Assembly: GCF_024204665.1 (NCBI RefSeq)
Contig: NZ_CP100355.1
Coordinates: 806,001-870,000 of the forward strand
DNA from: Natronosalvus rutilus
GTDB lineage: Archaea; Halobacteriota; Halobacteria; Halobacteriales; Natrialbaceae
Direction: 5' to 3'
Length of the DNA: 64,000 nt
Shown here: in pieces, positions 1 to 64,000 of the stretch
How the letters are laid out: every line of letters begins with the position of its first letter
Position numbering within the stretch: position 1 is the stretch's first letter
Program-made: the position numbers and the translations under genes
Notes under the pieces: model-generated
The model's database searches: none
Told to the model about the DNA's origin: nothing
What the model saw: the letters and a program-made list of their open reading frames with translations, nothing else

Positions 1-1450
1 CGAGCACGTTGTGGTACTTCCCGAACCCGAGTTTGTGGACGTGACCGGTGTGGAAGATGTCGGGCACCTCGTCGATGATCAGGTGGTCCTTCTCCTCCGG
101 GGCGAGGCGGGTGTGGCCCCCGAACTGGGGCGCGACGTGGCGCTTCTTGAGGAGGTGGTACATCGCCTTGTGTGGGTCGTCGTAGCTCGCTTTCTCCGCA
201 GGAAGCTCGGCGATGACCTCGTCCAGGCTGACGCCGTGGTACATCAGGACGGAGACGCCCTCGACGGTGACCATCGCGGGGTTGCTCACGATCTGTGCGT
301 CGTGGGCGGTCATGATCTCGCGCAGGTTCTCGTCGAAACCGGGCTGGGGCTCGGCCAGACGAACCGCATCGTGGTTGCCCGGGATCATCACGATCTCGAG
401 GTCGCCCGGGACCTGCTTGAGGTACTCGCTGAAGCGCTCGTACTGGTCGTAGATGTCGATGATGTCGAGTTCCTCGTCCTGGTTCGGGTAAATCCCGACG
501 CCCTCGACCATGTCGCCGGCGATGAGCAGGTACTCGACGTGCTGGGCGTCCTCGGTGTGGAGCCAGTCGGTAAAGCGGTTCCAGGCGTCGTGCATGAACT
601 CCTGGCTGCCGACGTGGACGTCGCTGATGAGCGCCGCCTGGACGTGGCGGTCGGCCGTCGAGGGCTGGTGCGTACGGGGTACGTCCGGGAAGTACATCGA
701 GTCGACGAAGGCGATACCTGCGTCGTCCGAGAGCGTTCCTTCCATCGCGAGTACCTCGTCACAGAGCAACTCGTCAACCAGGTCGGCGTAGTCGCGGTCT
801 TTCATCACCAGCCACGGGAAGGTCCCGGTGGCGTCCTCGAGTTCGATCAGCCAGTGCCCGCTGGCCGTCGAGCGAATGTCGTTGACCAGCCCGACCATCC
901 CGACCTCGCCGCCGCCGGGCATCGCCTGGATGGCGGTCGCCGGGCGGTGGTTGACCCGGCCCCGGAGTTTGCCGCCGAGGCGCTCGAGGCGGTCGCGAAA
1001 GACCGCCACGAAGTCCTCGTACTCGCCGGTGCCGGTACTCTGGCCTGTCATGTCGTTGGCGACGTCGATCGACTGGCGGCTCGGGTCGAGGGGCGTTCTC
1101 GGAGCGGGACTCCCCCCCGTTTCAACTGGAGTGCTCCCCTCGCCCTGTGGCGATGCGTCGGGGCTGGTTCCAGTCGAAACAGGGGGGTCCTGGCGAGCGG
1201 ACGTCGGCTCGGTCGCAGCGGGCTGGGTGTCCGTTTGCGCGTCGAGCACCGTCCTGACGTCCTCGGTCCGGAGGACGAGCGCATTCTCGGGGGCGGCGTC
1301 GATAGCGCGTTCGAGGACGCCGGCGGGGTCGTCTGCGGTGGCGATGAGCGTCACGGCTTCGCGGTCGGCGTTGTAGCCGCGGCTCGTGAGCTCGCTGACG
1401 ATCCGGGCCGGCCCCTCGAGTGGCACGTCCTGCGTATTCGCGAGTGACAA
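1..1450 (-). CDS. polD1: DNA polymerase D small subunit DP1 (3' end outside window)
   Basis: This is the small (exonuclease) subunit of the archaeal replicative polymerase PolD, which partners with DP2 at the fork. Reading from a TTG at 1450-1448, about 483 residues are present and the C-terminus is cut off by the window edge. A variable linker (about residues 45-120) precedes the OB-fold region. The phosphoesterase motifs follow in order: SDVHVGS near residue 275, AGDMVEGVG near 320, PGNHD near 357, MYHG near 400 and HTGHVH near 470. The start is TTG because no ATG gives the conserved N-terminus (APLEGPARIV-like); a T-rich stretch lies just upstream. It is divergent from the signal peptidase gene. 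Two origin-box-like motifs sit in the linker-coding part. Confidence 0.93.
   Translation of the reverse strand, partial: MSLANTQDVPLEGPARIVSELTSRGYNADREAVTLIATADDPAGVLERAIDAAPENALVLRTEDVRTVLDAQTDTQPAATEPTSARQDPPVSTGTSPDASPQGEGSTPVETGGSPAPRTPLDPSRQSIDVANDMTGQSTGTGEYEDFVAVFRDRLERLGGKLRGRVNHRPATAIQAMPGGGEVGMVGLVNDIRSTASGHWLIELEDATGTFPWLVMKDRDYADLVDELLCDEVLAMEGTLSDDAGIAFVDSMYFPDVPRTHQPSTADRHVQAALISDVHVGSQEFMHDAWNRFTDWLHTEDAQHVEYLLIAGDMVEGVGIYPNQDEELDIIDIYDQYERFSEYLKQVPGDLEIVMIPGNHDAVRLAEPQPGFDENLREIMTAHDAQIVSNPAMVTVEGVSVLMYHGVSLDEVIAELPAEKASYDDPHKAMYHLLKKRHVAPQFGGHTRLAPEEKDHLIIDEVPDIFHTGHVHKLGFGKYHNVL
1109..1132 (-). promoter_or_regulatory. ORB-like Orc1/Cdc6 box inside DP1 (inverted member)
   Basis: On the minus strand the core reads CTCCAGTTGAAACGGGGGGG, a half-dyad followed by a G-string as in archaeal origin recognition boxes. 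Its G-string points towards lower coordinates. It matches the box upstream of orc1 at 22519-22541 in the TCCA-N3-GAAA plus G-run pattern. It encodes the linker residues PVETGG of DP1. Confidence 0.6.
1166..1190 (+). promoter_or_regulatory. ORB-like Orc1/Cdc6 box inside DP1 (direct member)
   Basis: The plus strand contains TTCCAGTCGAAACAGGGGGG, very close to the archaeal ORB pattern (TTCCA dyad, GAAAC, G-string). It lies 33 bases from an inverted partner at 1109-1132, so the two G-strings point outwards. The DNA between them is GC-rich, so no unwinding element is evident here. Confidence 0.62.
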
Positions 1451-1560
1451 TAAAAGGATGGCGGATACGACCGTCCGCTTGAGCGACGAACTGTCGGCGT
1501 GGGAACGCGACTCACCCTCGAACAGAAAATTGATTGCCGCGTCTCCCAAACCGGGACTCG

Positions 1561-2733
1561 ATGAGCGGTGACGGCGGCGACGACGAACGCGAGAACTCGA
1601 GTGAGCGCGCCGACCGCACCGGGCCGGAACGCCCGAACGACCGGGCGGACGGCGATCAGTCGGGGGACGATGGTACCGAACGGGCCGACTCGAGTCGACC
1701 ACCTGCGGAGGGAACCGACTCGAGTGCGGGCCGAAGCGAACCTCCGCCGCCGCAGGCGTCCGGCGATGGTGGCGATGGAGACGGTGTCGGTAGCGGTGGT
1801 GACAACGTTGGTAGCGGCGGTAGCGGTGGTAGCGGTGACGGCGACATCGGTAGCGGTAGCGGTCGCGGCGACAGCGGTACCGACGGCTCGAGACGCCAGT
1901 CGACGCTCGCCACCCAGACGACCCGGGAGCGCGACCGGACACCGCCACCGCCACAACGGGCGCGGCCGGACGACGACCGGGTGACTATCGAAGACGACGG
2001 CCCGATTCGCTGGTTCCTCCGGACCAACAACGGCACCGTCGTCGCGGTACGCGACGTGCTGAGTAGCGTTGCGCTCGTGGCCGTCATCGGCCTGGTGCTC
2101 TTTGGCATCAGCGGCATCTGGCCGCCGCTGGTCGCCGTCGAGAGCGGGAGCATGGAACCCAACATGGAACGCGGGGACATGATCTTCGTCGTCGCCGAGG
2201 ATCGGTTCGCCGGCGACGATCCGGTCGACGGAACCGGAATCGTCACACGCGAGGCTGGTCTCGAGAACGGCCACGAGAAGTTCGGCGGGGCCGGCGACGT
2301 GATCATCTTCCGGCCGAACGGCAACGCACGCGAGACGCCCGTGATCCACCGCGCCCACTTCTGGGTCGAAGCCGACGAGAACTGGGTTGACGGGCAAGCG
2401 AATCCGGAGTTCGTCAACGGCGCCAGTTGCGAGCGCGTTCGGGCCTGCCCGGCCCCCCATGACGGGTTCGTCACGAAGGGCGACGCCAACAGCGGCTACG
2501 ACCAGACGGCGAACGTCGGCGCCGACACGTCGGTCGTCAAGCCCGAGTGGACCACTGGCAAGGGCATGTTCCGTATCCCGTGGCTCGGGCACGTTCGGCT
2601 GAGCTTCGAGAAACTCTTCCCGTTCGCAGTGATTCCGGACGTCTCGAGCACCCTCACCCTCCTGTCACCGACGCTTCTCGGGATGGTCGGCGCAATTGGA
2701 TTCGCGTATCCACCGCGCTCAAGGCGGCGCTGA
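1561..2733 (+). CDS. sec11: Signal peptidase I (archaeal Sec11 type)
   Basis: A membrane-bound endopeptidase of family S26B that cleaves signal peptides of Sec-exported proteins; 390 residues. The first 130 or so residues are a charged, Gly/Ser-rich cytoplasmic extension built on repeats such as GSGGSGGSG. One transmembrane segment lies at about 170-195. The catalytic Ser follows in ESGSMEPN (about 198), the ER/archaeal-type His replaces Lys in VIHRAH (about 262), and the acidic residue is in GDANSGYDQ (about 307). A second membrane segment is at the C-terminus (about 362-384). The start chosen, ATG 1561 (MSGDGGDD), is the acidic start typical of this family in haloarchaea; an in-frame ATG at 1534 is less likely. 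Divergent from DP1. Confidence 0.93.
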   Translation: MSGDGGDDERENSSERADRTGPERPNDRADGDQSGDDGTERADSSRPPAEGTDSSAGRSEPPPPQASGDGGDGDGVGSGGDNVGSGGSGGSGDGDIGSGSGRGDSGTDGSRRQSTLATQTTRERDRTPPPPQRARPDDDRVTIEDDGPIRWFLRTNNGTVVAVRDVLSSVALVAVIGLVLFGISGIWPPLVAVESGSMEPNMERGDMIFVVAEDRFAGDDPVDGTGIVTREAGLENGHEKFGGAGDVIIFRPNGNARETPVIHRAHFWVEADENWVDGQANPEFVNGASCERVRACPAPHDGFVTKGDANSGYDQTANVGADTSVVKPEWTTGKGMFRIPWLGHVRLSFEKLFPFAVIPDVSSTLTLLSPTLLGMVGAIGFAYPPRSRRR

Positions 2734-2804
2734 TCGTCCCGGTGCTGACCGGCCGACTCGCGTGCCGTCTCGGTTCGTGTGGCCGTGTTGTATCGCTCTT
2801 AGAC

Positions 2805-3359
2805 TCAAACTCGCCCGAACGTCTCGTTCGAGATGCGCACCGGCGACGGCGTCGGCCCAGATAGAGTGAGGTCGGACTCGGTTCGGACTCGAAGCCGTCT
2901 CCCGGTTCGCCGCTGTCGGCGTTCGGTTCGGCCGTCGCTCCGATCTGACTCGCGGCCGAAGGCCGCCTGCCAGGACGACGGCAGTTCGCGCACGCGTTTT
3001 TCGACGGTCGTTTTCCCGACGTCGTCGGCTTCCTCGTAGCCCAGTTGCGTTCGTTCGGTCGTGCGTTCCACCGTGAGTTCCGTCGTGAGCGCCCCTTCGG
3101 GTTCGCGTTCGACCGTATCGGTCGCCTCGAGTTCGCGGGCAACGCGCCCGAGTTCGTCGAAGAGGTCGCTCGCGATGGTGTCGTCGGCGTCGATGGCGTC
3201 GTCGGTCGTGGGGTCGTGAGCGCCGTCACCGATGGCGGCGTCGGCGATCAGGTCGTCGGGCGAATCGACGTCGAAGGCGTCGAGTACGGCGTCCGGATCG
3301 GGCGTGACGTCGTCGAAGACGTCCGAGGCGTCCGGTTCGTCCCTGGGGTAGTCGCTCAT
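2805..3359 (-). CDS. Conserved acidic haloarchaeal protein, unknown function
   Basis: A 184-residue soluble protein. The first 80 residues are strongly acidic (many Asp, haloadapted) and the middle carries a charged helix-forming stretch ending in VEKRVRELPSSWQAAFGRE. The C-terminal 45 residues are unusually Arg-rich. No catalytic motif was recognised. It converges with the signal peptidase gene, ending 70 bases from it. The acidic composition and long open frame support translation; the function is not known to me. Confidence 0.72.
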   Translation of the reverse strand: MSDYPRDEPDASDVFDDVTPDPDAVLDAFDVDSPDDLIADAAIGDGAHDPTTDDAIDADDTIASDLFDELGRVARELEATDTVEREPEGALTTELTVERTTERTQLGYEEADDVGKTTVEKRVRELPSSWQAAFGRESDRSDGRTERRQRRTGRRLRVRTESDLTLSGPTPSPVRISNETFGRV

Positions 3360-3494
3360 AGGTACTCGAGCGCTCCACCCCGTCCCTATTGGTTAGTCTC
3401 CTGTTAACCACTGTTTCGGCGCGGCTGCGGACACTCTCCGTTTGGTTTGACAGTGCCTAACGTGGTGATGCCCAGGCCGATTTCTCACCGCTGA

Positions 3495-4040
3495 TCACTC
3501 GAGTCCGTCGCCGTCCAGCCGAAACACGGCCCGCGTCTCCTCGTCGGTCCGCTCGCTCTCGACCCGGGTTACCGTCGCTTCCGCCTCGAACTCGCGGGCC
3601 AGCCCTTCGAGAATGCCGTGGGCCATCGCCGGGTGGTCGCGGTGTGAGCGGTACGTGACATGGAGATCGGATTCGGTCGACTCGCAGGTCACCGTCGGCG
3701 GTCGGTTCTCGGCCGACTTGGCTGCGAGCGCAGCGGCGATCTCTTCGAGCGCCTCGAGGAGGTCGACGAGCGCCCAGTCGTCTCGCCAGTGTGCGCGAAA
3801 GTTCTGGAGCAACGCGGGAGCGAGCGTCCGGCCGAAGTCGCGCTCGACGGCAGCCGCCTCGTGACCCGACAGCTCGGCGACGGTCTCGAGAATCGTCACG
3901 ATTTCCTCGTCGGGGTAGTGCGAGACCGGCAGGTAGAGCTGGGGGTCGATCCCCGAGCGCTCGAGGACGACCGCCCAGCTCGCTTCGTCGGTCTTCTCGA
4001 CGACGTAGGTCTTCAGCGTCTGGTGGACGAGTCCGTGCAT
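3495..4040 (-). CDS. H-NOX/HNOB-like protein lacking the proximal haem histidine
   Basis: A 181-residue protein that aligns along its whole length with bacterial H-NOX gas sensors: the N-terminal MHGLVHQTLK, the PDEEIVTILE helix, an ERDFGR region, and the YxSxR haem-propionate motif (Tyr130, Ser132, Arg134) are all visible. At the position of the iron-ligating histidine (residue 102, 12 residues before the PP of ENRPP) there is Ala, in EEIAAAL. The start at ATG 4040 gives the canonical H-NOX N-terminus; longer versions add an unrelated leader. No kinase or cyclase partner gene is adjacent. Either haem is held by another ligand, or the fold has lost haem. Family assignment is by my own alignment from memory. 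Confidence 0.8.
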   Translation of the reverse strand: MHGLVHQTLKTYVVEKTDEASWAVVLERSGIDPQLYLPVSHYPDEEIVTILETVAELSGHEAAAVERDFGRTLAPALLQNFRAHWRDDWALVDLLEALEEIAAALAAKSAENRPPTVTCESTESDLHVTYRSHRDHPAMAHGILEGLAREFEAEATVTRVESERTDEETRAVFRLDGDGLE

Positions 4041-4212
4041 CTGGGGCGAGTGTGTGGCGCGTGGTCGATGATCCGGCGGCATCCCGGCGTGTTTCTGGTG
4101 AACCTCCGATGAGTCCCCCGTTCGGATCGATGATTCGACCCAACCGTAATATGTCGTTCGACTCATGGGTATTCGGCCGTCCGCTCGCGGCAATTTTCCC
4201 GGTGATCCGAGA

Positions 4213-5100
4213 TCAGTCGAGGTAGCCCGCGCTCTCGAGCTCGTCCGCGACGACTGGCGCGACGGAGACGGCACTCGCCGGTCGCTCGAGTGTGTCGGTG
4301 CCGTAGACGGCCTCGACCCCGGCGTTCGAGAGCCGCGTGTAGGCGTTCCGGACGAGCAGCGGGTGGACGCAGGTCACGAAGACGCGCCCGACGCCGCGAT
4401 CGCCGAGGACGGCAACGGCCTCGCTCATCGTGCCCCCGGTGGCGATGATGTCGTCGACGACGACGACGTCTCGATTCGCGACGTCGACGTCGCTCGGGGA
4501 GATCTCGACCTCAGTGCCGGAACGGCGGGTCTTCTCGAAGTAGTCCGTTTCGCCGCGACCGTAGGCGTCGCGGACGGTTTCGGCTAGCTCGATCGCGCCC
4601 GAATCGGGGGAGAGAAAGACCGGTTCCTCGAGATCGGTCGGAAGCGGGTCGGCGAGGACGCTCGCGGCGTCGACGGGAGTCGCCGTTGGGTCGAAGAACG
4701 TACAGACGGTTTCCTCGTGCGGAGTGACGACGAAAACGGCGTCGGCACCGGTCGAGATCGACCGGGCGACGGCGCGCGCCGAGATTGGCTGGCCGGGCTC
4801 GAACGCCCTGTCCTGGCGGCCGTAGCCCATGTACGGGACGACGGTGACGACCTCGGACGCGCCGGCCTCCCGGGCGGCGTCTTGCAGACAGAGCAGCTCG
4901 ACGTGGGCGTCACTCGAGGCCGTCGCGGCGACGACGACGACGCGCTCGCCCTCGAGGTCAGCCGACTCGCCCTCGAGGCTGACGAACAGTTCGCCGTCGG
5001 GGAAGCGGTCGTAGGCGACGCTGGCGAGCGTCGCGTCGCGTTCGCGGGCCAGGGCGGCCGCGAGCGACTGGGAACTCGAGGCGCTGACGATGGTGGTCAT
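4213..5100 (-). CDS. prs: Ribose-phosphate diphosphokinase (PRPP synthetase)
   Basis: Makes phosphoribosyl pyrophosphate from ribose 5-phosphate and ATP for nucleotide, His and Trp synthesis. The 295 residues show the N-terminal phosphoribosyltransferase-like domain with FPDGELFVSL, the flexible-loop region VVPYMGYGRQDRAF (about residues 88-101), and the PRPP-binding loop VVVVDDIIATGGTM (about 213-226). Length is normal for the archaeal enzyme. The start ATG 5100 (MTTIVSAS) is the only sensible one. Confidence 0.96.
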   Translation of the reverse strand: MTTIVSASSSQSLAAALARERDATLASVAYDRFPDGELFVSLEGESADLEGERVVVVAATASSDAHVELLCLQDAAREAGASEVVTVVPYMGYGRQDRAFEPGQPISARAVARSISTGADAVFVVTPHEETVCTFFDPTATPVDAASVLADPLPTDLEEPVFLSPDSGAIELAETVRDAYGRGETDYFEKTRRSGTEVEISPSDVDVANRDVVVVDDIIATGGTMSEAVAVLGDRGVGRVFVTCVHPLLVRNAYTRLSNAGVEAVYGTDTLERPASAVSVAPVVADELESAGYLD

Positions 5101-5249
5101 ACGCGTGGAAAGCGTCCCCGTGGTAAAACCCGTTTTCGTTCGTCGCTCTCGTTGTTCTCGTGCTCGCTACACCGCACCCACCGTCTACGTCTCCGTTTCG
5201 CCGCTTCCATCGTCTTCGCTTAACCCAGCGGCCGTCGACCGTCGGATCC

Positions 5250-5777
5250 CTACTCGTCGCTCTCGTTCGCTTCCTCGGCGTTCTGAGCGGCCTCGATGTC
5301 CACGTCTCCCGACCCGCAGGGGCCGCCCTCGGTGACGCCGGCGATGCGGACCGTGCCGTCCCGGCGGACCAGGACGATGAGGTTGAGGCAGTCGGGCTCG
5401 CTCCAGTTCGCCGGCGTCACCTGCGTGAAGTCCCCGCCGTCGATGCGGGCGGTTACCCGGAAGTCGCCCCGTTCGTCGGGCCAGTCGGCCTCGAGCGTGG
5501 CGCCGCCGGTTTCGTCGTCGAACTCGTGGGTCGACCAGTGGACGATTTCGCCGTCGTACTCGACGAGGACGTCGACCGTGTGATCTGCGTCGTCGAGGTT
5601 CTCGACGGTGATTTCGCCGAGGCGCGTTCCGGTCGGTGCTGGTTCTTCGCCGCCGTCCGGCCCGTCCCCGTTTCCGTTCCCGTCACCTTCGTCGGCCGAT
5701 CCCAGACAGCCAGCGGTCGCCATTGCACCGGCGACCCCTGATGCCGCGAGCACCCGTCTGCGTGTCAATTCGGTCAT
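5250..5777 (-). CDS. Tat-exported lipoprotein, unknown function
   Basis: A 175-residue protein with a twin-arginine signal (TRRRVLAASG) and a lipobox ending TAGC at Cys24, so it should be lipid-anchored outside the cell. An acidic Gly-rich spacer is followed by one beta-rich domain (about 55-150) beginning LGEITVENLDDADHTVDVLV, reminiscent of FxLYD-like or Ig-like extracellular domains. The C-terminal tail is acidic. No enzymatic motif seen. Confidence 0.82.
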   Translation of the reverse strand: MTELTRRRVLAASGVAGAMATAGCLGSADEGDGNGNGDGPDGGEEPAPTGTRLGEITVENLDDADHTVDVLVEYDGEIVHWSTHEFDDETGGATLEADWPDERGDFRVTARIDGGDFTQVTPANWSEPDCLNLIVLVRRDGTVRIAGVTEGGPCGSGDVDIEAAQNAEEANESDE

Positions 5778-5847
5778 ATTCGAGCGAATGGGGTGCCCTA
5801 TTGATAACTCCCCGTCAGACGCTCGTCTGACGCCGCTCGTTGGCGAC

Positions 5848-6759
5848 TCAGGCGCGCTCGAGCGGAACGACCATCGCGGCGACGCCGCGGACGCCGATCG
5901 GATGGGGCCGCCAGCGGGACTCGGTTCCCGGTCCCCGGCCGGGGTCGGCCACCAGGACGGTTCCGTCCTCGGTTACCGCGTAGATGCCGTCGCCGTACGC
6001 GACGTCCACGAGGTCGGTATCCAGCGCTTCGAGACGCCGCCAGCCGTTTTCGCTCGCCGTTTCGGGGTCCGCCCCGCCTGTGCCGTGTTCGTATACTGCG
6101 TCGCCCAGCGCGTGGGCGCGACCGAGCGATCCGGGGTCGCTCAGCGGATCAGCCGCGACCCGATCGAACGGTCCCTCGAGGTCGCGCATCCAGCCGTTAC
6201 CGAGGCGGTAGAGGCCGTCCGCGGTCGCTGCCAGGGGGACGCCAGCGGCGGAGACGTCGCGGACCGCCGAGAGACCGGCGTGTACGAGTCTGGTTCCCGA
6301 ACGCCGGTAGACGCCCGCGTCCGTCGCGAGGAGGTCGCCGTCTGCGGCCCGGACGGTCGGTTGCTCGGGCGCTTTCGCGTCGGGAAACGCGAGGTCGTGC
6401 CAGTCGTCCGCCGCGAGTGTCTCGAGGCCCAGAGTGCCCGCCCGCCCGGCTGCGTCCGCAGCCAGCAGCGTCCCGTCGCGGATTCCGACGGCGACGGCGG
6501 GACCGAAGTCGGTTCGGACGAACGCGTGTTCCTCGGACTCGCTCGACAGGTCGGAGACCAGGACGTCTTCGTCGGTCGCGACGGCCAGCCAGCCGACGCC
6601 CGCCGCGAGGTCGTGGGCGGTGCAGCGCTCGAGCAGCGAGAACTCGCCGACGGCGTCCCCCGAAATCAGCACGCGGACGACGCCCATCTCGGCCGCGACG
6701 TAGGCCGCCGTCGCTCCCTCGCGAGCGCCGTAGACGCGTTTTTCGTCGATCGAGACCAT
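5848..6759 (-). CDS. HVO_0234-family beta-propeller protein
   Basis: A 303-residue protein made of repeating short beta blades (LLAADAAGRAGTL, LLATDAGVYRRSG, PLAATADGLYRLG and IYAVTEDGTVLVA are successive blade-like units), fitting a small beta-propeller. I recognise the family found beside glmM in haloarchaea. The start at ATG 6759 (MVSIDEKRVYG) is preferred over longer frames, which lack haloarchaeal composition. Divergent from glmM with a 224-base gap holding an AT-rich stretch near 6825-6845. Biochemical role unknown. Confidence 0.85.
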   Translation of the reverse strand: MVSIDEKRVYGAREGATAAYVAAEMGVVRVLISGDAVGEFSLLERCTAHDLAAGVGWLAVATDEDVLVSDLSSESEEHAFVRTDFGPAVAVGIRDGTLLAADAAGRAGTLGLETLAADDWHDLAFPDAKAPEQPTVRAADGDLLATDAGVYRRSGTRLVHAGLSAVRDVSAAGVPLAATADGLYRLGNGWMRDLEGPFDRVAADPLSDPGSLGRAHALGDAVYEHGTGGADPETASENGWRRLEALDTDLVDVAYGDGIYAVTEDGTVLVADPGRGPGTESRWRPHPIGVRGVAAMVVPLERA

Positions 6760-6983
6760 ATCTCGAGTCGGGCGGCGTGCGCCGAAAGGCTTGCTGTCTA
6801 CTGTCGTTCTCCGAGGGTGTCCTATTACTATAGAATTAATAGTAAGTGACGGGGGAGGGGTGGATAGCCGGCGGACTGAGGACAGCTCGGCGACCGCGCG
6901 GCCGTCCGGAGCGCTCGAGCGGGCCCGAAGCCGACCAGACCGCTTCGGAACCACTTTGACCTCGCCCGCTAGAGTTCCCGGCA

Positions 6984-8348
6984 ATGAAGGTATTCGGATC
7001 GAGCGGGACCCGCGGCGTCGCCAACGAGGAACTGACGCCGGCGTTCGTGCTCCGGGTCGCCAAAGCGGCGGGGACCGCCTGGGGGGTCGACCGGGTCGCA
7101 GTCGCTCGAGACACCCGATACACGGGTCGAATGCTGGCCGACGCGGCCACAAGCGGGCTGGCGAGCACGGGGACGGACGTCGACCGCCTCGGAATCGTCC
7201 CCACGCCCGGCGCGCAGTTCTACGCCGAGCGTGAGGGAGTGCCGACCATCGTCATCACGGCCTCGCACAACCCGCCCCAGTACAACGGCGTCAAACTCGT
7301 GGGTGCCGACGGGGTCGAACTCGCGGTGTCCGATCTCGAGGAGATTGAACAGACCCTGCTGGGAGAGACGTTCTCGGTGGCGGCCTGGAGCGAGACGGGC
7401 CGGGTTCGCGAGGTCGACGGCGTGCGCGAGGACTACGTCGACGAACTTCTGGCGAACGTCGACCGCGAGAAGATCGCTGACGCCGGGCTGACAGTCGCAC
7501 TCGATCCCGGCCACGGCGCCGGCTCGCTCACGAGCCCCGACTTCTTCCGGACGCTCGGCTGTCGCGTTGTCACGGTCAACGCCCAGCCCGACGGCCGCTT
7601 CCCCGGTCGGGACCCGGAACCAGTCAGCCAGAACCTCACCGACCTGGGTCGACTCGTCCGCGCGACCGACGCGGATCTCGGGATCGCCCACGACGGGGAC
7701 GCCGACCGGGCCATCTTCTTCGACGAGACCGGTACCTACGTCGAGGGCGACGCCACCCTGGCTGCCCTCGCCGCCGCGGAACTCGAGCCAGACGACGTCA
7801 CCGTCTCCGCGGTCAACGTCTCTCAGCGGCTGGTCGATGTGGCCAACGAGATCGGCGCCGACGTCGAGTTGACGCCAATCGGCTCGACGAACATCATCAC
7901 CCGGATCGAGGAACTCGAGTTGAACGACCGCCACGTCCCGATCGCGGGCGAGGGCAACGGCGGGATCTTCTTCCCCGACTTCCGGCTCGCTAGGGACGGC
8001 GGCTACACCGCCGCCCGGTTCCTCGAACTCGTCGCCGACCGCCCGGTGAGCGAGATCGTCGCGCCCTACGACGGCTACGCGAACGTTCGCCGGAACGTCG
8101 CCTACGAGTCGACTGCTGAGCGCGACGCGATGCTCGACGCGGCGGCCAACCAGGCCCAGTCGTCCGACGCCGAACTCAACACGCGCGACGGCTACCGGCT
8201 GGATTATGGAGACGCCTGGGTGCTCGCCCGGCCCTCGGGGACCGAGCCGCTCGTCCGGATTTACGCCGAGGCACGCGAGCGAGAGCGGGCCGAGGCGCTC
8301 GTCACCGGGATGCACGAGGCGCTGGTCGAGGCGAAAGAGCGCGCCTGA
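6984..8348 (+). CDS. glmM: Phosphoglucosamine mutase
   Basis: Alpha-D-phosphohexomutase that converts glucosamine 6-phosphate to glucosamine 1-phosphate on the way to UDP-GlcNAc. The 454 residues contain all four signature sites: the phosphoserine loop TASHNPP (about 92-98), the metal loop DGDADR (about 237-242), the sugar loop GEGNGG (about 316-321) and the phosphate loop RPSGTEP (about 416-422). The start MKVFGSSGTRG is canonical for archaeal GlmM. It is followed 89 bases later by larB on the same strand. Confidence 0.92.
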   Translation: MKVFGSSGTRGVANEELTPAFVLRVAKAAGTAWGVDRVAVARDTRYTGRMLADAATSGLASTGTDVDRLGIVPTPGAQFYAEREGVPTIVITASHNPPQYNGVKLVGADGVELAVSDLEEIEQTLLGETFSVAAWSETGRVREVDGVREDYVDELLANVDREKIADAGLTVALDPGHGAGSLTSPDFFRTLGCRVVTVNAQPDGRFPGRDPEPVSQNLTDLGRLVRATDADLGIAHDGDADRAIFFDETGTYVEGDATLAALAAAELEPDDVTVSAVNVSQRLVDVANEIGADVELTPIGSTNIITRIEELELNDRHVPIAGEGNGGIFFPDFRLARDGGYTAARFLELVADRPVSEIVAPYDGYANVRRNVAYESTAERDAMLDAAANQAQSSDAELNTRDGYRLDYGDAWVLARPSGTEPLVRIYAEARERERAEALVTGMHEALVEAKERA

Positions 8349-8437
8349 TCGGTTTTTCCTTCGGGACGCTCGAGTTGCCGCATCCGTGTACGCTCGAGAA
8401 CGACGCATTCGTGTACGCTCGAGCCCGAACGGGTCGT

Positions 8438-9205
8438 ATGCGCGAGTTACTCGAGGCCGTGGCCGCGGGGGAGTGTTCGCCCGCTGAGGCCGAGGCCAAG
8501 CTCAATGGGTACGTCACGGAAGAGGCGGGCCGCTTCGACGCCGCTAGAGACACCCGACGGGGGATCCCCGAGGCGATCCTTGCGGAGGGAAAGACGCCGG
8601 AACAGGTCGCGAGCCTGGCGACGACCGCCCTCGAGACCACGGGGCGGGCGCTCGTGACCCGACTCGAGGACACTCACTTCGCCGCGCTTGAGGAACGCCT
8701 GGAGGAAACCGTCCCGGATGCCGCGGTCGACCGTCGGGGAGCGACCCTCCTCGCGACCGCGGCGGACCACGACCGGCCGGCCCTCGAGGCGACCGTGGCC
8801 ATCGTCACCGCGGGCACGGTCGACGGCCCGGTCGCCGACGAAGCCGCCCTGATCTGTGTCGACGCCGGCCTCGCGGTCGACCGGATCGACGACGTGGGCG
8901 TCGCCGCACTCACCCGACTGATAGACCAGGTCGAGCGACTACGCGCGGCCGACGTGGCGATTGTCGCGGCCGGCCGCGAGGGGGCACTCCCGACCGTCGT
9001 TGCAGGCCTCATCGACACTCCCGTAATCGGCGTGCCGGTCTCGAGCGGTTACGGCCACGGCGGCGACGGCGAGGCCGCCCTGGCGGGGATGCTCCAGTCG
9101 TGTACCGTCCTCTCAGTCGTGAACGTCGACGCCGGCTTCGTCGCCGGCGCTCAGGCGACGCTGATCGCTCGAGCGATCGACGGCGCCCGAACCAGCGGGT
9201 CGTAA
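8438..9205 (+). CDS. larB: LarB-like nickel-pincer cofactor biosynthesis protein (AIR carboxylase family)
   Basis: LarB carboxylates and hydrolyses nicotinate adenine dinucleotide in making the nickel-pincer cofactor of lactate racemase. The 255-residue protein has a helical N-terminal part (MRELLEAVAAGECSPAEAEA) and a C-terminal PurE-like domain with VAIVTAGTVDGPVADEAAL (about 130-148), AAGREGALPTVVAGL and the SSGYGHGG loop. The ATG at 8438 gives the family N-terminus; an ATG at 8375 would add 21 poorly conserved residues. No larC or larE is in the window, so the cofactor target cannot be inferred here. Confidence 0.88.
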   Translation: MRELLEAVAAGECSPAEAEAKLNGYVTEEAGRFDAARDTRRGIPEAILAEGKTPEQVASLATTALETTGRALVTRLEDTHFAALEERLEETVPDAAVDRRGATLLATAADHDRPALEATVAIVTAGTVDGPVADEAALICVDAGLAVDRIDDVGVAALTRLIDQVERLRAADVAIVAAGREGALPTVVAGLIDTPVIGVPVSSGYGHGGDGEAALAGMLQSCTVLSVVNVDAGFVAGAQATLIARAIDGARTSGS

Positions 9206-9292
9206 GTCGCAGTAACGAAAGATAACATTTCTTTCTGTAAAAACTTGGCAGCGTTTGGCAAAGGCTATTTATCGATCGGGCACTAATTCGAG

Positions 9293-9466
9293 ATGCCGGC
9301 ATCGTCCCGGCATACCATGCCAACGTGTACCCACTGCGGCGCGCACGTCTCCGAGCGCTTCGCACGCGTCTTCGCCGACGAAGACGGGAAGATCCACGCG
9401 TGTATCAGCTGTTCGGCCAACGCTGGGATCGCGGAAGCGGCGAGAGAGCGCGCCACCAGTTCCTGA
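9293..9466 (+). CDS. Small zinc-ribbon protein (DUF7563-like)
   Basis: A 57-residue haloarchaeal mini-protein: two CxxC pairs (Cys12/Cys15 in TCTHCGAHV, Cys38/Cys41 in ACISCS) that should bind one zinc. A TATA-like TATTTAT about 25 bases upstream supports a leaderless start at ATG 9293; a second ATG at 9317 gives a 49-residue version beginning directly at the zinc ribbon. Such proteins are common in halophiles; function unknown. Confidence 0.8.
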   Translation: MPASSRHTMPTCTHCGAHVSERFARVFADEDGKIHACISCSANAGIAEAARERATSS

Positions 9467-9550
9467 GCGGCAAGCCCAGACGAACACCGGCGGACCCCAC
9501 GCCGTAGCGAGGCTTTTTGATATCGCCCACCTTACTGATCGGCGAGTTCG

Positions 9551-9817
9551 ATGACCGAGCGACATACGGTGTACGTCCTCGAGTGCTCTGACGGCAGCCT
9601 CTACACCGGCTACACGACCGACCTCGAGCGACGCGTCGACGAGCACAACGCGGGAACGGGCGCGAAGTACACCCGCGGTCGCGGCCCCGTCGAGGTCGTC
9701 CACGTGGAACGCTACACCTCGAAGTCGACCGCGATGAGCAGGGAGTACGAAATCAAGCAGTTCGCCCGCTCGCGAAAGGAGCGGTTGGTCGGCCTCGAGG
9801 GTGAACAAGTCGAGTAG
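9551..9817 (+). CDS. GIY-YIG domain nuclease-like protein (UPF0213)
   Basis: An 88-residue stand-alone GIY-YIG domain: the GIY and YIG elements appear as YVLECSDGSLYTGYT (residues 8-22), followed by the conserved Arg in ERRVDEHN and the AKYTRGRGPVEVV strand. A Glu near residue 66 (SREYEIK) occupies the metal-ligand position. This is the YhbQ/UPF0213 type, suspected of acting on DNA structures but without a settled role. Confidence 0.93.
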   Translation: MTERHTVYVLECSDGSLYTGYTTDLERRVDEHNAGTGAKYTRGRGPVEVVHVERYTSKSTAMSREYEIKQFARSRKERLVGLEGEQVE

Positions 9818-10051
9818 GGTGAGTATATCGAGTAAAGCGAGTAGGGCAAATAGGGCGAGAACGGCGTCGAAAAGCAATCCGTTTCTGACCGAACGACTGG
9901 TTTCCGTCCTGGACGCTCCGGTGTGCGTGTACAGAATTTCCGTCGAAAACCGTTAACTCACTCGCCAGGGTACAAACAATGGTGTCTGGTAACAGTCAAC
10001 ACGATTCCAGACGCCAGTTACCGCTCGAACCACACGAGCGAGAGGGGGACC

Positions 10052-10462
10052 ATGGCAACAGAAACACACGCACACGACGACACGAGGAGCGACATCGAGG
10101 AGACGCTCGGCATCGTTCCGGGCTTTCTCGATACGCTCCCGGAGGAGGCCCTCGACAACGAGTGGCCCACCATGAAGCGTTTCCTCTTCGGCGAGACGGC
10201 ACTCGACCCGAAGACGCGCGAACTGGTCGGCCTCGCGGTGGCGGCCGCCATCGGCTGTGAGTACTGCCGGCACTTCCACCGGGGGGTGGCACAGCTTCAC
10301 GGCGCGACCGAGGCAGAACTCGCGGAACTGTCGTTCCTCGCGAGTTACACGCCGCGATACAGCGCGATGATCCAGGCACAGGACTACGATCTCGAGACCT
10401 TCTACGGGGAGGCCGAGCAAATCGCCGCCCACGTCCAGGAAGGGGCGGCTGGCGACGACTGA
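10052..10462 (+). CDS. Carboxymuconolactone decarboxylase / AhpD-like protein
   Basis: A 136-residue helical protein with the AhpD-fold redox motif CEYCRHFHRG (CxxC plus His, about residues 69-78), expected to reduce peroxides or act as a disulfide reductase. The start at ATG 10052 follows a purine-rich GAGAGGGGG, an unusually clear Shine-Dalgarno for this genome. Followed 32 bases downstream by the DUF1059 gene, probably in the same transcript. Confidence 0.9.
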   Translation: MATETHAHDDTRSDIEETLGIVPGFLDTLPEEALDNEWPTMKRFLFGETALDPKTRELVGLAVAAAIGCEYCRHFHRGVAQLHGATEAELAELSFLASYTPRYSAMIQAQDYDLETFYGEAEQIAAHVQEGAAGDD

Positions 10463-10494
10463 CGGAGGCGACTGACGGCAACGAACAAACACAC

Positions 10495-10668
10495 ATGGCA
10501 ACAGCACACAAACTCGACTGCGAATCGGCGGCAAACGACTGCCGATTCGTCGTCCAGTCCGAAGACGAGGGAGAAGCGATCGAACTGGCGAAAAATCACA
10601 TGAAAGAGGTCCACGGGAAGGACTACACGGACGAGGAACTGCAGACCGAATACTTGCAATCGGTCTGA
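10495..10668 (+). CDS. DUF1059 family small protein
   Basis: A 57-residue protein (MATAHKLDCESAANDCRF...) with two cysteines in the first 16 residues and the typical DUF1059 helix EAIELAKNHMKEVHGKDYTDEEL. The first residues (MAT) and spacing mirror the preceding AhpD-like gene, suggesting co-expression. Function unknown. Confidence 0.88.
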   Translation: MATAHKLDCESAANDCRFVVQSEDEGEAIELAKNHMKEVHGKDYTDEELQTEYLQSV

Positions 10669-10695
10669 GTGCCGCCCGGCGATTCGGTTTTTTGA

Positions 10696-11337
10696 TCAGT
10701 CGCTGGTACTCGAGCCCGAACTCGACTCTGCACCTGCACCCGAACCCGAACTCGAGTCCGACGCCCGTGGCGTCGTCACCTCGGGTGAGATGAACGCGTA
10801 CTCAACCAGCAACCGGCCGAGTTTCTCGACGCGCTCTTCGAGGTCGGGGTCGACGAACGCCCGGCCGTCGATGGCGTCCGGGTCGGCTTCGAACTGACTG
10901 GACGCGTTCCGGATGCCGACCTGGTGTGGGAGGACCCAGCCGTGAACGCCCCGGACGGTGATCCGGAGGTGGTCCAGGGTCGACCCGTAGGTTCCGCCGC
11001 CGGCGGTCGCCAGCAGGCCGACGGTGGTGTCCTCGTACTCGTCCCAGCCGCAGTAGTCGTGGAAGTTCTTCAGGGCCCCGGAGTACGATCCGTGGTAGAC
11101 GGGGGTCCCGAGGACGACCGCGTCTGCGTCGCGGACGATCCGCTTCGCGGCGGCCCCGTCTCCCTGGCCGTCGATATCGGGGTCGTAGACGGGGAGGTCG
11201 TACTCGCGGAGGTCGAGCAGCGTCGTTTCAGCGCCGGCGTCGGCCGCCGCCTGGAGGACGTACTGGAGGGCCGTCCGAGTCGTACTTTCCTCGCGGAGAC
11301 TCCCCGAGACGGCGACGACGTGTGGAGCGGCATCCAT
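10696..11337 (-). CDS. NADPH-dependent FMN reductase
   Basis: A flavodoxin-like quinone or flavin reductase of 213 residues: the FMN phosphate loop VSGSLREEST (about 10-19), GTPVYHGSYSGALKNFHDY (about 79-97) and the glycine loop ATAGGGTYG (about 110-118) are present. The last 25 residues are a low-complexity Ser/Gly tail. Converges with the DUF1059 gene, 27 bases apart. Confidence 0.92.
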   Translation of the reverse strand: MDAAPHVVAVSGSLREESTTRTALQYVLQAAADAGAETTLLDLREYDLPVYDPDIDGQGDGAAAKRIVRDADAVVLGTPVYHGSYSGALKNFHDYCGWDEYEDTTVGLLATAGGGTYGSTLDHLRITVRGVHGWVLPHQVGIRNASSQFEADPDAIDGRAFVDPDLEERVEKLGRLLVEYAFISPEVTTPRASDSSSGSGAGAESSSGSSTSD

Positions 11338-11414
11338 ACGCGCTCTACCGGGCCGCGCGGTAAAACGGCCTCGATACAGCCAGTTGTTACTTCTTCCGGC
11401 CGTGTCTCGGATCG

Positions 11415-11486
11415 ATCGCGGTTCGAACGCGTCCTGGAATGACCGTGGTTCGACGGTGTCTCAAAACGACTGCGGTTCGATGCTCG
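11415..11486. repeat. 27-base imperfect tandem repeat, about 2.7 copies
   Basis: Units begin at 11415, 11442 and 11469 with exactly 27-base period. Each carries the core GGTTCGA preceded by A-Y-Y-G-Y-G, and the units differ by up to about a third of positions. The repeat lies 100-170 bases before the phosphohexomutase start, where an upstream regulatory array could sit, but no regulator is known to me. Confidence 0.6.
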
Positions 11487-11582
11487 AGCCCGTCAGTCCT
11501 GGACTACCCGGACACCGCGGCGTCACCGTCGCCCTCGTGTGCGTGCGTCGGTTTTTTCGACCAGGGCGACGACGGTCCGCGT

Positions 11583-13025
11583 ATGGCTCCGGAGACGGAA
11601 ACGGACGCGACGGCGGCTGACGACAGGGCAGCGATTTCCTTCGGCACCGACGGCTGGCGAGCCACGCTCGAGGAGTTCACCTCACCGCGCGTGCGGATGG
11701 TCGCCCAGGCCATCGCGACGACGCTCCGCGAGGAGGGGAAGACGGCGCCGGTCGTCGTCGGATACGACGCCCGCGAGACCTCCCGCGGGTTCGCCGAGGA
11801 GGTCAGCCGCGTCCTGTGTGCCAACGGTTTCGACGTCCTGTTGAGCGACCGCGACCGGCCGACGCCGCTGTGTGCCCACGCGGTCGTCGACCGGAACCTC
11901 TCGGCGGCGGTCGTGATCACGGCCTCGCATAACCCGCCGTCGTACAACGGCATCAAGTTCATTCCCGACGACGGCGCTCCGGCGCTCCCCCCGGTTATGG
12001 ACGCCATCGCGGACTCGCTCGCCGTCCCCGATCCACTGCTCGAGGCGGAACACGGTTCGGTTCGCGAGGTCGACTTCGTCGACGCACATGCCGAGGCCTG
12101 TCTCGAGGTCGTTCGCTCGGTCACCGGAGGTCTCGACCCCGAAGACGCACTCGAGGGACTGCCCATCGCCTACGACGCGATGCACGGCAGCGGCCGGGGG
12201 ACGACCGACGCCCTCCTCGAGCGCGTCGGAGCGAGCGTCGAGCGCCTTCGGTGTACTCGCGACCCCGAGTTCGGCGGTGGCTCGCCGGAACCCTCAGCGG
12301 AGAACCTCGAGGAACTGGTCGAAGCGGTCGCGAACGGCGAGTCGGCACTCGGGATCGCCAACGACGGCGACGCCGACCGCGTGGCGGTCGTTACGCCCGA
12401 CCGCGGCCTCCTCGACGAGAACCTCTTCTTCGCCGCGCTCTACGACTTCCTGCTCGAGTCGAACGACGGGCCGGCGATTCGGACGGTGTCGACGACCTTC
12501 CTGATCGACCGGATCGCCGAGGCCCACGGCGAGTCGGTCCATGAGGTGCCCGTCGGCTTCAAGTGGGTCGCCGAGGCGATGGCCGATCACGACGCCTTCG
12601 TCGGCGGCGAGGAGTCGGGCGGGTTCACCGTCCGCGGCCACGTCCGCGAGAAAGACGGTGTGCTGATGGGCCTGCTCGCGGCCGTCGTGCATGCTGCGGA
12701 ACCGATCGACGACCGAGTCGACCGCCTGCTCGAGACCCACGGCGACGTCACCCAAGGAAAGATCAGCGTCGCCTGTCCCGACGACGAGAAGGCCGCCGTT
12801 CTGGCGGCGCTCGAGGACGAAATCCCCGACGCGGTCGCGGGGACGCCGGTCGTGACCGTCAACACGGCCGACGGGTTCAAACTGACCCTCGAGGACGGCT
12901 CCTGGGTACTCGTCCGCCCGAGCGGGACCGAACCGGTCCTGCGCGTCTACGCCGAGGCCGAGCGCGACGAGCGCGTCCAAGATCTGCTCGAGGCAGGTGA
13001 GGAGTTGCTCGAGCCGCTCGTCTGA
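11583..13025 (+). CDS. Phosphoglucomutase/phosphomannomutase
   Basis: A second alpha-D-phosphohexomutase in this window, 480 residues, not close to GlmM in sequence. Motifs: FGTDGWR near residue 20, phosphoserine loop TASHNPPS (about 114-121), DGDADR metal loop (about 260-265), sugar loop GGEESGG (about 341-347), and RPSGTEP (about 444-450). This arrangement and length fit haloarchaeal phosphoglucomutase or phosphomannomutase; substrate cannot be fixed from sequence. The start ATG 11583 (MAPETETD) is acidic and haloarchaea-like; the longer frame from 11439 is not. Confidence 0.92.
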   Translation: MAPETETDATAADDRAAISFGTDGWRATLEEFTSPRVRMVAQAIATTLREEGKTAPVVVGYDARETSRGFAEEVSRVLCANGFDVLLSDRDRPTPLCAHAVVDRNLSAAVVITASHNPPSYNGIKFIPDDGAPALPPVMDAIADSLAVPDPLLEAEHGSVREVDFVDAHAEACLEVVRSVTGGLDPEDALEGLPIAYDAMHGSGRGTTDALLERVGASVERLRCTRDPEFGGGSPEPSAENLEELVEAVANGESALGIANDGDADRVAVVTPDRGLLDENLFFAALYDFLLESNDGPAIRTVSTTFLIDRIAEAHGESVHEVPVGFKWVAEAMADHDAFVGGEESGGFTVRGHVREKDGVLMGLLAAVVHAAEPIDDRVDRLLETHGDVTQGKISVACPDDEKAAVLAALEDEIPDAVAGTPVVTVNTADGFKLTLEDGSWVLVRPSGTEPVLRVYAEAERDERVQDLLEAGEELLEPLV

Positions 13026-13139
13026 AGCGGTGCGCGAACGTCCTCTCTCCTTCGGTAATCGTTCTCTTCCCCCGGTAACCGTCCCCTTACGACGCGATTC
13101 GGGGCCAAGGTTTTTGCGACCAGTCGTGGCCCGTAGCCC

Positions 13140-13391
13140 ATGGCCGACACGACGACCTACAAGGACGAACTCACGAGAGAGGAAGTAGCTGACCGGCTGC
13201 AGGAACTCGCCCGAGAAATCCGAAGCGGTGGCGACGCCAACATCTCCGTCGGGAATAAGGTGGTGACGCTCTCGCCGGACGCCCAGGTCACCTACGACCT
13301 CGAGGTTGAGGAGCGTTCCCCGATGCTCGGCGGCCGCCGCGAAGAGATCGATCTGACGCTGGCCTGGGGCGTAAAGAAGGAAAAGGAGTGA
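13140..13391 (+). CDS. Amphi-Trp domain protein
   Basis: An 83-residue protein with the whole amphi-Trp domain: ELTREEVADRLQELAREIRSGGD helix, then strands ending LTLAWGVKKEKE with the hallmark Trp. The family is common in halophilic archaea and of unknown function, possibly membrane-surface associated. Preceded by a T-rich promoter-like GGTTTTTGCG about 30 bases upstream. Confidence 0.9.
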   Translation: MADTTTYKDELTREEVADRLQELAREIRSGGDANISVGNKVVTLSPDAQVTYDLEVEERSPMLGGRREEIDLTLAWGVKKEKE

Positions 13392-13457
13392 GCGTCTCGA
13401 GCCCGGGGTTGCTCTCGCCGGGCCGACGATTATCCCTCGAGAACCCGTTCATCCGCT

Positions 13458-13820
13458 ATGGCGAAACACGACACCGAAGACGCGGCCTACATGGAGTTGA
13501 CGCCAGATAGCTGGCACCAGCACGACGGCGTCTACGCGATCGACTGCCCGGAGTGTGGATCGATGGCGTCGCTCTCGAACGTCATCGAGCACAACCGGTG
13601 TAACGGGTTCCTCGCTCGCCACTCCGAGGGCGATTCGGAGGGGACGGACTGTACGGCGAAGCTGTGGTTCGAACTGGGCTACACCGAGGAACCACCGTCC
13701 TCGGACGAGAGCGCGACCGAGTCGACCGCGACCACGACGGCGGAGGACGACGACGTCGAGGACAAGCACGACAGTCCGGCGGGCACCGACGGGACGGTCG
13801 ACGAGTCCCAGCGCGGGTGA
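13458..13820 (+). CDS. Haloarchaeal protein with a Cys-rich N-terminal domain
   Basis: A 120-residue protein. Residues 1-75 form a compact domain with CPECG (about 30-34), Cys48 and Cys65, enough for a zinc site. Residues 76-120 are a disordered Ser/Thr/Asp tail. It sits 66 bases after the amphi-Trp gene on the same strand. I do not recognise the family. Confidence 0.75.
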   Translation: MAKHDTEDAAYMELTPDSWHQHDGVYAIDCPECGSMASLSNVIEHNRCNGFLARHSEGDSEGTDCTAKLWFELGYTEEPPSSDESATESTATTTAEDDDVEDKHDSPAGTDGTVDESQRG

Positions 13821-13974
13821 GCGACGAGCCGTCGTCGCTGGAGGGGCCAGGGCTCTCCTCGAGTTATCCGAAACGGTCGGTCGTCTCGGGCCAGATAGAC
13901 CGACCTCTTGTCCCGAGTGACCTCTACCGCACCATTCGCGCACCGTTCGCGCTCAATTCACGCTGGGTTCGCCC

Positions 13975-14634
13975 TCACTCGCCTCGAGCCAACCGCGTCC
14001 CGATCTTTTCGGGAAGCCCCGCCTCGGCCACGGCCTGCTGGACGCGCTCGACGTCGTAGGCGACGCGACGCGTTTCTACCTCGAGCGCGTCGAGGTCCAG
14101 GACGGCGTACGCTGCCCGGGGGTCGCCGTCGCGCGGCTGACCGACGCTACCCGGATTCACGACCACGCCCTCGGCGTAGCGTTCGACGTGCTGGACGTGG
14201 GTGTGACCGAGCACCAGCACCGACTCGTCCTCGAGCAACCGCGGCGAGAAGTCTCGCGGGTAGGTGTACCGGTCGGGATCCGCAGGGTGGCCGTGGACGA
14301 TTTTCACCTGGTCGTCGAACGCTAGGCGCTCGTCGGGCAACGAGGCGAGCCACTCCCGCTGGTCGTCGGTCAGGCGTTCGCGGGCGAGTTCGACGCCCGC
14401 CGCGGCCATCGCGTTGAACCGAAACGTCGTCTCTCGGGCGACCGCCCGGTCGTGGTTCCCCATCACCGTCGGCACCTTGAGGTCCCGCAGCCGGTCGACG
14501 CACTCGGCCGGCCAGGGATTGTAGCCCACGACGTCGCCCGCACAGACCAGCGCGTCGACGTCGGGGAGGTCCGCGAGGACGGCCTCGAGCGCCGGGAGGT
14601 TCCCGTGCACATCAGAGCAAAGTCCAATCCGCAT
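13975..14634 (-). CDS. Metallophosphoesterase (YfcE/MJ0936-like)
   Basis: A 219-residue calcineurin-like phosphoesterase: CSDVHGNLPALEAV (residues 6-19), AGDVVGYNPWP (about 33-43), MGNHDRA (about 59-65), IVHGHP (about 112-117) and LGHTHVQ (about 142-148) supply the two-metal site. This is the small single-domain type that hydrolyses phosphodiesters or nucleotides. The start at ATG 14634 (MRIGLCSD) is the canonical one. Confidence 0.93.
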   Translation of the reverse strand: MRIGLCSDVHGNLPALEAVLADLPDVDALVCAGDVVGYNPWPAECVDRLRDLKVPTVMGNHDRAVARETTFRFNAMAAAGVELARERLTDDQREWLASLPDERLAFDDQVKIVHGHPADPDRYTYPRDFSPRLLEDESVLVLGHTHVQHVERYAEGVVVNPGSVGQPRDGDPRAAYAVLDLDALEVETRRVAYDVERVQQAVAEAGLPEKIGTRLARGE

Positions 14635-14786
14635 AGCTGTCACTATTGACGTGAGATACATGTATGTGCGGGCGAGCGAACGTTCTGGACGAAACCAGCC
14701 ACAACGGTTATGTCGCGGGTGTCAATGGCCAGAACAGTAATGAGCGGGGCCCGTGACCCTTCGTGTAACGTCGACTCGACGCCACC

Positions 14787-15515
14787 ATGGAACCGAGTAT
14801 CCCCGAATCGATCGAGGCACCGTCGAACGTGCTCCTCGTTCACGAAACGAACCAGCCAGTAGACGCCTGCCACGACCTCTGTCAGTCGTGTTCGGAGGTC
14901 GCCGAGTTGCGCGTCTCGTTCGCCGGGGCCCAGACGGACTGTCGGCCGACGGCCAGCGACGGTCCGGCAAAACTCGGCATCATCTCCGTGGGCGACGTCC
15001 TACGAGCAGCCGAGGCTACCACGGGGCCGGATTACTCCGCCCCGTTCGTCGTCGATGCGATCGACGACCCGACCGATCTGTCGGCCCTCGGCGTCACGAT
15101 CAGCGAATTCTGCGAGCAGTGGTGCGAGCAGTACCACGTCCGGATCTGCTTTCACTCCCTGGACATGCTCCTGCGCTACGCCCCGCCGAAGCAGGTGTTT
15201 CACTTCGTCTACGTCCTCACCGAACGACTCTCGAGCGTCGACGCGATCGCTCACTTCCACCTCGACCCGACGGCACACGAGGACCGCATCGTCGCGACGT
15301 TCGGTTCGATTTTCGACGAGGTGGTCGTCGACGAGAGCGTCCAGGACGACCTGCCGGAAGCGACCGACGAGGACGTTGCGGCGTTGCTGTCGAACTGGGA
15401 CAACGATGACGCGGACGAAGAGGACGATGACGAGTACGAGACCTGGCCGACGGTCAACCCGGCCGACTTCGACGAAGCGACCGACGACGACGTCGCTCGC
15501 GTGCTCGAGAACTGA
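14787..15515 (+). CDS. DUF7504 family protein (degenerate RecA/KaiC-like)
   Basis: A 242-residue haloarchaeal protein. It resembles a RecA-fold domain without a Walker A: NVLLVHETN near 14, KLGIISVGDVLRAA near 64, the ITISEFCEQW segment, VRICFHSLDMLLRYA near 118, and the DAIAHFHLDPTAHED motif near 156. The C-terminal 50 residues are acidic with two repeats of the form ATDEDVA. Relatives often sit with signalling or winged-helix proteins; no such partner is adjacent here. Confidence 0.82.
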   Translation: MEPSIPESIEAPSNVLLVHETNQPVDACHDLCQSCSEVAELRVSFAGAQTDCRPTASDGPAKLGIISVGDVLRAAEATTGPDYSAPFVVDAIDDPTDLSALGVTISEFCEQWCEQYHVRICFHSLDMLLRYAPPKQVFHFVYVLTERLSSVDAIAHFHLDPTAHEDRIVATFGSIFDEVVVDESVQDDLPEATDEDVAALLSNWDNDDADEEDDDEYETWPTVNPADFDEATDDDVARVLEN

Positions 15516-15580
15516 TTTTTCCTATCCGGTTCGTCGCTCGAAGCAACACTCGAGCGGCGACTACGTCGTCTCGAGGCGCC

Positions 15581-15874
15581 CTAGACGAACGCGCCGCCGG
15601 TAATCGACAGCAACACGATTAGTAGCGCTCCGGGGACCCCGCCGAGGGCGACGATCACGAGGACGATCGGGGTGATGGTAATCTCGAAGACGAACAGCCA
15701 CTGCACGGCCAGGAGGACGAGCAACCCGGCAACCGCGTTGGCGAAGAGCGGCCGAACGGTGTCGATGAGTCGCGACGCGCCGAAGACGAACGCGAGAGCG
15801 ACGACGAGGATTAGGATCTCGAGGCCGGTGACCATGTCGGCTGACACACCGCCGGAGGTGAAAAGCGCGTCCAT
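15581..15874 (-). CDS. BofA-family small membrane protein
   Basis: A 97-residue membrane protein with three hydrophobic segments (about 18-35, 44-60 and 66-92). The pattern, including the FANAVAGLLVLLAVQWLF stretch and the final Gly-rich segment, fits the pro-sigmaK processing inhibitor BofA-like family found in archaea without sporulation. Role unknown. Its promoter lies between it and tRNA-Pro. Confidence 0.85.
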   Translation of the reverse strand: MDALFTSGGVSADMVTGLEILILVVALAFVFGASRLIDTVRPLFANAVAGLLVLLAVQWLFVFEITITPIVLVIVALGGVPGALLIVLLSITGGAFV

Positions 15875-15919
15875 TCACAAACGAAAGCCTTTACGCACCA
15901 CGCCCAGAAGTACGGACAC

Positions 15920-15992
15920 GGGACCGTGGGTTAGCCTGGTATACTTCGGGCCTTGGGTGCCCGTGACCCCGGTTCAAATCCGGGCGGTCCCA
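15920..15992 (+). tRNA. tRNA-Pro (anticodon TGG)
   Basis: Acceptor GGGACCG pairs with CGGTCCC (15985-15991), discriminator A at 15992. Anticodon stem CGGGC/GCCCG closes the loop CTTGGGT, giving anticodon TGG. The T-arm holds GGTTCAAATCC. CCA is not encoded. The 3' tail is duplicated downstream at 16076-16098. Confidence 0.95.
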
Positions 15993-15999
15993 CTTCTGT

Positions 16000-16098
16000 C
16001 GTCGCGAGCAATCCCGCGAGCGACGCCAACGTGAAAAGCCGGATTTGAACTAGGGAGGAACTCCGCTCCGACCGTGGTTCACAATCCGGGCGGTCCCA
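16000..16098 (+). repeat. tRNA-Pro tail palindrome (copy 1)
   Basis: In order: a hairpin (CGTCGC at 16000-16005 with GCGACG at 16020-16025), an inverted T-arm at 16039-16050 (CCGGATTTGAAC), a short hairpin block, and a direct copy of the tRNA-Pro 3' tail at 16076-16098 (identical to 15971-15992 apart from one extra C). The inverted and direct T-arms could pair into a long hairpin. Equivalent modules lie beside tRNA-Phe and tRNA-Val. Confidence 0.82.
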
Positions 16099-16312
16099 CC
16101 TCTTAATTTGGATCGAGTCATCACACTCCCACTTTCACCTCCACCAGCGTCGGCCCTCAACCGACCGGGGCGGTATTGGTGGCCCTTTCCGTCAAACTCG
16201 TGGCGCCCAGCGAGCCCAGCGGATGCTTCGCCAGGCTAACCCGGAGATGACCTCGAAGTTGTACTCTCTACCACTAGCACTTATAGCGCGAGATGTCGTG
16301 TTATATATTACC

Positions 16313-16708
16313 ATGGGCGACGGACTTGAGTCAGCGTTCGCAGATGCAATACTCAGCGTATGTCGGACGGCAGTCGGGGATGAATTACGAAGTATCACGT
16401 ATTTCACCGAGGATCAGGTTGAGCAAATCTACCTCCGGTCTGATCTCGATCGGACGGCTGATCTCATTGGGTTCGCCGAGTTGGAACGGAACGGCTTTCG
16501 AGCGGACGAGCTATACCGAGATACGCAGTTGGGTGAGTACCAAGCTACTGTTCGAATGTTCGAATACGGGTATCTGACACGCGTTATTCACGACCGCTAT
16601 GGTGCCTGGGTGACGACTGACTCAATGTCGATGGATCGGTTCGAAGAACTCACCACTGCTCTCAAATCGGTCCTGGTAACGCATACGGGTGACACTACTG
16701 AGGAGTGA
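16313..16708 (+). CDS. DUF7522 family protein
   Basis: A 131-residue haloarchaeal protein of the type DELRSITYFTEDQVEQIYLRSDL...LGEYQATVRMFEYGYLTRV, which I recognise as DUF7522; role unknown. TTATAG about 30 bases before ATG 16313 suits a leaderless promoter. Codon use is less GC-biased than neighbours. It is bracketed by two diverged copies of the tRNA-Pro tail module (16000-16098 and 16729-16828), suggesting that it arrived with an integrating element. Confidence 0.82.
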   Translation: MGDGLESAFADAILSVCRTAVGDELRSITYFTEDQVEQIYLRSDLDRTADLIGFAELERNGFRADELYRDTQLGEYQATVRMFEYGYLTRVIHDRYGAWVTTDSMSMDRFEELTTALKSVLVTHTGDTTEE

Positions 16709-16728
16709 GTGACCCTCCTTATTTGGTC

Positions 16729-16828
16729 TCGTCGCGAACAAACCCGCGAACGACGCGGCGTAATGAGTCCGAATTTGAAGGAAGGAGAACGTCCGACCCG
16801 GCCGTAATTCCTGATGGGTGGTCCTGTC
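16729..16828 (+). repeat. Diverged second copy of the tRNA-Pro tail module
   Basis: Aligns along about 100 bases with 16000-16098: GTCGCGAACAAACCCGCGAA corresponds to the first hairpin, GTCCGAATTTGAA to the inverted T-arm, GTCCGACC to the inner block, and GATGGGTGGTCCTGTCC to the decayed tRNA tail. The two copies are in direct orientation, 729 bases apart, with one gene between them. Confidence 0.65.
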
Positions 16829-16949
16829 CTCAACCCGCTAGTGCGAGTTCTCCCTTCACCGGACTACAACGCAATCGATCGTGGACTGATGCGACGATCA
16901 TCACCAGGTGGCGCCCCCTGTGCAACTCCTGTGCCGAGGACGAGTCGCG

Positions 16950-17231
16950 TCACTCCGTTAGCTCGTCCTCGAGCGAGAGCCACCAGAGGTGCCACCGCTC
17001 CTCCACGTACAGGTGCTCGAGCGTTCCATCCTCGACCATGGCCGATAGCTGTTCGTGCATCTCCTCGACCGAAGTCGAGTACTGGCCGGCCAGGTACTGC
17101 GTGTTGACGACGGGCACGGGTGCGGCTCGGATCGAATCGACAATCGCCTGTGGGGTGACCGGGCTGTCGTCGCTGTCGCCGGAATCTGAACCCCCGTCCG
17201 CCCGCGGTCGAGAATCAGTTTCGACTGGCAT
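16950..17231 (-). CDS. Small winged-helix-like protein, unknown
   Basis: A 93-residue protein: the first 25 residues are Asp/Ser-rich and disordered. The rest (AIVDSIRAAPVPVVNTQYLA, then SVEEMHEQLSAMVEDGTLEHL and a strand ERWHLWWLSL) has the helix-turn-helix plus wing order of a winged-helix domain. A DNA-binding role is inference. It is the only frame here with haloarchaeal composition. Confidence 0.65.
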   Translation of the reverse strand: MPVETDSRPRADGGSDSGDSDDSPVTPQAIVDSIRAAPVPVVNTQYLAGQYSTSVEEMHEQLSAMVEDGTLEHLYVEERWHLWWLSLEDELTE

Positions 17232-17388
17232 AGACGGGGTACTCCCGCGAGCGTGTTGAACCCTTCACCCAGCCACGCAGTGCCGTTCACTGCCCGCGCC
17301 ATCACGTTCCGCAGACGAGTCACCTGGCGTGAACGTCATCGCAAGGGCGAGTAGGGATTATCAGTGCGACGGTGGTACGACGAGTGCC

Positions 17389-17595
17389 ATGACGGCAGTC
17401 AAAGTTATCCGCGTGATGGGTACGTCAGAGGAGTCGTGGGAAGAAGCCGCTCGAGAAGCGTTTCGCGAGGCGAGTCAGACGGTCGACGACATCTCCGGTA
17501 TCAACGTCGAAAACTGGACGGCCAACGTCGAGGACGGCGAAATCGTGGAGTACAAGGCGACGACGGAGATCGCGTTCCCGGTCGAGCACTCGTAG
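17389..17595 (+). CDS. Dodecin
   Basis: A 68-residue flavin-binding dodecin that assembles as a hollow dodecamer storing riboflavin or its derivatives; the founding structure is from Halobacterium. The strand-helix-strand order is clear: VKVIRVMGTSEESWEEAARE, then TVDDISGINVENWTANVEDG with the flavin-stacking Trp, then YKATTEIAFPVE. Start at ATG 17389 gives the normal length. Confidence 0.94.
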   Translation: MTAVKVIRVMGTSEESWEEAAREAFREASQTVDDISGINVENWTANVEDGEIVEYKATTEIAFPVEHS

Positions 17596-17740
17596 TCGCA
17601 CTCGAGGGGTGCGTCGTCCGCCGACGCCTCGAGGCGGGACGGCCGGTTGACGACCAGTCGGCTCGAACGCCGATGGGAGCCGAGCGACCGGCCATCGCGA
17701 CGCGACACGTTTTTCTCACCGCCACCGCCTCTTCGATACT

Positions 17741-18220
17741 ATGTTCCGTTCTGGTGCGTTCGTCGCCGAGCACGTTTCGCCGGCGATCGACGAACAGGTA
17801 CAGCCCAACGGCGTGGACCTCACCGTCGACGTCGTCTTCGACCAGCTCGAGCCGGGCCGGATCACCCGTGACGACAAGGAGATCGGTGATCGGGTCGCCC
17901 GCCCCCTCGAGGAACTCGAGCGCAAGGACCCAGATAAGTACTACCTACCGGTCGGTTCCTACATCGTCCGATATGGTGAGCGGATTCGGATCCCGGAGGG
18001 ACATGTCGGGTTCGTTTACCCGCGCTCGTCGCTCATGCGAAACTCGTGTATGCTCAACACGGCCGTCTGGGACGCGGGCTACGAGGGTCGCGGCGAGGGG
18101 CTCTTGCAGGTCCACCACGACGTCGAACTCGAGCGCGGGGCGCGGATCGCCCAGCTCGTCTTCGCGCAGGCCGATCACGCCGAGACGTACGACGGGAGCT
18201 ACCAGGGGGAACATCTCTGA
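17741..18220 (+). CDS. dut: dUTP nucleotidohydrolase / dCTP deaminase-family protein
   Basis: A 159-residue trimeric nucleotide enzyme of the DCD/dUTPase fold that keeps dUTP out of DNA. The motifs LPVGSYIVRYGERIRIPEGH (about 68-87), YPRSSLMRNSCML (about 93-105, substrate loop with Arg and Ser), WDAGYEGRGEGLLQVH (about 110-125) and the C-terminal TYDGSYQGEHL are present. Halophile annotations usually call this dUTPase; deaminase activity cannot be excluded by eye. Confidence 0.88.
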   Translation: MFRSGAFVAEHVSPAIDEQVQPNGVDLTVDVVFDQLEPGRITRDDKEIGDRVARPLEELERKDPDKYYLPVGSYIVRYGERIRIPEGHVGFVYPRSSLMRNSCMLNTAVWDAGYEGRGEGLLQVHHDVELERGARIAQLVFAQADHAETYDGSYQGEHL

Positions 18221-18286
18221 TTCTGGGCGTTCTCGGTACCAGTCGCTGAGTTCCCCAACACACGAGCCGATTTCGCGCGCACGCTG

Positions 18287-19168
18287 CTACCGTTTCCTGG
18301 TCGTCATTCCGAGCGCGTTTCTCGACATCGCCACCGGCCGACTCATCGCTCGAACTGCTTCGTCGGCGGCCGAGCGAACGCGCCCCTGTGCCCGGTGGAG
18401 CGGCACCACGGCTCGTTTTCCGGCCTCGGCGGCGACGTCCCAGCTCACTCGCTCGACGAACTCGCCGCGCGAGCGCGCCCACCGGCTCGGGTGCGCGAGG
18501 ACGTACAGCCGCGGACAGACACCCGACTCGAGCAGGTCGATGAGGTCCTCGGTAGTGTCGATGCGGCCCATAGTCGAGTCGACGACGCCCCAGTGGCGAC
18601 CGGTATCCGAGACGTACGTCGGCTTCCGCGGATCCGTGTCGTCCGTTTCGATCGAGCCGTAGGCGGTCCCGTTGAGGCCGTACCGTTCGGGTGGCCGCGC
18701 GTCGTCCCACATGTCGGTGTTGAGATGGGGCGAGAGCGGACTGCCGTGAGAACACGCCGTCGTCACGTCGACGTGGGCGCGAAATTGCTCGAGGTTTCGC
18801 TCGAACTCCTCGTAGGCGAGCTCCCGATTTCCCCTCGCTCGTGCGAGGTCCTCGTAGTGGTAGCCGACCTCGTGGCCAAGGTCGACGAGGGTTCGCGCGA
18901 ACTCGGGACTGAACGTCGACGTACGGAGGTAGTAGGTCGCCTCGATGCCGTGTTCGGACTCGAGGTGAGCCATCGAGCGCGCGATTCTCGGCCGCCGGTC
19001 GACGTCGTGGCGAACGATTGCGTACCGTTCAGGGACCGTCTCTGTCTCGAGAAACGACGCTACGGAGTACGTCTCGTACCCCCGTTCGTTCAGGGTTTGG
19101 GGCAGTCGTTCGTACGCATCGAACGTGAAGTCTCGAACGACGAACTGTCCGTCTCCAATGAGGCTCAT
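18287..19168 (-). CDS. Polysaccharide deacetylase-like (NodB superfamily) protein
   Basis: A 293-residue cytosolic protein with a NodB-type barrel: RHDVDRRPR (about 53-61, metal Asp), GHEVGYHYEDLARA (about 98-111, His pair) and CSHGSPLSPH (about 138-147) supply metal ligands. No signal peptide is seen, so it is more like the archaeal carbohydrate-esterase relatives near sugar-modification genes than a secreted chitin deacetylase. The last 45 residues are basic and Arg/Ala-rich. Substrate unknown. Confidence 0.83.
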   Translation of the reverse strand: MSLIGDGQFVVRDFTFDAYERLPQTLNERGYETYSVASFLETETVPERYAIVRHDVDRRPRIARSMAHLESEHGIEATYYLRTSTFSPEFARTLVDLGHEVGYHYEDLARARGNRELAYEEFERNLEQFRAHVDVTTACSHGSPLSPHLNTDMWDDARPPERYGLNGTAYGSIETDDTDPRKPTYVSDTGRHWGVVDSTMGRIDTTEDLIDLLESGVCPRLYVLAHPSRWARSRGEFVERVSWDVAAEAGKRAVVPLHRAQGRVRSAADEAVRAMSRPVAMSRNALGMTTRKR

Positions 19169-19307
19169 GTTCCGGCGATACTTTCTTCCCAGTGATAATT
19201 ATCGACACGCTACTCTATCGTCAGGTGAGCGTATGGTCTCCGTTCCGGGCGAACGAGCGGGTCGACGGTGGCCGCCCTTTTTACGCACCGACCCCTTCCG
19301 TCCGAGC

Positions 19308-19862
19308 ATGATGGCCACGACGCACGTCTTCGTCGGACTCGCCCTCGTGGCCCCTGCGGCCGTCGCCGTCCCGGAACTCGCGACGCCGCTCGCTCTCGGC
19401 GCAGTCGTCGGCGGCCTCCTCCCGGACGTCGACCTCGTGTTGACCCACCGGAAAACGTTTCACTTCCCCGTCTTCGGACTCCTCGCCGCCGGTTTGGCCG
19501 TCGGACTCGCGGCGGTCGCGCCTTCCGCGATGACGGCGGGTATCGCTGCCTGCGTCGTCAGCGCCTGGGTCCACGCCGCCAGCGACGCCCTGGGTGGGGG
19601 TCCGGAGATGGACCCCTGGCGGAATCCGAGCGACCGCGCCGTCTACGACCACGTTCGAGGGGCGTGGATCCGGCCGCGACGGCTGATCCGGTACGACGGC
19701 GCACCGGAGGACGCCCTCCTCGCAACGGTGCTGGCCGTTCCCGCGCTCGTCGCCTTCTCGGGGCCGGTTCGGTGGCTGATCGCCGCCGGCGTCGGTGTCT
19801 CCCTGGCGTACGCGCTCTTCAGACGGCGGCTGGTCGAGTGGGTCCCGGACTGGATCGAGTGA
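19308..19862 (+). CDS. Metal-dependent hydrolase-like membrane protein (DUF457/YdjM)
   Basis: A 184-residue polytopic membrane protein. It has the DUF457 signature: THVFVGLALV at the N-terminus, LPDVDLVLTHRKTFHFPVFG (about 41-60, Asp and His ligands) and WVHAASDALGGG (about 88-99). Start is one of two tandem ATGs at 19308/19311. A second DUF457-like protein is encoded at 28604-29122. Confidence 0.85.
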   Translation: MMATTHVFVGLALVAPAAVAVPELATPLALGAVVGGLLPDVDLVLTHRKTFHFPVFGLLAAGLAVGLAAVAPSAMTAGIAACVVSAWVHAASDALGGGPEMDPWRNPSDRAVYDHVRGAWIRPRRLIRYDGAPEDALLATVLAVPALVAFSGPVRWLIAAGVGVSLAYALFRRRLVEWVPDWIE

Positions 19863-19920
19863 CTGTTCTCGACGCCGACGAGTCGCAACGCTGATACGCT
19901 CGGTCGCCGACCGAGCGAAC

Positions 19921-20400
19921 ATGCTCGTGGACATCGCCTCCCGGATCGCCCACCTGCTGTTCGCCGCAATCTGGGCCGGGAGCGTCTTCTACGTCGCGTT
20001 CGTGGTGTTGCCGCTGGCCCGAGACGGCGCGTTCAACACGACGAAGCCCCTCGAGGGAATTACGACCCGACTCACCACGATTTCGCGCGTGAGCGCGGTC
20101 GCACTCTTGCTCACTGGCGGGCACCTCGCCGGGACCGGCTACTCGTTCGACGGCGTCGGCAAACCGAGCCTGTTCTCCTCGCCGAACGGGCGGCTCGTCG
20201 TGCTCATGGTCGTCTGCTGGCTGCTCCTCGCCGCGCTGGTCGAGATCGGTTCGAAGCGTCTCGAATCGGGGCTCAACGGCAAGAAGCTCCGCGAACCGGC
20301 TCAGCGTGCGCTCCCGCTGTTCCGGGCTGGAGCGGTCGTGGGACTGGTCTTGCTCGTCATCGGCGGTGTCATCACCTCGGGCGCTGTCTACGTCCTGTAG
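19921..20400 (+). CDS. CopD-like integral membrane protein
   Basis: A 159-residue protein with four membrane segments (about 8-30, 52-75, 93-114 and 137-158). RIAHLLFAAIWAGSVFYVAFVVLP at the start with a His in helix 1 and the GGHLAGTG turn resemble CopD-type or haem-helical membrane proteins. Starts 58 bases after the preceding membrane-protein gene; function unknown. Confidence 0.75.
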   Translation: MLVDIASRIAHLLFAAIWAGSVFYVAFVVLPLARDGAFNTTKPLEGITTRLTTISRVSAVALLLTGGHLAGTGYSFDGVGKPSLFSSPNGRLVVLMVVCWLLLAALVEIGSKRLESGLNGKKLREPAQRALPLFRAGAVVGLVLLVIGGVITSGAVYVL

Positions 20401-20504
20401 CGCCGTCTGCTGCCGTCTATCCCCGATACGGCTCCTTTTGAAAATGTCAATGCCATGCATTCTTGCGAAAGATACTTAGTCGGTTACTGTTAGGTAGCTT
20501 CATA

Positions 20505-20945
20505 ATGATTAGAGGAAAGGACGTGGCCGTGTCGCTTCTCTTCGTTGGCTCCGCGGCCGCGGCTGGCTATCTCCTTCGATCCGCCGGGAGACGCGATCCC
20601 GAGGCCCGGTCGAAGGCCGACGTCGGAGCGCGAATCGTCGATGACGTTCCCCGCAACGCGACCGTCGTCGATAGCTCGAGCCGCCGACTTCGTCGCCTGC
20701 CCGGCGTCTCGCGAGCGATTCGTCGCGCGGTCCGTAACGACGCCCGCGAGGAGTGGGAACACGTCACGCTCGAGCGCGACGGTTCCTGGGAAATCGTCGA
20801 TGCGATTCGGCGCTCGCTTCCGTACTACGACGGGCGCGACGGGGAGTACAACGGCGTCTACGTCAAACACGGCGACCGTGTGATCGTCCTAGACGCGATC
20901 GGCTGGGCGCGTATCGAGGGAAAAGAACCGGTCCAGGAACGGTGA
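20505..20945 (+). CDS. Conserved haloarchaeal protein with one N-terminal membrane segment
   Basis: A 146-residue protein: an N-terminal hydrophobic helix (VAVSLLFVGSAAAAGYLL) and a soluble Arg-rich domain ending YVKHGDRVIVLDAIGWARIE. TATA-like GATACTTAGT lies 25-35 bases upstream of ATG 20505. Its stop is one base from the end of orc1 on the other strand. Family not recognised. Confidence 0.72.
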   Translation: MIRGKDVAVSLLFVGSAAAAGYLLRSAGRRDPEARSKADVGARIVDDVPRNATVVDSSSRRLRRLPGVSRAIRRAVRNDAREEWEHVTLERDGSWEIVDAIRRSLPYYDGRDGEYNGVYVKHGDRVIVLDAIGWARIEGKEPVQER

Positions 20946-20946
20946 G

Positions 20947-22506
20947 CTAGTTTTCGAAGCGCGCCTGGACGAACGGCTGGACGTCGTCGATGTCGGAGAG
21001 ACGCGAGTCCGAAATGAGGACTGCCTCGGTCTCCTCGAGCGGAACTGAGAGGCTGATCTCCTTCGTTCGGCCGTACCGCCCCTTCGAGACGACGACGGCG
21101 TTGACGATGCCCAGCATGTCGAGTTCGCTGATGAGGTCGGTCACCCGTCGCTGGGTCAAGATGTCGGCGTCGATCTCGTCGCACAGTCGCTTGTAGATGT
21201 TGAACACCTCGCCGGTGTTGATGCTGTGGACGCCGTTTTTCTCGAGCGAGATGATCGCGAAGAGGACGAGTTTGCTCTGGGTCGGGAGGGTGCGGACGAC
21301 CTCGACGACGCGGTCGAGTTCGATCTTGTCTTGGGCCTGGCGGACGTGTTCCTCGACGATGGTTTCGGCCTGGGAGCGCTCGGCGAGTTCGCCCGCGGTC
21401 CGGAGCAAGTCGAGCGCGCGTCGGGCGTCGCCGTGTTCCTGGGCGGCGAAGGCCGCACACAGCGGGATGACGTCCGTCGACAGGGCGTCTCCCTTGAACG
21501 CGACCTCCGAACGGTGCTGGAGGATGTCCCGGAGCTGGTTGGCGTCGTAGGGCGGGAAGACGATTTCCTCTTCCCCGAGACTGGACTTGACGCGGGGGTC
21601 GAGGAAGTCCGTGAACTTCAGGTCGTTCGAGATGCCGATGATCGACACCCGCGAGTTGACGAGTTCGGAGTTCATCCGAGAGAGGTTGTAGAGCGTGTCG
21701 TCGCCCGACTTCTCGACCAGCTTGTCGATCTCGTCTAGCATGATGACGACGACGCGTTCGGAGTAGTCGACGGCGTCGAAGAAGACGCTGTAGACCCGGT
21801 CGGTCGGCCACCCGGTCATCGGAACCTCCTCGAACTCCTCTCGGTCGGCTTCCAGCGAGGCGATCTCCTCGTTTACGTCCGCGATGGAGTCGAACGACTC
21901 GTCCTCGAGGACTGGCGACGCTTCGGCTTCCGTCTCGCTCGAGTTCTCGTTCGTCCAGTCGACGTCGTCTTCGTCCGTCCCGTCGTTCGTCTCCTCGAGG
22001 GCCTCTCGAATCGACTCGAGTTCCTCGATTCGCTCGTCGATTCGCGCCTCGTTCTCCTCGATGAACTTGTTGGCGAGCTGGGCGAGCACGCGGTACTGCG
22101 TGTCGGTGACCTCGCAGTTGATGTACTCGACGTCACAGGGGACGCTGTACTTCTGGGAGGTGCTCTCGAGTTCCTTGCTGACGAACTTCGCGCTCGCGGT
22201 CTTGCCGGTCCCGGTCTTGCCGTAGATCAGGATGTTCGATGGCGTCTCCCCTCGAAGGGCCGCGACGAGAATCGTCGCCATCTTGTTGATCTGGTCGCTT
22301 CGATGGGGCAGTTCGTGTGGTGTGTACGACGGTCGCAGCACTTCCTTGTTCTCGAAAATCGGTTCGCCACTGAGCAAATCGTCGAACAGCCCCTGATTCG
22401 ACTCCTCGCCCTCGGTGGCACTCTCGAGGTCTGCCATGAAGCCAGCCGGCAACTCTCGATCGCCCGAACGGCCCGAATCCGTGGTATCTGATTTTTCGTC
22501 TGACAT
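20947..22506 (-). CDS. orc1: Orc1/Cdc6-type replication initiator
   Basis: AAA+ initiator that binds origin recognition boxes and recruits MCM. 519 residues: acidic N-terminal 45, then the lead-in FENKEVLRPSYTPHELPHR, Walker A YGKTGTGKTAS (about 95-105), an acidic insertion typical of haloarchaea (about 160-235), Walker B VVIMLDEIDK (about 264-273), sensor-1 ISNDLKFTDFLDPRVKSS, and a C-terminal winged helix (about 420-500) that contacts DNA. The sequence resembles the paralogue tied to the main chromosomal oriC1 in other halophiles. An ORB-like box overlaps its promoter 13 bases upstream, so autoregulation is likely. Confidence 0.95.
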   Translation of the reverse strand: MSDEKSDTTDSGRSGDRELPAGFMADLESATEGEESNQGLFDDLLSGEPIFENKEVLRPSYTPHELPHRSDQINKMATILVAALRGETPSNILIYGKTGTGKTASAKFVSKELESTSQKYSVPCDVEYINCEVTDTQYRVLAQLANKFIEENEARIDERIEELESIREALEETNDGTDEDDVDWTNENSSETEAEASPVLEDESFDSIADVNEEIASLEADREEFEEVPMTGWPTDRVYSVFFDAVDYSERVVVIMLDEIDKLVEKSGDDTLYNLSRMNSELVNSRVSIIGISNDLKFTDFLDPRVKSSLGEEEIVFPPYDANQLRDILQHRSEVAFKGDALSTDVIPLCAAFAAQEHGDARRALDLLRTAGELAERSQAETIVEEHVRQAQDKIELDRVVEVVRTLPTQSKLVLFAIISLEKNGVHSINTGEVFNIYKRLCDEIDADILTQRRVTDLISELDMLGIVNAVVVSKGRYGRTKEISLSVPLEETEAVLISDSRLSDIDDVQPFVQARFEN

Positions 22507-22518
22507 TCGTCGTACGCG

Positions 22519-22541
22519 TACCCCCTCATTTCGTGTGGAGC
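22519..22541 (-). promoter_or_regulatory. ORB-like box at the orc1 promoter
   Basis: Minus strand CTCCACACGAAATGAGGGGG: dyad half TCCA, then CGAAA, then a G-string. It ends 13 bases before the orc1 ATG, where a leaderless promoter would be. Confidence 0.68.
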
Positions 22542-22868
22542 GCTCGACCCAAAACGGCCTGTAGATGGCATATATCCCCGATCAAGTGGCGATTTGAGTA
22601 CAGCGCGTGTTCTCCGGCGTCCAGTTGATGCAAACGAACCAAAGGAATACATCCCTAATAAACGCTTCCCTTCAATCCAGGTGACGTTCCTCGGCGTGGC
22701 ACTTTCTGTCTCGTCGACCGACACGTGACTAAAATCTCTTCCTGCTCTTTTCGGGCCATACAGGACTATTTGGGCCGGTTTTGTCTCGGCCGGTGCTCCG
22801 TGATGTCGAACTCGCTCAATCTCGAGCGACCAGTTCGGATCAATTTTTCGTCCAAATCGATCGCCGAT

Positions 22869-22890
22869 ACCCCTTCTTCGCGTGGAACCG
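22869..22890 (-). promoter_or_regulatory. ORB-like box at the distal end of the putative oriC
   Basis: Minus strand TTCCACGCGAAGAAGGGGT matches the promoter-proximal box in the TTCCA, CGAA and G-run positions with the same spacing. Confidence 0.6.
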
Positions 22891-23044
22891 ACGTTCGGTC
22901 CCGGAACGGTCCCTGGTGAGGCCGTTCGACTGGGGCGAATCTCGAGCGGTATCGATCTGACGGGCGACCTTCAGTAGTGCCGAGACACCTGTTCGCGTGC
23001 CGCCGGTCGGACCGTTTTTCTCGTTGCCACCTATTGGGGCTTCT

Positions 23045-23842
23045 ATGGAGCTTCTGCACGGCTGGTCGACGGGGGCCGTTCGAACGAACGGCGTCGATCT
23101 CCAGTACTATCGCACCGGCGAAGGCGAGCCGATAGTGCTAGCTCACGGCTTCTACGACACCGGCCGCTGCTGGGAACGGCTCGCGGCGGCGCTCGCCGCG
23201 GAGGGGAACGAGGTGATCGCGTACGACGCGCGCGGTCACGGTCGATCCGACGCGCCCGAAACCGGGTACGGGATCGAGGACCGCGTGGCCGACCTTCGCG
23301 GTCTCGTCGACGAACTCGGCCTCGAGCGGCCGATCTTGCTCGGCCACTCTATGGGCGGCTCGACCGTCGCGTGGACGGCCGCGACCCACCCCGACCTGGC
23401 GCGAGCGATCGTCCTCGAGGATCCGGCCGGGATGTACGGTGACCCCGATCTCGGCCCCCAGGAACGGGCCGCCGTCGTCGAGAAACGGTGTGCCGAATGG
23501 GCGAGCCAGTCCCTCGAGGAACGAATGGCGGCGTTCGACGATCGCGACGAATCCCTCGCCCGACGCCTCGCCGTTGCTCGCGAGGAGTTTCACCCTCACA
23601 GCGCCGAAATCGCGCGGTCCGGGTACCCACTCCTCGAGGACGCGTTCGCGGAGATCACCTGTCCGACGCTGGTGCTGAAGGCCGACGCCGAGACGTCCCG
23701 TCGAGTGCGAGACCTCGAGGCAGCGGCGGCCCTGTCGAATGGGCGACTCGTCCACGTTTCCGGCGCCGGACACTGCGTCTTTCGCGACGAGTACGAGGCG
23801 GCACTCGCGGAGCTACGGGTGTTTCTCTCTCGGCACGGGTAA
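23045..23842 (+). CDS. Alpha/beta-fold hydrolase
   Basis: A 265-residue hydrolase with a complete triad: oxyanion stretch LAHGFYDTGRCW, nucleophile elbow GHSMGGS (Ser102), acid in VLKADAETS (about 220) and His in SGAGHCVF (about 246). DARGHGRSD fits epoxide-hydrolase or esterase-like members. Substrate unknown. Start ATG 23045; the upstream in-frame ATG would add a leader with no family likeness. Confidence 0.9.
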   Translation: MELLHGWSTGAVRTNGVDLQYYRTGEGEPIVLAHGFYDTGRCWERLAAALAAEGNEVIAYDARGHGRSDAPETGYGIEDRVADLRGLVDELGLERPILLGHSMGGSTVAWTAATHPDLARAIVLEDPAGMYGDPDLGPQERAAVVEKRCAEWASQSLEERMAAFDDRDESLARRLAVAREEFHPHSAEIARSGYPLLEDAFAEITCPTLVLKADAETSRRVRDLEAAAALSNGRLVHVSGAGHCVFRDEYEAALAELRVFLSRHG

Positions 23843-23935
23843 TTGAGTGCTCGCCGTCCTGTTTCGTCGTTCTGTCTCGCGACCTTGCCTCGCCGTTCTG
23901 TCTCGCCACCCAGTCTCGTCGTCCGCCCTCTACAT

Positions 23936-24496
23936 CTACGACCGATCCCTGTCACGGTTCCGACCAAGGGCCGCCTGCGCACCGTCGATCCACCACCGCA
24001 GATCCCGGTACTCGGCTGGCCAGCTGGTGAGGAGTTCGTCTCGAGCGGCCTTGAGTTCGTCCGGCGTCCAGAACCGGGCAGCGGCCACCTCGTCGTCGGC
24101 TCGCGGCGTTCCGTGGACGTCCGCGACGTCGACTGCGTAGACGAGGTACGTCTTGTGGATCGTTTCGAACTTCGCGAACGTCCGAACGTCGAACAGCACG
24201 AGGTCGTTCGGATCGACGGTGAGCGTCGTCTCCTCCGCCAGTTCTCGAGCGCCTGCTTCGTTCGGATCCTCGCCCGCTTCGACCATACCGCCTGGCGTCC
24301 CCCACATGTTGCGCTCCGGGAGGTCGACCTTCACGAGCAGGATCGACTCTCCGTTGACGACCGCCACCCGCGAGCAGGGGCTCGGGTTGTAGAAGACGTG
24401 CTCTCCGCAGGCGTTACAGCGATGGACCGTCGGTGGGTCGACTGGCGTCAGTCCCCCACCGCAGTAGTGACAGAACGTCGGCGGCTCGTTGCCCAT
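23936..24496 (-). CDS. NUDIX hydrolase with N-terminal zinc ribbon
   Basis: A 186-residue protein: zinc ribbon with FCHYCGG and HRCNACGEH (four Cys, residues 9-31), then the NUDIX box GGMVEAGEDPNEAGARELAE followed by ETT (about 69-91). The zinc-ribbon plus NUDIX arrangement resembles NudC-type NADH/RNA-cap pyrophosphatases, but the diagnostic C-terminal SQPWPFPxS array is not seen, so only a general NUDIX role is supported. Confidence 0.92.
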   Translation of the reverse strand: MGNEPPTFCHYCGGGLTPVDPPTVHRCNACGEHVFYNPSPCSRVAVVNGESILLVKVDLPERNMWGTPGGMVEAGEDPNEAGARELAEETTLTVDPNDLVLFDVRTFAKFETIHKTYLVYAVDVADVHGTPRADDEVAAARFWTPDELKAARDELLTSWPAEYRDLRWWIDGAQAALGRNRDRDRS

Positions 24497-24654
24497 ACGA
24501 ACGCGAATGACGGGGTACGGACAAGAGTGTTTTCTGGACGACGAGTACCTTCACCGAAGGCAGTCGCCTGGAGTGCCGTGCACGGGCGAGAATAATGGAG
24601 CGCGCTCGTCTCAACTGTGCATCTGTGGTGCCCGATCACGCGACACGGTGGGTC

Positions 24655-25197
24655 TTACTGGTCGGTGGTGTGCCCACCGTCGACGTCAGTCGCTTCAGTG
24701 TACCGCTCCACGTTCGCGGCCGTCTCCCGCTGGGCGCCGTCGTAGGACGCTCCGAGCGCGATGAGGAAGCCGATGATTGCGGTCACGAGCGCAATCCCGC
24801 CGAGGGCGACGACGGCAATCGAGAGCACCGTTCCCGAGAGAGCCTGCGCCGAGGTCAGCAAGGATACGGCCGTCACCACCGCGATCAGTCCGAGTAGCCG
24901 ACCGAACCGGCCGGTGTCGAATCCGCGACTGGAGTCGCCGTCGCCGACGTCGAAAAGCTCGTTCAGGACGCCGTTGTACTCGTCGCCGGCAGCGACGTTG
25001 CCGAGCGAGTGAATCGAGTGTGCGACCCACAATCCGGCGGTGACGTTGAGGAGCGCGACGAACGAAACGAGGCCCACCTGTCCCTCGAGGAATAGGCCGG
25101 CCAGGATCGCGTTGACGAACGCGACGACCATGAGTCCGTGAATCGTGACCGAACGGGTGCCGAAGTCCTCGAAAAGCGTGACGTGTGCGAGCTTCAT
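24655..25197 (-). CDS. Four-helix haloarchaeal membrane protein, unknown
   Basis: A 180-residue protein with four membrane segments (about 20-37, 42-60, 100-117 and 122-147), an Asp/Gly-rich loop between helices 2 and 3 and a short acidic tail. Begins MKLAHVTLFEDFGTRSVTIHG. Not recognised beyond membrane location. Confidence 0.75.
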   Translation of the reverse strand: MKLAHVTLFEDFGTRSVTIHGLMVVAFVNAILAGLFLEGQVGLVSFVALLNVTAGLWVAHSIHSLGNVAAGDEYNGVLNELFDVGDGDSSRGFDTGRFGRLLGLIAVVTAVSLLTSAQALSGTVLSIAVVALGGIALVTAIIGFLIALGASYDGAQRETAANVERYTEATDVDGGHTTDQ

Positions 25198-25588
25198 GCT
25201 CCCTATTGGGGCCCGAGACGGATGGCGGAAGACCCTTACAGTGACAATTTTGACTCCGGAAGGTGGTCGACCTGTACCGCAGAGACGAGGGTACGAGGAT
25301 GCCGTCGTCTTCTGCCAGGGTGGGCGCCGCTCGAGACTCGTTCGGATTTTACTTCAATCGAGGTGATCCACCGACGGTGTCCCTCGAGCGGTCGAACGCT
25401 CACTCCCTTCACTCAGAAGAATGACGAAGTCAGCGTGCCCGGCGATGTCGGTAGACCGTATTGATTCGGTCCAGACGTCCGCAGGCGTACTGAATCGGTA
25501 CAAACAGCGTAGGCGTACCGAGTCGCCAGATAGCCATGCATACTATTCCGGATGCGACGTTTTGTCAGTCGGTTACGTACGAAGTTCT
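25198..25588. other. Intergenic stretch, no gene seen
   Basis: The short frames here lack acidic haloarchaeal composition. The region must contain the promoters of the two divergent flanking membrane-protein genes; no repeat or RNA gene is evident. Confidence 0.5.
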
Positions 25589-26908
25589 ATGCAGGAGAAT
25601 CGATCCGGCGATCCCTTCGAGGCTTCTCGTCGAAACGCAGCGATCGGCTGGCTCGTCGTGGGCCTCCTCGCCGTACTCGCCACCGTTCACGCCCTCGAGT
25701 CGTCGTACCGGTGGTTCGTCTTCACCGGACTCGCAATCGTGATCGTCCTCCTGCCTGCCGCCTCGCGCCGGAACCCGTTCGCGATGCCGTCCTGGGAACT
25801 GATGGTGCTCGTCGCGATTCCCGTCGTCGACGCGACAGTCCTCGGCGAGACGTTCCTGACGTCGATCGCCACGTACGTCGCCGTCGCTGCCGTCGCGCTC
25901 GTGCTCGTCGCCGAGATCGATCGGTTCACGGCGGTTCGGATGACTCGCTCGTTCGCAATCGCACTGGTCGTCCTCACGACGCTCGCGGTCGCTGCGACCT
26001 GGAACGTCGTCCTCTGGCTCTCCGACGTGGTGCTCGAGACGTCGTACATTCTCACCGGCCGTTCCGAGGACGCGGCCAACCATGCGATGATGATGGACTT
26101 CGTTTACGCCGCGGTCGCCGGACTGCTCGCCGGAGTCCTCTTCAATCGATACCCGGTACAGCCGTCGCCGATGTCTGGCGATGGGGACCCCTCCGGTGCC
26201 CCTGACGACCGCTCGGCTCCAGATTGTGGCGAGGAATCCGACAGCACGCCGTCGCTGATTCGAGGTCGATTCGACGTCCCCGAACGGACGATCAGTAGCG
26301 TGGCCTGGCTCCTCCAGGCGGCCCTGGTCGTCGTCCTCCTCTACGGTCTCTCCGCACGGGACGTGACGACCATCGCCAACGCGAGCATCGCCCTCGCGAT
26401 CACCGCCCTCCCGGCGATTCTCGAGCGAAACTACCGCACGCCGCTTGAGCCGGAACTCGTGGTCTGGATCACGGGAGCAGTCTTGCTCCACGCGCTCGGA
26501 TCGGCGGGGCTCTACGGGCTTCTCGGGCAGTGGGACAGCCTGACCCACGCCCTCTCGGCGTCCATCGTCGCCGGCGCGGGCTACGCCGTCGTTCGAGCGA
26601 TCGACCTGCACACCGACTCGGTCTACCTGCCCAACCGGATGCTGTTCGTCTTCATCCTCATCTTCGTCCTGGCGTTCGGCGTCGTCTGGGAACTCATGGA
26701 GTTCGCCCTCGGCCTGATCGGTCGGTGGTCGGGCTACGAGGTGATCCTCGCCCAGCACGGGATCACCGACACAGTGGGGGACCTGTTCTACGACCTCGTC
26801 GGTGCCGTCCTCGTCGCCGCCTGGGGGTGGGTGTACCTCACCGACCTCTCCTCTCGACTCGCCGACCGTCTGGAGTCAGGTGACGCGGGGCGGAAAACGG
26901 AAGGCTAA
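25589..26908 (+). CDS. Large membrane protein with DUF2238/YjdF-like C-terminal half
   Basis: A 439-residue protein in two hydrophobic halves separated by a charged loop (about 190-225, SGDGDPSGAPDDRSAP). The C-terminal half carries WDSLTHALSASIVAG (about 313-327), VVWELMEFALG (about 368-378) and DTVGDLFYDLVGAVL (about 398-412). This conserved Asp/His, Glu and Asp pattern is that of DUF2238/YjdF membrane proteins. The N-terminal half has six further segments. Start ATG 25589 (MQENRSGD) follows the last non-conserved stretch. Confidence 0.82.
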   Translation: MQENRSGDPFEASRRNAAIGWLVVGLLAVLATVHALESSYRWFVFTGLAIVIVLLPAASRRNPFAMPSWELMVLVAIPVVDATVLGETFLTSIATYVAVAAVALVLVAEIDRFTAVRMTRSFAIALVVLTTLAVAATWNVVLWLSDVVLETSYILTGRSEDAANHAMMMDFVYAAVAGLLAGVLFNRYPVQPSPMSGDGDPSGAPDDRSAPDCGEESDSTPSLIRGRFDVPERTISSVAWLLQAALVVVLLYGLSARDVTTIANASIALAITALPAILERNYRTPLEPELVVWITGAVLLHALGSAGLYGLLGQWDSLTHALSASIVAGAGYAVVRAIDLHTDSVYLPNRMLFVFILIFVLAFGVVWELMEFALGLIGRWSGYEVILAQHGITDTVGDLFYDLVGAVLVAAWGWVYLTDLSSRLADRLESGDAGRKTEG

Positions 26909-27055
26909 TCGGACCGACCGGAATGGCCCGGCTGTCTCGCTCCGACTTATCTGATCGAAGTCGCCACCAGTCGGATTTGTTAACAGTCGAGTGGCAATTT
27001 AGTTCATCGTTTCTCGAATAGGCGTATTTCTCCCTCGAAACCGTACGAACGTCCT

Positions 27056-28366
27056 ATGGGTCCCCTCACTGCCAGACGCGAGTTCCTCGCGGGTGCGGCC
27101 ATCTGTGCGGCGACCGGAATCGCCGGATGTGCATCACCGTCCGCCACCGAATCGCCCGAATCGAGCACGACACTCGACACGACCGCCCAGTTACCGGACG
27201 CGATCGGTCTCCAGACGACGGTCGGTGGACTGGACGCGCCGCTCGCCGTCGCGTTCGTCCCCGGCACCGACCAGCGGTACATCGCCGAGCGCGACGGTCG
27301 CGTTCTGCGTCACGGGCCGAACGGTTTGCAGGACGAGCTCTTTCTCGACCTCCGCGACACGGTCGAGACAGAGGGAGAGAAAGGGTTGCTCGGGATTGCG
27401 CTACACCCGGACTTCCCGGACGACCGTCGGCTGTTCGTCCGGTACAGCGCGCCGCTTCGGGAGGGGATGCCCGAGGACTACAGTCACACGTTCGTCCTGG
27501 CCGCGTTCGAGGTGACCGAGGACGGGACGCGAGCGCGACGCGACTCGGAACGATCGATTCTCGAGATTCCGCAACCGAGAGACCTCCACAACGGCGGAGA
27601 CCTCGCGTTCGGCCCCGACGGGCACCTCTACGTCTCGGTTGGTGACAGCGGCGAATCCCCCGAGGATGTCTGGTACGACGGTCCAGGTGGCGGGAATGGG
27701 CAGGACGTGACCGAGAACTTGCTGGGGAGCGTACTGCGTCTCGACGTCGATTCCCGGACGGACGATCAGGGCTACGTCGTCCCGGAAGACAATCCGCTCG
27801 TCGGACAAGATGGGCTCGACGAGCACTACGCGTGGGGATTCCGGAACCCCTGGCGCCTGTCGTTCGACGGGGAGGACCTCTACGTCGCGGACGTCGGCCA
27901 GAACCGTTTCGAGGAGGTGAACCTCGTCGAGAAGGGGGGCAACTACGGCTGGAACGTCAAAGAGGGGACCCACTGCTACAAAACGGACGACTGTCCGGAC
28001 CGAACGCCGGATGACGTTCGGGGCGGCGAACCGCTTCGCGATCCCATCGTCGAGTACCCACACGAAGGCGACCCGATCAGCGGTGTCTCGGTCGTCGGCG
28101 GCTACGTCTACCGCGGGTCGACGCTGCCAGAACTCGACGGGCGCTACGTCTTCGGCGATTTCATCCCCGAGGGCCGGTTGTTCGTCGCCGGTCTTCCCGA
28201 CGACGCCGACACTGACGGACTGTGGCCGACCGCCGCCCTCGAGATCGCCGACGCGGAGAAACTCACGCGAGCGCTCTCGTTCGGCCGTGACGAGGACGGC
28301 GAGGTATACGTGCTGGGGACGGGATCCGAAGGAGGTGGACTCTTTCGGATCGTCTCGGCCGGGTGA
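27056..28366 (+). CDS. PQQ-dependent sugar dehydrogenase-type lipoprotein
   Basis: A 436-residue secreted beta-propeller of the soluble glucose dehydrogenase (GSDH) family. The signal TARREFLAGAAICAATGIAGC has twin Arg and a lipobox with Cys25, so it is Tat-exported and lipid-anchored. Family landmarks: LLGIALHPDF (about 112-121), HNGGDLAFGPDGHLYVSVGD (about 178-197), the Ca/PQQ-site-like YAWGFRNPWRLSF, NYGWNVKEGTH, and GGYVYRGSTLPELDGRYVFGD. PQQ supply is not encoded nearby, so cofactor and substrate are inferred from the family only. Confidence 0.9.
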   Translation: MGPLTARREFLAGAAICAATGIAGCASPSATESPESSTTLDTTAQLPDAIGLQTTVGGLDAPLAVAFVPGTDQRYIAERDGRVLRHGPNGLQDELFLDLRDTVETEGEKGLLGIALHPDFPDDRRLFVRYSAPLREGMPEDYSHTFVLAAFEVTEDGTRARRDSERSILEIPQPRDLHNGGDLAFGPDGHLYVSVGDSGESPEDVWYDGPGGGNGQDVTENLLGSVLRLDVDSRTDDQGYVVPEDNPLVGQDGLDEHYAWGFRNPWRLSFDGEDLYVADVGQNRFEEVNLVEKGGNYGWNVKEGTHCYKTDDCPDRTPDDVRGGEPLRDPIVEYPHEGDPISGVSVVGGYVYRGSTLPELDGRYVFGDFIPEGRLFVAGLPDDADTDGLWPTAALEIADAEKLTRALSFGRDEDGEVYVLGTGSEGGGLFRIVSAG

Positions 28367-28603
28367 TCGGCTCCTGCCGGTTTCTTCGGTTCTCGCCGCC
28401 TCGAGCCTCCGTCCGAATCCGCTCGAGGAGAGCGGTCACGCCGTTAACCGCACGCGCATCGACCCGTGGAACGTAGCCCCTGACCGACCGTCGTCTCCGA
28501 TTTCGACTGGAACGCACTCGAGTCTCGACTGTTGTTTTCTCGTGAGTCGTTCGCCTCCTCGCTTCTCGAGGAGCGTCGTCAGCACGATTCGAGTCCGTAT
28601 CTC

Positions 28604-29122
28604 TCAGCCGGGTGGTGTCTCCGATTCCGAAGTGGCAGTGTCGCGGCGCCGACGAACCGCCCACAGGAGCGCAGCACACGACCCGGACGCGAGGACCGGC
28701 CACCGATCGATGCTCTGATAGAGGTCCCCAGACGGAACCCGGTACTCGAGAATTGGCCAGAAGACGGCGTAGGACCGGCCCGTCGGGGTGATCAACAGCA
28801 GGTCGAGAACGTGGTGTGAAACGACGCCGATGGCCACCAGCGCGACGGCCCATTTGCGCTGCTCCGACGCCACTAGCAGGACGAGAAGGCCGGTTACGAG
28901 CGCGGATCCGACGAGGGTGTGCAACGGCTCCCACGAAAACGGGAGTCCGAACACGCCCGCGACGAACCCGTCCGAAACGGCCAGTTCGATTCGGTTCAGA
29001 TCCGGGCTCGCCGCGCCGGCCATGACGAGCGAGACGTGTGCCGGACGCAGCCGCTCGTATCGAAACGAGAGGAGCGTTCCGACGCTGTACCCGACCAGCA
29101 GGTGCGTGAATAGATCAGCCAC
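28604..29122 (-). CDS. Metal-dependent hydrolase-like membrane protein (DUF457)
   Basis: A 172-residue polytopic protein starting at GTG 29122 (MADLFTHLLVGYSVGT). DUF457 landmarks: LFTHLLVGY, AASPDLNRIEL (about 35-45), EPLHTLVGSALVTG (about 64-77) and VVSHHVLDLLL (about 99-109) with Asp and His ligands. The start overlaps the end of the upstream gene by eight bases, implying translational coupling. The ORF upstream of the GTG has no family likeness. Confidence 0.85.
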   Translation of the reverse strand: MADLFTHLLVGYSVGTLLSFRYERLRPAHVSLVMAGAASPDLNRIELAVSDGFVAGVFGLPFSWEPLHTLVGSALVTGLLVLLVASEQRKWAVALVAIGVVSHHVLDLLLITPTGRSYAVFWPILEYRVPSGDLYQSIDRWPVLASGSCAALLWAVRRRRDTATSESETPPG

Positions 29123-29711
29123 GATGATCACCGTCGTCCTCAGCGGGTCGGGCAGTTTGCTCGTGTTGCTGATCGCTGTCGGACGGGCAATCGTCGGACG
29201 CGCTTGCTCGCTCCGAGGCCCCTCGCGGTACGAACGCGATCGCCGCCGGATCGAGACGCCACTGCCGAATAAGTCGGCCGACGATCCAGAGCCCGCCAAC
29301 CATCGAAACGCCGTACAGGTAGCCGGCATCGGCGGGTTCACGCGTTACCGCTCGCTCGACCACGAGGGTGGACTCGTCCTCGAGGTATCCGAACGCGTTC
29401 ACGCGGTCGTTCACCTCGAGCGGCTCGTCAGCGTCCAGGATCCGCTCGTCGACGTCGACGAGCGTGAAGCGACCGTGACCGCTGGCGAGCGTCGCGACGA
29501 CGACGGGGTCGGTTTCGACGACGAAGCCGCCAATGACGACCTGCTCGCCGACGTAGGCCGCCCGGTCTTGCCGCACGTCCATCTGGTCGGGGGACTCACT
29601 TTCCAGGAGTTCGTCAGATGTCGTACCCGCTACGAGCAAACAGCCGACCAGGAGGGCGAGGAGAACGAACCCGGCGAGAGCGCGAGCGAGCTGGCCGTGT
29701 GGCTCTGCCAT
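29115..29711 (-). CDS. Membrane-anchored haloarchaeal protein with OB-like domain
   Basis: A 198-residue protein: one N-terminal membrane segment (about 10-29), an extracytoplasmic beta-rich region (about 50-120, AAYVGEQVVIGGFVVET ... FTLVDVDERILDADEPLEVNDRVNAFGYL) of OB-fold or nucleic-acid-binding-like pattern, a second membrane segment (about 135-150) and a charged tail. Overlaps the start of the DUF457 gene by eight bases, so the two are likely made together. Confidence 0.75.
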   Translation of the reverse strand: MAEPHGQLARALAGFVLLALLVGCLLVAGTTSDELLESESPDQMDVRQDRAAYVGEQVVIGGFVVETDPVVVATLASGHGRFTLVDVDERILDADEPLEVNDRVNAFGYLEDESTLVVERAVTREPADAGYLYGVSMVGGLWIVGRLIRQWRLDPAAIAFVPRGASERASASDDCPSDSDQQHEQTARPAEDDGDHRG

Positions 29712-30003
29712 GGTACCCGTTTCGTCTGAGCGTCGATAAGTGTCTTCCTTCCGTCCCTCTCAGCGCTTTTCGCAGGACTCGCGACGAGGGGTGAACGGTG
29801 GAACGAAACGAGAGGACGGTGGAAACGACGTAACCCCGTTGAAAATACGAACTGACCAGAACGGCCCAGCGCTATCGATGTGAACCGACCGTATTCCGCC
29901 GGGGAGTGAACTTGGTGCGAACGCCATCTCTCGGAACCGAGCGACGCTGATCGGGCACTCCGTACCGGTTCGTCTGCATTCTTGAAATTGGATGCTGCCA
30001 TAA

Positions 30004-30016
30004 TATTTAAATAATA
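30004..30016 (+). promoter_or_regulatory. TATA-box promoter of the RDD gene
   Basis: The 324 bases between 29711 and 30036 hold no gene. Near the end lies a strongly AT-rich TATTTAAATAATA, 20-32 bases before ATG 30036, as expected for a leaderless archaeal transcript. Confidence 0.6.
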
Positions 30017-30035
30017 TACGTAAGATCGGTACAGT

Positions 30036-30488
30036 ATGGATAGGTATCCATCACCTGATATGAACGAGCGGGTCGGCGTGTTAGACAGACGGTTCGAGGC
30101 GCTTCTCATCGATGGGATTCTCGTGGCGGTGATCGTCGGAATCCTCGGCTACGTCGCCGGAACGGTATTTCTCGACGGGCCGCTCGGTGGCTTCGGCGGC
30201 CTCCTGGTCTCCTTACAGTTCGGCGCCCCGGTCGCACTGGTGCTCTATCAAACCTCGTTCGAGGGGTACTTCGGACAGACGGTCGGCAAGCGCGCTCGGG
30301 GCATCGTCGTCGTCAGAAAAGACGGCACGCGGTGTACGTGGATGTCGGCGATACTGCGAAACCTTCTGCGAATTATCGACGTCCTGCCAGTGTTTTACGT
30401 CGTCGGCGTGATTTCGGCGTACGCGACGGGCGACCACCAGCGTATCGGCGATCTCGCAGCCAAGACAGTCGTTGTCGGGGCCGATTAA
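30036..30488 (+). CDS. RDD family membrane protein
   Basis: A 150-residue RDD protein with three membrane segments. The name-giving residues appear as RRFEALLIDGILVAV (about 18-32), followed by FEGYFGQTVGKRARGIVVV (about 76-94) and the C-terminal YATGDHQRIGDLAAKTVVV (about 128-146). Some family members act in Na+/H+ exchange, but the role is mostly unknown. A second ATG at residue 9 is possible; the TATA spacing favours 30036. Confidence 0.92.
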   Translation: MDRYPSPDMNERVGVLDRRFEALLIDGILVAVIVGILGYVAGTVFLDGPLGGFGGLLVSLQFGAPVALVLYQTSFEGYFGQTVGKRARGIVVVRKDGTRCTWMSAILRNLLRIIDVLPVFYVVGVISAYATGDHQRIGDLAAKTVVVGAD

Positions 30489-31111
30489 CCGCGAGTATCG
30501 ACGTGATCGCGTGTCGAACGTCGTCTGCCTCAACCGAGTGTCGAGAGCCACCTTTGGTGATTACTTCCTTCTCGACGCAGAACGGAGTTTGCATCCACTC
30601 CTCCCTAACGGGCGAGATTCTCGAGCGTCGAGTGAGATGACTCTCGAACCGTGGATGACGTTCAGGTAGCGACCTCCGTACGTCCGTCACAACGCTGGTG
30701 AGCAACGTTCGTCGTCGTTCGAGTCCAGGAGGCTTGGGTTCGTCGCCTCCCTCACCGATAGCGGTGACGGGGTGTATTCTTTGGTTTCTCTTCGATTTTC
30801 GTCCGTTCGAGTCGTGCTGGATCGGTCGCTGTCCTTGTCGTTGCCATCCTGGCCGGCGACCCCGTCCTCCGTCTCGCGATTTACCCGCGTATCAGATATC
30901 GTCGTCTTCGACGATCGGCGACACGTCACCTCGGTGGCAGATTTCGGTATCCAGGGGCGCGCCAGCCCTGATTTAGTCGAACGCTCGTCGCTCGCATCGC
31001 TACTCGAGACCTTCGAGTGCTCGACGTTCACGTCGCACTGTCGGCGAGCACGTTAAGGGAACGAGACGACGCTCGCCGGCGGCCGCTCCCCGCCGGAACT
31101 CGTCAGGTCAA
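30489..31111. other. Long non-coding stretch
   Basis: Over 600 bases with no convincing gene. Open frames on both strands (for example 30687-31031 minus) are Ser/Arg/Thr-rich rather than acidic and have no recognisable domain. GC content seems slightly lower than neighbours. It may be a decayed gene; no repeat or RNA gene was recognised. Confidence 0.5.
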
Positions 31112-31972
31112 TTAGCCGGCCGCCTCGGTCAGCCGCTGGATTTCGTCGTCCGCGAGCGAGAGCTGCGACGCCGCGACGTTCGACTCGACGTGATCCGGAT
31201 CCGACGTGCCGGGGATCGGGAGGAGGACGTCGGCTCGCTTGAGCAACCACGCCAGTGCGACCTGGCGCTGCGTCGCATCGTGTTCAGCTGCGATTTCGTC
31301 GAGGAGGTCGCCGTGTGCCTCGAGGTCGTCGCCGTCGATCGGTGCCCACGGGATGAACCCGATGTCGTTCTCGACACAGACCTCCAGAACGTCCGCCGAC
31401 GAACGGTCGTTCACGTTGTACCGGTTCTGGACGGTGGCGACCTCGACCTGTTCGCGCGCTTCGTCGAGTTGTTCCGGAGAGACGTTGCTGAGGCCAACCT
31501 CGCGAACGAGCCCCTCGTCTTTGAGTTCGGCGAAGGCCGCCACGGAATCCGCGAACAGCGTGTCGTCGTCCGGTCGATGGAACTGGTAGAGGTCGATGGC
31601 GTCGGTCCTCAGTCGATCGAGCGACGTGAGCACCTGGTTGCGAATGTAGTCCGGGTCACCGTGAGCGATCCAGTCGCCTTCGCGGTTGCGGAGCAGCCCC
31701 GCCTTGGTCGCGACGAGTACGTCGTCACGGTCGCCGAGCGCCTCACCGACGAGTCGCTCGCTGACGCCGGGGCCGTAGGAGTCCGCCGTGTCGACGAAGT
31801 CGACGCCGCAGTCGACGGCGCGTTGAACGACCTGTTGGGCGGCCTCCTCGTCCTCCGGCGGACCAATGATGTTGTCGCCGCAGAGACGCATCGCCCCGAA
31901 CCCGAGGCGGTGGACGGTCGTGTCGCCGATCTCGAACGTATCGCTCTCGTTTGTGATCGAGTCACTACTCAC
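31112..31972 (-). CDS. Aldo/keto reductase
   Basis: A 286-residue NAD(P)H-dependent (alpha/beta)8 oxidoreductase starting at GTG 31972 (MSSDSITNESDTFEIG). The catalytic tetrad is visible: Asp in FVDTADSYGPG with Tyr, Lys in VATKAGLL and His in YQFHRPD. The cofactor-binding end PIPGTSDPDHVESN is intact. Similar to bacterial general-stress and YajO-like reductases; substrate unknown. The longer frame reaching 32185 runs into tRNA-like repeat DNA and is not coding there. Confidence 0.9.
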   Translation of the reverse strand: MSSDSITNESDTFEIGDTTVHRLGFGAMRLCGDNIIGPPEDEEAAQQVVQRAVDCGVDFVDTADSYGPGVSERLVGEALGDRDDVLVATKAGLLRNREGDWIAHGDPDYIRNQVLTSLDRLRTDAIDLYQFHRPDDDTLFADSVAAFAELKDEGLVREVGLSNVSPEQLDEAREQVEVATVQNRYNVNDRSSADVLEVCVENDIGFIPWAPIDGDDLEAHGDLLDEIAAEHDATQRQVALAWLLKRADVLLPIPGTSDPDHVESNVAASQLSLADDEIQRLTEAAG

Positions 31973-32107
31973 GTCGGTGTCTCCGGTCCACGGCGGGATA
32001 ACCGTTGGGCGGTCATTTGCCGTGTTCTCAGCGCCGAGGTCGTGCCACGACCTATCGAACTTGGGGGCTGCTCGAGTGAGAATCGCTTCTGATACGAGTG
32101 AAAAAGG

Positions 32108-32190
32108 GATGTCGCCTCCCGGATTTGAACCGAAGGAAGATGGTCGCTCTCGCTTCGCTCGAGCGCTGCGACTTCTAGGGTTCAAATCCA
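32108..32190 (-). repeat. tRNA-Phe tail palindrome
   Basis: A copy of the tRNA-Phe 3' tail (32110-32131, 21 of 22 bases identical) lies opposite an inverted T-arm (32178-32190). Between them is a GC-rich hairpin block (32142-32176) that is nearly identical to one beside tRNA-Val (40284-40320). It sits outside the integrated element. Without the element it would lie about 70-130 bases downstream of tRNA-Phe. Confidence 0.82.
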
Positions 32191-32256
32191 GTCGGGTGCA
32201 GTTTCACGGCCGACGGCTCACTCGCAGCGCTCGTTCGCGTTGTCGACCGTAGAAAC

Positions 32257-32340
32257 ATGCCGCCTCCCGGATTTGAAAAACGCGAGACTGGCGTCTCGCT
32301 TCCCCGCTCGCTGCGCTCGCGGGGACCGGGGACAGCTCGA
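32257..32340 (-). repeat. Left attachment site, interrupted by hairpin DNA
   Basis: Positions 32257-32277 and 32326-32340 together match tRNA-Phe 37885-37920 exactly (36 bases). A 48-base block (32278-32325) splits them within the T-loop sequence. The block holds GCGAGAC/GTCTCGC with a four-base loop and CCCCGC/GCGGGG with a longer loop. Confidence 0.85.
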
Positions 32341-32384
32341 ACACGCGACGACCCCGCGTCTCTGCCTGCGTTTCGGACTCAACT

Positions 32385-33404
32385 ATGAACGAAACGCTCG
32401 AACCCATCTCGCCTATTGAAGCGAAGGAAATGTACCTCAACGCGAGGAAACACGAGGTGTCGCAAAGCACCCTCGACGGGTATCATTACCGTCTCAAACA
32501 CTTCATCCGTTGGTGTGATAACGTCGAAGGACTCGATAATATGAACGACCTCACCGGACGGAAGTTGCAACAATTCAAAACGTGGCGGCGGGACGATGGG
32601 AGTTTGAAACCCATCACGTTAGAAGGCAACCTCGATGCGCTCCGTGTATTCATCCGTTGGTGTGAGTCGATCGATGCCGTCACCGAAGGACTACACGATA
32701 AAATCGTGATGCCCGTCCTGAAGAAGCACGATGAACAAGCAGACGGTATCCTCGACGGTGACGATGCCGACGAACTGCTGTCGTACTTACGGCGTTTCAA
32801 ATACGCCTCACGTCGCCACGTCGTTATCGAATTGTTCTGGCAAACGGGAATGCGTCTCGGGGCACTACGCTCGATCGATGTTACCGACTACGATCCCGAA
32901 AACAGATCGATCCTCCTCGAACACCGACCTAACTCCGATACGCCGTTGAAGAACGGTGAGGAAGGGGAACGTCTCGTTGCATTGACCTCGGAGTTGTGTC
33001 GTGTCCTCGATGACTGGATCGACCACAATCGCCACGACGTTACCGATGAATACGGACGTAAACCGTTGCTAACGACGGAGAACGGCCGGATACTGGGCTC
33101 GTCGGTTCGTGATGAAGTGTATTTTGTCACTCGCCCCTGCTTCTACGGTGTTGACTGTCCTGTTGGTCGTGACCCGGGTGAATGCGAAGCGACGAACTAC
33201 GGGCATTACAGCAAGTGTCCCTCGAATGTGAGTCCTCACGATGTTCGCCGTGGATCAATCACGCACCACTTGTCGAACGACATCCCCGAGAAGGTCGTGA
33301 GCGATCGGATGAACGTGGGCATGGATGTTTTGGATATCCACTACGACAAACGGTCGGAACAAGTGAAGATGGAGCAACGACGTGCGTATCTTGAAAACGT
33401 TTAA
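32385..33404 (+). CDS. int: Tyrosine recombinase / integrase
   Basis: Site-specific recombinase of 339 residues that would move the element into tRNA-Phe. An N-terminal SAM-like arm (about 10-95, two FIRWCDN/FIRWCES repeats) is followed by the catalytic domain: Arg157 in GMRLGALR, Lys near 189, His285 and Arg288 in SPHDVRRG, and nucleophile Tyr320 in DIHYDK. A four-Cys insertion (Cys252, 258, 267, 278) just before the HxxR box is a putative zinc site seen in haloarchaeal integrases. Its stop overlaps the convergent gene's stop by two bases. Confidence 0.92.
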   Translation: MNETLEPISPIEAKEMYLNARKHEVSQSTLDGYHYRLKHFIRWCDNVEGLDNMNDLTGRKLQQFKTWRRDDGSLKPITLEGNLDALRVFIRWCESIDAVTEGLHDKIVMPVLKKHDEQADGILDGDDADELLSYLRRFKYASRRHVVIELFWQTGMRLGALRSIDVTDYDPENRSILLEHRPNSDTPLKNGEEGERLVALTSELCRVLDDWIDHNRHDVTDEYGRKPLLTTENGRILGSSVRDEVYFVTRPCFYGVDCPVGRDPGECEATNYGHYSKCPSNVSPHDVRRGSITHHLSNDIPEKVVSDRMNVGMDVLDIHYDKRSEQVKMEQRRAYLENV

Positions 33405-34507
33405 TCGGATTCATCTAAATCAGACACAGGAATTGAGTACAAATTGGTATCACGAAGTTGGTTCTCGAACTCATCAAGTAATGGTTGGCGGGCATGTGAG
33501 CATGCAGCGTAGGCATCACTTGCTTCTTGTGGTGTCGCGCTTTTTCCTTCGTGAATAATTTCGTGTCTCAACTCATAGGCCTCTTGTTTGAATTGTTGGA
33601 ATTCGCTTGTGCCAACATAATCAAATCCAATGTGATCGGGTATATGATTGTAGCAAATGTTGTTGAATTTATCATACTCGCCATCAGTTTTGATTTTATC
33701 GTCTATCTTGCTCTGCGACCATCCATTAGCATCTAAAATTGTCTCAACAGCGGATTTCACCCAAAATTCTAAAAATCGGTATGATGCAATCACGGCTAAA
33801 TCGTATTCTTGAGTACTCAGTTTATCTAATGCATCCAAATCCAGTTTTTGGTAAGGGTTGACTGGTGATTCATTAATTAATTTCACCCTCAATTTCTCAT
33901 CCAAATCATTCGATATTGTACCGCCAAATCCTTGAAATTCTGAGGGGGTTATCGTCCTAGATATTTCTCGATAATTTTCATCATCCTCAAAAATACGAAT
34001 CCCAAATTCCATTATCTCTTCAACACTCAGTGGTCGAATCCAGTATGCGTGAGACGCAGATTTGTACACTTCAAGAAATCTGTTGATGTATTTGACAGCA
34101 CTGGTTATATAATATTCCGCCTCTGGATCCATTGAGGCGATATTAGACCCCCAAGCATGTTCCATTTTGTCTACCACAGTTGATGCTTCAAAATTATTGG
34201 GTGTCGTGCTGATGAATTCTTCGCCGAACCAAACTTGGACCTCGGCATATGATATTTTGCCAAGTCTATCTGCTTCTACTGTTCCAGCGATCTTTGCCCC
34301 TCCCGCTTGATTAGGTATCCTTTTAAATCGCAACTGTGCTGTTATCCCATCGATATTAATATTGTATGCATTTTCTTCATTAGAAATAGAATCTTCAACC
34401 CTTGGAGTGAATGGGATTACACACCTGATGGCGACTGTGTGCGGGTCTTCGTCCTGCTCGATCATTCTCATCGAAATTTGAACTAAATCTACATAAAATA
34501 TGCTCAT
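33401..34507 (-). CDS. Element cargo protein with HEPN-like C-terminus
   Basis: A 368-residue protein in visibly AT-rich DNA, not strongly acidic, so recently acquired. Residues 1-130 are beta-rich; 130-270 are mixed. The C-terminal part (about 225-350) is helical with YELRHEIIHEG: Arg314 and His319 form the Rx4H pair of HEPN ribonuclease domains, preceded by a helix ASYRFLEFWVKSAVETIL as in HEPN folds. An abortive-infection or similar defence function is inference from this motif and location. I do not recognise the N-terminal domain. Confidence 0.75.
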   Translation of the reverse strand: MSIFYVDLVQISMRMIEQDEDPHTVAIRCVIPFTPRVEDSISNEENAYNINIDGITAQLRFKRIPNQAGGAKIAGTVEADRLGKISYAEVQVWFGEEFISTTPNNFEASTVVDKMEHAWGSNIASMDPEAEYYITSAVKYINRFLEVYKSASHAYWIRPLSVEEIMEFGIRIFEDDENYREISRTITPSEFQGFGGTISNDLDEKLRVKLINESPVNPYQKLDLDALDKLSTQEYDLAVIASYRFLEFWVKSAVETILDANGWSQSKIDDKIKTDGEYDKFNNICYNHIPDHIGFDYVGTSEFQQFKQEAYELRHEIIHEGKSATPQEASDAYAACSHARQPLLDEFENQLRDTNLYSIPVSDLDESD

Positions 34508-34537
34508 GGGTAGAACCGTTACCCAATTTCACTCTTT

Positions 34538-34984
34538 TCAGGATTGGTGGTTTTCTGTAGATTCTTCCAGTGAGAATGTGGGCAAACTGCTGAGGATTTT
34601 CATCTCACAATCATAAGGACTCGGGAGCTCGTCAACAAATGCTCGCACGAACCCTTCCGTTTCCGGTTCGATAAACACCTCCGCATCTGCGTGTATCGTC
34701 TCCCCTTCATTGTTTTCGTAAACCGTTGGGACGAGTAAGGGAATACCCTGGTCGATATACGCCTGGGAGACGTTTCTGAGCGCCTCGCTCTCTGTTTCAA
34801 GGTTTCCATCCGTGTCAATAGTCCCGACGACCTCGTCTTGTTCGTAATCGATTATCTCGACCGTCACGGTATCGTTGTGTGCCGATTCCATTCCCTCGGC
34901 AACCGATCGGGAAAATGATTCGTCCATCCACTCCTGAATTTTGCTGGCATCGGCGTCGGGATCGGGGCGCTCGGGTTCTTCCAT
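34538..34984 (-). CDS. Acidic element-encoded protein, unknown
   Basis: A 148-residue acidic protein (MEEPERPDPDADASKIQEWM...) with an amphipathic N-terminal helix region and a beta-rich middle (TVEIIDYEQDEVVGTIDTDGN, TIHADAEVFIEPETEG). It lies 30 bases upstream of the HEPN-like gene on the same strand, so it may be its partner, for instance an antitoxin or regulator. No family recognised. Confidence 0.65.
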   Translation of the reverse strand: MEEPERPDPDADASKIQEWMDESFSRSVAEGMESAHNDTVTVEIIDYEQDEVVGTIDTDGNLETESEALRNVSQAYIDQGIPLLVPTVYENNEGETIHADAEVFIEPETEGFVRAFVDELPSPYDCEMKILSSLPTFSLEESTENHQS

Positions 34985-35243
34985 GAGTTTTTATTGGAGT
35001 CAATGATATGTGACTGTAGCAGTTAATCTTCGCCTCTGAGCACCCATATGTATCATATTGATGAAGTTTAGACCAATCGTGGGGACGCGTTCCCCAACGT
35101 ATTCCAAACCTTTATTAAAAGAGATGAACCCGACGCATTCATGCGTTTAGTTGTTTATAGGTTTCATCTATGCCACACGTTTGATTCGATGTGAACGCCC
35201 GTACCCGTTACCACTCGAAACTTTTGACAAACGACACTTTGGA

Positions 35244-36518
35244 TTACGAATCCGGGAAGGGTAATCCCTTTGGCCAAGCGAACTCGGGGTTTAGTTCGAT
35301 AACATTCGTTTGACCACCTTGAACTGTTTCAGTATCGTGATATGCCAGACCGAGAGAATCAAGCGTATTCATTCGGTCTGTTGCTGTCTCGTGAGCAACC
35401 CCAAGCCGGTCAATCACATTACGCGTTTTGAGACGCTCACCGAGATCCAGTTGTAACAACTCACGCAGGAGGTCACGACGCTTTTTCGGGACTGTACTCA
35501 ACGCGACACGGCCACAAATCTCGAGATCGTCGATCGTGATTTGACGACGATTATATAGAAGGGCATGACCTCGCGCGATATTTTTCATCATGTCTGTTAT
35601 CCGTCCTGGATCTTCGCACTCTCCGCCCATAGGCGCTCGAGCGTGAACGACTAACCTCGAGAGATACATCAATCCCTCACCAACATTCTCGTTGGGCGTC
35701 TTCTTCCAGTCAACACTATTTGGACCGCCATGATCTGACCAAAGATCATCGAGATAATGCTGAATAGACTGTGTCATTTCGCTCACTTTTTGCCCGTACT
35801 CACTTTCACCAAAGACGATATTACGGTAAACGTCCTCCTCGTCTCGACTTGGCATCTCGACAAATAGGAATCGGTTACCCGTATGCCCCATCATCTCCCA
35901 ATCCTGCTGCTTTAGCGGTGTGGTCGCACCGATGAAATTGAACCGATAATCACCCTGGTACCCACGACGACCGTGGGTTCCTGAGTCACTCGTGAAACCG
36001 GTTCCGTCCATCACGCGGACTAAACGTGCCATCTTTTCCTTTCTAACCCCCCAATCGCCACCGAACCAGTTCGCCATCTCTGGATTCAGTAGTGTTTTGT
36101 GTTTGATTCGAGGAATGAGATCGTCATCTGCCAACTCGTCCTTGTCTCTTGAGGCGTCGTGACTGACGAACGATGCTGGTGTAACCTCGTCCGAGCGGTA
36201 AAACTGCGAGTGCAGACCTTCGAACGGTTTCAGCGCAGTGGTTTTGCCTGCTCCCGATGGTCCTTCGACAATCAACCCGAAACAACTCTCGATGCCATTG
36301 ATGAACAATGTTGCATGAACGGACATCACTGCCTCAGTTACGTGCCACATCCGCTCGTCAAAGTTTTCGAGAACATCACCGCGAACGTTGTAGTCCTCGA
36401 TATTGACGTTGGTGTGCTGGTTCGTGGTTCCCGTTCTATCATCCGCTAGACCCCAAGTCATGTTGGCACCTGCTTTTGGATGACAAGGCCTAGGTGAAGT
36501 GAACGCGAAGTGTCGCAT
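35244..36518 (-). CDS. AAA-type ATPase with C-terminal winged helix
   Basis: A 424-residue protein likely involved in element replication. Walker A GPSGAGKT is at residues 86-93, followed by a possible Walker B/DGTG loop RLVRVMDGTG (about 165-174) and a sensor-1-like NFIGATTPL (about 194-202). A C-terminal helix-turn-helix (about 345-395, TRNVIDRLGVAHETATDRMN) follows. The layout resembles superfamily 3 or MCM-like helicases of plasmids and proviruses, but I cannot name a family. ATG 36518 is 23 bases after the RHH stop; ATG 36461 is an alternative. Confidence 0.75.
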   Translation of the reverse strand: MRHFAFTSPRPCHPKAGANMTWGLADDRTGTTNQHTNVNIEDYNVRGDVLENFDERMWHVTEAVMSVHATLFINGIESCFGLIVEGPSGAGKTTALKPFEGLHSQFYRSDEVTPASFVSHDASRDKDELADDDLIPRIKHKTLLNPEMANWFGGDWGVRKEKMARLVRVMDGTGFTSDSGTHGRRGYQGDYRFNFIGATTPLKQQDWEMMGHTGNRFLFVEMPSRDEEDVYRNIVFGESEYGQKVSEMTQSIQHYLDDLWSDHGGPNSVDWKKTPNENVGEGLMYLSRLVVHARAPMGGECEDPGRITDMMKNIARGHALLYNRRQITIDDLEICGRVALSTVPKKRRDLLRELLQLDLGERLKTRNVIDRLGVAHETATDRMNTLDSLGLAYHDTETVQGGQTNVIELNPEFAWPKGLPFPDS

Positions 36519-36541
36519 GGAATTCCGGTTTTCACCATTAT

Positions 36542-36676
36542 CTATTCCTCCAGGCGTTCCTCTCGATATTGCTTCATTAGATCGTGAAGCACATCGTCGT
36601 ATGTTTGTCCGCCGGTCTTCAACGCTCGAAGTTCGTCACGCGTTTTTGCTCCGAGCGCAATGGTTGTTCGATCCAT
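36542..36676 (-). CDS. Ribbon-helix-helix protein
   Basis: A 44-residue protein, MDRTTIALGAKTRDELRALK then TGGQTYDDVLHDLMKQYREE: one strand and two helices of a MetJ/Arc-type DNA-binding dimer. AT-rich TATAACATTATA lies immediately upstream of its ATG. It precedes the ATPase gene by 23 bases and probably represses this promoter and helps control copy number or excision. Confidence 0.82.
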   Translation of the reverse strand: MDRTTIALGAKTRDELRALKTGGQTYDDVLHDLMKQYREERLEE

Positions 36677-37190
36677 TGTATAACATTATACGAATTAGAC
36701 CCGCCTGTATCACTCGACAGAAAATAGGGGTGTTCTCTGGGTCGAAGAGTTGACATGGTACGCAACAGCACACTTGACATGTGTCTACCCCAGACGTTCC
36801 TAAATAGGTTAAATGGGGGGAGAAGAAGATGCTTGACGTCTAAGCGGGGGGAGAGTCATTCCGATGGATGACATGGCACCAGCACCTCCAACTGCTTACG
36901 TCGCCTGCTGCTAACGCGCCCTCGAAGGAGAATGGAGACAAAAACCGGGATTTGAAAAATGTAGGTCCCGCAGTAAGAAGGAGAGTATACTATTGAGCGT
37001 GATTCGGTGCGCCGGAATAGTGGGGGGATCGAATTCAAGAGTTCCGATTTGTTGTTTAGAATGGTGAGCGTTGCAAATTGCGCATAAGAGACGTCAGTAA
37101 AGTACGCCTCAGTCATCCATCGGAAATTGACGAATCAACCCTAATTATCACACAAAACTAAGTCGGTGCGGTTCGTACTTCGGCACAACC
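36677..37190. other. Non-coding control region of the element
   Basis: No gene seen; it separates two divergent transcription units. It holds paired motifs that could serve an origin or operators: TTGACATGGT near 36750 and TTGACATGTG near 36774, then two GGGGGGAGA runs near 36816 and 36846, and a palindromic GACGTC near 36836. Interpretation as an origin is speculative. Confidence 0.45.
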
Positions 37191-37604
37191 ATGGGTGATC
37201 CTGAACGTCTATCGGCGGACGCGTTATATAATCTCCTATCCCATCACCGCCGGCGCACGATTCTTGAGTTGCTCTTGGCCCATGAGCAGAAGTTGACGTT
37301 ATCGGATCTCACGAATGAAATTGCCGTGCGAGAATATGACGATGAAATCACGGAAATCTCGGGGGACAAAATCATGGACATCCATATTTCGCTTTATCAT
37401 GTACACATTCCGAAATTGGCAGAAACCAATATTATTGAGTACGACCAATCACGCGGTATCATTGATCCGACAGAGAATCTTCAAAAATTAGAATCACAAC
37501 TCCCCCCCCAATTATTGAACGGGAAACCTCTTCGGAATAATCGTCAAATCATTCAAGGTACTCATTGCGGAGACGACAGCACATTCGCGTCTCTCACGAT
37601 CTAG
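37191..37604 (+). CDS. DUF7344 winged-helix protein of the element
   Basis: A 137-residue winged-helix protein: LSADALYNLLSHHRRRTILE (helix 1-2), the NEIAVREYDD segment, and YHVHIPKLAETNIIEYDQ (recognition helix and wing). DUF7344 proteins are widespread haloarchaeal regulators. Base composition is lower in GC than the chromosomal homologue at 39500-39937. It likely regulates element genes and is transcribed towards the tRNA. Confidence 0.85.
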   Translation: MGDPERLSADALYNLLSHHRRRTILELLLAHEQKLTLSDLTNEIAVREYDDEITEISGDKIMDIHISLYHVHIPKLAETNIIEYDQSRGIIDPTENLQKLESQLPPQLLNGKPLRNNRQIIQGTHCGDDSTFASLTI

Positions 37605-37769
37605 GGTCAATAGGATACATTGTAGGGCATTACATTGAAACACCGCTGAGATCGCCTGCTCTTGCGTCGTCTCGATTATCAACGTGGAACGGGTGTCGCG
37701 CGCGCGAGTCGTCCACTTTCACTCATCCAACTTCATTTAGTACACTCTCGGACGTCGAATGACGTGAAA

Positions 37770-37816
37770 CGCAAGCAAGCGCGAGGTCGCGTGCTGTGAC
37801 GGGTTCAAATCTCCCG
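37770..37816 (-). repeat. Half-module: inverted T-arm plus hairpin at the right end of the element
   Basis: Positions 37801-37816 (GGGTTCAAATCTCCCG on the plus strand) are an inverted T-arm copy 70 bases downstream of the tRNA-Phe 3' end. It is followed by the hairpin CGCGAGGTCGCG at 37780-37791. The direct tail copy seen in the other modules is absent. Confidence 0.6.
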
Positions 37817-37885
37817 ACGATTTCCCGTCGAAATCGGGTCAATCGCAACGCTGTCCGGTGATTGTGGTTCGACCCGAAACAAGGA

Positions 37886-37959
37886 TGCCGCCTCCCGGAT
37901 TTGAACCGGGGACAGCTCGATCTTCAGTCGAGTGCTCTCCCAGTCTGAGCTAAGGCGGC
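37886..37959 (-). tRNA. tRNA-Phe (anticodon GAA)
   Basis: Acceptor GCCGCCT with the 3' strand AGGCGGC (discriminator A at 37886). Anticodon stem CTCGA/TCGAG closes the loop CTGAAGA, anticodon GAA. T-arm CCGGTTCAAATCCGG. CCA is not encoded. The gene remains intact because the integrated element restored its 3' part. Confidence 0.95.
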
Positions 37960-38085
37960 TCACTCCTACCTCCGGCGATGATATAAAAAAGGATTTCGAA
38001 TGCCGCTCGAGCGACGGCGGAGGAGTGAGTTGGATAGCCGCTACGAACGATAACATCTTTCACCGAGGTATTCTTTCGAAACGCA

Positions 38086-38937
38086 ATGGCGATTCCAGAC
38101 TCGCCCGACGGGGCACCGGCCTCTCCCAGAGAAGCTGGCAAGTCCCTCTACGAAGGAACGCTCGACGTATTGATGACCGGCATCGCGATCATCGTTCCGC
38201 TCGTCATCACCCTCTACGTGTTGCAGATCGTCCTCGATTTCATCACCAACGCGCTGGTTCCGTTCATCGAACTCCTGCAGTGGTTCGGGATCATCGACTG
38301 GTTCCGACGCACGGAACTCGTCGGCGCTCTCGTCCAGATGGGGCTCTACCCCTACATTATCGGCTTTCTCACGGAACTCATAACTCTCGCACTCCTGTTA
38401 GGGATCGTCATCGTCGTCGGATCGATTGGCCGCCACCGCTACGGTGAGCGAGCCATCGAAATGGTCGACCTCGCAATCGCCGCTATTCCCGGGTTCGGAA
38501 CCGTCTACAAGAGCTTTCGTCGCATGGGCGACGTCATGCTCGACAACGAGGCGGAGAACTTCCAGGAGATCAAACTCGTCCAGTGTTTCGATGACGACAT
38601 CTACGTGATCGGCTTCGAGACGAGTACGTCGCCAGAGACGATCGCGGACGTGACCGGCCACGACGAGATGGTCACGCTGTTCATCCCGCTCGCGCCGAAC
38701 CCGGTTACCGGCGGGTTCCTGACGCACGTCCCGAAAAGCCGCGTCATGGACGTCGACATGACGATCGAGGAGGGCGTCCGGAGCATCCTCACGAGCGGCG
38801 TCGCCACCGGTGAATCCGCCAGCGACCCAACCCCGGTCACCATGGGCGACCTCGAGAAGGTCACGGACATCGACCGACTCCAAGAAGCGATTACCACCGA
38901 CGACGGATCCGTCGACGATGATGGCGAATCACGGTAA
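38086..38937 (+). CDS. DUF502 family membrane protein
   Basis: A 283-residue protein with two N-terminal membrane segments (about 27-50 and 90-113) joined by a loop containing YPYIIGFLTELI, then a cytoplasmic beta-rich domain: AIPGFGTVYKSFRRMGDVML (about 130-149), IGFETSTSP, and VTLFIPLAPNPVTGGFLTHVPKS. This matches DUF502. The C-terminal 30 residues are acidic. Role unknown. Confidence 0.93.
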   Translation: MAIPDSPDGAPASPREAGKSLYEGTLDVLMTGIAIIVPLVITLYVLQIVLDFITNALVPFIELLQWFGIIDWFRRTELVGALVQMGLYPYIIGFLTELITLALLLGIVIVVGSIGRHRYGERAIEMVDLAIAAIPGFGTVYKSFRRMGDVMLDNEAENFQEIKLVQCFDDDIYVIGFETSTSPETIADVTGHDEMVTLFIPLAPNPVTGGFLTHVPKSRVMDVDMTIEEGVRSILTSGVATGESASDPTPVTMGDLEKVTDIDRLQEAITTDDGSVDDDGESR

Positions 38938-39117
38938 CTGGAGGTCGAACCCTACCACTGCGCCGGTGTTCATCATGGTATCCGACGATTGGTAATGGAC
39001 CGACGACGCCCGTTTGTCTCGAGAGAATCGACGATGTGAGGGCGGTCGAAGGGACCTCAACACCTTGCACACACAACCCCCGTTCGTAGGTTGAGGGCTG
39101 TAGTACGTGTAACGGTA

Positions 39118-39213
39118 ATGCTTGGTACACTTCGAGCGTTCGCCCAGGAAGCGATTAGCCTCGTCATCGCGATAATCACGTTTCCGTTGCGATTACTCCG
39201 GTCGCTACTGTAG
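39118..39213 (+). CDS. Possible 31-residue membrane peptide
   Basis: A short frame MLGTLRAFAQEAISLVIAII then TFPLRLLRSLL: a single hydrophobic helix with basic ends, ending TAG. TTGAGGGCTGTAGTACGTG upstream contains no clear TATA. It sits in an otherwise gene-free 560-base gap, so it is plausible but weakly supported. Confidence 0.4.
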   Translation: MLGTLRAFAQEAISLVIAIITFPLRLLRSLL

Positions 39214-39499
39214 CGACCCATCCGGGAGCGGTGGACTGCCCGATTCGCCACCCACTGCTCGCCACTGTTGGGCGACTCGGGGCCACCGCCCCATCCAGCA
39301 GGATTCGGGCCACGACCGTCGGGGGTCCGTGCTCTCCCGCTTCGTTGGCCAGACTGTTCGACCGTCCGATCGCTCGAGCGTTCGATCCCTCGAGCGTCGG
39401 TAGACGCATCGATTCCGATAGTCGACCATTACGCCGGCGTATGTTGGAATTTCGGATATTCAAGACACCCTTTTCAGCGCCGCTCGCCTATGATATGGT

Positions 39500-39937
39500 A
39501 TGGAAGCGCTTCCCTCGAGTGAGGCAGACGAGCAACTCACGGCGGACGTAATTCTGGAGTTGCTCGCCAACCGCCGTCGTCGGTACCTCCTCTACGCGCT
39601 TCGCGGCCGCACGGTGCCCATCGAGTTATCGAAACTGGCCGAAGAAGTCGCTGGCTGGGAGCACGACGTGCACCCCGACGAGGTCGCGAAAAACGAGTAC
39701 AAGAGCGTGTACGTTTCATCGGTCCAGTGTCACGTTCCGAAGCTCGCCGACGCCGGCGTGGTCGACCACGACGAGGACAACCACACGGTCATCCTCGCCG
39801 AGAACTTCGAACAGCTCGAGCCGTATCTCAGGGTGGTGATCAAGGACGAACCCGAGAACTCGCGGCTCCACGATGCGCTCGAGGTCGAACGCGGCGACGG
39901 GTTGCTCGGGTCGCTTCGCCAGCGGCTCAAGTCCTGA
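39500..39937 (+). CDS. DUF7344 winged-helix regulator
   Basis: A 145-residue haloarchaeal regulator: LTADVILELLANRRRRYLLY (helices 1-2), then a charged insertion, YVSSVQCHVPKLADAGVVDHDEDN (recognition helix and wing) and an acidic C-terminal helix. Homologous to the element protein at 37191-37604 but chromosomal in composition. Target genes unknown. Confidence 0.88.
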   Translation: MEALPSSEADEQLTADVILELLANRRRRYLLYALRGRTVPIELSKLAEEVAGWEHDVHPDEVAKNEYKSVYVSSVQCHVPKLADAGVVDHDEDNHTVILAENFEQLEPYLRVVIKDEPENSRLHDALEVERGDGLLGSLRQRLKS

Positions 39938-40252
39938 CTGCACGGGTTCCGACGTTCAACGCATCGTCTCGAGGTGAGTTCTGTAGTGGGACGTTCTTTC
40001 TCGCGTCGCTTGGGTGATTCTCCTGGGCCTGGAGACGAATCGATCGAACTCGATTTGCTTCGGTCCGTTCGTCGCCTTTCTCGTGCGTGGTCTCGACATC
40101 CGTCCTCTACTCGAGCAACTCCTGGACGGTAACGGAGATCGTTCACGTGTTGGCTTTTGCCGTTGCTCGAGGTGTGGGTTCTCACGGGATGTGTCGTTCG
40201 TACCGCCGCACGAAGGTTGTTCTGTGGCTCGCGGTATTGGTGGTCACTAAGA
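39938..40252. other. Intergenic stretch, no gene seen
   Basis: Open frames here are Cys/Arg/Ser-rich with no haloarchaeal composition. The right end runs into the tRNA-Val tail palindrome. Confidence 0.45.
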
Positions 40253-40334
40253 TGGGCTCGAGCGGGTTCGAACAACGCGAAGACGGTCGCTCTCGCGTTC
40301 GCTCGAGCGCTGGGACTTCTCTCGTTGGAACCCA
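40253..40334 (-). repeat. tRNA-Val tail palindrome
   Basis: A copy of the tRNA-Val 3' tail (40253-40273, 20 of 21 bases identical to 40380-40400) is followed by a GC-rich block at 40284-40320 that matches the tRNA-Phe module almost base for base, and by an inverted T-arm remnant at 40324-40334. The inverted T-arm is 46 bases downstream of the tRNA-Val 3' end. Confidence 0.82.
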
Positions 40335-40379
40335 CCACTCGCGTACATTCCTGTGACTCACTGTCGTTCGTCCCAGGAA

Positions 40380-40453
40380 TGGGCTCGGGCGGGTTCGAAC
40401 CACCGACCTCGGCCTTGTAAAGGCCGCGTCATAACCAGCTAGACCACGAGCCC
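40380..40453 (-). tRNA. tRNA-Val (anticodon TAC)
   Basis: Acceptor GGGCTCG pairs with CGAGCCC; discriminator A. Anticodon stem CGGCC/GGCCG closes loop TTTACAA, anticodon TAC. T-arm GGTTCGAACCC. CCA not encoded. Confidence 0.95.
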
Positions 40454-40516
40454 GTATCCGACCAGAGCGGGCCCGTGCGAATAACCTTTACTTTCTCGGG
40501 TCGAAGACGAACCTGG

Positions 40517-41017
40517 ATGCGACAGTCCTACAGGCGCGTCTGGTCTGCGCTCGTCGTCGTGGTCGTCGTGGTCGTCGTCGGCTACGGGCTCGTCCAACTC
40601 TCGATTCTCCCCGCGCCATGGACCACCGACGCAGGGGACGTCCGGGTCGTCGACGAGGGCGGGACCACCAAACTCGCCGTCGACGTCGAGGTCGCCGATA
40701 CCTGGGAGGAGCGCTACACCGGTCTCAGCGACCACGACTCCCTCGAGAACGGCACGGGAATGCTGTTCGTCTACAGCGACGAGGACGATCGCACCTACGT
40801 CATGCGCGAGATGGACTTCGACATCGACATCATCTTCATCGGGGCCGACCGCGAGATCACTGCAATCCACCACGCACGAGCGCCAGAGGCCGGCGAGGAC
40901 GGCGAGGACCTCCGGTACTCCGGCGAGGCGAAGTGGGTCCTCGAGGTTCCACGAGGAACGGCCAACGAGTCGAATCTCGAGGTCGGTGACGAGGTCGAGA
41001 TCGACCTCGAAGACTGA
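40517..41017 (+). CDS. DUF192 family protein, membrane-anchored
   Basis: A 166-residue protein: one N-terminal membrane anchor of mostly Val (ALVVVVVVVVVGYGLVQL, residues 10-28) and an extracytoplasmic DUF192 domain with the hallmark WEERYTGLSDHDSLENGTGM (about 68-87), FVYSDEDDRTYVMREMDFDIDIIFI and the C-terminal VLEVPRGTA. Start ATG 40517 (MRQSYRRVW) follows a spacer from tRNA-Val. Confidence 0.92.
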   Translation: MRQSYRRVWSALVVVVVVVVVGYGLVQLSILPAPWTTDAGDVRVVDEGGTTKLAVDVEVADTWEERYTGLSDHDSLENGTGMLFVYSDEDDRTYVMREMDFDIDIIFIGADREITAIHHARAPEAGEDGEDLRYSGEAKWVLEVPRGTANESNLEVGDEVEIDLED

Positions 41018-41178
41018 CGCGCTCGCGTTTTCGACACGCAAAATCGGCGGTAACGAACGATTGTCTCGAACGCGAACGCTGTCTTCCGGCAACACGTTCC
41101 GGAGCTAACCGGTTGTGGTCGAGATATATTTCGATTCGTAGGCAACGTTTATTGCTGACCGTCCACTCAGCCAGTGCA

Positions 41179-43107
41179 ATGAGTAGTGCTGATTGGGATG
41201 AAGACGACCCGTTCGAGGAACAACGGGAGAAGATCGACAATCCCATGCAACGCCTGGTGTTCGAGTATGGCCGGCCGTACTGGTTCTCAGTTACGTCCGG
41301 GATTACCGCGAGCGTTTTCGCCCGTTTGCTCGATCTGATTCCGCCGATTTTGCTCGGACTGGCGATCGACGCGATATTTCTGCAGGACCGCCCCTTCAAC
41401 CTACGGTTCGTTCCGAGCGAGTGGTTGCCGACCGAACAGGCCGATCAGTTCACCCTGACGGTCGTCATTATTGCGCTCTCGTTTACGATCGGCGCGGCGT
41501 TTCACTGGCTTCGCAACTGGGGGTTCAACGCGTTCGCACAGGACATCCAGCACGACGTGCGAACGGACACCTACGACAAGATGCAGCGCCTCGACATGGA
41601 GTTCTTCGCCGACAAGCAAACCGGCGAAATGATGTCTATTCTCTCGAACGACGTCAACCAACTCGAGCGATTTCTCAACGACGGGCTCAACTCGGCGTTC
41701 CGGCTCGGGGTGATGGTCCTCGGGATCGCTGCGGTGCTGCTGACGATCAATCCGCAACTGGCCCTCGTCTCGATGGCCCCCGTGCCCCTGATCGCCGTCT
41801 TCACGTACATCTTCGTCAAGAAGATCCAGCCGAAGTACGCCGCGGTGCGCTCGAGCGTCGGGGAGGTCAACTCCCGCCTCGAGAACAACCTCGGGGGCAT
41901 CCAGGTGATCAAGGCCGACAATACCGAAAACTACGAATCTGGGCGCGTCGAGGACGTCTCCCGGAAGTACTATGACACGAACTGGGGGGCGATTACCATC
42001 CGGATCAAGTTCTTCCCCGGTCTCCAGATCATCTCGGGTATTGGGTTCGTTCTGACGTTCCTCGTGGGCGGCTACTGGGTGTTCAACGGCGCGCCGGGGC
42101 CCTTCTCCGGAGAACTCGGTGTCGGCGAGTTCGCGACGTTCATCCTGCTCACCCAACAACTCGTTTGGCCGATGGCCCAGTTCGGACAGATCATCAATAT
42201 GTACCAACGAGCGGAGGCTTCCGCCGAGCGTATCTTCGGTCTGATGGACGAACAGGGGCGCATCGAGACCGACGTCGACGCGCCCGACCTTGAGGTCGAC
42301 GAGGGTCGCGTCGAGTACGACGACGTGACGTTCAGCTACGACGAGGAGGAGGTCATCGTCGACGACATCTCGTTCGACGTCCCTGGCGGCGAGACGATCG
42401 CTCTCGTCGGTCCGACCGGGGCCGGGAAGTCGACCGTCCTCAAGCTCCTGTTGCGCCTCCACGACGTCGACGACGGGGCCATCCGGATCGACGACCAGGA
42501 CATTCGCGAGGTCTCCCTTCCGAGCCTGCGCCAGTCGATGGGGTACGTCGGCCAGCAGTCGTACCTCTTCTACGGAACCGTCAAGGAGAACGTCACCTAC
42601 GGGACCTTCGACGCCAGCGAGGAGGAGATCGTCGAGGCCGCGAAAGCCGCCGAGGCACACGACTTCATCCAGAACCTGCCCGACGGCTACGATACGATGG
42701 TCGGCGAGCGCGGCGTCAAACTCTCCGGCGGGCAGCGCCAGCGGCTGTGTATCGCGCGAGCGATCCTCAAAGATCCCGAGATCCTCATCCTGGACGAGGC
42801 GACGAGCGACGTCGACACCGAGACCGAGATGCTCATCCAGCGGTCGATCGATCACCTCACGGAAGAGCGGACGACGTTCGCCATCGCTCACCGCCTCTCG
42901 ACGATCAAGGACGCCGATCAGATCATCGTCCTCGAGGGCGGCGAAATCGTCGAACGGGGTTCCCACGACGAGTTGATCGAAAATGACGGCCTCTATGCCC
43001 ACCTGTGGGGCGTGCAAGCGGGCGAGATCGACGAACTCCCCCAGGAGTTCATCGAGCGTGCCCAGAAACGGACGGCGCGGACGCAGGCGCGTCGCGGCGG
43101 GGATTGA
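41179..43107 (+). CDS. ABC-type exporter (fused permease and ATPase)
   Basis: A 642-residue half-transporter expected to form a homodimer for lipid, peptide or drug export. Six membrane segments lie in residues 30-340. The ATPase domain has Walker A GPTGAGKST (about 412-420), Q-loop YVGQQSYLFYG, signature LSGGQRQR (about 515-522), Walker B ILILDEATS (about 534-542) and switch His in AIAHRLST. TATA-like GTTTATTGC lies about 25-35 bases before ATG 41179. Substrate not inferable. Confidence 0.94.
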   Translation: MSSADWDEDDPFEEQREKIDNPMQRLVFEYGRPYWFSVTSGITASVFARLLDLIPPILLGLAIDAIFLQDRPFNLRFVPSEWLPTEQADQFTLTVVIIALSFTIGAAFHWLRNWGFNAFAQDIQHDVRTDTYDKMQRLDMEFFADKQTGEMMSILSNDVNQLERFLNDGLNSAFRLGVMVLGIAAVLLTINPQLALVSMAPVPLIAVFTYIFVKKIQPKYAAVRSSVGEVNSRLENNLGGIQVIKADNTENYESGRVEDVSRKYYDTNWGAITIRIKFFPGLQIISGIGFVLTFLVGGYWVFNGAPGPFSGELGVGEFATFILLTQQLVWPMAQFGQIINMYQRAEASAERIFGLMDEQGRIETDVDAPDLEVDEGRVEYDDVTFSYDEEEVIVDDISFDVPGGETIALVGPTGAGKSTVLKLLLRLHDVDDGAIRIDDQDIREVSLPSLRQSMGYVGQQSYLFYGTVKENVTYGTFDASEEEIVEAAKAAEAHDFIQNLPDGYDTMVGERGVKLSGGQRQRLCIARAILKDPEILILDEATSDVDTETEMLIQRSIDHLTEERTTFAIAHRLSTIKDADQIIVLEGGEIVERGSHDELIENDGLYAHLWGVQAGEIDELPQEFIERAQKRTARTQARRGGD

Positions 43108-43110
43108 GCG

Positions 43111-43455
43111 TTAGAAGGACTCGTCTTCGGACTGGACGTCCTCACCAGAGGGGTTGTCCTTCTGTCGCTCCTCGCCGGGTGCGGGCGGCGTCCGATCGCT
43201 GTAGTTCTTCCGTCCGATTGCCTCGTCGCCGACCATGTTCATGACGGCCTGTTCGACCTCTTCGTAGGACTGGTACTCGTCCTCGTTCAGCGGCTCGATG
43301 AGTTCCTCGAGCGTCGCGGTCTCCTCGCCCATCTCGAGTTCGATGTCGCCGTGATTCTCGAGCAGTTCGTCCTGTGAAACGGGGTAGTCGTAGTCCTTGA
43401 GTTCGTCCTGGAGCGCCCCCAATTCGATGCCGAGTTCGCGGGAATCTTCGCTCAT
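43111..43455 (-). CDS. DUF5789 family protein
   Basis: A 114-residue acidic haloarchaeal protein, recognisable from YPVSQDELLENHGDIELEMG and the tail VMNMVGDEAIGRKNYSDRTP. ATG 43455 begins MSEDSRELGIELGAL; further upstream codons are not family-like. It converges with the ABC transporter, three bases apart. Confidence 0.9.
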   Translation of the reverse strand: MSEDSRELGIELGALQDELKDYDYPVSQDELLENHGDIELEMGEETATLEELIEPLNEDEYQSYEEVEQAVMNMVGDEAIGRKNYSDRTPPAPGEERQKDNPSGEDVQSEDESF

Positions 43456-43584
43456 GGGTGACTGTCCACCACCGTGCGGGAAACCAGTTTTCCCTGCCAT
43501 CGCGTGGTTCGTTGAAGGGCCGGTGGGAGAGCGCGATGCGTGCGTTGCGGTGGCTACAAGGCCCGACCGCCCCTCGTGGCGACT

Positions 43585-44322
43585 ATGCACCTCGAGGAGG
43601 CCACCTGGACCGACGTCGCCGATTGCGAGACCGACCTCGCCGTCCTCCCGCTCGGAAGCACCGAACAGCACGGCCCCCACGCGCCGCTCGGGACGGACGT
43701 ATTCACTGCCGAAGCCGTCGCGGACGCCGCCCTCGAGCGAATCGACCGCGAGGTGATCCGCGCCCCGGCGATCCCGGTCAGCGTCGCGGAGGAGCACCGC
43801 CACTTTCCGGGGACGATGTGGGTCTCGCCCGACACCTTCCGGGCGTACGTTCGCGAATCGATCGACAGCCTCGCCCACCACGGGTTCGACCGCGTCGTGA
43901 TCGTCAACGGCCACGGCGGGAATGTCGACGCACTGCGGGAGGTCGCGGCGACGATCACCCGCCACGACGACGCGTACGCGGTCCCGTTCACCTGGTTCGA
44001 GGCCGTGGGTGAGCACGCGAGCGAGATGGGACACGGCGGGCCTCTGGAGACGGCGCTCTTGCGCCAGTGCTGTCCCGGCCTCGTCCGCGAGGACCGACTC
44101 GAGGACGCGAGGGCAGGTGCCGCCGAGCGCTGGGGCGAGTGGGTCAGTTACGCGAACCTGGCGGTCGATTCGGCCGAGTTCACCGAAAACGGGGTTGTCG
44201 GCGATCCGACGGCGGGCGACGAGAAACTGGGCGCGGAGCTGCTCGAGTTAGCTTCGGCGGGCCTCGAGCGGTTGCTCGAGGCAGTCGCGGAGCGGGACGT
44301 GTCGGGTCCCGAGCGACGGTAG
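43585..44322 (+). CDS. Creatininase family protein (ArfB-like formamide hydrolase)
   Basis: A 245-residue metal amidohydrolase: LPLGSTEQHGPHAPLGTD (about 21-38, Glu and His ligands), EEHRHFPGTM (about 68-77) and VNGHGGNVDAL (about 109-119). In archaea this family includes ArfB, which deformylates a GTP-derived pyrimidine in riboflavin and F420 synthesis; creatinine hydrolysis is less likely. Which member this is cannot be settled by eye. Confidence 0.88.
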   Translation: MHLEEATWTDVADCETDLAVLPLGSTEQHGPHAPLGTDVFTAEAVADAALERIDREVIRAPAIPVSVAEEHRHFPGTMWVSPDTFRAYVRESIDSLAHHGFDRVVIVNGHGGNVDALREVAATITRHDDAYAVPFTWFEAVGEHASEMGHGGPLETALLRQCCPGLVREDRLEDARAGAAERWGEWVSYANLAVDSAEFTENGVVGDPTAGDEKLGAELLELASAGLERLLEAVAERDVSGPERR

Positions 44323-44380
44323 CGCCGGCGGTGGCTGTCGCGTTTCGAGGTTCGGGTTTCGGACGTGGGCTGGTGTCGTG

Positions 44381-44827
44381 TTATTCGTCGTCTTCTTCCG
44401 CTTCTGCTTCGTTCTCGTCTTCGTCGTCAGCCTCCTCGCTCCCCGCATCCTCGAGCGTCCCCCGAAGCGCGGGAATCGTCGCCGTGAGTTCGCCGACCTG
44501 CTCGCCCGCGTCGGTGATGTTCTCGAGGGCCTCCTCCAGGTCGGCGATCTCTTCCTCGAGGTCGTCGGCGTCCTCGAACGCGTCGGCGCGTTCGCCCATC
44601 GTGTACCACTTCTTGGCGTCACGCAGGTGGTCCTCGGCGTCGCCGACGTCGAGGGCGGACTTGAGGCCGTTGAGCACGCCGAGGACGTTCTCTGCGTCGG
44701 TCTCCCAGATGTCGTCGGCGTCGGGGAGGGCGTCCCAGGCGTCTGCGAGGGAGGATTCGACGTCCGAGCGCATCTCGGAGGCGGCTTCCCCGAACAGTTC
44801 GTCGTCGTCCAGTGAGGCTTGACTCAT
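44381..44827 (-). CDS. DUF5790 family protein
   Basis: A 148-residue acidic, all-helical haloarchaeal protein (SQASLDDDELFGEAASEM at the start; AKKWYTMGERADAFEDADDL near 75). Helices with heptad-like spacing from 85 to 125 may form a coiled coil; the last 20 residues are nearly all Asp/Glu. Function unknown. Confidence 0.9.
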   Translation of the reverse strand: MSQASLDDDELFGEAASEMRSDVESSLADAWDALPDADDIWETDAENVLGVLNGLKSALDVGDAEDHLRDAKKWYTMGERADAFEDADDLEEEIADLEEALENITDAGEQVGELTATIPALRGTLEDAGSEEADDEDENEAEAEEDDE

Positions 44828-45028
44828 GGCGCCCACTTCACGGGCACCGGGGTTAAAAGATAGCCCGAAAGTGAAAGTGAACATGCGGTGAACGAGGGCT
44901 CTCGAGGGAAAATGGCGTCCCAGATTCGAAACGGTTGACACGGGCGTCGATTTCGGTGACGGCTCGTACGGTTGGCCGGAGTGGTTCGTGCGGTTGGCCG
45001 TCCTAGCAATAGGAGTAGGCTCGAGACG

Positions 45029-45559
45029 CTACGATGACTCGAGGCCCGACCGCTCGTTGTGCGAACCGACCAGTTTCGTCGCGAAGAGGTCGGCCGTCGG
45101 CTCGAGCGAACCGTAGAGGACGACCGCGAGGGCGACGAGCAGTGGCAGCGCCAGGAGTAGGAAGACCACGTCGTACAGCCACCCGAACCCACCCAGCAAC
45201 GGCGTGACCGCCGCGGCCAGTCCTCGATGGGCGACGAGGACGGCCGCGAGGACGGTCGCGACCCGGGTCACGGATGCGACGCGCTCGGCGACCTCGGGAG
45301 CGTCTCGCAGTCCCGTCTTCACGAGGTCGGCCAGCGCTGGAGCGAGCAACAGGAGGAGGCCGACGACGGCGAGCGTCGCGACGGCGCTCATGAGGGCGGC
45401 GACGGTGAGCGGGGTCCCGGGGACGAGCCAGCCCGCACCTGGCAACAGCGTCGCCACCCACAGCACGACGACCACCGCGGCCGAGGCGAGTCCCAGCTTC
45501 GTCACTCGCTGCACCATTCGCGGGTCGAGCGTCGAACGACCGGATTCGTCTGAGTACAT
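45029..45559 (-). CDS. Haloarchaeal membrane protein with four hydrophobic segments
   Basis: A 176-residue protein: short hydrophilic start, membrane segments at about 20-38, 48-72, 88-107 and 120-145, then a hydrophilic tail (SLEPTADLFATKLVGSHNE). Start ATG 45559 (MYSDESGR). Not assigned to a family. Confidence 0.75.
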   Translation of the reverse strand: MYSDESGRSTLDPRMVQRVTKLGLASAAVVVVLWVATLLPGAGWLVPGTPLTVAALMSAVATLAVVGLLLLLAPALADLVKTGLRDAPEVAERVASVTRVATVLAAVLVAHRGLAAAVTPLLGGFGWLYDVVFLLLALPLLVALAVVLYGSLEPTADLFATKLVGSHNERSGLESS

Positions 45560-45707
45560 GACTGCAGTCGATGGCGACCACGGAGGGGGTAAAAAACGCC
45601 GACCATCGTCCGCGGGGTTCGCGACTGTTCTCCTCCGTTTGGGACCGTTCACGGGATTTAACGGGTCTATAGCGATCGAACGTGCTATCGGTTCACCGAC
45701 TCGAGGC

Positions 45708-46085
45708 TCACCGACGCACCGACTCGAGGGCCATCAACGGGTAGCCGTCCTCCATCGCCATCCTGGTGACGACCTTGACGCCCTCGTAGGCGACGTCGAT
45801 TTCGACCTCGAGGAACCGACCCGTGAGTTCCGTGTATTCGGCGGCACCCTCCTCGAGCGCGGCTTCGAGGACGTCCGTCCGAACGTCGACGCTCACGTCC
45901 GTGCAGTGGGGCTGGTTCTCGATCGCCTCCTCCATTGCCCGGGCGAGGCTGTCGGCGCTCTCGAGGCTGATGGGGGTGCCGGCGAACTGGTGGTAGAGCG
46001 AGCCGAACTTGATGCCGGCCTCGAAGCAGGCCTGCTGGGCGTCCGTTGGGACCTGACTCGAGCCGTCGGAATCGTCGGTGGACAT
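45708..46085 (-). CDS. mptD: Dihydroneopterin aldolase, archaeal MptD type
   Basis: A 125-residue protein with the archaeal MptD signature QACFEAGIKFGSLYHQFAGT (about 17-36), helix SLARAMEEAIENQP, and the C-terminal YEGVKVVTRMAMEDGYPLMALE. MptD cleaves dihydroneopterin to 6-hydroxymethyl-dihydropterin in methanopterin or folate-type pathways. The start is ATG 46085; the frame continues far upstream but only as the antisense of pspA. Confidence 0.9.
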   Translation of the reverse strand: MSTDDSDGSSQVPTDAQQACFEAGIKFGSLYHQFAGTPISLESADSLARAMEEAIENQPHCTDVSVDVRTDVLEAALEEGAAEYTELTGRFLEVEIDVAYEGVKVVTRMAMEDGYPLMALESVRR

Positions 46086-46226
46086 AGGTTCACTTTCGCC
46101 TCCGGACTCGTGGTCGTTGCGGTCCGCGACGACGAGCGGAGCGCCGGAATTGGCGACTCTCTCGAGATCTGCACGAAGAGTAACCGATGTGAAGTTTTTA
46201 AGAGTCGGGAGCGACACGTAGTACGT

Positions 46227-47060
46227 ATGGGTATCCTCTCTCGGACGTCGTACATCATCCGGTCGAAGCTCAACGCGATCCTCGACCGCTCGGAGGATCC
46301 GACGCAGACGCTCGATTACTCCTACGAACAGATGCGCGACCAGCTCCAGCAGGTCAAACGCGGCATCGCCGACCTGACGACACAGAAAAAGCGCCTCGAG
46401 ATGCAGAAACGCCGTCTCGAGGAGAACGTCGAGAAACACAACGGGCAGGCTCGAACGGCGGTCCAGCAGGGCCGCGAGGACCTCGCTCGGAAGGCCCTCG
46501 AGAAAAAGAAGGCCAAGATGAACCAGATCGAGGAACTCGAGCGCCAGGTCTCGGACCTGCAGAACCAGCAGGACCGACTGATCGAGCAGAAAGACGAACT
46601 CCAGGGGCGCATCGAGGAGTTCCGCACGAAGAAGGAGACGATGAAAGCCCGGTACGAGGCCGCGGAAGCGAGTTCCACGGTGTCGGAGGCGATGACTGCC
46701 ACGGGGGAGGAGTTCGAGGACGTCGGCCGGGCGATCGAGCGCGCCGAGGAGAAGACCGAGGACATGGAGGCTCGCGCCGCCGCGATGGACGAACTCCACG
46801 AGTCGGGCGCATTCGAGGACGTCCTCTCCGATAAGGACAGCATCGACCGCGAACTCGAGTCCATGTCGACCGACAGCGGCGTCGACGCCGAACTCGAGAC
46901 GCTCAAGGCCGAGATGGGCGGCGAGGAGGCAACGGAGTCCGAGGCGGACGAAGAGGGTCTCGAGGCGGAGGTCGAAACTGAAACCGACGCCGAGGCCGAC
47001 GTGAGCGACGCCGAGGTCGAATCGGAACTGGCCGAACTCAAAGAAGAAGAGGAGAACTGA
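46227..47060 (+). CDS. PspA/IM30 family coiled-coil protein
   Basis: A 277-residue membrane-associated protein of the PspA/Vipp1 family (ESCRT-III-like). The N-terminal MGILSRTSYIIRSKLNAILD is the amphipathic membrane-sensing helix, followed by a continuous coiled coil (about 40-140) and shorter helices to 220. Beyond it is a 50-residue Asp/Glu tail typical of halophiles. Divergent from mptD, 141 bases apart. Confidence 0.92.
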   Translation: MGILSRTSYIIRSKLNAILDRSEDPTQTLDYSYEQMRDQLQQVKRGIADLTTQKKRLEMQKRRLEENVEKHNGQARTAVQQGREDLARKALEKKKAKMNQIEELERQVSDLQNQQDRLIEQKDELQGRIEEFRTKKETMKARYEAAEASSTVSEAMTATGEEFEDVGRAIERAEEKTEDMEARAAAMDELHESGAFEDVLSDKDSIDRELESMSTDSGVDAELETLKAEMGGEEATESEADEEGLEAEVETETDAEADVSDAEVESELAELKEEEEN

Positions 47061-47160
47061 TCGCGAGCGCCGTTCCTCGAGTCACCCGGTCACGTCGGCT
47101 GGCTACGATCGAGTCGTAGCAGACGGTGAACGTCATTTCGAGCAAGAGTCGTAGATAGCC

Positions 47161-47175
47161 GCTCGCGCGGCGAGC
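47161..47175. terminator. Hairpin between convergent genes
   Basis: GCTCGC/GCGAGC with a three-base loop in the 191-base gap between pspA and the lipoprotein gene. It has no T-tract, so terminator function is tentative. Confidence 0.35.
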
Positions 47176-47251
47176 GAGGAGGCGTTCTCGACCGGGAAAT
47201 CTGGACCGTGCCGAGAGCACACTGGTCGAGACCGTCTGGCGGCTTCGCTCG

Positions 47252-47893
47252 CTAGGTTGGCGTCCCGAGCGCAGCGATATCGTACGCCGCGATGTCGGCA
47301 GGCGACTGAAGGACGATCACGGAAAATGCCCACGTCTGGCCGCTGTCGAGGTCGTTCACGTGCGAAAAGTAGACGCCGAGCATGTCGTCGGCGTCGTCGT
47401 AGACGCGGACGCGGATCTCGACGAGTGACAGCCGATCGTCGCCTTCGTTCTCGAGGGTCCCCTGGACGGTCGAACCCAGGTAGTTGTCCTCCAGGACGAA
47501 CTCGTGATCGATGAAGGTGATTGCGTCGAGCGGCGAAACGCCCTCGGCGGGGCCGTCGTCCGCCAGCGCCGTGGCGGCGGTCATCTCCTCGGCCGTTCGG
47601 CTCTCGCCGTCGACGTCGACGGGGACGCGCTCCGTCTCTGCTCCCTGCTCGTCGTCCGTCCCGCCGTACGACGGGGTCGTTCCCGTTCCGAGGCAACCAG
47701 CGATCGACAGTCCGGCGACCGATCCGGCGGCAGCGAGGGCCCCACGCCGTGACGTCGAGGGTTCGGGGCACTCGCTCTGGTTGGTCGGTGGATCCGGCCG
47801 ATCCGATCGCTCGTCGGCCGTGCTGTACGTGCTACACGTGCTCCTCGCCGATTTCGAGTCCGTATACTCGCCGTCCTGGTCGCTGGTTGCCAT
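47252..47893 (-). CDS. Tat lipoprotein with FxLYD-like domain
   Basis: A 213-residue protein. It has a 48-residue hydrophilic start unusual for a signal peptide, then STSRRGALAAAGSVAGLSIA with the lipobox Cys near 67. The soluble part (about 120-210) reads FIDHEFVLEDNYLGSTVQGT, then VRVYDDADDMLGVYFSHVND: the strand pattern of FxLYD/DUF4352-type extracellular beta domains. The true start could be nearer the signal. Confidence 0.8.
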   Translation of the reverse strand: MATSDQDGEYTDSKSARSTCSTYSTADERSDRPDPPTNQSECPEPSTSRRGALAAAGSVAGLSIAGCLGTGTTPSYGGTDDEQGAETERVPVDVDGESRTAEEMTAATALADDGPAEGVSPLDAITFIDHEFVLEDNYLGSTVQGTLENEGDDRLSLVEIRVRVYDDADDMLGVYFSHVNDLDSGQTWAFSVIVLQSPADIAAYDIAALGTPT

Positions 47894-48101
47894 CGCACTT
47901 TTCACGTCGATGCCAACGGGGTTTAGTCTGTGGCATGCACCTGAACGGGTGTGGCCAGGAAGTGGCAGCCCCGCTGGTCGTCTCAGAGTGGATTCTGGAT
48001 GGGTGTCGCCAGTCCCCCGAAACCGCGTTTGCGGGTGTCGATCGATCACGACATCCGTTTGCAACGACGACGTTTTTGCTCGTGGCCGGTGAACGCCGAC
48101 T

Positions 48102-49148
48102 ATGGTCGGTGACGAGACGAGTACAGCCGACGAGGCATCGGCCTCGAGACGACGACCGAACGCGCTCGCTCGCTTCCAGCGGTGGGTGCTCGTGGATGGC
48201 GACCGGCTGGTCGTCGCCGCGTGTATTTCGGTCGGCACGTTCCTGTTCTTCCTGGGGCTGGAGTGGCTCGGCGTCATCTCGTTCGCCAACGCCAACTCGA
48301 TCACTCGGATGGCCAGCGGGATGGTCGCCGGGACGTTCTCGCTGGTCACGCTCGTCGTCTCGATCAACCAGCTCATCCTCTCACAAGAATTCACGTCCGC
48401 CGGAGCGGCAGAGGATCGACTCGAGGGCGTCGAATCCTTCCGATCCGAGGTCGCGGAGACGATCGGTGATCCGGTCGCCCCGGCGTCGCCGGCTCGCATT
48501 CTCGAGGAACTGTTCGTGTCAATCCACGAGGGAGCGACTGCCCTCGAAGACGAGACGGACACCCTCGAGGGCGACGTCCGGGAGGACGTTCGGCAGTACG
48601 TCCGCGCCGTCGAATCGGACATGGAACGCACCCAGGAGATCCTCTCGGGATCGGGTACCGAAACGTTCGGCGCGGTGTCGGTCGCCGTAAAGTACGACGC
48701 CTCGAGGCACCTCTACACCGCCAGGCGACTCGGGCAACGTCACGAGGGTGCGTTCTCGCAATCGGCCCGCGAGGCTCTCGACCGAATTGTCGCGGATCTC
48801 GAGTTGTTCACGGTCGCCCGCGAACACATCAAAACGGTGTACCTCCAGCGGGAGCTGACCCGCTTTTCCCAGCTCACGATCCTGACGGGGGTTCCGGCGA
48901 TCACGTCGGCGTTGCTGATCGGGTTTCTGTACGCCGGTCGGACGGGCGCGGTCATCGTGTTGCCGGCGCTACCGTGGGTAGTGAGCGGCCTCCTCGCTGT
49001 GGTCTTCGTACCGCTCGCGCTGTTGACGACCTACATCCTACGGACGGCGACGATCACGCGGCGGACGGTCTCTATCGGACCGCTGGTTCTCGAGTCCGAG
49101 TCGGAATCGACGCCGGATCGACGTGCACCCGACCCGGACTCCCGGTGA
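48102..49148 (+). CDS. Haloarchaeal membrane protein, unknown
   Basis: A 348-residue protein with two membrane segments near each end (about 38-60 and 68-88; about 258-278 and 285-312) and a long helical cytoplasmic or external region between (about 100-250). A family of this shape occurs widely in haloarchaea with no assigned function. Confidence 0.78.
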   Translation: MVGDETSTADEASASRRRPNALARFQRWVLVDGDRLVVAACISVGTFLFFLGLEWLGVISFANANSITRMASGMVAGTFSLVTLVVSINQLILSQEFTSAGAAEDRLEGVESFRSEVAETIGDPVAPASPARILEELFVSIHEGATALEDETDTLEGDVREDVRQYVRAVESDMERTQEILSGSGTETFGAVSVAVKYDASRHLYTARRLGQRHEGAFSQSAREALDRIVADLELFTVAREHIKTVYLQRELTRFSQLTILTGVPAITSALLIGFLYAGRTGAVIVLPALPWVVSGLLAVVFVPLALLTTYILRTATITRRTVSIGPLVLESESESTPDRRAPDPDSR

Positions 49149-49153
49149 GACCG

Positions 49154-49576
49154 TTACTGGTCGACTGGAGCGCGTTTGAACTCGAATCGGTCACCGTCTC
49201 CATGTCCGTCCCCGTCCCCACCCTCGGCGAGCTGCTCCGGGAAGGTAGGAGCTGCCGTCTCGATCGCCTCGATTACGGCCGCGAGTTCGTCGAAGTTGTC
49301 GCCGCGGCTCGCACAGAACGGCTCGCGACTCCAGTCGACGTAGTCCCCGTCGCTGAGTAACGGCAAGTCCCGGTGGTGAAGCCGGACCGTGACGGCGCGC
49401 TGGTCCTCGCCGTCCCCGGGACACTGGGCGGCCTCCGGAAGGGCCACGGACTCGGCTGGCCCGGCCTCGAGCAGCGACGCCACGAGCTGACGCCTCGATG
49501 CCGCCGAAAGTGCCTCGAATACTCGATTCCACCGCTCGACGACCCGTGTTTCGGTGCGAGGCCGCTCGAATGCCAT
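49154..49576 (-). CDS. Haloarchaeal winged-helix-like protein (DUF7344-like)
   Basis: A 140-residue protein: VFEALSAASRRQLVASLLEA (helices), then VTVRLHHRDLPLLSDGDYVDWSR (recognition helix and wing) and an acidic C-terminal tail rich in Gly/Asp. Start ATG 49576 (MAFERPRTETR) has TATA-like CATAAATAGG upstream. Probably a transcription factor; target unknown. Confidence 0.78.
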   Translation of the reverse strand: MAFERPRTETRVVERWNRVFEALSAASRRQLVASLLEAGPAESVALPEAAQCPGDGEDQRAVTVRLHHRDLPLLSDGDYVDWSREPFCASRGDNFDELAAVIEAIETAAPTFPEQLAEGGDGDGHGDGDRFEFKRAPVDQ

Positions 49577-49714
49577 GGTCTCGTTGTTTCTACCTGCTGG
49601 CATAAATAGGTTGTGGATTGTTGACACACAACGCGATTCATCGGTTCGTCCCGACTGCGTTCGAGAACGTCGCCGGTCCCGGGTTTCGGGAACGGAGGAC
49701 ACCGGTATCGAACC

Positions 49715-50755
49715 TCAGGACCGAACGACGCCGGTCCCGGGCCGCTCGAGACCCTCGAGGTTGATGCGACCGCCCGGCATCGACACGCCATCGTAGGGGT
49801 CGTCCGCGAGCAACAGCGACCCGTCCAGGTCGGCGTAATCGAGTAGTGGCGCGAGGTGACAGGCTGCAGCGATCGAGGCGTTGGATTCGGTCATGCAGCC
49901 ACACATCACCTGGAGGCCGTGTGCGCGCGCGGCGTGTACGATACGGCGCGCCTCGCGAAGACTCCCGCACTTCATCAGTTTCAAGTTGGCCACGTCACAC
50001 CGCTCGGCGATCTGCGGCACGTCGGCTGCGGTGAGACAGGACTCGTCGGCGGCGATCGGCAGCGCCGCTCGCTCGTAGACGTACCGGAGCCCCTCCGGGT
50101 TCGTCGCCGCAACGGGCTGTTCGACGAACTCGAGGTCGTACTCGGCCAGCGCCTCGATCCGCGAGACCGCCTCGCGGGGCGTCCAGGCCTCGTTCGCGTC
50201 GACGTAGAGGCGAACGTCGGGGGCGACGTCGCGAATCGCCTCGATGATCTCGAGGTCGCGGTCGGTGCCGAGTTTGACCTTCAGCGTCCCGAAGCCGCGC
50301 TCGAGGGCGGTCTCGGTTTTCTCGCGCATCCGTTCGGTGTCGTCGATGCCGATGGTGTAGGAACTCTCGACCGTCTCGGTCGGATCGAGTCCCCAGTAGC
50401 GATAGAGCGGGACGTCGAGGCGCTTCGTCACGAGGTCGTGGAGAGCGATGCTGACGGCACACCGGGCGGCGGGATTGCGTTCGATCGTCTCGCGCAGCCG
50501 ACGTTCGATTCGCTCGAGCTGGTGGGGATCGCCGACGTCCTCGACGACCGCCAGCAGGTCTGGCAGGACCGCCTCGACCGTCGCCGCCGTCTCGCCGTAG
50601 TGCGACGACGGCGCCGCCCCGCCAATACCGGCGGTTCCGTCCTCGTCCTCGATCCGGACGATCACGTTCTCGGCGGTCGTCTGCGTCCCGCGGGTGATGG
50701 TGAACGGGAACTCGAGCGGCATCGTCACCTGCTCGAACTCGGTCTCGAGGCTCAC
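49715..50755 (-). CDS. dgcA: N-acetyl-D-glutamate racemase / dipeptide epimerase (DgcA-like)
   Basis: A 346-residue enolase-superfamily enzyme. Catalytic Lys pair region TLKVKLGTD (about 155-163), metal ligands in VDANEAW (about 182-188), VEQPV (about 207-211) and AADESCL (about 233-239), second catalytic Lys in NLKLMKCGS. The family covers L-Ala-D/L-Glu epimerases. Pairing with a DUF1611 gene (four-base overlap) matches dgcN-dgcA, where D-glutamate is N-acetylated and then racemised to N-acetyl-L-glutamate; this assignment rests on context. Confidence 0.88.
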   Translation of the reverse strand: MSLETEFEQVTMPLEFPFTITRGTQTTAENVIVRIEDEDGTAGIGGAAPSSHYGETAATVEAVLPDLLAVVEDVGDPHQLERIERRLRETIERNPAARCAVSIALHDLVTKRLDVPLYRYWGLDPTETVESSYTIGIDDTERMREKTETALERGFGTLKVKLGTDRDLEIIEAIRDVAPDVRLYVDANEAWTPREAVSRIEALAEYDLEFVEQPVAATNPEGLRYVYERAALPIAADESCLTAADVPQIAERCDVANLKLMKCGSLREARRIVHAARAHGLQVMCGCMTESNASIAAACHLAPLLDYADLDGSLLLADDPYDGVSMPGGRINLEGLERPGTGVVRS

Positions 50756-51768
50756 AGCAGCACCTCCAGCAGGTGGTCAGTCCCGTACCGGATGACGTCC
50801 GTGGCGGGTTTCTCGAGTTCGGTCTCGAAAGCGTCGACGGCCTCGCGGGCGTCGTCGTCCTCGAGCCCGTAGGTGTTGAGCGCGCCGGTGACGACCGAGG
50901 TTGGATGGACTGGCTCGGCGAGACTTTCGTAGAGATCGACGTAGGTTTGCATGGACGGGACCGCCACGCCGTAGTCGTACGCGAGCATCTCCCGTTCGGC
51001 CGCGTGACAGAGGACCAGTTTGTCGGCCATCGCGCCGTGGAGGATGCCACAGGTCACGGCGGAGTAGGCAGGGTGGATGATGCTCCCCTGTCCCTCGACG
51101 AACAGGTAGTCGTGGTCGTCGCCTTTCTCGAGGATCATCTCTTCGACCGATCCGGCCGTGAAGTCGCTGACGACCCGGTCGACGGGGTTGCCCCACCCCT
51201 CGATCATGATTCCCGTCTGGCCCGTGGGAACGACGGCGGCGTCGTGGCCCGCCTCGCGGGCGTCGCGGGCGAGTTCCATCGTCGCCGTCATCTTGCCGAC
51301 CGAGCAGTCAGTGCCGACAGTCAGGATCACCTCCGCGTCGACCTCGTCGGCGACGCCTTCGGCGACCGTTAGCTCGTCGTGAGGCTTTCGGACGTCCCAG
51401 ACGTCGGCGTCGTACTCGTCGGCAAGTGTGGCGAACTCCTCGTCGTCCTCGAGGAAGTAGTGCAGTCCCGAGATGAGGTCGCAGCCGTACTCGAGGCCCG
51501 TGCGCACGTCCTCGCGCCAGCTGGGGTCGAACCCGCCGCCGACTGGCGCGATGCCGATGAGCAAGGCGTCGACGCTCCCGGCCTCGAGGTCGGCCATGCT
51601 CGAGACGATGGGGGCGTCCTGGACGTCCGGGACGAAGTCGCTGACGCGGTTGCCGGCCGTCTCTCGGTCGAGAATGCCGACGACGTCGTAGTCCGCGTAG
51701 CGGAGCACGCCGAGGGCCGTCTTGGCGTGGTCGGGAAACTTTTCGTGAGCGAGGATAGCGACGCGCAT
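50752..51768 (-). CDS. dgcN: DUF1611 protein, D-glutamate N-acetyltransferase DgcN-like
   Basis: A 338-residue protein with an N-terminal Rossmann-like part (VAILAHEKFPDHAKTALGVL) and a P-loop-type part: VGTDCSVGKMTATMELAR (about 146-163), VPTGQTGIMIEGWG (about 176-189) and VEGQGSIIHPAYSAVT (about 222-237). DUF1611 proteins paired with enolase-type epimerases act in D-glutamate use (DgcN). First gene of the pair; the downstream start overlaps by four bases. Confidence 0.88.
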   Translation of the reverse strand: MRVAILAHEKFPDHAKTALGVLRYADYDVVGILDRETAGNRVSDFVPDVQDAPIVSSMADLEAGSVDALLIGIAPVGGGFDPSWREDVRTGLEYGCDLISGLHYFLEDDEEFATLADEYDADVWDVRKPHDELTVAEGVADEVDAEVILTVGTDCSVGKMTATMELARDAREAGHDAAVVPTGQTGIMIEGWGNPVDRVVSDFTAGSVEEMILEKGDDHDYLFVEGQGSIIHPAYSAVTCGILHGAMADKLVLCHAAEREMLAYDYGVAVPSMQTYVDLYESLAEPVHPTSVVTGALNTYGLEDDDAREAVDAFETELEKPATDVIRYGTDHLLEVLL

Positions 51769-52036
51769 GCGGGAGTATACGGTGAGGGGGAACCTTATTC
51801 TGTCGTCACCGGCGACCCGGCCAGCGTCGGTACGCGAGTGCTCGATGACGGTTTGGACGCGCTCCCGCTAGGGGCGTTCTCCGTGCCGTGGACGTTCGAG
51901 GCAACCCAGACACGCGTCCGCAGATACGGGTAGAATCACGACCTCGAGTCCGCTGCCGATTTCGCGTTACGAAACCGTTCTACCCGCCCGGTAATTTCGT
52001 TTTTCACCCGCTTAATCCACACTATCTAAATTATAG

Positions 52037-53014
52037 TTACAGGACGACCAGTTCCGTCGTGAAGAACGACCGAAATGCATCCTCGAGCGCCGCCTTCGGC
52101 TTCCCCGTCGCGTCGACGGTGGCCGTCGCCGTCGGTTCGAGGCCGTGTTCGACCAGCCGTGAGACGACCTCGTCCTGGCCGACGAGGTACAGTGGGCCGT
52201 CCCGTCGGTCCGCAATCGCCTCCCGACAGCGCTCGAGGTGGTCGGCGATCTGGCCGTCGCGGATGCGCTCGAAGCGTCCCTGCGAGAAGCCCCCTTTCGA
52301 GTGGCTCCCCTTGACGTCGCTCTCGAACCCGCGATAGTCGAGGCGGTCGTCGCCGTCGTAGACGCCAAGGGAGAACAGATCCGCGCGGACGAGTGCGAGC
52401 GTGAACCGTCCGTGCGGGAGAAACCACGAGCGGTCGAACCGGAACCGATCGTCCCACTCGAGGTGCGGGCCAGCGGCGGTGCCGTCGCTCGAGCGTCGCG
52501 CGTCGAGTTCGGCGTTCCGAGGATTGACGGGTGGCGAGAGGGCGACCGCGACCAGTTCGGCGTCGTCGACGCACACGACGGCGGGGTCGAGCGTTTCGAG
52601 CAGCGCGATCCGCTCGTCGAGTACCTCCGTGAGAGCATCGGGTGCGGAATCGAGCCCGTCGTCTGCCGGTACCACCGCCGTCAGCGCCCCCTCCGGCCCC
52701 GTTCGAAACGACTCGAGGCGTTCGAGGACCGACGATAGTTCCGCGCCGCGGATGTAGTCGCGTCGCCGTGGGTCGATTCCGTCGCCGCCGTCCGCGTCCG
52801 CCTGGTCGGCCCAAAGCCGCTCGAGTTCGCCTTCGAGTTGTGCGATCCGATCCTCGAGCTGATTTTGCTCGCGTTCGGCCGTCTGCCGTGCCGTGACGGC
52901 CTTCGACCGGCGATCGGACTCGGCCTCGTACCGACGACGCAGTCGCTCGTTCTCCTCCTCGAGGTCGGCGATGCGGTCCTTGAGCGTCGCCCGCCCGAGC
53001 AACTCGTCGATCAT
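52037..53014 (-). CDS. Vms1/ANKZF1-type release factor (archaeal VLRF1)
   Basis: A 325-residue eRF1-domain protein that hydrolyses peptidyl-tRNA on stalled ribosomal large subunits in the eukaryotic relatives. It has an N-terminal coiled coil (about 10-65) and the VLRF1 domain with the catalytic loop SDVKGSHSKGGFSQGRFERI (about 224-243), in which Gln follows Ser as in Vms1. The start ATG 53014 (MIDELLGRATL) is right after the low-complexity end of the upstream gene. Confidence 0.9.
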   Translation of the reverse strand: MIDELLGRATLKDRIADLEEENERLRRRYEAESDRRSKAVTARQTAEREQNQLEDRIAQLEGELERLWADQADADGGDGIDPRRRDYIRGAELSSVLERLESFRTGPEGALTAVVPADDGLDSAPDALTEVLDERIALLETLDPAVVCVDDAELVAVALSPPVNPRNAELDARRSSDGTAAGPHLEWDDRFRFDRSWFLPHGRFTLALVRADLFSLGVYDGDDRLDYRGFESDVKGSHSKGGFSQGRFERIRDGQIADHLERCREAIADRRDGPLYLVGQDEVVSRLVEHGLEPTATATVDATGKPKAALEDAFRSFFTTELVVL

Positions 53015-53042
53015 CGACCGGATACGTGTATGGAGATTACTT

Positions 53043-53504
53043 TTAGGTCCCGGTTCCTGGTCCTGAACCAGGTCCCGACCCCGATCCTGGACCCGATTCC
53101 GACCCTCGTTCAGTCCCGGACCCGTCGTCGACGTCCTCACTCGCCAGCGCGTAGTCGCTCTGGTAGTCGCCCAGGCCGAGTCCGAGCAACTGTTCTGCCC
53201 GGTCGCGTCGCGCCAGGAATACCTCCCGGAGGCTCGGCGGGTTTCGAATTTGTGTCCCCTCGAGCATCGATTCGGGGACGGCAAGGGTATTCGTCGGGAC
53301 CGAGTCGTCGCCATGGACGGCGAAGTGGCCCGACTCGAGTTTCATCACGAGCGGAGCGTCGAGGCGTTCGACTCCCTCGCCTGTCGTGTAGACGGCCTCG
53401 TTGATCCGTTCGTGTTGCGTTCGTTCCATGATGGCGTGGTCGCCGCTCACGGGCGTCACGTAGAGCCGACCGAGGTAGTAGCTTCGAGAGAAAATTTCGA
53501 ACAT
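53043..53504 (-). CDS. DUF5802 family protein with a Gly/Ser/Pro repeat tail
   Basis: A 153-residue haloarchaeal protein recognisable from FEIFSRSYYLGRLYV at the start and PLVMKLESGHFAVHG; ATG 53504 gives the usual N-terminus and ATG 53519 would add five residues. The last 30 residues are a GSGPGS-type repeat that reflects a pyrimidine-rich tandem sequence in the DNA (53043-53115). Immediately upstream of the VLRF1 gene, 28 bases apart, so the two form an operon. Confidence 0.88.
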   Translation of the reverse strand: MFEIFSRSYYLGRLYVTPVSGDHAIMERTQHERINEAVYTTGEGVERLDAPLVMKLESGHFAVHGDDSVPTNTLAVPESMLEGTQIRNPPSLREVFLARRDRAEQLLGLGLGDYQSDYALASEDVDDGSGTERGSESGPGSGSGPGSGPGTGT

Positions 53505-53776
53505 GCTATCTGGTACCATGGAACGCTGTCGTATAACTATTCTGCGAATACCTTATCAGTGAGCGCTTTCAGCGTCCTTTCGAATGGCCCGACGCCGTTC
53601 AAGTGCGACGAACGGTAGGCGACTGCTCTGGGAGCGGTATCCGAATTACCAGTCGGCGGACGACGGTGCCCACGGGCGATTTGAACGCTCGAAACGGTTC
53701 GAACGGTTCTGGTGAACGCAAAAACGGTCCGAACGAAACTCCGTCTTTTTAGTCGTGTTTGGGGATACCTCGAGTA

Positions 53777-54616
53777 ATGACTGCGACCCGTACCGTGGTG
53801 TGTCTCGTCGCTGTGGCCGTCGTCGGTCTCCTCGTCGCCCCAGCCGTGGCCGCCACCGGGGGGCTCGTGTCGCTCGCCAGCGAGAGCGAGTCGACCACGG
53901 CCGAGAATAGCTCGACGATGGGGGAGGAAGTGTCGACGTTCATGCAAGCCAGCTCGGTGAGTACTACTCACGCCGTCGACGATGGCATGTTCGAGGCAGC
54001 CTTCCAGAACGCCAGCGAGGAGCAGCGCGCCGCATTGATCGCTGAACGAACCGACGAGCACAACTCGACGCTCGCCGACCTGAAGGAGGAGTATCGGACC
54101 CTTCAGGAGCAGAAGGACGAACTCCACCCGGGCGAGTACAACGTCCGGATGGCGCGACTGACCGTCGAACTCGCGAGTGTCGACGACTCGATCAACCACA
54201 CTGAACGGCGAGCGGCGGACGCCGGCGTCAACACGACGGCCATTCAGACGTTGCGGGGGAACGCGTCCGAACTGGCCGGTCCCGAGGTCGCCGAGCGAGC
54301 GAAGCAAATAGCGGGTATCGACCCGCCGCGGGGGCCGCCCGACCACGCTGGCGGACAGAACGGTTCGCCGGGAAACGGTCAGGAGAAGGGAAATGATGCC
54401 GGCCAGGGCGCTGGGCCGGGTGGAGACGGGAACGAACGCAGCGGCGAGGAGAAGGGACAGGATAACGGCGCTCCGGACGATCCAGGCGCCGGTTCCGGTG
54501 ACGAGTCGCCGCCCGATACGCCCGACAAACGCGCCGACGACGAACGCGCCGATGACGACGAATCGACGACCGACGACTCCAGCGAGAACCAGGACACCAG
54601 CGAAACCGACGACTAG
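53777..54616 (+). CDS. Secreted haloarchaeal protein (DUF7096-like) with disordered tail
   Basis: A 279-residue protein: Sec-type signal (about 4-30, VVCLVAVAVVGLLVAPAVAA), a helical domain to about residue 175 (AALIAERTDEHNSTLADLKE and following, coiled-coil-like), and a 100-residue Gly/Asp/Ser/Pro tail without structure. TTTTTAG about 28 bases before ATG 53777 fits a leaderless promoter. In haloarchaea such genes stand next to an ArsR-type regulator, as here. Confidence 0.82.
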   Translation: MTATRTVVCLVAVAVVGLLVAPAVAATGGLVSLASESESTTAENSSTMGEEVSTFMQASSVSTTHAVDDGMFEAAFQNASEEQRAALIAERTDEHNSTLADLKEEYRTLQEQKDELHPGEYNVRMARLTVELASVDDSINHTERRAADAGVNTTAIQTLRGNASELAGPEVAERAKQIAGIDPPRGPPDHAGGQNGSPGNGQEKGNDAGQGAGPGGDGNERSGEEKGQDNGAPDDPGAGSGDESPPDTPDKRADDERADDDESTTDDSSENQDTSETDD

Positions 54617-54761
54617 TCGACCAGCTCGTCGTGACTCCAGGTCGCACACCACTCTCTGTCTCGAATTTCCGTCGCTTGAGTAGATTCGTTCTCGAGCCTC
54701 ACTTCGAACCGCTCCAAAACGAGAGACACGCTTTTCAGTACCCATCGCCAACACCGGATAG

Positions 54762-55421
54762 ATGGACTCTGCTGCGTTGCTGGATCTGCTCGGGAACGAG
54801 AACCGGCGACGGATTCTGCGACTCCTCTCGCGAAAACCCTGCTACGTGACCGAGATCTCCGAGTACCTCAGCGTCAGTCCGAAGGCCGTCATCGACCACC
54901 TCAGAAAACTCGAGGAGGCCGGCCTCGTCGAGAGCCGCGTCGACGACCAGCGACGGAAGTACTTCCACATCGCCCGCAACGTTCGCCTCGAGGTGAACGT
55001 CTCGCCGTACGGCTTCGCCAGCAAGAGCGCCTATCCCGAGAACAACACCTTCGACATCACGACTTGCCGGCACCTCTCTCTCGACGTCTCCGGGGCGTCC
55101 TCAGACGGACTCGACGACCTCCTCTCGACGCTCGAGGACCTCGAAGTCCTGGAGAACGAACTCTCGCTCGCCCAGCGGTGGGTGCAGGGGCGACTCAGCG
55201 AGACGCTCGACCGTCTCTCGGAGGAGGTCGGCGTCGGCCAGGACAGTCGCATCCACGCCGACGTACTCTCGAGCGTTCGCCAGGAGCCCAAAGGGATCGA
55301 CGAACTCGGACACGAGGTCGGGGCGCCGCGGGAAGTCATCGCGGATTTACTCGAGCGGTTGGCTGACGAGGGCGTCGTCCAGCGAACCGAACGTGGATGG
55401 GAACTCAAGACGGAGGCGTGA
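54762..55421 (+). CDS. ArsR-family winged-helix regulator
   Basis: A 219-residue regulator. The N-terminal domain is classical ArsR: LLGNENRRRILRLLSRKPCY, then VTEISEYLSVSPKAVIDHLRKLEEAGLV and the wing. The C-terminal half repeats a second winged-helix-like unit (about 165-215, GIDELGHEVGAPREVIADLL). It is adjacent to the secreted DUF7096-like gene and could control it. Confidence 0.92.
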   Translation: MDSAALLDLLGNENRRRILRLLSRKPCYVTEISEYLSVSPKAVIDHLRKLEEAGLVESRVDDQRRKYFHIARNVRLEVNVSPYGFASKSAYPENNTFDITTCRHLSLDVSGASSDGLDDLLSTLEDLEVLENELSLAQRWVQGRLSETLDRLSEEVGVGQDSRIHADVLSSVRQEPKGIDELGHEVGAPREVIADLLERLADEGVVQRTERGWELKTEA

Positions 55422-55429
55422 GCGGCGCC

Positions 55430-55570
55430 CGAAGCGGGGACGGGGGCGGGACCTGGACTGGGGCCAGGAATGAGGGCCGAAATCGGGACGGAAACGAGGT
55501 TGGAAACCGGAGCCGGGATGGAAACGCGAACCAAAACCGTAACCGGTACCGCGGTCGAACCCGAACCACT
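55430..55570. repeat. Purine-rich degenerate repeat
   Basis: A run of irregular GGGA/GGAA-type units such as GGGACGGGGGCGGGACC and GGGACGGAAACGAGG after the regulator stop. Similar in style to the coding repeat at 53043-53115. No gene. Confidence 0.5.
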
Positions 55571-55760
55571 TTCACTCGTCGTCGACTCGAGTACTGACCC
55601 CACATCTATCCGTAGACTGCGCGACGAGCCATCTCCGCGGCGTTTTAATCGCGGTAATCCACTTTTACTTTCACTGTGGGGCCAAGGCGACGATACTTTT
55701 CACGTCGTCCGGTAGCTATGAGTGCGTCCGTTCGGCGAGCACCGGCGGGCGCTCCACCCC

Positions 55761-55889
55761 ATGACTCGAGACTGCCCATCCCCCTGTCTGCAGCGGTATC
55801 GCTTCTACCAGTACCTGCTACTGGTCGAACTGATGTTGACGATCGTCGTCCTCGCGGTGTCGATCGCTACCGCGGTCGGCCTCCTCTGA
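55761..55889 (+). CDS. Possible small membrane protein (42 residues)
   Basis: MTRDCPSPCLQRYRFYQYLL followed by LVELMLTIVVLAVSIATAVGLL: two Cys at the N-terminus and one strong membrane helix. It fills a 550-base space between other genes and has normal haloarchaeal codon use, but no homologue is known to me. Confidence 0.5.
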   Translation: MTRDCPSPCLQRYRFYQYLLLVELMLTIVVLAVSIATAVGLL

Positions 55890-55968
55890 GGCCCGTCCGC
55901 GAGGTGAGGACGAGATGAGCGGGGATCGAATACGAGGACGAATGCGAGGTCGACCACGAGGTCGAGCG

Positions 55969-56322
55969 CTAGGTCGACGCCGCATCGGTCCGCGCCCCAC
56001 GCCGCCCCATCAGGGCGAGGTAGACTCCCGACAGGACGAGCAAAACCAGACCGATGCCGACCTCTGCGGCGCTCGAGCCGAGCAAGACGGCTCCCCAGCC
56101 GAAGGCGCCACCGGCGTGACCCAGCGCGAAGCCGTACTGACCGATCCAGGCGTGAACGATCGAACTGACGGCGAACGTTCCGGCCAGGACCCACATCGCG
56201 GCCGTCGTCGCGTCGACGCCGAGCACCGTTTCGGAGATGACCGTGCCGTAGCCGAGCACGAGCACCGCCAGGAGGAGTCCGAGCCCGATGATCGTCCGCT
56301 GGACCTCGAGCGACTCGCTCAT
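55969..56322 (-). CDS. Four-helix membrane protein
   Basis: A 117-residue hydrophobic protein with four membrane segments (about 10-28, 41-60, 62-80, 86-104). Its ATG overlaps the stop of the upstream DUF5817 gene (ATGA), so it is co-translated with it. Not recognised. Confidence 0.8.
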   Translation of the reverse strand: MSESLEVQRTIIGLGLLLAVLVLGYGTVISETVLGVDATTAAMWVLAGTFAVSSIVHAWIGQYGFALGHAGGAFGWGAVLLGSSAAEVGIGLVLLVLSGVYLALMGRRGARTDAAST

Positions 56323-56843
56323 AGCGATCGATATCGCCCGCGGCTCTCGCTGACCTCGCCGGCGCGAACGAGTTTCTCGAGGGCCTTTTGGACGTATCCT
56401 GCGTCGACCCCCCGGTCGCCCGCGTAGGCGATCACCTCGTCTTCGGTCGGCTCCTCGAGGTCCGCCAACGCCTGCTCGACGACGTCCTTCTTGCTCCCGC
56501 TTCTCGTCGGCTGGCGCGGGTCGCGTTCACCCGCGGCGGCGACCTCCTCGACGTCGAGACCCGACTCCTCGAGGTAATCCTCGTCGCTGACGACGCCGTC
56601 TGCGACCCGGCTCTCGAGGTCGGCGAAGGAGTCGACGCGGGCGAACGCTTCGCCCTGGCCCTGCCGGTTGGCGAGCATCGAGGCGCGCACCTCGCGGGCG
56701 TGGTCGGGGTCGTCGGTCTCGACGAACTTCTTGCGGCGCTCGTAGGGCTTGCGAGAGCCACAGCGGGGGCACTTCGTGGTCTCGGATCGCCCCTCGAGCA
56801 ACCAGAGGTGAGAACACTCGCTGCACCCGACGACGGCGTACAT
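56319..56843 (-). CDS. DUF5817 zinc-ribbon protein
   Basis: A 174-residue haloarchaeal protein. The N-terminal zinc ribbon has CSECSHLW (Cys7, Cys10) and KCPRCGS (Cys25, Cys28); a charged linker leads to a C-terminal winged-helix-like unit (about 130-172, EDEVIAYAGDRGVDAGYVQK). The layout suggests nucleic-acid binding. Overlaps the next gene by four bases. Confidence 0.88.
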   Translation of the reverse strand: MYAVVGCSECSHLWLLEGRSETTKCPRCGSRKPYERRKKFVETDDPDHAREVRASMLANRQGQGEAFARVDSFADLESRVADGVVSDEDYLEESGLDVEEVAAAGERDPRQPTRSGSKKDVVEQALADLEEPTEDEVIAYAGDRGVDAGYVQKALEKLVRAGEVSESRGRYRSL

Positions 56844-56949
56844 GCGCTCTCGTTCGGGTCGAGTCCGGTTGAACGTTCGGGAACCGCGGCGAAAGTGAAC
56901 GCGCTGCCGCGGCGCAAATCGTTACGGTGGTGGCCGTCCATTCGGACGC

Positions 56950-57288
56950 ATGGATCACGTATCGCTGTCCGACCTCGAGACGATGGAAGCCGCCGACGGC
57001 GTCCACCTCGCGATCATGGCCGGGACCGACTCGATGAACGTCCAGCACTTCGAAATCGAACCCGGCGCGGCCGTCGAAGAGCACAGCCACCCCCACGAGC
57101 AGACGGGGTTCATCTACGAGGGCGAGTTGACGTTCCTGACCGACGGCGAGGAGGTCGTCTGCGAACCGGGCGACGCCTACGGCATCCCCGGAGGCCAGCC
57201 CCACGCCGCCGAGAACCGTGGCGAGGAGACGGTTCGCGGCGTGGACATCTTCGACCCGCCGCGGGAGAATCCGACCTGGCAGGAGTAG
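56950..57288 (+). CDS. Cupin domain protein
   Basis: A 112-residue single cupin: motif 1 VEEHSHPHEQTGFIYEGEL (about 43-61) with two His and Glu metal ligands, and motif 2 PGDAYGIPGGQPHAAEN (about 77-93). These small cupins bind Fe, Zn or Mn and act as isomerases or dioxygenases. Divergent from the DUF5817 gene. Confidence 0.93.
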   Translation: MDHVSLSDLETMEAADGVHLAIMAGTDSMNVQHFEIEPGAAVEEHSHPHEQTGFIYEGELTFLTDGEEVVCEPGDAYGIPGGQPHAAENRGEETVRGVDIFDPPRENPTWQE

Positions 57289-57362
57289 CGGCTCAGCCGT
57301 CGCTCGAGTCGCGATCATGGAGCCGAGAACGGTTAAGACGGTGGCTGGACTGCGTTTCGTTA

Positions 57363-57729
57363 ATGGCAGACGAACCCCGCGGCGACGTCGGACTATTGGA
57401 CGACGAGGGGATCCTTCCCGAGTACAGCGTCCTCCCGCTCGAGGCGTACCTCGACATGCAGCGGGCGATCGGGAACGAGTACCGATTTTCGCATCCTCAA
57501 CACCCTCGTCGAGGCTGGTGCCATGAGCGCGACCGAGCTCCGGGAGGCCCTCGACCTGCGCGGGAACACCTTGCACTACCACCTCGACGAACTGGTCGAC
57601 GTAGGGCTGGTCGAGAACCGGAAGCGGAAGACACCCGACAGCCGCGGCCTCCACTCGTATTACCGGGCAAGCGGGATGGGCGAGGCGATTCTCGAACACG
57701 GCATCCGCGAACTGCTTCGCCTGGAGTGA
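57363..57729 (+). pseudogene. Winged-helix regulator split by a one-base insertion
   Basis: The 5' frame MADEPRGDVGLLDDEGILPE runs to EYRF at 57489, then changes; the 3' frame continues as RILNTLVEAGAMSATELREA and ends LRLE at 57729. Joining them at a run of four T (57486-57489) restores a 121-residue ArsR/GntR-type winged helix (recognition region GNTLHYHLDELVDVGLVENR). Either a pseudogene, a sequencing error in the T-run, or a site of slippage. A shorter start at ATG 57523 could produce only the DNA-binding part. Confidence 0.8.
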
Positions 57730-57944
57730 AAATCGCTCGAGACGTACGGCTCGGACGAATCAGCCGAGTCGCACGAACCAGACGAACCAGACGGCCCCTA
57801 GCGTCACAATCGAGCGATCTGGAATCACTCGCGCGACGATTTCCGCTCGAGTACCCCTAGATGAAGTATCCGTCTTCCGGACTGTTCACTTCACGGGCGT
57901 CTCTCTACGTTTAAGCGCTTGCTCGTGGTGTGTGTCACCTGAGC

Positions 57945-58991
57945 ATGCCAGGAACACCCACGCTCCGACAGATGTACGAGGAGATGGTAACTGCGAGATA
58001 CTACGAGGAACGCTTACAGGAGGAGTACCTCGAGGGGAAACAACCTGCCTTCGACATCTCCGCGGGGCCGATTCCAGGCGAACTACACCTCGCGGCGGGT
58101 CAGGAGGCGTCGGCTGCGGGCGTCTGTGCCCACCTCCGGGACACAGACACGGTGACGGCTCCGCACAGACCCCACCACGTGGCGATCTCGAAAGGCGTCG
58201 ACCTGAAGCGCATGACCGCCGAGATTTTCGGCCGGGAGACGGGGCTGTCGAAGGGAAAAGGCGGACACATGCACCTGTACGATCCCGACATGAACTTCGC
58301 CTGCAGCGGCATCATCGCCCAGGGCTGTCCGCCGGCGGTCGGAGCCGCCCTCGCGGCGAAAAAGCGCAACACCGACGACGTGGCCGTTGCCTTCCTCGGC
58401 GAGGGCGCGATCAGCCAGGGCGGCTTCCTGGAGTCGCTCAACCTCGCGGCCGTCCAGGACCTCCCAGTCGTGTTCGTCATCGAGGACAACGACTGGGCGA
58501 TCAGCATGCCCAAAGCGCGTGTCACCGACGTCGAGGACGGCTCGAGGCGGGCCGGAGGCTTCGACGTCCGTGGCGAACGCATCGACAGCGACGACGCCGT
58601 CGCCGTCTACGAGGCCGCGGAGACGGCGGTCGGTCGTGCGCGAGACGGCAACGGGCCGACGCTCCTCGAGGTGCAGGTCCACCGCCGGATGGGCCACTTC
58701 ATGGGCGACCCCGAGGCCTACCGATCCGACGCGGACGTGGAGGCAGCACAAGAGCGCGACTCGATCGAACGGCTCGCGGACCGACTCCGCGAGCACGGCG
58801 TCGAGGGAGACGACCTCGAGGAAATTCGCGAGCGGGCACACGACCGGGTGGACGAGGCGATCGAGTGGGCGAAAGAGCAGCCCCAGCCGGACCCCGAGGA
58901 CGCTTACGAGGACGTCTTCACGGACGCGCTCGAGGGGTGGCCTGAGCGCCCGGAGCGGGAACTCGCAGCGACCGACGGAGGTGAGCGGTGA
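57945..58991 (+). CDS. 2-oxoacid dehydrogenase E1 component, alpha subunit
   Basis: A 348-residue thiamine-diphosphate enzyme half. It has the ThDP-binding GEGAISQGGFLESLNLAAVQ (about 149-168) ending in ED-N (about 180-184), the phosphorylation-loop-like GHMHLYDPD, and RMGHFMGDPEAYR near 248. The family covers pyruvate, branched-chain and acetoin dehydrogenases. TATA-like GTTTAAG lies about 30 bases before ATG 57945. Stop overlaps the next start. Confidence 0.92.
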   Translation: MPGTPTLRQMYEEMVTARYYEERLQEEYLEGKQPAFDISAGPIPGELHLAAGQEASAAGVCAHLRDTDTVTAPHRPHHVAISKGVDLKRMTAEIFGRETGLSKGKGGHMHLYDPDMNFACSGIIAQGCPPAVGAALAAKKRNTDDVAVAFLGEGAISQGGFLESLNLAAVQDLPVVFVIEDNDWAISMPKARVTDVEDGSRRAGGFDVRGERIDSDDAVAVYEAAETAVGRARDGNGPTLLEVQVHRRMGHFMGDPEAYRSDADVEAAQERDSIERLADRLREHGVEGDDLEEIRERAHDRVDEAIEWAKEQPQPDPEDAYEDVFTDALEGWPERPERELAATDGGER

Positions 58992-60025
58992 TGGCGCAAG
59001 CCGACGTACCCGACCCCGACGCAGCCGGGCGCGAACTGACGATGAGCCGAGCGATGGTCGAGGCTATCGCCCACGAGATGAACGAGAGCAGGGACGTCTT
59101 CGTCATGGGCGAGGACGTCGCCGACTACGGCGGCATCTTCGACTCGACCCAGGGGCTCCTCGAGGAGTTCGGGCACGACCGGGTCATGGACGTCCCGATC
59201 TCCGAGACGGGGTTCATCGGCGCGGGCCTCGGCGCGGCCATGCAGGGGATGCGCCCCATTGTCGAACTGATGTTCGCCGACTTCTTCGGCGTCGCGATGG
59301 ACCAGATCTACAACAACATGGCGAAGACGGCCTACATGTCGGGGGGCTCGGTATCGGCCCCGATGGTCCTCATGACAGCCGTCGGCGGCACCTACAACGA
59401 CGCCGCCCAGCACTCCCAGACGCTGTACGGCACCTTCGCGCACCTGCCGGGGATGAAAGTCGTCGTGCCGTCCACCGCTTACGACGCCAAGGGGCTCATG
59501 CACGCCGCGATCCGCGACGACGACCCCGTGGTCTACATGTTCCACAAGCGGCTGATGGGACTGGCGTGGATGCCCGCCCCCGAAGGGCCGAAAACCGGTG
59601 TTCCCGAAGAACCATACGAAATCCCCTTCGGCGAGGCCGACGTCAAGCGCGAAGGCGACGACACCACCATCGTCACCCTCGGCCTGCACGTCCACCGGGC
59701 GCTCGAGGCCGCCGCGGACCTCGCCGACGATGGGATCGACGCGGAGGTGATCGACCTCCGGACACTCGTTCCCCTCGATACCGAAACTGTCCTCGAGTCC
59801 GTCCAAAAGACCGGACGGCTGGTCGTCGTCGACGAGGACTATCGCTCCTACGGCGTCAGCGGCGAACTGATCGCCAGGGCAACCGAAGGCGCGCTCGAGG
59901 ACCTCGAGGCGGTCGAACGGGTAACCGCGCCCGACACGCCAGTGCCGTACGCGCGCCCGCTCGAGGAGGAGTTCCAGCCGAGCGCGGCTGACATCGTTGC
60001 GGCCGTCGAGTCGGTTCGAGAATGA
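58991..60025 (+). CDS. 2-oxoacid dehydrogenase E1 component, beta subunit
   Basis: A 344-residue partner of E1alpha: MSRAMVEAIAHEMNESRDVF start, FVMGEDVADYGGIF, ISETGFIGAGLGAAMQGMRP, and the C-terminal transketolase domain from about 205 (TIVTLGLHVHRALEAA). The ATG at 58991 overlaps the alpha stop by one base (TGATG); GTG 58988 is an alternative. The beta gene in turn overlaps the lipoyl gene by four bases. Confidence 0.93.
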   Translation: MAQADVPDPDAAGRELTMSRAMVEAIAHEMNESRDVFVMGEDVADYGGIFDSTQGLLEEFGHDRVMDVPISETGFIGAGLGAAMQGMRPIVELMFADFFGVAMDQIYNNMAKTAYMSGGSVSAPMVLMTAVGGTYNDAAQHSQTLYGTFAHLPGMKVVVPSTAYDAKGLMHAAIRDDDPVVYMFHKRLMGLAWMPAPEGPKTGVPEEPYEIPFGEADVKREGDDTTIVTLGLHVHRALEAAADLADDGIDAEVIDLRTLVPLDTETVLESVQKTGRLVVVDEDYRSYGVSGELIARATEGALEDLEAVERVTAPDTPVPYARPLEEEFQPSAADIVAAVESVRE

Positions 60026-60273
60026 GCGTCGACCTCGATTCCGAGTCGATCTGGCCGGACGACGCCGAGGACGTGGACGAGGCTGTCGTCGCGACGTGGT
60101 TCGTCCGCGAGGGAGCGTCCATCGCGGAAGGCGACACCCTCTGTGAGATCCAGATCGAGAAGGTCAGTATCGACGTGTCGTCACCCGCTTCGGGGACGCT
60201 CGCGGAGATTCGCGTCGGCGAGAACGAGGAGTTCCGCCGCGGGGACTCGCTGGGCCGGATCGAGAGCGGATGA
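60022..60273 (+). CDS. Stand-alone lipoyl domain protein
   Basis: An 83-residue protein consisting only of a lipoyl (H-protein/E2-type) domain: EAVVATWFVREGASIAEGDT, then ICEIQIEKVSIDVSSPASGT with the lipoylation Lys in EKVS and the reverse-turn Gly pair. ATGA overlap with E1beta. It would carry lipoyl groups for the E1 pair; no E2 acyltransferase or E3 gene is near. Confidence 0.92.
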   Translation: MSVDLDSESIWPDDAEDVDEAVVATWFVREGASIAEGDTLCEIQIEKVSIDVSSPASGTLAEIRVGENEEFRRGDSLGRIESG

Positions 60274-60392
60274 GCGGCGACTCGAGCGATCCCCTTCGAA
60301 AGCCGTACCTGCGCTCGAGTTCGACTATAAAAACCGATAGATAGAGCCGGGTTCCGCGCTCGAGAGGGTGTCTACGACAGTTTTTCGATGTT

Positions 60393-60411
60393 CTGGCGGC
60401 TTTGCCGCCAG
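60393..60411. terminator. Perfect hairpin between convergent operons
   Basis: CTGGCGGC/GCCGCCAG with a three-base TTT loop, between the end of icd (60428) and the end of the lipoyl gene (60273). On the icd strand it is followed by a second copy of the last 21 bases of icd (60374-60394, 17 matches, differences mostly at third positions). No T-tract follows, so the terminator role is tentative. Confidence 0.5.
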
Positions 60412-60427
60412 AGTTCGAGAAACGAGC

Positions 60428-61690
<1,263 letters not shown>

Positions 61691-61750
61691 GATCGTTCGT
61701 AGGTGGTTTGCTCGGGGGTAAAAGACCTCCCATTTGGGCTGGCTAGCGCT

Positions 61751-62050
61751 TCACTTCTCGAGCACGTTCGCGTCTTGCGACTCGTCCGCGTTCGAGCCCC
61801 CGGCCAGCACGACCAGCCCCAGGACGACGGCGACCGCCCCGAGGAGTGCGAGCGCGAGCGAGAGCCACCGCGAGGAGAGCCACCCCTCCTCGAGGCCGAA
61901 CCAGCTGACGGCGAGGATCGTAAACCCGAGGATGACGCCGGTCGTCCCCTCCGGTTCGCCGAACTCGTCGCTGGCACCCCAGTCGATGCGACTGGCGGCG
62001 ATGGCGGTCATCGCCGCACAGAAGAGGATAAGAAACGCGACCGGGCTCAT
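61751..62050 (-). CDS. Small membrane protein, unknown
   Basis: A 99-residue protein with three membrane segments (about 3-22, 40-57 and 64-86). Starts MSPVAFLILFCAAMTAIAAS; a WGASDEFGEPEGTTG loop follows. Not recognised. Confidence 0.72.
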   Translation of the reverse strand: MSPVAFLILFCAAMTAIAASRIDWGASDEFGEPEGTTGVILGFTILAVSWFGLEEGWLSSRWLSLALALLGAVAVVLGLVVLAGGSNADESQDANVLEK

Positions 62051-62172
62051 CGCCGGTCCGTACAAGCGGTGTCCTCCTAAGTGTGTGGGATTGTCTCGGA
62101 TCGGGAGTTCGTTGCCACAGGACCGCCAACGGGATGGCAAGAATCATCTGGGTTCCGAAACCGCCTCACAGT

Positions 62173-63078
62173 ATGTCCTCTCAACTGCAGGTCATCGTCC
62201 ACGGCGGCGCTGGAACCGTTCCCAAAGAGCCCGAATCTAGACAAACTGTCCTCGAGACGGCCGCGAACGCGGGCGCCGAAAGCGAGACGCCAGTCGACGC
62301 CGTCGAGAACGCGATTCACGTCCTGGAGTCCTCGCCCCGATTCAACGCGGGCGTCGGCGGCGCCATCCAGAGCGACGGTGTCGTCCGAACCGATGCGGGG
62401 ATCATGACCGACGACCGACGCGTGGGCGCGGCCTGCTCGATGCCCGGCGTCGAGCACGCCGTCAGCGTCGCCCGCCTGGTCATGGACGAGACGCCCCACG
62501 GGTTCGTCTCGAGCGAGCACGCGGTCGCGCTCGCGGAGGCGTACGGGATCGAGACGGGCGTGGACCTCCGCTCGAAACGCACCCGGGAGAAGTGGGCCGA
62601 CCTCGAGGCCCCTGACGGCGGCCCGAAAGCCCAGCTCGAGTGGATTCGCGACCAGTACGGGCAATCCGACCCCGACGGCCGGGACGATCCGAAGGATCAC
62701 GACACCGTCGGCGCGGTCGCCTTCGACGGCGAGCGGATCGCGGCGGCCACCTCCACGGGCGGGCGCTGGCTCGCCCTCGCCGGTCGCGTTGGCGACGTCC
62801 CGCAGGTTGGTTCGGGCTTTTACGCCTGCCCCGCCGCCGGCGTGAGCGCGACGGGTGCCGGCGAAGACATCGCCCGGGTCACCCTCTCGCGGCGCGTCGC
62901 CCGCCACGTCGAGCGCGGTCTCGACGCGCAGGCGGCCACGGACCTCGCCATCGAGGAGTTCGGCGAGTTGACTGGCTCGAGCGCTGGCGTGATCGCCATC
63001 GACTCCCGTGGAGGGATCGGCGCGGCGTACAACAGCGACGCGATGCAGACGGCTCGAGTGAGCGCGTCGAGCCGGTAG
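62173..63078 (+). CDS. Isoaspartyl peptidase/L-asparaginase (Ntn hydrolase)
   Basis: A 301-residue N-terminal-nucleophile hydrolase that self-cleaves at KDHDTVG, exposing Thr178 as the nucleophile. Other landmarks are IVHGGAGTV at the start, NAGVGGAIQSDG (about 57-68), STGGRWLALAGRVGDVP (about 193-209) and the oxyanion-type GTGAGED-like ATGAGEDIAR. These enzymes remove iso-Asp dipeptides and have some asparaginase activity. ATG 62173 is the family start. Confidence 0.93.
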   Translation: MSSQLQVIVHGGAGTVPKEPESRQTVLETAANAGAESETPVDAVENAIHVLESSPRFNAGVGGAIQSDGVVRTDAGIMTDDRRVGAACSMPGVEHAVSVARLVMDETPHGFVSSEHAVALAEAYGIETGVDLRSKRTREKWADLEAPDGGPKAQLEWIRDQYGQSDPDGRDDPKDHDTVGAVAFDGERIAAATSTGGRWLALAGRVGDVPQVGSGFYACPAAGVSATGAGEDIARVTLSRRVARHVERGLDAQAATDLAIEEFGELTGSSAGVIAIDSRGGIGAAYNSDAMQTARVSASSR

Positions 63079-63126
63079 TGGCCGGATTGCAGAGTTCTTC
63101 GCTCGAGTAAGAATCTCGAGGACGAG

Positions 63127-64000
63127 CTACCCCAGCTGCGGCACGCCCGCCGCCTCGAGCGCCGCCCGCCGCTCCGCAGTCGTCAATCTATACGGCTCGA
63201 GTTCGTCCTCGAGGTCGCCGAGGGCCGCCCGGCGACGCTGGTGGTCGGCCAGGAATTCCGAAATTCGGTCGGCGGCGAGTTCCTTGAGTTCGCCGCTGAG
63301 GAGGCACCCGTCGTGATAGTCGGCCGCGACGTCAGCGAGGCGGTCGTCGTCCGGTTCGAACCCGTAGCGCAGGTACTGGAAGGCCACGTCGACCGTGGGA
63401 TCGCCGCCGTGTTCGCGATGGGCCGCGAGGCTCGAGCGGCCGCCGCTGTAAGCGTGCTCGCGGATCGTATCGGCGACGATTTCTGGACTATCGGTCAGCT
63501 CGATCAACGGTGCCGCGCCCGAGGAACTCATCTTTCCGGGCCCCTCGAGACCGGGGAGGAATCGACCGAGCAGGGCGCCCGGCTTCTCGACCGGCAGCGC
63601 CTCTCTGGCGGCGACGTCCCGGCAGACCCGGACGTGGGGATCCTGGTCGACGGCGATGGGGACGAGGGTCGGTTGGCGACCCGAGACGAGTTGCGGGAGC
63701 AGGAGGTGAGTCGCCTGGACGGCGGGGTAGAACTGCAGGCCAACGGTGTCTTGCTCGCCGTAGACGGCCTCGACGGTCGCCGGAGTGAGGTGTTTCGACA
63801 GGCGAACGGCAATCGGGTAGACCACGTCGGCGTCGGCCGTGTCGATCACGATTCGAGTCCGCTCGGGATCGAAGCCCACCGCCAGCAGATCGCGCAGGTT
63901 CTCGCGCGTAGCCTGGCCGATGGACGCGAAGGACTGACCCTTCGCGAGGAACTTCTCGTCGTCAGAGACCGACAGGTACACCGTGGCGCCGGTCTCGCGC
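63127..64000 (-). CDS. trpS: Tryptophan--tRNA ligase (5' part outside window)
   Basis: The C-terminal 291 or so residues of a class I aminoacyl-tRNA synthetase. ISDDEKF-type VYLSVSDDEKFLAKG marks the active-site loop after the missing HIGH. VGLQFYPAVQATHLLLPQL and PIAVDQDPHVRVCRDVAA are the tryptophan-pocket segments seen in archaeal TrpRS. LEGPGKMSSSG contains KMSSS, and a helical C-terminal domain ends at 63127. The N-terminus lies beyond the right edge. Confidence 0.93.
   Translation of the reverse strand, partial: RETGATVYLSVSDDEKFLAKGQSFASIGQATRENLRDLLAVGFDPERTRIVIDTADADVVYPIAVRLSKHLTPATVEAVYGEQDTVGLQFYPAVQATHLLLPQLVSGRQPTLVPIAVDQDPHVRVCRDVAAREALPVEKPGALLGRFLPGLEGPGKMSSSGAAPLIELTDSPEIVADTIREHAYSGGRSSLAAHREHGGDPTVDVAFQYLRYGFEPDDDRLADVAADYHDGCLLSGELKELAADRISEFLADHQRRRAALGDLEDELEPYRLTTAERRAALEAAGVPQLG

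Follow-up and report, generated by a model that had tools for sequence, protein, structure and literature searches.

What are two origin recognition boxes (ORBs) doing inside the coding sequence of a DNA polymerase subunit? The winged helix of archaeal Orc1 recognises an ORB, and the protein's AAA+ domain touches the G-string (review, PMC7776575), and the G-string is essential for oriC1 of Haloarcula hispanica (PMC3936714). An inverted pair of such boxes lies within polD1, the gene for DP1, the small subunit of polymerase PolD, in the window, the whole stretch of 64,000 nucleotides of Natronosalvus rutilus DNA analysed here. An earlier reading made from this sequence only, without database searches, had proposed three roles for the pair: a switch on polD1 transcription that responds to Orc1, the remnant of an origin, or a titration site. 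Here we argue from sequence comparison that the pair is most likely a gene control point rather than a replication origin. The features concerned, in window coordinates, are as follows.

1112-1131, minus strand: ORB box 1, CTCCAGTTGAAACGGGGGGG, on the sense strand of polD1, encoding PVETGG
1168-1187, plus strand: ORB box 2, TTCCAGTCGAAACAGGGGGG, on the antisense strand of polD1, encoding PPVSTG
1132-1167, no strand: spacer between the boxes, 36 bp, GC-rich, of near-invariant length across relatives
2-1426, minus strand: polD1 (DP1), probable GTG start at 1426; the gene runs past the window start
989-1231, minus strand: the part of polD1 that hosts the pair, coding for a predicted disordered linker (residues 73-153 of the translation)
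20947-22506, minus strand: orc1, oriC1-type Orc1/Cdc6 initiator and presumed binder (Cdc6_C, 2.1e-31)
22521-22540, minus strand: ORB upstream of orc1, CTCCACACGAAATGAGGGGG, relaxed type, 14 bp before the orc1 ATG

The polD1 reading frame is identified as DP1 by its Pfam match (DNA_pol_E_B, 1.9e-16), and the orc1 product has its best PDB matches in 2qby_A (Sulfolobus Cdc6-1) and 2v1u (another archaeal Cdc6 homologue). Both polD1 boxes match the haloarchaeal ORB exactly, with the core TTCCA-NNN-GAAAC and the extended G-string; their G-strings point outward, and oriC1 boxes here or in related genomes have this motif too. Residues 73-153 have a pLDDT of about 24-33 in an AlphaFold2 model of low overall confidence (mean 55, built from 12 sequences). 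The sequence-only reading had placed two boxes of ORB pattern with outward G-strings in the DP1 linker, about 21 kb from orc1, and had held that their bases double as codons; coordinates, motif and disorder prediction agree with this placement, orc1 lies where that distance puts it, and both boxes encode linker residues. Orc1 is very probably the protein that binds the pair.

Boxes of this quality are rare in the genome. The strict ORB pattern, YTCCAGTNGAAACNNNGGGG, has exactly two matches in 4.3 Mb, both of them the polD1 boxes, and the reversed pattern, used as a control, has none in 61 genomes. A relaxed pattern, YTCCANNNGAAAYNNNGGGG, finds 11 sites (control pattern, 0): two at oriC1, one downstream of tRNA-Gln, three in the htpX-nmd3 intergenic region, two in polD1, one at the 5′ end of orc1 and two singletons.

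The pair is a property of the class rather than of this genome. Of 61 relatives, 58 gave a DP1 match. From the window's family and one other, 30 DP1 loci were compared, and every one has the inverted pair, either strict or degenerate. A search across the class, requiring the exact spacing and at most three mismatches summed over both boxes, recovered it in 190 of 391 Halobacteria genomes, representing 53 of 86 genera, and nearly all of these genomes have a single copy; within the window's own family it is present in 80 of 101 genomes. The reversed-pattern control gave no pair in the same 391 genomes, and no pair was found in 124 genomes of the same phylum outside Halobacteria. Some lineages have lost or halved it (the pair has decayed in G017, and one box is left in genomes G040 and G056 of genus g33), so the element is not indispensable there. 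At locus L261 of G017, two inverted boxes resembling those of oriC1 also lie roughly 1 kb downstream of polD1.

Spacing is almost fixed in a set of 80 loci from named species (Natrialba, Natrinema, Natronorubrum, Natronococcus, Haloarcula, Halomicrobium, Haloferax and others). The gap is 36 bp in 67 of the 69 loci resolved automatically and 33 bp in the other two; several of the remaining loci have the same gap with more mismatches, Haloferax keeps it around a degenerate pair, and a gap equivalent to 33 bp also occurs at L028 and L108. Exact pairs with other gaps, searched from 37 to 67 bp, occur in only 4 of the 391 genomes, and the search pattern therefore does not explain the 36-bp gap. The linker segments flanking the pair range from 50 to 115 aa on the N-terminal side and from 20 to 47 aa on the C-terminal side, and the oriC1 box gap of the same species varies between 161 and 328 bp. 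A near-fixed gap amid such variation implies a specific nucleoprotein geometry.

Could the protein, rather than the DNA, be what is conserved? A DP1 linker peptide, PSVSTG...PVETxG, that merely resembles ORBs would account for residues that are well conserved inside an otherwise variable linker, and we consider this explanation scarcely credible. Across 57 genes from related genomes, whose counts are therefore of non-independent events, the codons within the boxes are near-invariant and uncommon in the rest of the same genes: Pro in the sense box is CCA in 52/52 (background 0.10), Glu is GAA in 57/57 (0.27), Val in the antisense box is GTT in 48/48 (0.08), Thr is ACT in 53/53 (0.08) and Gly is GGA in 53/54 (0.10). 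Third-position bases are retained even where the residue changes (GCA and CGA in place of CCA). Synonymous recoding of 18 genes, 20,000 times each, never regenerated the pair, and the recoded genes averaged about 8 mismatches to it as against the 0 observed. The same 20-mer also stands in non-coding DNA, at oriC1 and in the flanks of tRNA-Gln. On codon use and recoding we reject the peptide-motif reading at the sequence level; the peptide may have a function as well. Dual coding has left its own footprint: GAA fills the free NNN triplet in 93 of 129 ORBs of the oriC1/5′ region but in 0 of 45 polD1 antisense boxes, where it would read as a Phe codon. Since the pair is spread over 53 genera, inheritance without selection is implausible, and selection almost certainly maintains the pair at the DNA level. 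The comparison with relatives that the sequence-only reading had suggested thus answers in favour of the DNA motif, which in codons, recoding and gap is kept far beyond what the linker protein needs.

If the DNA is selected, the next question is whether it is selected as an origin. The genome has a recognisable oriC1 of its own at 633.4-633.9 kb of contig C1 (core G000:C1:633402-633833), in which inverted boxes of the CCACC variant, CTCCACCCGAAACGAAGGGG and CTCCACCTGAAACGAAGGGG, flank an AT-rich region of about 290 bp. From this oriC1 the polD1 pair is 173 kb away and orc1 about 194 kb, and no orc gene was seen in the stretch around it. Most other families have oriC1, orc1 and polD1 together within a few kb, and oriC1 with its gene neighbourhood has been described as conserved in haloarchaea (PMC3528665); against that description, the oriC1 core is split from orc1 in the window's genus. 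Among its members polD1 and oriC1 are about 150 kb to 1.5 Mb apart, and polD1 and orc1 4-194 kb; the pair is still perfect in most of them, with one box degenerate in G001 and G004. This break-up of the locus is a natural experiment, and the persistence of the pair shows that the element follows the gene. GC skew around polD1, orc1 and oriC1 gave no informative signal in this genome or in its sibling G002.

An auxiliary, dormant or relic origin, or an MCM loading site that lacks an unwinding element of its own, would explain why the boxes are of oriC1 type and share the outward polarity of oriC1 boxes, yet it is improbable. Inverted ORBs with outward G-strings are present, but no AT-rich unwinding element (DUE) lies between them: the gap is 36 bp and GC-rich, as against 161-328 bp of AT-rich sequence at oriC1. 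The pair is moreover intragenic and remote from orc1, whereas an oriC1-type origin is intergenic and beside orc/cdc6, and a relic would not show perfect conservation. We reject an active origin on this architecture and on the presence of a recognisable oriC1 elsewhere in the genome. The remnant proposed by the sequence-only reading is likewise disfavoured, by the missing DUE, the fixed gap, purifying selection across the class and retention far from oriC1.

The main rival to control of the gene is titration, in which the polD1 pair, together with the boxes at orc1 and tRNA-Gln, would act as an initiator sink that draws Orc1 off oriC1 soon after initiation; by analogy with known systems this is conceivable but unlikely. 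In bacteria, datA titrates DnaA. A haloarchaeal precedent exists in Haloarcula hispanica, where oriC2D, rich in ORBs, is a negative regulator of oriC2, probably through titration of Cdc6E (PMC3936714), and the ancestral position of the pair, only a few kb from oriC1, means that it would be copied early. However, a sink would be expected to be a cluster of many boxes, and polD1 has two where oriC2D has 11; titration alone needs no near-invariant inverted geometry; and in the window's genus the pair is still perfect in most members at 150 kb to 1.5 Mb from oriC1. A role in chromosome organisation, with Orc1-bound boxes around oriC1 serving segregation or the folding of an origin domain, would resemble the layout of bacterial parS sites, which lie near oriC. 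The several conserved box sites that surround the ancestral oriC1 (orc1, polD1, tRNA-Gln, htpX-nmd3) fit this idea, which nevertheless has a low probability in our estimate: however far the polD1 pair lies from oriC1, up to 1.5 Mb, its geometry is unchanged, and we know of no partition protein that uses ORBs. Among the three options of the sequence-only reading, the regulatory switch is thus best supported and titration comes second.

The other boxes deserve description in their own right. In most of about 70 species the start codon of orc1 is preceded, at 13-14 bp, by an ORB; this genome and its siblings G002, G006 and G007 are among those that have it, and its position is conserved across Halobacteria. 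Both replication genes that are ancestral neighbours of oriC1, orc1 and polD1, thus have initiator boxes, and these travel with the genes. In many species a further ORB lies inside the orc1 reading frame, in a variable insert (loci L181-L260), and in some a weak box lies about 27 bp from it in inverted orientation. A single ORB follows shortly downstream of tRNA-Gln(CTG) in most loci checked (L121-L131, L136, L137, L139, L140), which represent several genera and three or more families. The copy in this genome lies outside the window, 46 bp downstream of the tRNA gene and 14 kb from oriC1 (G000:C1:647754-647892); it is possibly another initiator site. The htpX-nmd3 intergenic region has three ORBs on the same strand (G000:C1:684505-684869), and siblings G006 and G007 have two or three similar clustered boxes.

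We return to control of polD1 by Orc1. That the pair is an intragenic operator coupling PolD supply to Orc1 is, in our judgement, close to an even chance. Some 240-315 nt past the polD1 start, two Orc1 monomers would sit on the inverted boxes at their fixed spacing and would hinder or modulate RNA polymerase moving through the gene. DP1 would fall whenever Orc1 is plentiful or in the state that binds DNA, and the supply of the PolD small subunit would thereby track the amount or nucleotide state of Orc1. The box at -14 would limit orc1 itself, a matching autoregulatory loop. We infer Orc1 occupancy of the polD1 pair, cooperative binding, and an effect on transcription with its direction. The polD1 start and the pair are separated by a distance that varies by as much as 65 codons, which fits a roadblock and does not fit a mechanism of promoter contact. 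Like an Orc-regulated gene, polD1 has a conserved site at the gene, in fixed geometry, independent of proximity to the origin. The site is at +239 to +314 nt from the probable GTG start codon and thus not in the promoter, where such a gene might carry it; the orc1 box at -14 does lie at the 5′ end. Against an operator, the loci with boxes include the tRNA-Gln 3′ flank and htpX-nmd3 and so do not form a clean regulon of replication genes; that some lineages lack the pair or have a single box also counts against it. The fuller proposal, in which Orc1 would control polD1 through a dual-coding operator of fixed geometry and orc1 through its box at -14, in a feedback circuit conserved across Halobacteria and independent of origin position, is more tentative still, though plausible.

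Known systems resemble the polD1 pair in part. With the ORBs of haloarchaeal oriC1 (PMC3936714, PMC3528665) it shares the 20-bp motif, the inversion and the outward G-strings; unlike them it lies in coding sequence with a fixed 36-bp gap and no AT-rich unwinding element, and it need not adjoin oriC1 or orc1. Like oriC2D of Haloarcula hispanica (PMC3936714) and bacterial datA, it consists of initiator boxes outside an origin and beside an initiator-gene locus, the latter in the ancestral gene order; oriC2D is an intergenic array of 11 boxes, whereas the pair is intragenic, of fixed geometry and oriC1-type motif, and conserved across families. A precedent for an operator is Orc1-2 of Saccharolobus, an Orc1 paralogue that regulates transcription (PMC9738581). 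In S. islandicus, as proposed here, a protein of the Orc1/Cdc6 family acts on genes and not origins, but Orc1-2 is a non-initiator paralogue acting on DNA-damage genes, whereas the presumed binder at polD1 is the initiator, its targets are replication genes and its sites lie inside a reading frame. With DnaA boxes, which in bacteria control dnaA and further genes (PMC8203912), the pair would share an initiator that also regulates genes, its own among them; motif and taxa are unrelated, and the polD1 boxes differ in their dual coding. By this analogy the polD1 pair may work as a control site bound by the initiator outside the origin. Our search, mostly outside the subscription literature, found no published report of ORBs inside polD1, and an earlier mention is possible. 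A survey of haloarchaeal origins covered only intergenic regions beside orc/cdc6 genes (PMC3528665), to which the polD1 site would be invisible.

The polD1 pair bears on how archaea couple the supply of replication proteins to initiation. A pair of initiator sites that is found across the class, dual-coded in a polymerase gene and separable from the origin is an element that can be mutated silently. Thus, it allows one to ask whether the Orc1 initiator of Halobacteria may also regulate genes or is titrated.

Follow-up and report, generated by a model that had tools for sequence, protein, structure and literature searches.

A candidate single-gene HEPN ribonuclease effector carried by an integrated haloarchaeal element

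Introduction

An integrated element of Natronosalvus rutilus carries, beside its integrase, a gene for a 368-residue protein with a HEPN-like motif and, upstream on the same strand, a small gene for an acidic protein. Do these genes form a two-gene toxin-antitoxin or defence unit, as had been proposed from the sequence alone, or does the larger gene act by itself, and to what end? Many of the defence genes of archaea are believed to be single-gene systems outside the training of current models (excerpt of PMC12988326). We analyzed a window of 64,000 nucleotides (NZ_CP100355.1, 806,001 to 870,000; positions below are those of the window) together with related loci in other genomes.

Results

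The element spans 5.6 kb and is integrated at tRNA-Phe (gaa; 37886-37959, minus strand), its integration target and attR. The opposite end, attL (32257-32277, no strand assigned), is a 21-bp exact copy of the tRNA 3′ end, identical to positions 37885-37905. The tyrosine integrase (32385-33404, plus strand) and the HEPN gene (33401-34507, minus strand) lie tail to tail, with their stops overlapping by 4 bases. Upstream of the HEPN gene lies the small acidic gene (34538-34984, minus strand), followed by a P-loop/AAA-like ATPase of the element backbone with an HTH-like C-terminal part (35244-36518, minus strand), assigned from a weak profile match. The remaining features are a 44-residue protein with a sub-threshold resemblance to DUF7557 (36542-36676, minus strand), which we take to be a probable ribbon-helix-helix regulator, and a DUF7344 winged-helix-like protein (37191-37604, plus strand). 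A repeat search around the HEPN gene gave nothing useful. Relatives of the ATPase gene were found in 2 other genomes (148 searched); the ATPase-bearing loci L071 and L072 have neither the HEPN nor the acidic gene and are therefore uninformative on what occupies the cargo slot.

The HEPN gene, identified by its open reading frame, predicted fold and conservation, is genuine and intact. Relatives of its product at E values of 1e-40 to 1e-49 in 4 other genomes (149 searched), together with dN/dS of 0.087-0.165 among three close relatives, argue that it is more than a chance frame, and it is under purifying selection. Its GC content is 39.7%, against 50.4% for the remaining element and 62.0% for the chromosome flanks. 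For the acidic gene the AT enrichment is slight (51.5% GC), so that the sequence-only description of an AT-rich two-gene cargo holds for the HEPN gene and fails for its neighbor. The ORF coordinates agree with the arrangement described there, a 368-residue frame with the acidic gene 30 bases upstream on the same strand. In our family alignment, A2, the sequences of relatives begin only at about residues 13-28 of the window protein, so the true start may be Met13 or Met15, which would widen the gap from 30 to about 66-72 bases.

The protein comprises a β-rich N-terminal domain (residues ~22-200) and a C-terminal HEPN domain (~216-350). In a fold model built from three sequences, with a mean pLDDT of 58, residues 216-351 match solved HEPN structures, as the sequence-only reading had anticipated; the best match, 2hsb over residues 217-351, reaches Z 10.8 (rmsd 3.0, 116 aligned), in a range (below ~13) where scores between helical bundles can reflect merely a common arrangement. 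Other structural matches are 2q00 (Z 9.2), 1ufb (10.3) and 2jpu (9.2), the last two presumably also HEPN structures, and the HEPN toxin entries 8xdj and 8yuf (Z 7.5). In a structural second look, HEPN structures occupy six of the seven top rows, all on residues ~213-351. Block means of pLDDT within the domain run from 43 to 86, with segments 278-282 and 289-299 below 50, and a Foldseek search by itself found nothing at E ≤ 0.001.

The Rx4H motif (Arg314-xxxx-His319-Glu320-Gly321; codons at 33545-33568, minus strand, computed from residue numbers) is found within LRHEIIHEG, at the two residues originally picked out. Conservation of this Arg/His pair, on which the initial assignment had been staked, extends to 8 of the 8 relatives reaching the region in A2, as does that of Glu320; two of the 10 rows end before the motif, and three of these eight are mutually close. 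The residue after the arginine is His in the window protein and Asn in the other seven. The second HEPN motif, Ex3K (Glu247-x3-Lys251; codons at 33755-33769, minus strand, likewise computed), retains Glu247 in 9 of 9 rows that reach it and Lys251 in 8 of 9. RNase-type HEPN domains have Rx4-6H, a polar N, D or H after the arginine and, in many families, an upstream Ex3K or Ex3R (excerpt of PMC3710099); the window protein fits this type because Rx4H, the polar residue and Ex3K are all kept. The predicted fold and the conservation of Arg314 and His319 therefore support the assignment of the C-terminal half of the protein, as modelled, to the HEPN domains.

None of the curated HEPN models reaches its cut-off among 10 family members. 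The best match, to DUF4145, has an E value of 0.0027 and 18.2 bits against a cut-off of 23.1, in one of the 10; RiboL-PSP-HEPN matches the window protein at E 0.094. Tha, a proven HEPN protein, likewise falls below the DUF4145 cut-off (E 0.025, 15.1 bits), so that this threshold does not define the superfamily.

The HEPN gene is present in 9 of 391 genomes of the class, scattered over families, and the nine loci compared have no common neighboring gene within 6 kb. In the chromosomal single-gene islets L057, L059 and L062 the gene is more AT-rich than its flanks. L058 and L062, from haloarchaea of different families, have in common a 1384-bp block with 94.4% DNA identity, in which the HEPN gene is the sole complete gene, and nothing else is common to both loci. 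By these comparisons, the gene moves singly between elements and chromosomes of haloarchaea. A plasmid search gave a single hit, a Halalkalicoccus jeotgali plasmid. Viral contigs held no confirmed relative of the HEPN protein or of the acidic gene, and tblastn of phage records returned nothing; an alignment match at viral locus L020 was rejected, because the frame overlapping it encodes a long, phage-like product in which the motifs are absent. Three distant relatives from the phylum (L063, L064 and L065) are partial or weak matches, and searches centred on two of them, covering 149 and 59 genomes, returned the query genome alone each time. Weak matches occur in two genomes of the phylum outside the haloarchaea, one of them followed by a HEPN reading frame.

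Among 10 scanned neighbors of the HEPN genes, four match PADLOC models at E ≤ 0.001 (Cas4-like, Csa3-like, PDC-S31 and PDC-S70), each at a different locus, and the relatives do not lie consistently in defence islands. This lack of a common defence-island context, and the finding of the gene beside the integrase of one element but, at other loci, by itself on a chromosome, would suit a solitary HEPN RNase with a role other than defence, either serving its element in copy control, maintenance or stress regulation or acting as selfish cargo on host RNA. We regard such a role as unlikely: the scattered distribution fits conflict genes better, and a gene that transfers singly between unrelated elements and chromosomes cannot, for that reason, depend on how any one element lives.

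The N-terminal domain, modelled alone, has a mean pLDDT of 65.5 and a pTM of 0.70, and shows in this low-confidence model a β-β-β-β-α(long)-β-β topology over ~180-200 residues. Its best fold match, to part of an oxidase, has Z 6.7, within the range that the search tool classes as common, and we therefore give the domain no fold name. Searches of Pfam, NCBIfam, PHROGs, PADLOC and the PDB returned no known family or clear fold for it, in keeping with its earlier description as unfamiliar. The family as a whole has no meaningful scores in Pfam, NCBIfam, PHROGs or PADLOC, and the titles and opening abstract lines of the literature searched hold no description of it. The domain carries the signatures D-R-L-G and N-x-F-L-x-x-Y-R/K...W-I-R, and looks like a seemingly undescribed sensor.

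Could this domain be a CARF-type receptor that binds a nucleotide second messenger made during infection and activates the HEPN RNase, as in Csx1-like effectors? The window protein does weakly match a PADLOC Csx1/Csm6 CARF+HEPN model (E 0.0083, residues 207-330), and further CARF-HEPN models weakly match one relative each (best E 0.0016). However, the window match is confined to the HEPN half, Pfam CARF gives no match at E ≤ 1, the predicted topology of four strands, a long helix and two strands comes with no CARF structure among the matches listed, and no cas gene is present among the element genes scanned. CARF, SAVED and ApeA-type structures are all absent among those listed matches, an absence that by itself proves nothing. 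We consider a CARF-type receptor improbable.

The acidic gene encodes 148 residues with 38 Asp and Glu against 6 Lys and Arg. Its place on the same strand as the HEPN gene, the 30-base gap, the small size and acidity of its product and the probable co-transcription of both genes in the window element could suggest that it neutralises a HEPN toxin, the two-gene unit originally proposed. The comparison of loci does not support this. None of the 8 HEPN loci outside the window has the acidic gene alongside, and none of its own relatives, at 6 loci in other elements, is accompanied by a HEPN gene; 3 of these 6 come instead after a helix-hairpin-helix (HhH)/OGG-like gene. The transferred 1.38-kb block, moreover, holds the HEPN gene alone. 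A nucleotidyltransferase (MNT antitoxin) match was found neither in the acidic gene nor in the element genes scanned. A conserved two-gene toxin-antitoxin unit is thus rejected, as is a dedicated inhibitor of the kind that Ith is for Tha: since relatives of the acidic gene occur without the HEPN gene, an inhibitor pairing could be at most private to the window element, where neutralisation by the acidic protein is very improbable. The acidic gene is a separate mobile-element gene and no conserved partner of the HEPN gene.

Least probable is a HEPN domain without catalysis, its role confined to the binding of nucleotide or RNA: the motif has been lost in some HEPN families (excerpt of PMC3710099) and RNase activity is here a prediction, but the Arg, His and Glu residues and the Ex3K motif are kept across distant relatives.

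Discussion

We favor, with moderate confidence, a model in which the 368-residue protein is a single-gene HEPN RNase effector with an N-terminal trigger sensor, probably an abortive-infection gene working like Tha or ApeA; a role in defence is plausible and is the reading we prefer. HEPN RNases characteristically act as metal-independent dimers. The C-terminal domain would be an Rx4H-type RNase, probably dimeric, Arg314 and His319 being placed in the cleft of the dimer, and the N-terminal domain (~180 residues) would hold it off until a trigger is met. The likeliest trigger would be something that infection by a virus or a rival element produces or brings about. The triggered RNase would then cut RNA, so that growth stops, and this arrest could protect the resident element and the population by abortive infection or superinfection exclusion. 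The gene itself is cargo, moving as a single gene among the elements and chromosomes of haloarchaea. A more tentative proposal, which we consider possible though doubtful, is that the N-terminal domain represents a new archaeal sensor family that binds directly to some conserved part of haloarchaeal viruses and thereby activates the RNase fused to it, giving a single-gene pattern-recognition system with distant versions outside the haloarchaea.

The family combines an intact HEPN active-site signature with mobility as one gene across haloarchaeal families, and has no meaningful match in the four databases named above. Should it prove to be an RNase activated by a trigger, archaea would offer a counterpart of Tha open to genetic work, with a new sensor in the N-terminal domain to pair with a viral trigger. 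The locus also illustrates that a short intergenic gap is poor ground for calling a toxin-antitoxin pair.

Among known systems, Csx1 and Csm6 have the same order of an N-terminal domain and a C-terminal HEPN domain, and a weak model match to the HEPN half, but we found no evidence of a CARF domain here nor, in the element genes scanned, a cas gene. The HEPN/MNT (HepT/MntA) toxin-antitoxin systems (excerpt of PMC7641770) have in common with the window protein the HEPN RNase fold and Rx4H, 8xdj being the HEPN toxin that the model resembles at Z 7.5; in contrast, the window gene adjoins no MNT gene, has no conserved partner and encodes an extra N-terminal domain. ApeA, listed among phage defence systems (excerpts of PMC10952713 and PMC7699616), likewise joins an N-terminal domain containing β-strands, mostly β in ApeA, to a HEPN domain with intact Rx4H at the C-terminus (ApeA-NTD1; excerpt of PMC3710099). 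Its N-terminal domain is nevertheless ~300 residues long, against ~180-200 here, and HEPN_Apea matches only one of 10 family members (E 0.044, 14.6 bits against a cut-off of 24.4), the others giving no match at E ≤ 1.

In prophages of Staphylococcus aureus, the tail-activated HEPN system Tha has been proven to be an RNase defence that a trigger sets off (excerpt of PMC11087260). It has no detectable sequence relation to the family (hhalign of A2 against 80alpha Tha-1, probability 0.1%), and it overlaps an antisense xis/inhibitor gene, whereas the window gene overlaps the integrase by 4 bases only. The likeness is one of design: as described in the same excerpt, Tha is a single protein of similar size (301 residues, against 368 here), its uncharacterised N-terminus, like that of the window protein, has no recognisable domain, and its C-terminal HEPN domain carries RNSIMH, the R-polar-xxx-H arrangement found in both. 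Each gene sits on an integrated element next to an integrase, and a neighbor on the other strand overlaps its 3′ end.

Organization of the Integrated Element

We judge it somewhat probable that the HEPN gene (33401–34507, −; 368 residues) is a trigger-activated RNase defence gene. Its 5.6-kb element, in a 4.31-Mb haloarchaeal genome (G000; window C1:806001–870000), is bounded by an exact 21-bp copy of the tRNA-Phe 3′ end on the attL side (32257–32277) and the intact tRNA-Phe gene (37886–37959). A second, older-looking copy of this 3′ end (32100–32132; 33 nt, 91%) and a distinct 16-bp fragment of this tRNA (32325–32340) are also present, and these partial copies together suggest more than one integration at the site. 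The element encodes a tyrosine integrase comprising SAM-like and catalytic domains (32385–33404, +), the HEPN protein, a small acidic protein of 148 residues (34538–34984, −), a P-loop ATPase (35244–36518, −), a 44-residue DUF7557-like protein (36542–36676, −) and a DUF7344 protein (37191–37604, +). The integrase and HEPN genes lie tail to tail, their stop codons overlapping by 4 bases. Relatives of the ATPase, 40% identical, occur in two other genomes among 148 searched (L071:6731–8053 and L072:6172–7467); one of these loci adjoins tRNA-Val, and both are without the HEPN and acidic genes.

The sequence-only reading described an AT-rich two-gene cargo. This composition holds for the HEPN gene (39.7% GC, versus 50.4% for the remainder of the element), whereas the acidic gene, at 51.5%, is close to the element in composition. 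The lengths, the 30-base gap, Arg314 and His319, and the acidity of the small protein were all verified. Relatives of the HEPN protein begin near its residue 13–28 in the alignment, so translation may actually begin at Met13 or Met15, which would leave a gap longer than 30 bases.

The C-Terminal HEPN Domain

In sequence-profile comparisons no curated HEPN model attains its cut-off for family members, the best scores being DUF4145 for one relative (E 0.0027) and RiboL-PSP-HEPN for the window protein (E 0.094). A HEPN RNase established by experiment, Tha-1 of phage 80alpha, served as yardstick and scores no better (DUF4145, E 0.025). The structure predicted from three input sequences has a mean pLDDT of 58.4, with block means of 62–86 in the main HEPN helices. 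Foldseek alone returned nothing at E ≤ 0.001 for this model, with 2q00 ranked sixth. A structural second look matched, in every case over residues 213–351, 2hsb (Z 10.8, rmsd 3.0, 116 aligned), 1ufb, which we take to be a HEPN structure (Z 10.3, rmsd 2.4, 110 aligned), 2q00 and 2jpu (Z 9.2 each), and the HEPN toxin structures 8xdj and 8yuf (Z 7.5 each). Judging by its title, 2jpu is the 2q00 target solved in solution; 2hsb and 2q00 are classed as HEPN in one paper (PMC3710099).

That paper recognises RNase-type HEPN domains by Rx4-6H, by N, D or H (all polar) directly following the arginine, and often by an upstream Ex3[KR] (PMC3710099). In our alignment of 10 family sequences, R314, H319 and E320 are conserved in all eight rows that extend there, and the position after Arg314 holds N in seven of them and H in the eighth, the window protein; of the upstream Ex3K, E247 is kept in 9/9 rows and K251 in 8/9. 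Three rows (L004, L005 and L012, the same genes as in L062, L006 and L058) are mutually 86–95% identical, so the independent sequences behind these counts number nearer six. The predicted fold and the invariant R314/H319 pair uphold the earlier HEPN assignment. Values of dN/dS for three close relatives (0.165, 0.087 and 0.089) point to purifying selection on the protein. That the gene is a lone HEPN RNase serving some purpose other than defence is, in our view, unlikely.

The N-Terminal Domain

Residues ∼22–200, previously called unfamiliar, are indeed so: they have no meaningful match in Pfam, NCBIfam, PHROGs or PADLOC, and none by sequence in the PDB. Predicted alone, the domain adopts a β-β-β-β-α-β-β arrangement (mean pLDDT 65.5, pTM 0.70), for which the best structural row is part of an oxidase, at a level rated common (Z 6.7). 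A second-messenger (CARF-like) version of the protein is improbable. The alignment reveals conserved signatures, D80-R81-x-G83, N142-x-F144-x-x-x-Y148 and W156-x-R158. Two weak matches from archaea elsewhere in the phylum contain a comparable N-R-F/L-I-x-x-Y-R stretch, followed in one of them by a distinct reading frame that carries a HEPN-like RRNAIAHHG; these matches outside haloarchaea are leads, not proof.

Distribution and Mobility of a Single Gene

Relatives of the HEPN protein share about 28–34% identity. The window protein as query found 5/149 genomes positive, and the alignment found 9/391 in the class, 4/125 in the family, 8/392 in the order and 6/392 in the phylum, each count including the window's own genome and the last including three weak partial matches outside haloarchaea. 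The gene is present in nine distinct haloarchaeal genomes, among them Natronococcus jeotgali and, on a plasmid, Halalkalicoccus jeotgali B3; it is truncated or broken in two (L016; L017 and L018), and a Halorubrum strain carries a truncated copy. As the truncated or stop-broken copies (L016, L008, L017, L018) attest, it has also been lost repeatedly.

The strongest single result against a two-gene unit comes from loci L058 and L062, in genomes assigned to different families (f17 and f1), which have in common a 1384-bp block of 94.4% identity and nothing else; the HEPN gene is its sole complete gene, with ∼170–190 bp on either side. At L057, L059 and L062 the gene forms a lone AT-rich islet (42–54% GC) in chromosomal DNA of 64–67% GC. 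On plasmid L006 it is slightly GC-richer than its flanks (52.6% versus 46%), so its AT-richness is not universal.

Among all reading frames of at least 60 residues within 6 kb of the gene at nine loci (the window, L006 and L056–L062), none is common to any two at E ≤ 1e-5 besides the HEPN gene and frames overlapping it. Relatives of the acidic gene (56–77% identity), two of them partial or broken, occur in six other genomes; no HEPN relative lies at any of these six loci, and none of the six genomes is among the listed positives of the 149 searched with the HEPN protein. The proposed two-gene toxin-antitoxin unit is therefore unsupported as a conserved unit, and we regard it as very improbable; its sole favorable point, the 30-base gap, suggests co-transcription in the window's element alone.

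Elsewhere the acidic gene is paired with a helix-hairpin-helix (HhH)/OGG-like gene, directly upstream in three of the six loci (L051, L052, truncated, and L053) and missing in the window; the OGG-like (DNA-glycosylase-like) assignment is a weak match. By eye, L050 retains the tail of such a gene ahead of the acidic gene, and a TATA-binding-protein-like gene (182–183 residues) is found close to the acidic gene at two loci of different genomes (L050:2250–2801 and L054:7836–8384; 74% identical). About 1.1 kb upstream of the HEPN relative in L056 is a gene (11376–12811, −) for a 344-residue protein in which TFIIB repeats, those of a general transcription factor, are fused to a MazE/AbrB-type antitoxin domain; a PemK/MazF-type toxin gene adjoins it. 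Two uncharacterised proteins, alike by eye and sharing GYGxPxRxKLxxxHxHP, lie one beside the HEPN relative in L058 (10525–11367) and the other in L071 (3600–4403), a locus with a relative of the window's ATPase.

Comparison with Known Systems

The RNase signature is intact, and a silent HEPN is the least probable reading of all. With its uncharacterised N-terminal domain, this signature, and its solitary, mobile and scattered occurrence, the gene has the anatomy of single-gene abortive-infection effectors. It represents a new family among the single-protein HEPN effectors, a kind already known; the newness may reside in the N-terminal domain. The closest working analogue of the favored trigger-activated RNase is Tha, from S. 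aureus prophages. As described in PMC11087260, Tha has 301 residues, an N terminus without recognisable domain and a C-terminal HEPN with R265NSIMH270, and is a non-specific RNase, harmless until activated by a phage tail protein. The alignment with Tha-1 shows no sequence relation, so the family may work like Tha but is not a Tha. The tha gene of 80alpha has int and xis as its neighbours, and in the window the HEPN gene likewise adjoins an integrase gene.
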